A stretch of DNA of 21,513 nucleotides from a virus, in the IMG/VR virus record IMGVR_UViG_3300045999_001346, positions 1 through 21,513 of that record; one strand, written 5' to 3'. This document shows positions 1-21,513 of this stretch, piece by piece (position 1 is the stretch's first letter; the number at the start of each line of letters is the position of its first letter). Made by a program: the position numbers and the translations under genes. The notes below the pieces were generated by a model. That model made no database searches. It was not told the origin of the DNA and was given only the letters and a program-made list of their open reading frames with translations.

Positions 1-2
1 TG

Positions 3-572
3 ATTCTGCTGGGCGCGAAGGCAATCTCATCTTTTAACGACGGCACCGACGAGAGTTCTGTCTGCGACCGTCTATATCCAGACATCCGAGATTCGACCCT
101 GATGATGCACCCCTGGTCGTTCTCCATGAAGAAGATCCAACTGGCGCGGCTGGTTACTACGCCCACCAGCTTTTGGAAGTATGAATACCTTTTGCCTGGT
201 GACAGGCTAGGCAATCCGCACTCTGTGCGCGATACAGCTGCAATTGGCGGCTTCATTAGTGTCGATTGGGAAATCCACGGCGACAAGCTGCTGACGAATC
301 TGGAGTCGGTCTATATCGACTACCAGTACCAGACACCAGAATATGCAATGCCGCAATACTTTGTGCAGCTGCTGAAGTACATGATTGCTTGGCATGTTGC
401 CGAGCCTATTACCGAGCAGGGCGACAAGGCATTGCGCTGGCGGCAGATTGCTGTTGGCGACCCAGCTGAAAATGGGCGCGGTGGATTCTTCCGGCAGGCT
501 GCTGTGATTGATGGCAAGAATCAGCCGGTGCGCGTTATTGAGGATTACACCTTGGTTTCGGTGAGGAACTGA
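3..572 (+). CDS. Head-tail adaptor / tail tubular protein A-like (5' partial)
   Basis: The frame is open from the first complete codon at position 3 to the TGA at 570-572, giving 189 residues. The true start lies upstream of the window. An internal ATG pair at 102-107 is not a credible start, because the conserved-looking segment (LLGAKAISSF, then CDRLYPDIRD and HPWSF) lies before and across it. That pattern, a short helical N-terminus followed by 'AHPWxFA..R..LA', is what I recall from podoviral tail tubular A (T7 gp11-type) and head-tail connector proteins, which form the ring between portal and nozzle and run about 190-200 residues. Only a few N-terminal residues are therefore likely to be missing. 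The stop overlaps the next start (TGATG), and the tail tubular B-like gene follows as in T7-like gene orders. The role is inferred from motif and position. Confidence 0.75.
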   Translation: MLLGAKAISSFNDGTDESSVCDRLYPDIRDSTLMMHPWSFSMKKIQLARLVTTPTSFWKYEYLLPGDRLGNPHSVRDTAAIGGFISVDWEIHGDKLLTNLESVYIDYQYQTPEYAMPQYFVQLLKYMIAWHVAEPITEQGDKALRWRQIAVGDPAENGRGGFFRQAAVIDGKNQPVRVIEDYTLVSVRN

Positions 573-2785
573 TGGCTCGCTTCGTTGACTTTACAACGAA
601 CTTCTCGACGGGCGAACTCGACCCGTTACTTCGTGCGCGTGTCGATCTGCAGCAGTATGGCAATGCGCTGGCCAAGGCAACGAACGTCTTGATCCAGCCA
701 CAAGGTGGCCTGCGTCGCCGCCCAGGCTTAAAGCATATCCTTGAGCTGCCCAATACCAGCACTGCCTCTGCAGGCAACGGTGTGCGCTTGGTGCCATTCT
801 CATTTTCTGTTGATGATTCCTACATGCTGTGCTTTACACATAACCGCATGTATATCATCAAGAATGGTGTAGTGCAGACCAACATCAACGGCAGCGGAAA
901 TAACTACCTGACCACCACCATCGGCAGCAGCATCGTTGACGATATGTGCTGGACGCAGTCGGCTGACACGCTGATTTTGGTGCATCCTGACCTGCAGCCG
1001 GTGCGCATAACACGCACCAGCGACACAGCCTGGACGGCCACGACGATCACCTTTGACAGCATCCCTAAGTACGCATTCAACATTGAGTTTGATACAAACA
1101 TCGGCTCGACACTGACACCATCTGCGGTATCAGGAAACATCACGCTGACAGCCTCTGCGACCAACCACGACAGCGGCGCAGCGCAGGCTGGCACCAGTAC
1201 CACCATCACGCTGAAATCAACGGCTAGTGCCACTGATGACATCTACAACGGTATGTATGTCACGATTACTGGCGGCACTGGCTCGGGGCAAATTAGGATT
1301 ATCAAGGACTATGTCGGCAGCACCAAGGTTGCGACGGTAGACACGCCTTGGACTGTCACGCCGAACGGCACCAGCAATTATTTGGTTACCACTTGGTCAG
1401 TAGAATCTGTCAACCAGTACATCAATGCCAGCCCACAGGGTCGCGCAAGGATTACTCGGTACATATCGGCAACAGTGGTCGAAGCTGTTACCGAATACCC
1501 GTTCTTTAATACCACGGTGATTGATGCTGGTCGCTGGGAGCTGGAACACAATTACGAGGATGTCTGGTCGAGCGCTAGAGGCTGGCCACGCAGCGTGACT
1601 TTCCACGAGGGTCGGCTGTACTTTGGCGGCAGTAAGTCGCGGCCATCGACCGTGTGGGGCAGCAAAATCGGGCTATTCTTTGACTTTGTACCATTCGAGT
1701 CTTTGGACGATGATGCGGTCGAGGCGACGCTAGATACCAACGATCTGAACGTCATCACCGACATTATCAGCTCGCGTGACTTCCAAGTGTTTACCACCGG
1801 CGGTGAATTCTTTGTGCCGCAGCAGGGTACTGAGCCGATCACTCCGCTGTCGTTTACGTTTAAGAACGTCAGCCGAAATGGGATTAAGCCTGGCACTCGG
1901 GTGCAGTCGGTTGAGTCTGGCTCGGTCTACATCCAGCGCCAGGGCAAGTCGCTCAATGAGTTTCTGTTTAGCGATACCCAGCTGACCTACATCACTCAGC
2001 GGATCTCGCTACTGTCTGGCCACCTGCTAAAGGGGCCGCAGCGGATTGCTTTGCGTCGGGCATCTAGTACAGAAGAGGCAGATCTGTTGCTGATGACCAA
2101 CACTAATGACGGCAGCATGGCGGTCTTTTCCATCATGCGCAGCCAGCAGATTACGTCGCCGTCTGAGTACACCACCGACGGTGAGTTTATCGATGTTGGC
2201 GTGGATGTGACGCAGATCTATGCGGTGACCAAACGTGTATTCAACAGCACTACAAGGTACTTTATTGAGCTGTTCCAGGACAATCTGTATACCGACTGCG
2301 CATTTACTGGTGGCGCTGCAGCCAGCGCATCAAGCCTGCCGCATATTGGCAAGGCGCTGAATGTCATCACTGACGGCGTGCCACAGAGTAACGAGACTGT
2401 CAGCGGTGGCGGCTCGGTGACGTTTGACCGCGCATCGACCACCAGCTACGAGGTAGGCTTGCCGATCACCGTGTACGTCAAAACCATGCCGGTTGAGATC
2501 AAGCTGCAGACCGGTAGCCGGGTATCGTTTAAGAAGCGTATCGTTGAGATCAGTGCGGTGCTGGAAGAGACACAAAACATTGTGCTGAATAATCAGCCGG
2601 TGGCGTTTAGGCTGTTGGATAATCCGTTGCTGGATGACCCGGAGCCTACCTTCACGGGCATCAAGCGGGTCAATGGCGTGCTGGGTTACAGCCGCGAGCA
2701 GTCGATTGTGGTGTCGCAGAATCTGCCGCTGAAGATGAACTTGCTCGGCCTTGACTATCGCGTGGCCGTTTACTCGGGAACATAG
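572..2785 (+). CDS. Tail nozzle / tail tubular protein B-like (tail hub)
   Basis: 737 residues, starting at the ATG of the TGATG junction with a GTGAGG ribosome site at 561-566. The N-terminus (residues 5-55) carries the pattern 'NFSTGELDPLLRARVDL..Y', then a 'N.LIQPQGGLRRRPG' block. This is characteristic of the large nozzle proteins found in many podoviruses, comparable in position and size to T7 gp12 (about 790 residues). The rest is beta-rich, with many Thr/Ser/Val stretches, as expected for a nozzle made of beta-propeller and OB-like domains. Such a protein would form the distal tube through which DNA leaves the capsid. Upstream is the adaptor and downstream are the internal virion proteins. 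'Tail hub' is a safe label; exact equivalence to gp12 is inference. Confidence 0.75.
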   Translation: MARFVDFTTNFSTGELDPLLRARVDLQQYGNALAKATNVLIQPQGGLRRRPGLKHILELPNTSTASAGNGVRLVPFSFSVDDSYMLCFTHNRMYIIKNGVVQTNINGSGNNYLTTTIGSSIVDDMCWTQSADTLILVHPDLQPVRITRTSDTAWTATTITFDSIPKYAFNIEFDTNIGSTLTPSAVSGNITLTASATNHDSGAAQAGTSTTITLKSTASATDDIYNGMYVTITGGTGSGQIRIIKDYVGSTKVATVDTPWTVTPNGTSNYLVTTWSVESVNQYINASPQGRARITRYISATVVEAVTEYPFFNTTVIDAGRWELEHNYEDVWSSARGWPRSVTFHEGRLYFGGSKSRPSTVWGSKIGLFFDFVPFESLDDDAVEATLDTNDLNVITDIISSRDFQVFTTGGEFFVPQQGTEPITPLSFTFKNVSRNGIKPGTRVQSVESGSVYIQRQGKSLNEFLFSDTQLTYITQRISLLSGHLLKGPQRIALRRASSTEEADLLLMTNTNDGSMAVFSIMRSQQITSPSEYTTDGEFIDVGVDVTQIYAVTKRVFNSTTRYFIELFQDNLYTDCAFTGGAAASASSLPHIGKALNVITDGVPQSNETVSGGGSVTFDRASTTSYEVGLPITVYVKTMPVEIKLQTGSRVSFKKRIVEISAVLEETQNIVLNNQPVAFRLLDNPLLDDPEPTFTGIKRVNGVLGYSREQSIVVSQNLPLKMNLLGLDYRVAVYSGT

Positions 2786-2787
2786 AC

Positions 2788-3396
2788 ATGGCAGATCCCT
2801 CCCAAATAGTCGCAGGCGCTGGCCTTATAGCGTCATACGGCGCTGCCCAAGCGCAGCAAGCTGCAGGCATCCAGCAGCAGACCGGCTACTTGCTGCAAGC
2901 ACGCGACAACCTGGCGGTGGCCGAGGTTCGCGCAGAAATGTCGGATCAGTACGCGCAGATCCAAGCTGGCCGGATGTTGAAGAAGGCAGAGATTGAAGCA
3001 CGCAACTATCAAATTGCTGGCAATACTTTGCTGAAAAATGCTCGGGTTACTAATGCCGCATTACGCGCCAGAGCTGCTGCGTCAGGCGTTGCGTTTGGCG
3101 AAGGTAGTGCAGCTGCGATACAGGCAGAGAACACTCGCAGCGTCATGTTTGATGTCAACATTGCAGAGCTCAATGCATTGACAGCTCGCACGATGGGTTA
3201 TGAAGATGCGGCTGCAATGATCCAATCGACTGACTACCAGAACTTCCTAAGTGTGTTTGCGGCACAGCGCCAGGCTGGCCAGTTTGTCCAAGCAGGCGCA
3301 GCAGCTCGCCAGGCTGGTGGTCTGATGGCTGGTGCTACATTGACCCGTGGTGCTGTTGAGTTTGGTCAGACATACTTCAGAGAAAAGAAAAGCTAA
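2788..3396 (+). CDS. Internal virion protein, T7 gp14-like
   Basis: 202 residues, starting 2 bases after the nozzle gene stop. The N-terminus (residues 5-30) is rich in Ala, Gly and Ile and could insert in a membrane. Residues 35-145 are strongly helical, with many Ala, Gln, Glu and Arg residues and the 'ARAAASGVAFGEGSA' stretch near residue 92. I recall this last stretch from small internal virion proteins of podoviruses, where a helical repeat region follows a glycine-rich N-terminus. T7 gp14 is 196 residues and sits in the same place between nozzle and larger ejection proteins; it forms the outer-membrane part of the DNA ejection conduit. Length, composition and gene order support the call, but I see no catalytic motif. 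Confidence 0.6.
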   Translation: MADPSQIVAGAGLIASYGAAQAQQAAGIQQQTGYLLQARDNLAVAEVRAEMSDQYAQIQAGRMLKKAEIEARNYQIAGNTLLKNARVTNAALRARAAASGVAFGEGSAAAIQAENTRSVMFDVNIAELNALTARTMGYEDAAAMIQSTDYQNFLSVFAAQRQAGQFVQAGAAARQAGGLMAGATLTRGAVEFGQTYFREKKS

Positions 3397-3405
3397 GGCG
3401 ACATC

Positions 3406-5214
3406 ATGGTGACAAGACTTGAATCTGGTCGAATTCAGCTAAATGCACCGGGCGGCGTGCCGATGGAGCGCGTCGTTCCGCAGCAGGTTGATTACATGCC
3501 TGCCGCCAGAGAGCAGGCTAGAGGCGCTGGCGTGATGGCTGACATCATTGACCGCATGTCGGCGAGCATCTACGGCGCTGCAAAGGAAATGGCGGCGACA
3601 GAGGCTGTGCAATATGTCGCGACCAACCCACCAGATCGCACGCAGTTTTTGATTGCTGCTGGCTTTGATCCAGAGACAGGCACATTTCGCGGCGCTCCAC
3701 CGCCAAAGAAAGAGGGTGCGCAATATAACTGGACTGAGTTTGACAAGGTATATCAGAAAGCCAGAGATGCGCAGATTGCCAGCCTAATCAAGCAAGAAGG
3801 TTTGCACCAGATTGCAAACTTGATTACCAGGACTGACAAAGAAGGCGCTAATGCCTTAACGTCCAAAGACGTTGAAACGCAGATTGAAAACATGATCAAC
3901 GGCTTTGAGGCCGCCGCACGCAAAGAAAGCCCAGCTGCAGCGCTTGAGGTTCGGGCATCGTTGGCTGCGCATGGTTACACGGCCATTGAAAAGGTTAGAG
4001 GGCTGGAGGCAAAGGCTGCCAAAGAAAGGCAGTTGATTCGCCTTGATCAAGATTTTGAAGACAGGTTGAAAATATTAAAAGATTCGCTTGTGCAATTTCC
4101 AGACAATACCCAGCTATATGCTGATGTGTTTGCCAGAAATTTGATTGAGGAAGCAGTCAAAACAAATGATCGCGCCATTGTCGCTGACATGAGAAAGCGC
4201 GTTAATGAAGCGGTAACCAATGCAAAAATTGATGCAGTTTCAACCTACGTCACCAATACTGAATTTGCTGCAAATAACCTAGCGGCTGTTAGGCGGCTGG
4301 ATAGAGATGATGCTGGTCAGCTGTCGCCAATTTGGAACTCAATGAACTTTTCTGAAAAGGCAAAGGTTCGAGATGGCTTGCGCTCTGTATACGCAGACAA
4401 GGTGACGGCTGAAACACGGGCAAGAGATGAGGAACACAGAAGTAATTTATCTTTGGTCAATGAGATGACGCAAAGAATAATTGCTGCTGATGGTAATGAT
4501 CGGGAGGCCGAAGGTATTCTTTTGAGCATTTCCTACCGCGACCCGACAGCGATAAACCCGAAAGATATTGCGCTGATTAAAAAGCAGGCTGCCGATAAGC
4601 AAGAGCCGTCTTACGGCGTGCTTACGATGATGAAAGAAAACATATTCAATGACAAGTATTTAAACATTGAGCAGATGAAGGTTGCCGCAAGAAGAATGGG
4701 TGTGCCTGAGAAATTTATCTATTCTGATCTGCAGCCATTTTTCATTAGCAGGAAAGACAAAGAGCAAGGTCTGTTATATCAAGGTTTCAACAGAGCGGCC
4801 AACATGGACGCTGGTTCAAGAAATGAAAAGAACGTGCAACGCGCACGACAGTCTATTGAGCAGGAAGTTGATGAACGATTCCAAGAGCAAAACAGTTTCC
4901 CGCCAGAAAAGAGGCAGACTAAATCTGCAATCTTGAGGGATGTGCAAGAGGAGCGCAAAAAGTCGCAGGCCAATCAAATTATTGAAATGAAGCTAAAGTC
5001 GGTCAATGAGTCTTATGGCAAAAGCAGCTCGGACAAAAAGACAGGCATTGTGTTTGACATCAACACAAACATTGATGAGCTGGCTGACCAAGCGAGAAGA
5101 GGTAAAAATAAACTGAGCGACCTTGACATTGAATTGCTGCGCTCGGAATATGCAATTATTAAAAAGCAGTATCAAATTTTGAATCCTGTCAGATCGCAGC
5201 CGGGTGGAAGATGA
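3406..5214 (+). CDS. Probable internal virion / ejection protein, helical
   Basis: 602 residues with a weak ribosome site (AAGG at about 3395) ahead of ATG 3406. The sequence is dominated by charged and Ala-rich helix-forming segments (Lys, Glu, Asp, Gln, Arg), with no obvious signal peptide, membrane segment or enzyme motif. This fits a rod-like inner-core protein. Its place between the gp14-like protein and two more large proteins matches the T7 gp15 position (747 residues), so DNA ejection is the likely role; sequence alone does not prove it. The first 600 bases have the same base composition as upstream genes, while the remainder is visibly richer in A and T. The stop overlaps the next start as ATGA at 5211-5214, implying translational coupling. 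Confidence 0.5.
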   Translation: MVTRLESGRIQLNAPGGVPMERVVPQQVDYMPAAREQARGAGVMADIIDRMSASIYGAAKEMAATEAVQYVATNPPDRTQFLIAAGFDPETGTFRGAPPPKKEGAQYNWTEFDKVYQKARDAQIASLIKQEGLHQIANLITRTDKEGANALTSKDVETQIENMINGFEAAARKESPAAALEVRASLAAHGYTAIEKVRGLEAKAAKERQLIRLDQDFEDRLKILKDSLVQFPDNTQLYADVFARNLIEEAVKTNDRAIVADMRKRVNEAVTNAKIDAVSTYVTNTEFAANNLAAVRRLDRDDAGQLSPIWNSMNFSEKAKVRDGLRSVYADKVTAETRARDEEHRSNLSLVNEMTQRIIAADGNDREAEGILLSISYRDPTAINPKDIALIKKQAADKQEPSYGVLTMMKENIFNDKYLNIEQMKVAARRMGVPEKFIYSDLQPFFISRKDKEQGLLYQGFNRAANMDAGSRNEKNVQRARQSIEQEVDERFQEQNSFPPEKRQTKSAILRDVQEERKKSQANQIIEMKLKSVNESYGKSSSDKKTGIVFDINTNIDELADQARRGKNKLSDLDIELLRSEYAIIKKQYQILNPVRSQPGGR

Positions 5215-7010
5215 GCAAAGAATTTGACACGATGTACATTGACCACTTGGTTGATCGAGACTATCCACCGATGTCGATGGACGGTATGCAGTTGGCTGCT
5301 GCCGATACCGGTCGCCTGCCGGAGGTTGTGGTTACCGGTGAGCCAGAAAAGCCGACAGGTGCTGGTGGCCCAGCTGGTAAGCCTGAACCGCGCTTTGGTC
5401 GCGGTGGTGTTACCAGAGCTCAGTCTGAGGCTGCCGGTGGTCTTGAGGTTCCAGTGATGGGATTGGCAGACACGCTAGCTGGCGCACTGCGTGGCACGGT
5501 TGCGCAGTCGCTTGGCCTGCCTGGTGACATTGAAAGCCTGGTTCGCTTGTTGACCGGTGGCGAGCAAGTGCTGCCGACTACAGAACGGGTGAGCGAAATG
5601 CTGCCGCCTGTGGTGCCTGAAAATGCGCCAGATATGGTTGGCTATTCAGCAGAAGGCCGTCGCCAAACAGCTAATATTGCTGGCAAGCTGGGTGAATACA
5701 ACCCGATCTTGGGAGCACCAGAGGCTGTAAAGATTGGTGTCAAAGGTGCTAAAGCTGCAGGTGCTGCGCTGGCTCCGGCTGCTGCCAATGTGATTGAGAG
5801 CAACCTGCGCAAGGCTGGCATGATCATGGACATTGCGCCAAGCGGCCCAGGCCAGGTTGTCGTTCCGGTCAAGATTGGTGAGCGCGAAATAAAAATACCG
5901 GCTAAAGAAGCAGCATCGCTGCAGCGTGCGCTTAAAAATCTGACACCACAAGAGCAAGCAAAATTTAGGTCAGACACTGCGGTAAAGTTTGTCAATATCC
6001 TGAAAACCTTGCCAAGCAAAGAAGAGTTCGGCGCAGCTGCTGTGGCAGGCAAAGCTAAGAAGGGCTGGTACGAAGGAAGCACGCAAGCAATCATTCAGGT
6101 ATTTGGGCCAGACTCGCAGCGGTTTGCTGCGCTGCTGTCTGCCACCAGCCCACAGACCAGCGTCGAATCTAATTTGTTCAATGCGTTGCAAGTATGGAAA
6201 AACTGGACTGCAGCTGGTAGGCCTATAGACCGGGCATCAATTGTTCGCATAATGGGCGACAGCGTCCAGGGCAGCAAGGGCGAAGAGTCTGTATTGGATG
6301 CCTGGATCAATAACAGCGTTAAAGCGCTATCTGCAGAAGATCCGTCAACTGTTGTGCTGTCAGGCCCAAAGGTCAACAGCTTCATGTTGAATTTACAAGG
6401 CAATGTCAATGAGGTAACAAACGATGCTTGGATGGCAGCGTTTACTTATGTTGATCAGAATTTGTTTAGCGGTGGCCTGACTAAAGGCGGCGACCCCGGC
6501 AAAGGCCCAGGCTACATTGCCATGAATGCAAGGGTGCGCGAGACTGCTGATTACCTTACAAAATTTACTGGGGAGAAATGGACACCGGCAGAGGTTCAGG
6601 AGACAATCTGGTCATGGGCGAAAACCCTATACGAGACAGCCAGCGCCAAAGGTGAGACACGCTCGGCTGTTCAATTAATCCAGGACAATGCGATTACTGA
6701 TGAACTGATCGCTGCGACCCCTGACTTTAGGACATTATTCTATGATGAAAGATTCGGCCCAATCCTTGAGCAAGCCGGTTACTCAGAACAGCTTGCCCAG
6801 CTCAGAGCAGCTACTTCAGGATCTGATGTCGCAGCAGGAGCAAAAAAACCCGGAGCTAGCGGCCAAGCAGGCACGCTTGATCCAGAAGCTCAGAGAAAAT
6901 ACCTTGAGCGAAATGCCAAGCGCTTAGACAAACTACGCAAAGACAGAGAGAAAGAGGCTGCTGCCAAAGCCAAAGCAAAAGCCCAAATGAAAGCTGGAGG
7001 TGCTGAATAA
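5211..7010 (+). CDS. Large virion-associated protein with a DUF7178-like central domain
   Basis: 599 residues, starting at the ATGA overlap. Residues about 38-75 are a flexible Gly/Pro-rich linker. Residues about 180-200 are Ala-rich. Residues about 265-475 form a separate globular domain with 'GWY', 'LLSATSPQTSVESN' (near 306), 'GPKVNSFMLNLQG' (near 384), 'TNDAWMAAF' (near 403) and 'TPAEVQETIWSWAKTLYE' (near 457). I associate that pattern with a phage domain annotated as DUF7178. Residues 560-599 are a Lys/Ala/Glu-rich helix. The position among the ejection proteins suggests it is packaged in the virion, so the central domain may act in the infected cell at entry. No experimentally known function is recognised. 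The stop TAA overlaps the next start (TAATG). Confidence 0.5.
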   Translation: MSKEFDTMYIDHLVDRDYPPMSMDGMQLAAADTGRLPEVVVTGEPEKPTGAGGPAGKPEPRFGRGGVTRAQSEAAGGLEVPVMGLADTLAGALRGTVAQSLGLPGDIESLVRLLTGGEQVLPTTERVSEMLPPVVPENAPDMVGYSAEGRRQTANIAGKLGEYNPILGAPEAVKIGVKGAKAAGAALAPAAANVIESNLRKAGMIMDIAPSGPGQVVVPVKIGEREIKIPAKEAASLQRALKNLTPQEQAKFRSDTAVKFVNILKTLPSKEEFGAAAVAGKAKKGWYEGSTQAIIQVFGPDSQRFAALLSATSPQTSVESNLFNALQVWKNWTAAGRPIDRASIVRIMGDSVQGSKGEESVLDAWINNSVKALSAEDPSTVVLSGPKVNSFMLNLQGNVNEVTNDAWMAAFTYVDQNLFSGGLTKGGDPGKGPGYIAMNARVRETADYLTKFTGEKWTPAEVQETIWSWAKTLYETASAKGETRSAVQLIQDNAITDELIAATPDFRTLFYDERFGPILEQAGYSEQLAQLRAATSGSDVAAGAKKPGASGQAGTLDPEAQRKYLERNAKRLDKLRKDREKEAAAKAKAKAQMKAGGAE

Positions 7011-10000
7011 TGGCTATCCCACCTCTTGAGCGCCGCATTGAGGAAATGGTTCAGAACGCTGACCCAATGCCGCAGCCTGCCGCTATGCCGGAGCAGGAAA
7101 CAGAACAGCCTGCAGATATTCAGGTTGCTGGTGTTGGCAAACTTGGTTTTGAAATTCTTGAGCCGCTCATGCGCAAAGGCGCACGCGCAGCCAAAGAGCC
7201 AAAGCTAGTTGACCAGCCGATCAAGCTAACGCCGCCACCACCTGCACCGGTAAGCGCAACACCACCGCCACCACCGCCAGCACCAAAGCCTGCGCCTGCA
7301 AAACAAAAGGTCAGGGCTGCAGACATTACTGAAATCAATGCTGTCTCTGCGGAGCGCGAGCGCCTGCTGGCTGCAGGCGAAGCTCAAGCAAAGCCACCAG
7401 AAACACCAATCTCAAGCGCTTGGACTGACAACGATGGCCTGGCCGCTACGATCCGCGCAAGCGGTGAGGCAGCCGCCAAGCAAGATCCGAGCATGTCGGT
7501 TCGTTCCATTTACATGCGTGCCATTAATGCTGGCATTCCAGAGCAATTCCTGCAGCGTGCGTTAGCAGGCGAAAGCATGGAGACAACTGTCGGCGGTAGC
7601 CAGCTAGCAAAGCAATTGGCTGGTGCTGTGTTTACGCACGACGAAAGCGCAAAGATGCTGGACGATCTGTTTGCCAAAATGGCGGCAGGTACACTTGATG
7701 ACGCTGGCAAACTAGATCTGCGGTTAAAGCTGGCACAGCATAAGATTATTGTTGACCAGCTCAAAGGCATTCAGACTGATGTTGCTAGGTCGATGAATGT
7801 GTTTAAGCGCGTTAAGGACAAAGGCCCAGGCCTTGCGTCCAAAGACATTAGGGCTGCATTGGATGAGCTCGGCGCTAATCAATCGGACAAGGTGCTATTC
7901 CAGCTTGCTGAAGATTACCTAACATCGCCAAGCAGAGCTGCTAAGAATCGCATTATTGAGGCTGGGTTTGGCGCAAAGATGCGTGATGTGTGGTTTCACA
8001 CTTACCAGGCTAATTTGCTAAACGATCCGCAGACGCACTCATACAATGTTGTGGGTAGTGCTGTCTTTGGTTCGCTTATGCCAATTGAGAGAACGCTGTC
8101 TATCCCGCTTGGTAAAGCTCGGCAGCTGTTTGCCAATGCAGATCCTGATCGATACCAGTTTGATGACATTCTGGCTGGATTGTCTGGCACCAAAAATGGT
8201 GTCATTGATGGTTGGGTGTTGGCTGCTGAAGCATTAAAGCGTGGTGGTCAATCAAAAGTTACAGAAGCTGGTAGGCCGCTAAATCCATTGTCTGCAGAAT
8301 ATTTGTCAGATACGCCAATTAGAATGTTTGGCAAAGAGGTTTATCGTACGCCAGATCTGCGCGATACCTGGCTAGGCAAGGCAATCAATGGCATTGGCTT
8401 TGTGCAAGATGCAATGAGCTTTAGACCCATTGCGGCTGGTGATGAATTTATTGGCGGCTGGGTTGCAAGATACCAATTGCATGAGGAAGCCTGGCGCTAT
8501 GGCAACAAAGAATATGACCGGCTGATCTCGGAAGGCATGAGCGAGGCAGCTGCCAAGGCAGAGGTTACTTCTAAGGTAGACCAGCTGCTGATTGAGCGCC
8601 CTCGGGAAATGCAGGAAAACATTGATTCTGTGCGCCGGATGGTGACGTTGCAGGAACGCATTGAGCGCAATGGCAACCTTGGTGAAACCTATTACTGGAC
8701 AAACAAGATTCTTAATTTGCCACCGGTAAAAATCTTTGTTCCATTTGCTAACACGGTCACCAATCTGTTTGTCGAAGGCTCTAGTTACATTCCGGTTTTG
8801 AATGCTTTGTCGCCACGTTTCTATGACATGTGGGCAAAAGGTGGCAGGCACCGCGATGTGGCAATTACCCGCATGGCAATGGGCGGCTCGGCAATCTATG
8901 CAGCATCGCAGCTGAACTTAGACAATAGGATTACTGGATCTGGCCCATCACAAACGGAAGACCGCAAGGCATTAGAGAAACTTGGCTGGCAAGCGCATTC
9001 TTTTGTGTTTGACCGTGGCGAGCTCAATGAGCAATCTCTTGAGCGCCTACGCAAGATCACTAAGGTAGCGGTTGGCCCTGACAAAGTTTATGTTTCTTAT
9101 GCCAGGTTTGACCCGGTATCGATGGTGTTTGCTATTGGTTCCGACATGGGTGACGCAGCCAAGTTTAGCCGCACTAGGGATGCGGAAGACTTTGAGCGCA
9201 TGGCATTGGCTGGCATGACTGCGACCGGTGAATACATGGGCAACCTGCCTTTTATGCAGGGGATCGGTGAGCTGCTGCAAATTGCAAGATCTCGGTCAAC
9301 GGATGGCGGTGAAAGGCTTGCTCAGATCTTTGATCAACTGTCTGGCCAGTTTGCAAACTTTGTATATACCGGCACGCCTGGGCTGGGCATCACTAACTCA
9401 ACGGCAATGGCGCACATTGAGCGCCTGACAGATCCGGCAAAATCAAACATCAAGTCGCCGGTCATGGATGCGCCAGCTGGGTTGCGTGCGCTATACGAAA
9501 CCCGTCAGCGGGTTATGTCGCGCATTCCAGGCGTATCGGAAAACGTGCCACCAATGCTGGATGACCTTGGCCGAGAAGTAACCGTGCGCAACCGTGGGCT
9601 TGATTACTGGCTGAACTACAGCCCTGTGATCCAAGCGCAAGAAGGTAAGTTTTCCGAAGCAGACGAAATCGCTGTCAGCCTTGATTATGGCTGGCCTAAG
9701 GCTTCTGAAATTTGGGATGGGGTCAGACTATCCTCAGGCCAGATTAATCGCTTCAAGCGCTTATATGGCCAGGAGATCACTATCGACGGGCTCAACCTTG
9801 AGCAGCGGATCATTTACGAGCTGAAGCAGGCAGACATCGACGCTGACGCTGTTGGCAATCCGCTAACTAAGGGAGCCAAGCAGAAATTAATTCAAGGACT
9901 ATTTTCGGAATACCGCGAAATGGCAAAGCTGCGCATGATTGGCGACGAGGATGGCGGCCCTGTCGATATTGGCACGGGAGATCTCAAGGTTGAGTTTCCA

Positions 10001-10057
10001 GATCTTGGGGCGAAGATGCGCAGAAACCGCCAAATTGATGACATTCGCGGCAAATAG
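7010..10057 (+). CDS. Very large internal virion / polyvalent protein
   Basis: 1015 residues, starting at the TAATG junction with the preceding gene. Residues about 73-97 are a proline-rich linker with runs of four to six prolines. Helical segments follow, including 'LLNDPQTHSYNVVGS' (near 336), which resembles the 'NLL.nP.TH..N..G' motif I recall from phage large polyvalent proteins. Farther on come 'VPFANTVTNLFVEGSS' (near 577), a weakly hydrophobic Ala/Gly segment (near 620) and 'ITGSGPSQTEDR..LEKLGWQAHSF' (near 640-665), also typical of that group. It occupies the place of T7 gp16, the largest ejection protein (1318 residues). A transglycosylase domain like that at the N-terminus of gp16 is not apparent. 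Formation of the DNA conduit or delivery into the host is inferred. It is the last gene before the fibre module. Confidence 0.5.
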   Translation: MAIPPLERRIEEMVQNADPMPQPAAMPEQETEQPADIQVAGVGKLGFEILEPLMRKGARAAKEPKLVDQPIKLTPPPPAPVSATPPPPPPAPKPAPAKQKVRAADITEINAVSAERERLLAAGEAQAKPPETPISSAWTDNDGLAATIRASGEAAAKQDPSMSVRSIYMRAINAGIPEQFLQRALAGESMETTVGGSQLAKQLAGAVFTHDESAKMLDDLFAKMAAGTLDDAGKLDLRLKLAQHKIIVDQLKGIQTDVARSMNVFKRVKDKGPGLASKDIRAALDELGANQSDKVLFQLAEDYLTSPSRAAKNRIIEAGFGAKMRDVWFHTYQANLLNDPQTHSYNVVGSAVFGSLMPIERTLSIPLGKARQLFANADPDRYQFDDILAGLSGTKNGVIDGWVLAAEALKRGGQSKVTEAGRPLNPLSAEYLSDTPIRMFGKEVYRTPDLRDTWLGKAINGIGFVQDAMSFRPIAAGDEFIGGWVARYQLHEEAWRYGNKEYDRLISEGMSEAAAKAEVTSKVDQLLIERPREMQENIDSVRRMVTLQERIERNGNLGETYYWTNKILNLPPVKIFVPFANTVTNLFVEGSSYIPVLNALSPRFYDMWAKGGRHRDVAITRMAMGGSAIYAASQLNLDNRITGSGPSQTEDRKALEKLGWQAHSFVFDRGELNEQSLERLRKITKVAVGPDKVYVSYARFDPVSMVFAIGSDMGDAAKFSRTRDAEDFERMALAGMTATGEYMGNLPFMQGIGELLQIARSRSTDGGERLAQIFDQLSGQFANFVYTGTPGLGITNSTAMAHIERLTDPAKSNIKSPVMDAPAGLRALYETRQRVMSRIPGVSENVPPMLDDLGREVTVRNRGLDYWLNYSPVIQAQEGKFSEADEIAVSLDYGWPKASEIWDGVRLSSGQINRFKRLYGQEITIDGLNLEQRIIYELKQADIDADAVGNPLTKGAKQKLIQGLFSEYREMAKLRMIGDEDGGPVDIGTGDLKVEFPDLGAKMRRNRQIDDIRGK

Positions 10058-10092
10058 TTTTGTACAATTTTGACAAGGAAGGAATATAAATC

Positions 10093-12078
10093 ATGGGCGT
10101 GCCAATTAACAATGTGACAAGGCGGGTGGTCTATGCCGCAAGCGGCACCGGCCCGTATAACTTTACGTTTGAGATCCTGGCTGCAACCGACATTGCGGTG
10201 TACCGGGACGATACGCTGTTGACTTTGACCACCAACTACACGGTCACGATCAACACCAACGGCACCGGCTTTGTAACGCTGACAGCGACACCCACGGGTG
10301 CGACGCAGATCGCTATCGTCGGCAACCGCACGATCCAGCGCACTACAGACTTTGTGACCGGTGGCGACTTCTTTGCCAACACGCTGAACGACGAGCTGGA
10401 TCAGCAGACCATCTTCAACCAGCAGAATGCTGAGGGTTTGCAGCGTGCCTTGCAGGCACCACAGACTGACCCGACTACGATCAATATGACCTTGCCGGGT
10501 AAGGCATCCCGCGCCAATAAGACGCTGTCATTTGATGCTGATGGCAATCCTACGCCGGGTGTCTCTGCAGCTGATGTGGCCAATGCGGTGACCTATGCGA
10601 CCAATGCGGCTAACAGTGCCACAGCGGCTGCGGCATCGGCAAGCGCTGCTGCGAGCTCTGCCTCAAGCGCGTCGAGCTCGGCCAGCACAGCTACTACTCA
10701 AGCCAGCAATGCCTCGACCTCTGCGTCGAATGCTTCCACCAGCGCGACCAACGCATCTAACTCGGCCAGCTCGGCATCGACTAGCGCCAGTAACGCATCG
10801 ACATCGGCAACGAACGCAGCCAACAGCGCGAGCTCTGCCAGCACGTCGGCGACCAACGCATCAAACTCAGCAACAGCTGCCAGCACGTCTGCCAGCAATG
10901 CCAGCACAAGTGCAACAAACGCATCGAACAGCGCCACTGCCGCGGCCACAAGTGAAACAAATGCAGCGGCTTCGGCTGCTTCAGCGGCTGCTGCCTTGGA
11001 CAGTTTTGATGACCGCTACCTTGGTGCCAAGTCTAGCAACCCGACGGTGGACAACGACGGCAACGCGCTGGTAACTGGTGCGCTGTACTACCGCACGACC
11101 ACGCCTGTGGGCATGAAGGTCTATGACGGCGCTCAGTGGATCGAGGCTTCCGCTGCCCAGCAGTCGTTAATGGTGACATATGAGTTTGTCGCCACCGCAG
11201 GCCAGACTACCTTCTCCGGTACAGATGCCAACGGCGCGACACTGAGCTATGTCGCCAACAGCATCAGCGTATCGTTGAACGGCGTGACGCTGCGTCCGGG
11301 TGATGACTACACCGCGACCAACGGCACCAGCGTTGTGCTGAATGTTGCTGCTGCGCTGAACGATGATCTGATGGTGATCGCCTTCGCCGTGTTCAACGTG
11401 GCGAACGCTGTCGCCAAGACCGGTGACACGATGACAGGATCGCTGCTGTTGCCTGATGGCTCGGCATCAACGCCTGCGTTGAGCAATTCTGATGACACCA
11501 ATACGGGTGTGTTCTTCCCTGCTGCGGATACGGTGGCTATTGCTACGGGTGGTACACAAAGACTAACGGTTAATAGCTCAGGTAATACTCAGACAGTCGG
11601 GACAATCTCAGTAGGTAACGCTACACCTTCAACGTCTGGTGCCGGTATTACTTTCCCTGCTACGCAATCCTCATCAACGGATGCTAATACGCTAGATGAC
11701 TATGAGGAGGGAACTTGGACAGGAACATTAAAAGGCGTCACTACCAACCCAACAACTCCAGTCACGGCTACTGGCAAATACACAAAAATTGGTCGCCAAG
11801 TAACAATAGCGATTTATTTTAATGGTGTTACTACAACTGGCGCGTCAGGACTTGCTTTTGTTGATGGATTGCCGTTTAGCGAAGATGGAACAAGAGCTAT
11901 TGCTACTGTAGGCACTTTTCTTTTTGATTTAAATACTGGCACAAGTGTGTTTGGAGATTTTTTAAACGCAGCAGTTTATTTACAAGCATCAAAAGACGAT
12001 GCAGCATGGGTTGATGTGCTTCATAACCCGGGTACGTTCCGTTACCTAAGAATTACTGGCACTTATTTTGTATCTTAA
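10093..12078 (+). CDS. Tail fibre with T7-type N-terminal attachment domain
   Basis: 661 residues, ribosome site AAGGAAGGA about 9 bases before ATG 10093. Residues 1 to about 130 match the T7 tail fibre N-terminal domain in pattern: a start 'VPINNVTRRVVYAASGTG.YNFTFEIL', 'VYRDDTLL', then 'GNRTIQRTTDF' and 'NTLNDELDQQTIFNQQ'. This domain binds the fibre to the tail. Residues about 170-300 are an Ala/Ser/Thr/Asn shaft with a seven-residue period. Next comes a common fibre segment 'DDRYLGAKSSNPTVDNDG' and 'YYRTTTP.GMKVYDG.QW'. The C-terminal part holds 'NTLDDYEEGTWTGTL' and 'YTKIGRQVTI', a tip module seen in many phage fibres. The function is host receptor recognition. The 3' end is much richer in A and T than the 5' two-thirds, a sign of exchanged tips. 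Confidence 0.85.
   Translation: MGVPINNVTRRVVYAASGTGPYNFTFEILAATDIAVYRDDTLLTLTTNYTVTINTNGTGFVTLTATPTGATQIAIVGNRTIQRTTDFVTGGDFFANTLNDELDQQTIFNQQNAEGLQRALQAPQTDPTTINMTLPGKASRANKTLSFDADGNPTPGVSAADVANAVTYATNAANSATAAAASASAAASSASSASSSASTATTQASNASTSASNASTSATNASNSASSASTSASNASTSATNAANSASSASTSATNASNSATAASTSASNASTSATNASNSATAAATSETNAAASAASAAAALDSFDDRYLGAKSSNPTVDNDGNALVTGALYYRTTTPVGMKVYDGAQWIEASAAQQSLMVTYEFVATAGQTTFSGTDANGATLSYVANSISVSLNGVTLRPGDDYTATNGTSVVLNVAAALNDDLMVIAFAVFNVANAVAKTGDTMTGSLLLPDGSASTPALSNSDDTNTGVFFPAADTVAIATGGTQRLTVNSSGNTQTVGTISVGNATPSTSGAGITFPATQSSSTDANTLDDYEEGTWTGTLKGVTTNPTTPVTATGKYTKIGRQVTIAIYFNGVTTTGASGLAFVDGLPFSEDGTRAIATVGTFLFDLNTGTSVFGDFLNAAVYLQASKDDAAWVDVLHNPGTFRYLRITGTYFVS
10684..10980 (+). 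repeat. 21-bp imperfect tandem repeats encoding fibre heptads
   Basis: About a dozen degenerate 21-base units encode seven-residue repeats such as SASNAST, SATNASN and SASSAST inside the fibre gene. Codons for the same residues vary from unit to unit (for example GCC, GCG, GCA and GCT for Ala). The DNA repeats are therefore imperfect while the peptide period is exact, so selection appears to act on the protein shaft. Repeats of this kind can change in number by slippage or recombination. Confidence 0.8.
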
Positions 12079-12081
12079 TTA

Positions 12082-12102
12082 TCTGCATTGGACTGATGCA
12101 GA
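12082..12102 (+). other. Intergenic hairpin between fibre and accessory gene
   Basis: TCTGCAT (12082-12088) and ATGCAGA (12096-12102) are perfect inverted arms around the loop TGGACTG; two G-T pairs could extend the stem. No T-tract follows, so it is not an ordinary terminator. It lies 3 bases after the fibre stop and just before the ribosome site of the next gene. Possible roles are transcript processing or stability, or a recombination joint at a module border. Confidence 0.5.
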
Positions 12103-12117
12103 CGGAAAGGAAAACTC

Positions 12118-12366
12118 ATGATTACCAAAGAAACAGTTGTGGATCAAATTACTGTGGTTGAGAACGGCACTGTTTTTTACCGTGAAGCAACCCGCATCAT
12201 TGAAGACGGCAAGGTTCTGACTCAGACCTATCACCGTTCAAGCCTGACACCGGGGCAAGACCTTGATGGTCAGCCAGCCAACGTAGCTGCTATCTGCAAT
12301 ACGGCTTGGACACCTGAAGTGGTTGCAGCGTATCAAGCACAGCAAGCCGCATTGGAGGCCAAATAA
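12118..12366 (+). CDS. Small tail-fibre-associated protein, function unknown
   Basis: 82 residues, ribosome site AAAGGA about 8 bases before ATG 12118. The N-terminal half is beta-like ('ITVVENGTVFYREATRIIEDGK'). The middle carries 'YHRSSLTPGQDL.GQPANV', and the C-terminus has 'NTAWTPEVVAAYQAQQAALEAK', likely an amphipathic helix. I recall very similar short proteins beside fibre genes in other phages and prophages, but not a demonstrated function. It sits between two receptor-binding-type genes and ends in a TAATG overlap with the second, so a structural or assembly role in the tail tip is plausible. It has no signal peptide, no membrane helix and no catalytic motif. Confidence 0.6.
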   Translation: MITKETVVDQITVVENGTVFYREATRIIEDGKVLTQTYHRSSLTPGQDLDGQPANVAAICNTAWTPEVVAAYQAQQAALEAK

Positions 12367-13454
12367 TGCCACGATCAAGAGAACTAGCAGAACTTGCCAC
12401 CAGCTATGACAGCGGTGGCTCACTTGGTTTCCGTAACCGCATCATTAATGGTGACATGCGGATAGATCAGCGCAATGCTGGGGCGAGTGTTACTCCTGCT
12501 GCATTTTCTTACACCCTTGATAGGTGGAGATATTACGCTAGTCAAGCATCGAAGGCGACTGTTCAACAGAATGCTGGCTCAGTAACTCCACCCGTTGGGT
12601 TTTCAAACTATTTAGGGGTGACATCTTCTTCCGCATATTCGGTATTAACAAACGACTATTTTGGTGTTCAGCAATTTATTGAGGGGTTTAATTTTTCTGA
12701 CATGGCGTGGGGAACGGCAAACGCTCAAACAGTAACGCTGTCATTTTGGGTTCGTAGTTCATTGACAGGAACATTTGGCGGTGCGTTGCTTAACAGCGCA
12801 GAAACTCGTTCATATCCGTTTAGCTACACAATAAGCAGCGCAAACACTTGGGAATACAAAACAGTCACTATTGCTGGCGACACAACCGGAACGTGGATTG
12901 GTGCGACAAACGGAATCGGCCTAAAGGTCAATTTCAGCGTTGGCAATGGTTCCTTTTATAGCGGCACAGCAGGAGCTTGGACTGGCTCAACTGCTTTCAC
13001 TGCCACCGGAACTGTCAACGTGGTAGCTACCAACGGCGCAACCTTCTACATCACTGGCGTACAACTAGAAGCTGGCTCAGTAGCAACACCGTTCGAGCGC
13101 AGAGATTATGGGCGTGAGTTGATGATGGCACAGCGGTACTACGCAAGAATGACATCTTTATCTGGCAACTATGTAGTGTTTGGGTCTGGAACTGCTGATT
13201 CGACATCAAACTATTTTTTATACGTAAAGTATCCAACAACAATGAGAGCCACGCCTACAGTTGCTCAATCTAATACTGGCGTATATACCAGCGCTTCAGT
13301 TTTCCCAACATCTAGTTTAGGAACGGCTTATTACGGATCGGATTCTGCAGGGGTAAACGTTGCTGTAACTGGAACTGCTACTGTAGGACGCGCTGGTGTT
13401 TTGTGTGGTAACAACAATGCATCTGCCTATATTGACTTTGCTGCGGAGCTTTAA
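12366..13454 (+). CDS. Second tail-tip / receptor-binding-type protein
   Basis: 362 residues, starting at the TAATG overlap with a GGAGG ribosome site at about 12355. The N-terminus carries 'GFRNRIINGDMRIDQRNAG' and 'YTLDRWRYY..Q.SKATVQQ' (residues about 20-70). I recognise this pattern from phage and prophage tail proteins, followed by a beta-sandwich likely to bind carbohydrate. Near residues 215-245 is 'ATFYITGVQLEAGSVATPFERRDYGRELMMAQRYYARM', a typical hinge leading to a separate C-terminal domain of about 110 residues rich in Ser, Thr, Gly and Ala. The protein lacks a T7-type attachment domain, so it may be a tail spike or attach via another tail protein. Like the end of the preceding fibre gene, it is AT-rich relative to the structural genes. 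Confidence 0.65.
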   Translation: MPRSRELAELATSYDSGGSLGFRNRIINGDMRIDQRNAGASVTPAAFSYTLDRWRYYASQASKATVQQNAGSVTPPVGFSNYLGVTSSSAYSVLTNDYFGVQQFIEGFNFSDMAWGTANAQTVTLSFWVRSSLTGTFGGALLNSAETRSYPFSYTISSANTWEYKTVTIAGDTTGTWIGATNGIGLKVNFSVGNGSFYSGTAGAWTGSTAFTATGTVNVVATNGATFYITGVQLEAGSVATPFERRDYGRELMMAQRYYARMTSLSGNYVVFGSGTADSTSNYFLYVKYPTTMRATPTVAQSNTGVYTSASVFPTSSLGTAYYGSDSAGVNVAVTGTATVGRAGVLCGNNNASAYIDFAAEL

Positions 13455-13457
13455 GAA

Positions 13458-13631
13458 ATGTACCAACTTCATCAAGATCATCCAATTTTTGGAAAAGCTC
13501 AAACATTACGTAGACTGTCTGATGGTGCTTGCATCCCAATGGACGAGGCTAATACCGACTACCAAGCCTATTTACGCTGGTGCGAAGAAGGCAACGAACC
13601 ATTGCCAGCAGATGAGGTGTCAGGTGAATGA
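13458..13631 (+). CDS. Small protein resembling tail fibre assembly factors (57 aa)
   Basis: An ATG at 13458, 3 bases after the previous stop and with GGAG about 9 bases upstream, opens a 57-residue frame ending at TGA 13629-13631. It reads [20 protein letters not shown], then '[20 protein letters not shown]', then '[10 protein letters not shown]'. The 'IP.D..N.DYQ.YL.W..EGN.P.PAD' pattern is widespread in short proteins, or in C-terminal segments of proteins, encoded next to phage fibres, some annotated as tail fibre assembly or XkdW-like. The frame, ribosome site and place just after the tail-tip gene all support a real gene. Its last 8 bases overlap the start of the next coding region. An assembly or chaperone role is inference from family resemblance. 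Confidence 0.7.
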
Positions 13632-13902
13632 TTGGCTGACTAACCTCGGCGTGGGTGCTGGCGCTGCTGTGGCCGGTGCTTATGCCATGTACCGCAAGGT
13701 GCTAGCCGACAACCGCGAAGGCCGCATCAACAGCACGACTGACGCTGCTACCCAGCAGGTCATCCAGATGCTGCGGGATGAAGTCGAGCGCCTGTCGCAG
13801 CGGCTGGCTGCGGTCGAAGAGCAGAACCGTAAGTGCGAGGAAGCTAATGATGCCTTGCGCGAAGAGATCATTGCAATGAAGAAGCAGCTCCACCTGTTCT
13901 GA
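13624..13902 (+). CDS. Small membrane-anchored coiled-coil protein
   Basis: 92 residues read from a GTG at 13624, with GAGGTG just upstream. An open frame extends far upstream, but earlier starts would overlap the tail genes heavily and give residues unrelated to the rest. Residues 8-25 ([16 protein letters not shown]) form a short hydrophobic, small-residue helix. Residues about 40-92 form a charged coiled coil with regularly spaced Leu ('[22 protein letters not shown]'). I recall proteins with this 'N.WLTN.G.GAG..VA.AYAMYR' start in phage lysis regions, of unknown function. The layout, one helix at the membrane and a cytoplasmic or periplasmic coiled coil, suits a lysis accessory or spanin-like factor, but this is not shown. 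Confidence 0.6.
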
Positions 13903-13903
13903 T

Positions 13904-14602
13904 GTGCTTGACCCGATCACAATTGCTGCGGCTTACAAGGCCTGTACAACAGCAATCGATCTTGCCAAGAAGGGTGTCGAACTTTACAAGCAGATCAAGA
14001 GTACCAGCGGGGATGTCAGCGACGTACTGAAAGACCTGCGAGAGCAGTACAACAGAATAGCCAGCCCGAGTAAGGAGCAGACGAAGCAGTACAACGAAGA
14101 GGTCAAGCGAGTGCAGGAGGTGGCGAAGGCCACGCCGGATGATGTACTGAATGACATCTGGTCAAACCTTGGCAACTTCATTGACCAGTACGAGGCGCTC
14201 GCAAAGATCTATGTACAGAGCGAGGCAGCAGCGAAGGAGGTTTACAAGGGTGATCTGTCGTTAGGTCGCAGGGCTCTGGAGCGTATCCGGCTAGAGTCTA
14301 AGCTGGATGAGATGCTGGCGCAGGTGCGAGAGCAAATGGTCTACAACACGCCATCAGAGCTGGGCTCTGTATGGTCAAGGTTCGAGAAGGCTTGGACTGA
14401 TATACAAAACGAGCAGGCCGATGCGTTAGCAGCAGAGACAAGAAAACTACAGGCGGCTAGATGGCAACGAAGGCAGGCGGTAAATCGGCTCAAAAGCCGT
14501 CTGGTATGGATTGGAGCAGTCGTGTTCGTAATACTGTGGGCAGTGGGTCTAATGTGGCTGGTAATCAGAAGCGCGACAATGAGGATGTACCTTGGTCACT
14601 GA
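13904..14602 (+). CDS. C-tail-anchored membrane protein, unknown function
   Basis: 232 residues read from a GTG at 13904, one base after the preceding stop. The N-terminus 'LDPITIAAAYKACTTAIDLAKKG' resembles proteins I recall from marine and freshwater podoviruses. The middle is helical and charged. Near the C-terminus, 'RQAVNRLKSRLVWIGAVVFV' leads into a single membrane helix (residues about 200-222), followed by a short basic tail. This topology implies a cytoplasmic domain anchored at its C-terminus. The last 142 bases overlap, in another frame, the first part of the next gene, so the membrane helix lies over that gene's hydrophilic N-terminus. The function is unknown; position suggests a link to lysis or virion release. 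Confidence 0.6.
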   Translation: MLDPITIAAAYKACTTAIDLAKKGVELYKQIKSTSGDVSDVLKDLREQYNRIASPSKEQTKQYNEEVKRVQEVAKATPDDVLNDIWSNLGNFIDQYEALAKIYVQSEAAAKEVYKGDLSLGRRALERIRLESKLDEMLAQVREQMVYNTPSELGSVWSRFEKAWTDIQNEQADALAAETRKLQAARWQRRQAVNRLKSRLVWIGAVVFVILWAVGLMWLVIRSATMRMYLGH

Positions 14603-14805
14603 TTGCTACGGTCATGGCTGTGGTGCTGATGTTCTTTATCGTCATGCCTATCCTGGCTTTCATGTATTACGACATGTACTTTGCGACCCAGGCTGCGGTG
14701 CATGAAGTAAAGAAGATGAAACAATTAAGGCGTGAAATACTGGAAGAGCGGAGGCAAGGCAATGCTTACAGAGAGCCAACTGAAGCAACTGATCCCAGGG
14801 AATAA
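14461..14805 (+). CDS. Single-pass membrane protein, unknown function
   Basis: 114 residues from ATG 14461 with a weak AGGCGG site close upstream. The first 43 residues are hydrophilic (Lys, Ser, Gly, Asn). Residues about 44-68 ('VPWSLIATVMAVVLMFFIVM' and onward) form a strong membrane helix. The remaining part, 'AVHEVKKMKQLRREILEERR', is a charged amphipathic helix. I recall similar proteins carrying 'W.LIA.V..VVL.FFI.MPIL.FMY.DM' downstream of tail-anchored proteins in other phages. That resemblance supports translation of this frame despite its 142-base overlap with the preceding gene. The 3' end overlaps the endolysin start by 44 bases. A lysis-related role is suggested by neighbours only. 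Confidence 0.6.
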   Translation: MATKAGGKSAQKPSGMDWSSRVRNTVGSGSNVAGNQKRDNEDVPWSLIATVMAVVLMFFIVMPILAFMYYDMYFATQAAVHEVKKMKQLRREILEERRQGNAYREPTEATDPRE

Positions 14806-15385
14806 GTATGTGTCCTATTGGCACAACGCACTGGAGCAGCTGCTGCCGGACTATGACATCAATACGCCCAAGCGCATTGCATCCTTCATTGCTCAGTGCG
14901 CACATGAGTCTGGCAACTTCACAGCGCTGAAAGAGAATCTCAACTACAAGTGGGAAACCCTGCGCAGGTTGTTCCCTAAATACTTTCCCACCGATGAGAT
15001 GGCCAAGGACTACGCGAGCAGGCCGAACAAGCAGGCGGCAATCGCTAATCGGATCTACGCTGGCCGCATGGGTAACGGCGATGAGCAGTCATCTGATCCC
15101 GCAAAATGGATCGGTCGCGGATTGATCCAGCTGACCGGTCGCTCAAACTACCAGGCATTTGCTGACTCGGTCGAGATGGACATCAATGATGTGCCTGAGT
15201 ATCTTGCCACCTTCGAGGGCGCTGCACAGTCTGCTTGCTGGTTTTGGGAGACCAATGGTCTAAACAAATTCGCCGACGCTGATGACATCCTCGGTATGAC
15301 GAAGCGGATCAACGGCGGCACGATAGGATTGCAAGACCGGATCAAGCATTACAAACACGCGCTGCATGTCCTGGGGGTGAAATGA
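14762..15385 (+). CDS. Endolysin, glycoside hydrolase family 19 (chitinase-like)
   Basis: 207 residues. I chose ATG 14762, which has GGAGG at 14750-14754 with 7-base spacing, over an earlier in-frame ATG at 14732 that lacks a good site. The GH19 pattern is clear: 'IASFIAQCAHESGNFTALKE' with the probable catalytic Glu49 after His48 and the second acid Glu58, then 'NRIYAGRMGNG', then 'WIGRGLIQLTGRSNYQAF' (residues 117-133), and 'CWFWETNGLN'. Phage GH19 enzymes cleave the glycan backbone of peptidoglycan. There is no signal peptide or membrane anchor, so release into the periplasm should depend on a holin. The stop overlaps the following lipoprotein start (ATGA). Confidence in function is high; the bond cleaved is known only from the family. 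Confidence 0.9.
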   Translation: MLTESQLKQLIPGNKYVSYWHNALEQLLPDYDINTPKRIASFIAQCAHESGNFTALKENLNYKWETLRRLFPKYFPTDEMAKDYASRPNKQAAIANRIYAGRMGNGDEQSSDPAKWIGRGLIQLTGRSNYQAFADSVEMDINDVPEYLATFEGAAQSACWFWETNGLNKFADADDILGMTKRINGGTIGLQDRIKHYKHALHVLGVK

Positions 15386-15561
15386 GATACCTGCTGATCT
15401 TGCTGCTGCTGGCTGGGTGTGAGGATCGCTTTCGTTATCCATGTCAGGACAACAAGAACTGGAACAAGCCTGAGTGCCAGCGACCGACCTGCGCGGTGAC
15501 CGGCACTTGCCCCGACCAGCTGGTGCCAGCTGCTGACTTTAAGCCGGAGGAACAAAAATGA
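15382..15561 (+). CDS. Small Cys-rich lipoprotein (59 aa)
   Basis: ATG 15382 overlaps the endolysin stop as ATGA and opens a 59-residue frame ending at TGA 15559-15561. It begins MRYLLILLLLAGCED, a textbook signal peptide with lipobox LAGC, so Cys13 should be lipidated. The mature part contains four more cysteines (residues 21, 32, 37, 43) in a short Pro/Asn/Lys-rich chain, enough for two disulfides. The Asp immediately after position +1 is Glu-Asp, so outer-membrane sorting or inner-membrane retention cannot be settled by eye. It lies between endolysin and a holin-like gene with ATGA junctions on both sides, strongly suggesting translation. It could be an outer-membrane lysis factor or a superinfection factor; neither is shown. 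Confidence 0.7.
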   Translation: MRYLLILLLLAGCEDRFRYPCQDNKNWNKPECQRPTCAVTGTCPDQLVPAADFKPEEQK

Positions 15562-15989
15562 AATGGACTCCAGATCAAATTGATTCGATCATCAAACTAG
15601 TCATCGGCACGACCTTCTGTGCTGTGCTGCTGATGATGTCGAGCCTGGCGATGTACTCGGTCGTGTTCGTCACCCAGCCGATGAACTCTATCGCACCAGC
15701 TGACAAGCAATTCTTTATGTTGCTGTCGGACATGTCGAAGTACATCCTCGGTGCGTTGGCAACCCTGCTGGCCATCAAAGGCAAGGACGGCGTGGCCAAG
15801 CTGATCGACCCACCGCCTGGTGTTAGCAAGGCCAGCGATTGGACTGACCCGCAACCACCAGCACCCAAGGCTCCGGCACCAGTGCATCAGCGCGTCGAGC
15901 CTATGCTAGAGACTAGCCCACCACCACCTGTGGCGGCAGGCTTCAACGGTAAAGCAGCACCACCCGCAGCGCCGCAACCTGAACTATAG
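15558..15989 (+). CDS. Holin-like two-helix membrane protein
   Basis: 143 residues from ATG 15558, overlapping the lipoprotein stop (ATGA) with an excellent GGAGGAA site. Two hydrophobic segments are visible: residues about 12-38 ('LVIGTTFCAVLLMMSSLAMY' and onward) and about 60-75 ('YILGALATLLAIKG'). A proline-rich cytoplasmic-type tail of about 60 residues follows, with several PPP and AP repeats. Small two-helix proteins next to an endolysin are commonly holins, and I recall similar 'TTFC..V......Y..VFVTQP' proteins in other phages near lysis genes. The long Pro-rich tail is unusual for a classical class II holin. The call rests on topology and neighbourhood. Confidence 0.55.
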   Translation: MKWTPDQIDSIIKLVIGTTFCAVLLMMSSLAMYSVVFVTQPMNSIAPADKQFFMLLSDMSKYILGALATLLAIKGKDGVAKLIDPPPGVSKASDWTDPQPPAPKAPAPVHQRVEPMLETSPPPPVAAGFNGKAAPPAAPQPEL

Positions 15990-15997
15990 GGGGAACC

Positions 15998-16183
15998 ATG
16001 AACGCTTTTGTACTGATTCGCATGGCCGCAACCGTAGCAGCCAGCCTGCTGTTAGCATTCAACGTCCACGCTGGTGGCGAAATGAAGAAAGTTTGCCGGG
16101 AAGATCCGAAGACCAAGAAGGAAGTTTGCAAGACAATCAAGGTGCATAAGAAACTGGAAGGCACCAAGGTTCCACCGAAATGA
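15998..16183 (+). CDS. Small secreted basic protein, unknown
   Basis: 61 residues, ribosome site AGGGGG about 6 bases before ATG 15998. The N-terminus (residues 1-25) is a good signal peptide, 'VAASLLLAFNVHA' followed by GG, with cleavage likely after the A of VHA. The mature peptide of about 36 residues is Lys-rich and has two cysteines ('KKVCREDPKTKKEVCKTIKV') that could form a disulfide in the periplasm. Its stop overlaps the Rz-like start (ATGA at 16180). No family is recognised. It could be a periplasmic lysis accessory; I see no enzyme motif. Confidence 0.6.
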   Translation: MNAFVLIRMAATVAASLLLAFNVHAGGEMKKVCREDPKTKKEVCKTIKVHKKLEGTKVPPK

Positions 16184-16653
16184 ATCCCTATTTCATTGCC
16201 GCTGCCGTTATCGCTGTCGCAGTGGCTGGCGCTGGTGGCTATGTCAAAGGCTCGGCAGCAGGTAAGGCCGAGGTACAGGCGCAGTGGGATCAGGAGAAGG
16301 CCAGGTTGGCCGAAGAGTATGCGAAGGCGCAGGCAGCTGCACGCGAGAAGGAACAGCAGCTGCAGGCCCAGGCTGACCAGCTGAGAGAGGAGTCAAATGA
16401 ACGCATCAAAGATATTAGCGCTCGGTCTGACCGGCTTATTGACAGCCTGCGCAAGCGCCCCGAGCGCCCCGCCACCGCCCCGGCAGGTACCGTGTCCAGT
16501 ACCGCCAGCACTTGCAGTGGAGCGTCTGGAGCGGAACTGGATCGGAGAAATGGAGAGTTTCTTGCAAGGTACGCCACCGACGCAGCAAGGCTCCAATCAG
16601 CCCTCGACACCTGCATCCGTCAGTACGAAGCAGTGAGGAACACCCCCCGCTGA
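16180..16653 (+). CDS. Rz-like inner-membrane spanin
   Basis: 157 residues, starting at the ATGA overlap. Residues 3-22 (YFIAAAVIAVAVAGAGGY) form an N-terminal membrane anchor. Residues about 33-95 form a long periplasmic coiled coil rich in Ala, Glu, Gln and Lys. The C-terminal third contains Cys residues and 'LDTCIRQYEAVRN', as in many Rz proteins. A lipoprotein frame lies wholly inside it in the +1 frame, the classic Rz/Rz1 arrangement. Rz pairs with the outer-membrane lipoprotein Rz1 to fuse the two membranes in the last step of lysis. It is the last gene of the forward late block; its stop falls inside the first terminator hairpin. Confidence 0.85.
   Translation: MNPYFIAAAVIAVAVAGAGGYVKGSAAGKAEVQAQWDQEKARLAEEYAKAQAAAREKEQQLQAQADQLREESNERIKDISARSDRLIDSLRKRPERPATAPAGTVSSTASTCSGASGAELDRRNGEFLARYATDAARLQSALDTCIRQYEAVRNTPR
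16397..16636 (+). CDS. Rz1-like outer-membrane spanin lipoprotein, nested in Rz
   Basis: 79 residues in the +1 frame entirely within the Rz-like gene, with a strong AGAGGAG site just before ATG 16397. The N-terminus 'ILALGLTGLLTACAS' has a lipobox (LTAC), so Cys18 would be lipidated. The mature part is proline-rich ('SAPPPPRQVPCPVPPALAV'), as is typical of Rz1 proteins. Known Rz1 proteins sit in the outer membrane and bind Rz across the periplasm. The nested coding, the lipobox and the proline content together make this call strong. Confidence 0.85.
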   Translation: MNASKILALGLTGLLTACASAPSAPPPPRQVPCPVPPALAVERLERNWIGEMESFLQGTPPTQQGSNQPSTPASVSTKQ

Positions 16654-16720
16654 TACCGCGCCACTCCTGCGCCAACCAAGGTACCAGCGGGTTTTCCCGG
16701 CTATCAGTCGGGATTTTTTT
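16646..16720 (+). terminator. Tandem hairpin terminators at the end of the late operon
   Basis: Hairpin 1 pairs CCCGCTGATACC (16646-16657) with GGTACCAGCGGG (16680-16691), one mismatch, followed by TTTT. Hairpin 2 pairs TCCCGGCT (16695-16702) with AGTCGGGA (16706-16713) around a 3-base loop with one G-T pair, followed directly by seven T (16714-16720). Hairpin 2 is a good intrinsic terminator for forward transcription. Its sequence overlaps the 3' end of the opposing recT-like gene. No T-run follows either hairpin on the reverse strand, so termination of the opposing operon is not explained. Confidence 0.8.
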
Positions 16721-17735
16721 CCCTGTTCATTTCAGCGCCCAGCATTCGCAGTCGCTTCTGGTAAGCCTGCGAGTGCTGCAGCATCGCGCCAGGTTCCATC
16801 TGTTTGAACATCGCCTGGTTCGCTTCCTTAAAATTTTTTAACGCTGTCATCCTGTCACGCTCACTTGCCTTGCCTGCTGACATTGTCTTATCGGCCAGTT
16901 CTTCGTAGGCCGCAGACCAATCCAGCTGGGTGGCGTGGGTTGATTTGACCACCGGCCCGGCATCACCTTTGCCTGGCACCATAAGCTGGTAGATGCTTAT
17001 CACGCCAGGTTCTGCAGCAGGTTCTGCAGATTCTGCAGAATCATTCTGCAAATCAGAATTGGCTTCATCCAGATCCGGCACATACTCATCCACCGTGGTG
17101 GCGATGATTGCCTCCATCACTGCGGTTGGCTCGGGCGGCGCGATCCGATCCAGTGGATTAGCAGGCAGCGGAGTGATATTCTTGGCTGGCTGTGGCTTGG
17201 CCTCTGGCGGGAAATCCTGCGCCTCCTCCACCGTGATCAGCCCTTTGAGCGCGTCAGGAAACGCATCACGCAGCGCAAAGCCTCGAGCTCGCATCTGCAT
17301 CATGCGCTTTGGGTACGCCTGCCATGGCCCCTGCTTGCCCCACAGGCCAGCTCGCTTGGCATCCTCGACCGAGAACTTGGCCACCACCGGCTTGCGACCC
17401 TTGCGCTTGGCAACGCACACAGCGGTCGGGTTCGGCGTGCCTTCACCCTCGAAATACTCTTCGATGTCTTCGCAGTGTGGGCTGGCCTGCACCAGCGCCA
17501 TCGCTGCGTCACCGTAGACGCTGGGCTTCCCATTTATCACCGCGATATTTTGTAACGCCTGCATGGGTGCCAGGCCGATCTCTGCGCCCCATTGCATGGC
17601 CACCAGAATATCTTGCGGCTTGCCGGTGTAGGCTTTGGGTACTAGGCTGGACGATGCCAGCTCTTCGGCAAACTGCCTGGCTTCAGTAAAGGTTGCAGGC
17701 GCAAACCCTTGTCTAGTTGTAACGAGATTGGTCAT
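16704..17735 (-). CDS. recT: RecT-family single-strand annealing protein
   Basis: 343 residues on the reverse strand; AGGAGATAACA precedes the ATG at 17735. Residues about 12-175 show the RecT pattern: 'FAEELASSSLVPKAYTGKPQ', 'ILVAMQWGAEIGLAPMQALQNIAVINGKPSVYGDAA' and 'AKRKGRKPVVAKFSVEDAKRAGLW' with 'PKRMMQMRARGFALRDAFPDAL'. RecT-type proteins anneal complementary single strands after an exonuclease has resected the end. The C-terminal half is Pro/Ala/Glu-rich and then helical, longer than in minimal RecT (E. coli RecT is 269 residues); it could bind partner proteins such as host SSB. The YqaJ-type exonuclease lies upstream in the same operon, the usual partnership. It is the last gene of the reverse operon. 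Confidence 0.85.
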   Translation of the reverse strand: MTNLVTTRQGFAPATFTEARQFAEELASSSLVPKAYTGKPQDILVAMQWGAEIGLAPMQALQNIAVINGKPSVYGDAAMALVQASPHCEDIEEYFEGEGTPNPTAVCVAKRKGRKPVVAKFSVEDAKRAGLWGKQGPWQAYPKRMMQMRARGFALRDAFPDALKGLITVEEAQDFPPEAKPQPAKNITPLPANPLDRIAPPEPTAVMEAIIATTVDEYVPDLDEANSDLQNDSAESAEPAAEPGVISIYQLMVPGKGDAGPVVKSTHATQLDWSAAYEELADKTMSAGKASERDRMTALKNFKEANQAMFKQMEPGAMLQHSQAYQKRLRMLGAEMNREKNPD

Positions 17736-17886
17736 TGTTATCTCCTGGTAAGAATGCTTGGATTGTGTACAAAACTAGCGCGGTAAAGGACTCGACAATT
17801 TCCTCGGCCTCTTCCTCGCTGCACTTGGGTATGGTGTTCAACAGCGCGACAACAGCTCTGGCGTGCGCCTCTTCGAGTTTGGTCAT
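17713..17886 (-). CDS. Small acidic protein between exonuclease and recT (57 aa)
   Basis: On the reverse strand an ATG at 17886 overlaps the exonuclease stop (ATGA), with AGAGG 4-5 bases upstream. It opens a 57-residue frame ending at TAG 17713-17715, inside the start of the recT-like gene. The first residues are MTKLEEAHARAVVALLNTIP, then a Glu-rich 'CSEEEAEEIVESF' and a moderately hydrophobic 'TALVLYTIQAFL' near residues 35-46. No family is recognised. The double overlap with neighbours on both sides and the absence of any gap otherwise explained argue that it is translated. A role in exonuclease/annealase regulation is conceivable but not shown. Confidence 0.55.
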   Translation of the reverse strand: MTKLEEAHARAVVALLNTIPKCSEEEAEEIVESFTALVLYTIQAFLPGDNNDQSRYN

Positions 17887-18839
17887 AGTGCCTCTTTGAT
17901 GGACAGGGTTGATTGTCTGATGCTGTATGCGTCCTTCGCCGGCACCACCTTCTCTGGTGTCGCCTTGTAGCTACGCATTGGCCAGCGGATCTCGAAGCGT
18001 CCGACGGTGCCTTTGGATGCCTGACCCAGCATAGCTTTGAGCTCGGTCTCTGCTTCGGAGCGTTTGCCTTCTGCCTCTTTGATGGCTGCGTTAGCGGCTA
18101 GGATCTGGTCGGCCAGCTGTTCAGCGCGACCAGGCAGGTTGACTACCGCAGCCTCATCTGCTGCCGGGTACATACGGTCGGCATCTTTGCTGTTAGCTGG
18201 TGGGTAGTAATCGATCTCGCCGGTGGCTTTGTACTTCTCAATCTTGTTTTGAAACTCGAGCACCGCAGTCGTGATCGTTTCCAGTGTTTGCTTGTGCGGC
18301 TCGAACAAGAAGATCCGCAGCACGGTTCCCTGGTACAGCACGGCCACCGCACCCCATCGGGCCTGCATAATGTCCATCTGTGCCTGCAACTGCACAGGGC
18401 CACGGTACAGCGCTGGCATTTCCTCGGGCGACACAGCGGTTAGCTTGGCCTCAAGCACGCCATAGCCGTCAAGCATGATCTCATCCTGGCCGACCACGAT
18501 AATGCCTGCGTCCATGTCGGTGCGGATCTTCTGGCCACGGCCATGCGCCCAACCGTCCAGGCTGCAGGCCAGCGGTAGTGTCTTATGGAAGAAGGCCGAG
18601 TCAAACTCGGTCGAGAGCTCGAGCAGCTCGAGGCGCTTGGCTGTTTCTTGCAGGATCAGGCGCTCGATGCGGTCGCCCCATGCCATCGCTTCGTTCTGTT
18701 TGTCTTCGCGTGGCAGGCCTTTGCTGGCATTGATGCTGTACTGGAGCTCATCATTGGGTGTCTGGTAACGAGACAGCCCGAGCAGCGCTGGCAGGCGGCT
18801 GGCGCTCATCATGTAGTCTGGTGTTAATTTTCCGCTCAT
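17883..18839 (-). CDS. YqaJ-type phage recombination exonuclease
   Basis: 318 residues; GGGAG lies 8 bases before ATG 18839, and the start overlaps the upstream stop as ATGA. The N-terminal domain has the YqaJ/lambda-exonuclease-like PD-(D/E)XK pattern: 'SASRLPALLGLSRYQTPNDEL' (13-32), 'MAWGDRIERLI' with Glu59 (52-62), 'LACSLDGWA' with Asp95, 'GVLEAKLTA' with Glu130 and Lys132, and 'GPVQLQAQMDIMQ' (148-159). Such enzymes resect one strand of double-stranded DNA ends to make tails for annealing. Residues about 230-270 form a helical linker, and the end 'RFEIRWPMRSYKA..EKVVPAKDAYSIRQ' is a pattern I also recall in phage YqaJ proteins. RecT is encoded immediately downstream after a 57-codon gene. 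Confidence 0.85.
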   Translation of the reverse strand: MSGKLTPDYMMSASRLPALLGLSRYQTPNDELQYSINASKGLPREDKQNEAMAWGDRIERLILQETAKRLELLELSTEFDSAFFHKTLPLACSLDGWAHGRGQKIRTDMDAGIIVVGQDEIMLDGYGVLEAKLTAVSPEEMPALYRGPVQLQAQMDIMQARWGAVAVLYQGTVLRIFLFEPHKQTLETITTAVLEFQNKIEKYKATGEIDYYPPANSKDADRMYPAADEAAVVNLPGRAEQLADQILAANAAIKEAEGKRSEAETELKAMLGQASKGTVGRFEIRWPMRSYKATPEKVVPAKDAYSIRQSTLSIKEAL

Positions 18840-19309
18840 TTGTTAATCTCCCTTATTTGTTTTTCAATAGCGCGTGCAAATTCCATTTGCTTCTCATCAC
18901 TGCAATAGTTTTGCAAAGTAATTTTTGAGTTCCTTATTACCTCTTGAATTTGCTCATCCGATATTTTTTTCCATCTTAGATTTTGTTTTGCCTCTTTAAA
19001 TTCATCCTCGGTAATAAATTCTATTTCGTCAAATTTGGCCAATGTCTCCTCAAGTTGTCTTTTTAGTTCCATGAATTGTGGTTTTTGCTCTTCGTGAATT
19101 GCATGGCGACCAGGCAAATGCAGCCAATGATCGTCAAACATGACGTTAAAAATGCTCTCAATTGTAAAAAACAGCCCTAGCTCTTCAAAGTTTTTTGATG
19201 TATGCCAATCATATGGAACCTCATCATCCTCATTGTTTACATACAAAAACAATTCGAGCTTGTTTTCGTTGTACCTAAAATGAACTAACGAATCTTTTAT
19301 TTCTTTCAT
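18836..19309 (-). CDS. AT-rich acidic protein of unknown function in the recombination operon
   Basis: 157 residues; AGGAG lies 8 bases before ATG 19309. No family is recognised. The chain is acidic, with clusters such as 'NNEDDEVPYDW' (near 25-35) and 'KFDEIEFITEDEFKEAKQ' (near 92-109), and is likely helical in its second half. Aromatic and hydrophobic residues are frequent ('ELGLFFTIESIFNVMFDDHW' near 43-62). Base composition is strikingly different from its neighbours: two 60-base lines counted here (18901 and 18961) have 20 and 15 G+C, against 38 for the line at 18541 in the exonuclease gene. It ends in an ATGA overlap with the exonuclease start. It could be a recently acquired accessory or host-takeover protein; no function is assigned. 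Confidence 0.65.
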   Translation of the reverse strand: MKEIKDSLVHFRYNENKLELFLYVNNEDDEVPYDWHTSKNFEELGLFFTIESIFNVMFDDHWLHLPGRHAIHEEQKPQFMELKRQLEETLAKFDEIEFITEDEFKEAKQNLRWKKISDEQIQEVIRNSKITLQNYCSDEKQMEFARAIEKQIREINK

Positions 19310-19311
19310 TC

Positions 19312-19602
19312 TTATTTCTCCTGAGTCAATTTATAAACACGCACCACGCGAGCGTGGGCGGCTTTGTGAGCGGCTTCTGTGTAGCCGATTGCTATGAATT
19401 TTTTACCCCGGAAAACGGCACCCAGGACTGATGGGTGCAGCTCCGCAGGCAGGTCAATGGCGGCTCGGACATCGTTGATAGACACCGAGCCCTGCTGCCT
19501 GCAGATTTGCGTTGCGATTTCCCGGCACTGAGCCAGGAAGTCTGCGTCGCGTTGCTCAAACAGTGCCAGCTGGGCATCGCGCAGGATCTGGCCGGTGATC
19601 AT
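19312..19602 (-). CDS. Small protein, possible winged-helix fold
   Basis: 96 residues read from ATG 19602, which overlaps the stop of the 26-residue peptide gene (ATGA) and has GGCGGG upstream. An upstream in-frame ATG at 19734 would run through the serine recombinase gene and is rejected. The middle 'FLAQCREIATQICRQQGSVSINDVRAAIDLPAELHPSVLGAVFRGKKFIAIGYTEAA' (residues about 22-80; shown here only in part by key turns) has helix-turn-helix-strand spacing. I recall short phage proteins with similar 'G..S.NDVR......HP..LGAVFR.K.FIAIGY', without a proved role. DNA binding is a reasonable guess only. Two bases separate its stop from the next start. Confidence 0.6.
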   Translation of the reverse strand: MITGQILRDAQLALFEQRDADFLAQCREIATQICRQQGSVSINDVRAAIDLPAELHPSVLGAVFRGKKFIAIGYTEAAHKAAHARVVRVYKLTQEK

Positions 19603-19679
19603 ATGACACCCGCCACAAAAAACATGGCCATCACGATAAAGATCCCGAGCAGGAAGCCGTTGAAGAAATCGTCGTTCAT
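19599..19679 (-). CDS. 26-residue single-helix membrane peptide
   Basis: On the reverse strand an ATG at 19679 overlaps the serine recombinase stop (ATGA), and its own stop TGA overlaps the next start (ATGA), so it exactly fills the space between two genes. It starts MNDDFFNGF; the remaining 17 residues are almost all hydrophobic (Leu, Ile, Phe, Val, Met, Ala, Gly), forming one membrane helix. AGCGGGG precedes the ATG. It encodes no motif beyond the helix. The double coupling makes it very likely to be translated; the function is unknown. Confidence 0.6.
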   Translation of the reverse strand: MNDDFFNGFLLGIFIVMAMFFVAGVI

Positions 19680-20323
19680 GCTGCACCCCGCTGAAGAAGG
19701 TTAGAGACTTGGGCAGCGCCCCAGGTACGGCCACCGCGAGCGGTCTGCACGCCGCGAGCTGTCAGTGCTGCTGCGATTGAGCGCAGGCTGGTGATGCCTG
19801 CACGCTGCAGGTCGGCGATGATGGGCATCATGCGAGCTGCGAATGCGTCAGCATTGGCACGGCCAGCGGCTGCACCGGATTCTGCTGCTGCCTGTGGGTT
19901 TGGGTTACCGAGTTTGACACCGCGAGCCTTGGCTGCCTGCAGTGCTGCCTTGGTACGGCGGCTGATTTCTTCGCGCTCATGCTGGGCGACCACAGCGCGG
20001 ATACCGAACTCAAGCGTACCAGCGTGCGGCATGTCGGCTGCAACGATCTGCACGCCAGAGTCACGCAAGGTCAGCAGGAACGCTGCCTGGCGTGACAGTC
20101 GGTCGATCTTGGCAATCAGCAGAGCTGCGCCAGTGGCTTTGCACATGGCGATGGCAGCGGCCAGCTGTGGCCGGTCATCGTGCTTGCCTGATTCGATCTC
20201 GGTGAATGAATGAATGATGCCGTCGGCGTAGGCTTTGACTGCTGCCTGCTGGGCTTCGAGGCCGAGGCCAGATTGGCCCTGGCGCTCAGTGGAAACTCGG
20301 AAGTAGGCGACGTAGGAGGTCAT
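19676..20323 (-). CDS. Serine site-specific recombinase (resolvase/invertase family)
   Basis: 215 residues; GGAGG lies 7 bases before ATG 20323. The N-terminal catalytic domain is clear: 'YFRVSTERQ' with Arg9 and nucleophile Ser11, 'GLGLEAQQ', 'FTEIESGKHDDRPQL', and 'LLIAKIDRLSRQ' with Asp74, Arg75 and Arg78. The E-helix region follows ('AVVAQHEREEISRRTKAAL', near 112-130), then a short C-terminal part with a helix-turn-helix-like 'GITSLRSIAAALTARGVQTARGGRTW'. The length fits small resolvases and invertases (about 180-220 residues), not large serine integrases. Activity could be DNA inversion, dimer resolution or integration; the target site is not identified. It sits early in the operon with recombination genes. 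Confidence 0.85.
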   Translation of the reverse strand: MTSYVAYFRVSTERQGQSGLGLEAQQAAVKAYADGIIHSFTEIESGKHDDRPQLAAAIAMCKATGAALLIAKIDRLSRQAAFLLTLRDSGVQIVAADMPHAGTLEFGIRAVVAQHEREEISRRTKAALQAAKARGVKLGNPNPQAAAESGAAAGRANADAFAARMMPIIADLQRAGITSLRSIAAALTARGVQTARGGRTWGAAQVSNLLQRGAA

Positions 20324-20325
20324 GA

Positions 20326-20592
20326 TTATGCCTCCGCTTTAGAGATCAAGCCGTAGCTGACCAAAGTTTCGAGCAGCGAATTGGCGCGAACGCGCTCTGA
20401 ACCGTTATAAGTGCGGGCAATGCACAATTTGCATTGTGCGACTACTGCCTGCAGATAATCGCCTGGGGTGCCACGGCGAAACGCTTGGGCTGCGCGGCAA
20501 GCAAAGTCTTGATTGCCTGGTACGGAAAGCACCTCGGTGATGGTGCCTGCTAGAACGATCCAGTTTTCTTGATTGATTGTGCGAGTACTCAT
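20326..20592 (-). CDS. First gene of the reverse operon, unknown function
   Basis: 88 residues from ATG 20592, chosen because AGGAG lies 8 bases upstream; a longer frame reaching back to 20859 would cross the control region and the opposite-strand RHH gene. The protein is soluble with no signal peptide. It has a beta-like start ('NWIVLAGTITEVLSVPG'), a middle 'CRAAQAFRRGTPGDYLQAVVAQCKLC' and a helical end ('ANSLLETLVSYGLISKAEA'). Three cysteines are present, but no zinc-site spacing is convincing. No family is recognised. It is two bases from the serine recombinase start and is the first gene after the divergent promoter region, a typical place for an early regulator. Confidence 0.6.
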   Translation of the reverse strand: MSTRTINQENWIVLAGTITEVLSVPGNQDFACRAAQAFRRGTPGDYLQAVVAQCKLCIARTYNGSERVRANSLLETLVSYGLISKAEA

Positions 20593-20615
20593 GTTTTGCG
20601 CTCCTGTATCTCGGT

Positions 20616-20630
20616 GGCGTTGCGGTCTTG
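20616..20630 (+). repeat. 15-bp direct repeat, copy 1 (control region)
   Basis: GGCGTTGCGGTCTTG recurs at 20726-20740 as GGCGTTACGGTCTTG, one difference, same orientation, 110 bases apart. This copy lies in the untranslated leader of the reverse operon. It may be a regulator or recombinase binding site. Confidence 0.5.
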
Positions 20631-20652
20631 AGTGACCGTAGACAGAGACTCT

Positions 20653-20671
20653 CATATATCGGCGAGATATG
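20653..20671 (+). promoter_or_regulatory. 19-bp near-palindrome, candidate operator
   Basis: CATATATCGGCGAGATATG is a palindrome apart from one mismatched pair, centred at 20662. It lies between the two divergent transcription units. A TTGACA -35-like hexamer for the reverse strand (20675-20670) touches its edge. Sequences similar to its half-sites occur at 20605-20617 (TATCTCGG) and 20748-20762 (CGGGCGATATAC). A ribbon-helix-helix repressor is encoded 100 bases away and is a natural candidate ligand; the serine recombinase is another. Confidence 0.5.
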
Positions 20672-20720
20672 TCAACACCCCAAACCAAAATAATTTTAGG
20701 TGCTGTCAAATTGGCAAGCG

Positions 20721-20749
20721 TTGACGGCGTTACGGTCTTGGAATTATAT
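20721..20749 (+). promoter_or_regulatory. Sigma70-like promoter for the RHH/nuclease operon
   Basis: TTGACG (20721-20726) and TTATAT (20744-20749) are separated by exactly 17 bases, a near-consensus pair. Transcription would begin at about 20756, some 18 bases before ATG 20774, giving a short leader that holds the GGGGG ribosome site. Copy 2 of the 15-bp repeat (20726-20740) occupies the spacer, and a half-site like that of the nearby palindrome follows the -10 box, so repression by occlusion is plausible. Confidence 0.65.
20726..20740 (+). repeat. 15-bp direct repeat, copy 2 (inside promoter spacer)
   Basis: GGCGTTACGGTCTTG differs at one base from the copy at 20616-20630. It lies entirely between the -35 and -10 boxes of the forward promoter, so a protein bound here would interfere with RNA polymerase. 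Confidence 0.5.
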
Positions 20750-20773
20750 TCGGGCGATATACAAGGGGGTGTT

Positions 20774-20956
20774 ATGAAGCAAGGCAAGATGTTTTTAATG
20801 CGTATGCGGCCAGAGGTAAGGCAGCTGCTAGACCAGGCGGCTGCAGAACAGCGTCGCACCAGGGTGTCGATCCTGGAAGAGCTGATACTGGAAGCCTACG
20901 GCAAGCGCTACCAGAGCACGCAGGATCGGCTGAACAAGCTGCTAGGTGGCGCATGA
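20774..20956 (+). CDS. Arc/MetJ-type ribbon-helix-helix DNA-binding protein
   Basis: 60 residues from ATG 20774, preceded by AAGGGGG with suitable spacing and by a good promoter. A longer frame from 20669 would start before the promoter and is not favoured. A short strand ('KMFLMRM', residues 5-11) leads to helix A ('PEVRQLLDQAAAEQR', 13-27), a turn ('RTR') and helix B ('VSILEELILEAYGKRY', 31-46), the ribbon-helix-helix arrangement. Such proteins bind DNA as dimers through the strand. The gene is next to a region with a near-palindrome and repeats, so it probably regulates its own operon and perhaps the divergent one. Its stop overlaps the next start (ATGA). Confidence 0.75.
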   Translation: MKQGKMFLMRMRPEVRQLLDQAAAEQRRTRVSILEELILEAYGKRYQSTQDRLNKLLGGA

Positions 20957-21303
20957 ACGGTCGCGGCAAGCGGAACAAGGGTGCTGCAGGCGAGCGTGAG
21001 CTGGCCAAGCTGTTGACTGACGAGCTCGGGTTCGTGGTCAAGCGCAACCTGGGGCAGGCCAGAGATGGTGCGGATGACATCACGATCCAGCACTTCAGGC
21101 TAGAGGTAAAGCGGCAGGAACGGTTGCAGATTGATGCCTGGTCGCAACAGGTCGAGGCTTGTGCGCAGCCGCATGAGGTGCCGGTGGTAGTCTACCGGCG
21201 CAACGGCCAGCCCTGGCGTGTCTGTCTTTTATTGGATGACTTTATACCTATGCTGAGAGATCAATTGGAGGGAAACAATGCAAACGAAACTGAAGCTAGC
21301 TGA
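20953..21303 (+). CDS. Small PD-(D/E)XK nuclease, Holliday-junction-resolvase-like
   Basis: 116 residues, starting at the ATGA overlap with the RHH gene. The pattern fits a compact PD-(D/E)XK nuclease: 'KGAAGERELAKLL' with Glu14, 'GFVVKRNLGQARDGADDI' with Asp41/Asp42, 'FRLEVKRQE' with Glu51 and Lys53, then 'AWSQQVEACAQPHEVPVVVYRRNG' giving the final strand. Similar short proteins occur in phages and in archaeal Hjc-type resolvases, which cleave branched DNA. Its role in resolving recombination or replication intermediates would complement the RecT and exonuclease of the opposing operon; that connection is inferred. The next gene starts within its last 26 bases. Confidence 0.7.
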   Translation: MNGRGKRNKGAAGERELAKLLTDELGFVVKRNLGQARDGADDITIQHFRLEVKRQERLQIDAWSQQVEACAQPHEVPVVVYRRNGQPWRVCLLLDDFIPMLRDQLEGNNANETEAS

Positions 21304-21475
21304 TGACATGCCAGCAAAGAAGCAAAAGAAACGCGATGACACGCCAAGCGTCTACAACCCTGACTTCAAATACAAGCCAGCGGGTACCGCGATGGACTTA
21401 GCCGCGAAGTTCAAGCGCATCCAGCGCGAGCAGGCCAAGGCTGCGAAGGCAAACAAGGTGAGGCGCGTCAAATGA
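21278..21475 (+). CDS. Small basic protein, unknown
   Basis: 65 residues with a very good GGAGGG site 6-8 bases before ATG 21278; overlaps the nuclease gene end by 26 bases. It is Lys/Arg-rich at both ends ('AKKQKKRDD' and 'AKAAKANKVRRVK') with 'YNPDFKYKP' in the middle. No family is recognised. The basic character suggests nucleic-acid binding, but no motif supports it. Confidence 0.6.
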   Translation: MQTKLKLADDMPAKKQKKRDDTPSVYNPDFKYKPAGTAMDLAAKFKRIQREQAKAAKANKVRRVK

Positions 21476-21513
21476 TCCGACTGTGGCGAGCGTTTCGGAT
21501 GTGGCGTTACTCC
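21472..21513 (+). CDS. Start of a further gene (3' partial)
   Basis: ATG 21472 overlaps the preceding stop (ATGA), and the frame is open to the window edge, giving 14 codons (MIRLWRAFRMWRYS). The overlap pattern matches the rest of the operon. Too short to assign a function. Confidence 0.4.
   Translation, partial: MIRLWRAFRMWRYS

Follow-up and report, generated by a model that had tools for sequence, protein, structure and literature searches.

The window, by which we mean the whole 21,513-nucleotide stretch of viral DNA analysed here (IMG/VR record IMGVR_UViG_3300045999_001346), carries a recombination operon on its minus strand. The gene order is: a serine recombinase of the resolvase/invertase type (215 aa, 19676..20323; PF00239, 8e-26; phrog_125 DNA invertase, 3e-31) – a 26-residue membrane-type micropeptide (19599..19679) – a 96-aa protein termed d96 (19312..19602; phrog_27658, 7e-6) – a 157-aa protein without a Pfam match (18836..19309) – a YqaJ/RecE-like exonuclease (17883..18839; PF09588; phrog_434, 9e-37) – a RecT-like annealing protein (16704..17735; PF03837; phrog_561, 1e-52). 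Divergent from this operon, the plus-strand segment 20777-21303 encodes a small protein with a weak antitoxin-like match (TacA1, E 0.03) and a phage endonuclease of the PDDEXK_15 type (PF24608, 5e-11). The lysis genes are also on the plus strand, in a block at 14732-16653 with a GH19 endolysin (PF00182), a candidate two-span holin and an Rz-like spanin that has an embedded Rz1-like ORF (16397-16636). As for d96, the mechanically listed ORF in its frame has 140 aa and starts at a GTG inside the recombinase gene, while conservation begins at the d96 ATG. An AlphaFold2 model of this protein (nine sequences; pLDDT 88, pTM 0.77) has a winged-helix-like order of elements, and its Foldseek matches, though weak (best E 0.098), are mostly winged-helix nucleic-acid-binding proteins; from this predicted fold d96 is a possible DNA binder.

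Read on the minus strand, 19599-19679 translates to MNDDFFNGFLLGIFIVMAMFFVAGVI followed by a stop. The recombinase ORF ends in GCAGCATGA (...GCA GCA TGA) and the micropeptide ATG shares that ATGA (19676..19679); at the other end the micropeptide closes with ATA TGA (ATATGA), and the ATG of d96 sits inside this final ATGA (19599..19602). The preliminary description of this DNA had given the same coordinates and the same two junctions, and the window sequence bears them out. It had also predicted that gene callers with a length cutoff would miss the gene, and at 81 nt the ORF is indeed shorter than the usual minimum, which is 90 nt by default in Prodigal. The double ATGA is by itself not rare: of the 194 ATGA starts in the window, 9 belong to ORFs of 20-60 codons that close with ATGA as well. 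Two other readings of the same letters were set aside. A recombinase-helix fusion made by a -1 frameshift finds no slippery site in GCAGCATGA, and the micropeptide frame has its own conserved ATG; for an antisense 89-aa ORF (19435-19704, plus strand), the selection signal matches the minus-strand frame instead. Nor did a search for an RNA element at the junction give any Rfam match across 19000-21000.

The evidence that this short frame is a gene comes from its relatives. A fixed-length pattern scan of the IMG/VR viral collection located the micropeptide at the same place in 72 contigs, as 22 different peptides; all 72 have d96 downstream and 71 have the recombinase upstream, the remaining contig ending at that point. 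This set preserves the length, the frame, both ATGA junctions and the hydrophobicity, and none of the 22 peptides has an internal stop; the scan pattern itself fixes the length and the end, but a comparison of the relatives' junctions made without the pattern gave the same result. IMG/VR holds many such relatives, all from a group of phages that are uncultured, and where the recombinase and d96 are both close kin of those in the window, the 26-residue peptide is present with both ATGA overlaps. L028, which has other genes at that place, is the one exception among the close recombinases. When changes in 45 distinct junctions were counted by parsimony on the tree of the flanking genes, substitutions at codon positions 1, 2 and 3 numbered 65, 25 and 143 (p = 5e-19, in a test that treats the changes as independent). 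The pooled pairwise dN/dS is about 0.27 in the micropeptide frame, against 1.08 and 1.92 in the other two sense frames. It had been proposed that this is a real coding gene, that dN/dS across related junctions should be below 1, and that frameshifts or stops in relatives would speak against it; the synonymous excess is found in the micropeptide frame alone, its ratio is clearly below 1, and the 42 distinct alleles have no internal stop, so that the proposal stands.

The product is also exceptional in its composition. The window has 97 ATG ORFs of 20-45 aa, and apart from the micropeptide, which scores 2.69, none has a 19-residue Kyte-Doolittle mean higher than 2.0; a hydropathy mean of 2.6 is attained by just 0.2% of the stop-free 26-codon stretches, whatever their frame. 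Each of the 22 peptides has a 19-residue window with a mean hydropathy of at least 2.2, in spite of wide variation at residues 9-23. A single-span membrane peptide is expected to keep one hydrophobic stretch of some 19 residues or more as its sequence changes, and the micropeptide appears to be such a peptide. The original picture of a membrane-type peptide locked between its neighbours is thus upheld in the relatives, with both the hydrophobic stretch and the overlaps kept, and we consider it near certain that the gene is real and its product of the membrane type. Only the polar start needs revision: nine residues had been suggested, but it extends for about four (MNDD, then FF). The architecture is an acidic N-terminal stub (M-N/S-D-D-F) followed by one C-terminal hydrophobic helix.

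An alignment of 20 of the peptides has M1, D3, D4, F5, G8, [G/A]12, G24 and I26 fixed; position 2 is N or S, position 6 F or L and position 25 V or I, while positions 9-23 are variable and mostly apolar throughout. Codon 8 has undergone 14 third-position changes with no replacement, and codon 12 only a G/A exchange. A G-xxx-G/A pattern is the usual packing signature of membrane helices, and G8 with [G/A]12 may well form such a helix-packing face. Codons 2-4 and 24-26 show few changes at the third position, which points to a nucleotide constraint near both overlaps; G24 and I26 may therefore not be constraints on the peptide, since G24 and the ATA-TGA end lie within the d96 start region and could be conserved at the nucleotide level. 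This scarcity of third-position changes, together with the invariance of both ATGA overlaps, is what one would expect if the ORF were chiefly a translational relay that couples recombinase and d96 translation, with the hydrophobic peptide as a mere by-product. However, the residues of a relay would be free to change, whereas dN/dS is low in this frame, D3, D4, F5 and G8 are invariant although the third positions vary freely from codon 5 onwards, and all the other proteins found at this position in related phages (see below) are single spans too. We therefore regard such a relay as very unlikely.

By profile searches, the micropeptide family is new to Pfam and PHROGs: the matches were all insignificant (DUF3042, E 0.08; phrog_34717, E 0.63). 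At the sensitivity used, INPHARED phages had no match to the micropeptide, to d96 or to a class C protein (one of the classes introduced below). The nearest isolate by YqaJ is Methylophilales phage MEP301 (MW452941), whose YqaJ is 39% identical. In this phage, too, the YqaJ exonuclease comes after a serine recombinase, but there the two genes are separated by just a 3-base gap, with neither d96 nor a small single-span ORF between. In a broader sense the micropeptide is of the same kind as the phage small-gene families that have been predicted (Fremin, Bhatt, Kyrpides 2022, cited in PMC11323111) and those of the MetaRibo-Seq work (PMC7324362), which are likewise unannotated short coding genes found by a comparative signal. 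Next to these families, the invariant double ATGA and the always-filled position appear specific to the present case.

The preliminary description had called a membrane peptide in a recombination operon unexpected. This part of it does not hold for the related phages: every related locus that we examined has a small single-span protein at that place, usually a different one. Deeper sampling of d96 relatives gave 141 loci with a distinct sequence and both flanks present, and the slot between recombinase and d96 is filled by such a protein in 141 of 141, related loci not being independent events. As controls, the antisense of the same intervals scored in 9 of 141 cases and equal-length downstream sense stretches in 12 of 690 (1.7%). 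At least seven sequence classes occupy the slot. Besides class A, which is the 26-residue form, they include a 25-aa class (MRNQLYDIVIYWLGLVAVLVVWLTC), an ETLxEKI-like class of 27-66 aa, EKLIDxAYVV (29-30 aa), MKQTYFTQQN (44 aa) and TGKVxIG/KVPIG (64-76 aa); a YxGY class and some singletons are further occupants. The MRNQLYDIVIYWLGLVAVLVVWLTC micropeptide, listed with a TTG start, lies directly between recombinase and d96 in L333, L334 and L336-L342. Most classes carry the helix at their very C-terminus, and AlphaFold2 of class C is confident for the C-terminal helix only (block means 94 and 97, pTM 0.35). For classes A, B, C, D and E, the slot ORF ends right next to the d96 start or overlaps it, the two ATGA overlaps described above being kept in every class A junction; elsewhere a further soluble gene intervenes. 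One soluble family of 60-74 aa (LLQGxxYTxAAxTDVxxTWRKxGW) was seen between the small membrane ORF and d96 in L262, L246, L251, L268 and others. Genome contigs contributed a single relative, L215, a Burkholderiales MAG fragment that encodes a protein of class C.

We also considered class A as a member of the tail-anchored class C/E proteins (TGKVxIG...LQxALL...helix). They share the position, but kinship between the helices was undetected by column shuffling (A/E, p = 0.09-0.42; A/C, p = 0.28), a comparison of weak power with helices this short, and the assignment was dropped. Since the slot is always filled, it probably serves a real job at the host membrane. A bolder reading, to which we give well short of even confidence, is that the slot is mandatory: the group would need a single-span peptide whose translation is coupled between those of a serine recombinase and a winged-helix protein, a need filled repeatedly by unrelated peptides (down to 25-26 residues), each matched to its own d96 or to a host target.

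The slot tends to travel with d96. Its class label requires 10 changes on the d96 tree (the minimum is 8), as against 15 on the recombinase tree, and in L028 and L201 a class A-type recombinase stands beside a slot and a d96 that are both of class D. L028 itself is a mosaic at 4001-5743, with a recombinase 97% identical to that of the window and a break near the recombinase end. The closer agreement of slot class with d96 than with the recombinase is also what one would expect if the partner were d96 and not a host protein. One form of this would be a membrane tether, in which the micropeptide binds d96 or another operon product and so brings phage DNA processing to the membrane; the joint movement of slot and d96 in L028/L201 and the predicted winged-helix fold of d96 are in line with this. 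On the other hand, adjacency alone could account for the linked inheritance, the 26-aa form has hardly any polar part (some 4-5 residues) that could grip a soluble partner, and the polar parts differ among the classes, yet their d96 proteins are 51-80% identical to that of the window (members aligned). On balance, we consider a tether unlikely.

The role that we find most likely among several, though at a little short of even confidence, is that the micropeptide would be an early effector that acts on a host inner-membrane protein by helix packing. Ribosomes that finish the recombinase would re-initiate on the shared ATGA, as the gene order suggests, and make the micropeptide, whose synthesis would thereby stay coordinated with that of the recombinase and of d96. 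Once inserted by its single span in the host inner membrane, the peptide would use its conserved small-residue face, G8-xxx-[G/A]12, to bind a membrane partner. The likeliest partner is perhaps a host inner-membrane protein whose activity the phage must alter early, the timing again being suggested by the gene order. There are bacterial counterparts in build: KdpF, CydX, MgrB and AcrZ are single-span regulators of about 26-50 residues, each with one helix that packs against a larger membrane protein. The likeness drawn here is one of size and single helix, and these regulators are host-coded with known partners, whereas the micropeptide is phage-coded. It would represent the 26-residue version of the "small anchored membrane protein" position that is filled by other sequences in other phages, and the turnover of sequence with a kept architecture would fit targets that are specific to the host or to the partner.

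Membrane character with sequence turnover between phages could also be a property of an inner-membrane peptide that excludes superinfecting phages or blocks their entry. As a rule, genes for exclusion are optional and scattered, unlike the slot, which was filled in all 141 loci. Phage proteins that block DNA injection do exist, such as HK97 gp15 and P22 SieA (PMC10883804); both are phage-coded and act on incoming DNA (SieA in the inner membrane), which makes them candidate likenesses of the micropeptide. SieA differs in anatomy and is much larger, however, with 162-164 aa and three predicted spans in place of one (PMC10883804), and exclusion seems to us quite unlikely as the function here.

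Decidedly unlikely, in our opinion, is a membrane-depolarising role as a small hydrophobic toxin or as a lysis accessory (type I toxin-like or pinholin-like). The size and composition do recall known short hydrophobic toxins, among which are IbsC, TisB and DinQ, but class A has no basic residue and no known antitoxin RNA family lies nearby (Rfam, 19000-21000). Holins and pinholins are looked for among the lysis genes, and the micropeptide is on the strand opposite the block with the GH19 endolysin, the Rz-like spanin and the two-span protein; with its own endolysin, spanin and candidate holin there, the phage has no need of a lysis role for the micropeptide.

The wider interest is twofold. The micropeptide is a clear example of a phage gene that is functional and yet falls under the gene-caller cut-offs. 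Short unannotated phage genes are known already; what is distinctive here is that different single-span proteins have come to occupy the same operon position again and again, and that a single place in a recombination operon is always held by a small anchored membrane protein even though no resemblance between the sequences can be recognised. Should the slot be required, phage recombination or takeover would be linked to the host inner membrane, and the occupants, from 25 to about 75 residues, would constitute a natural variant series with which to probe the capabilities of a minimal membrane peptide.
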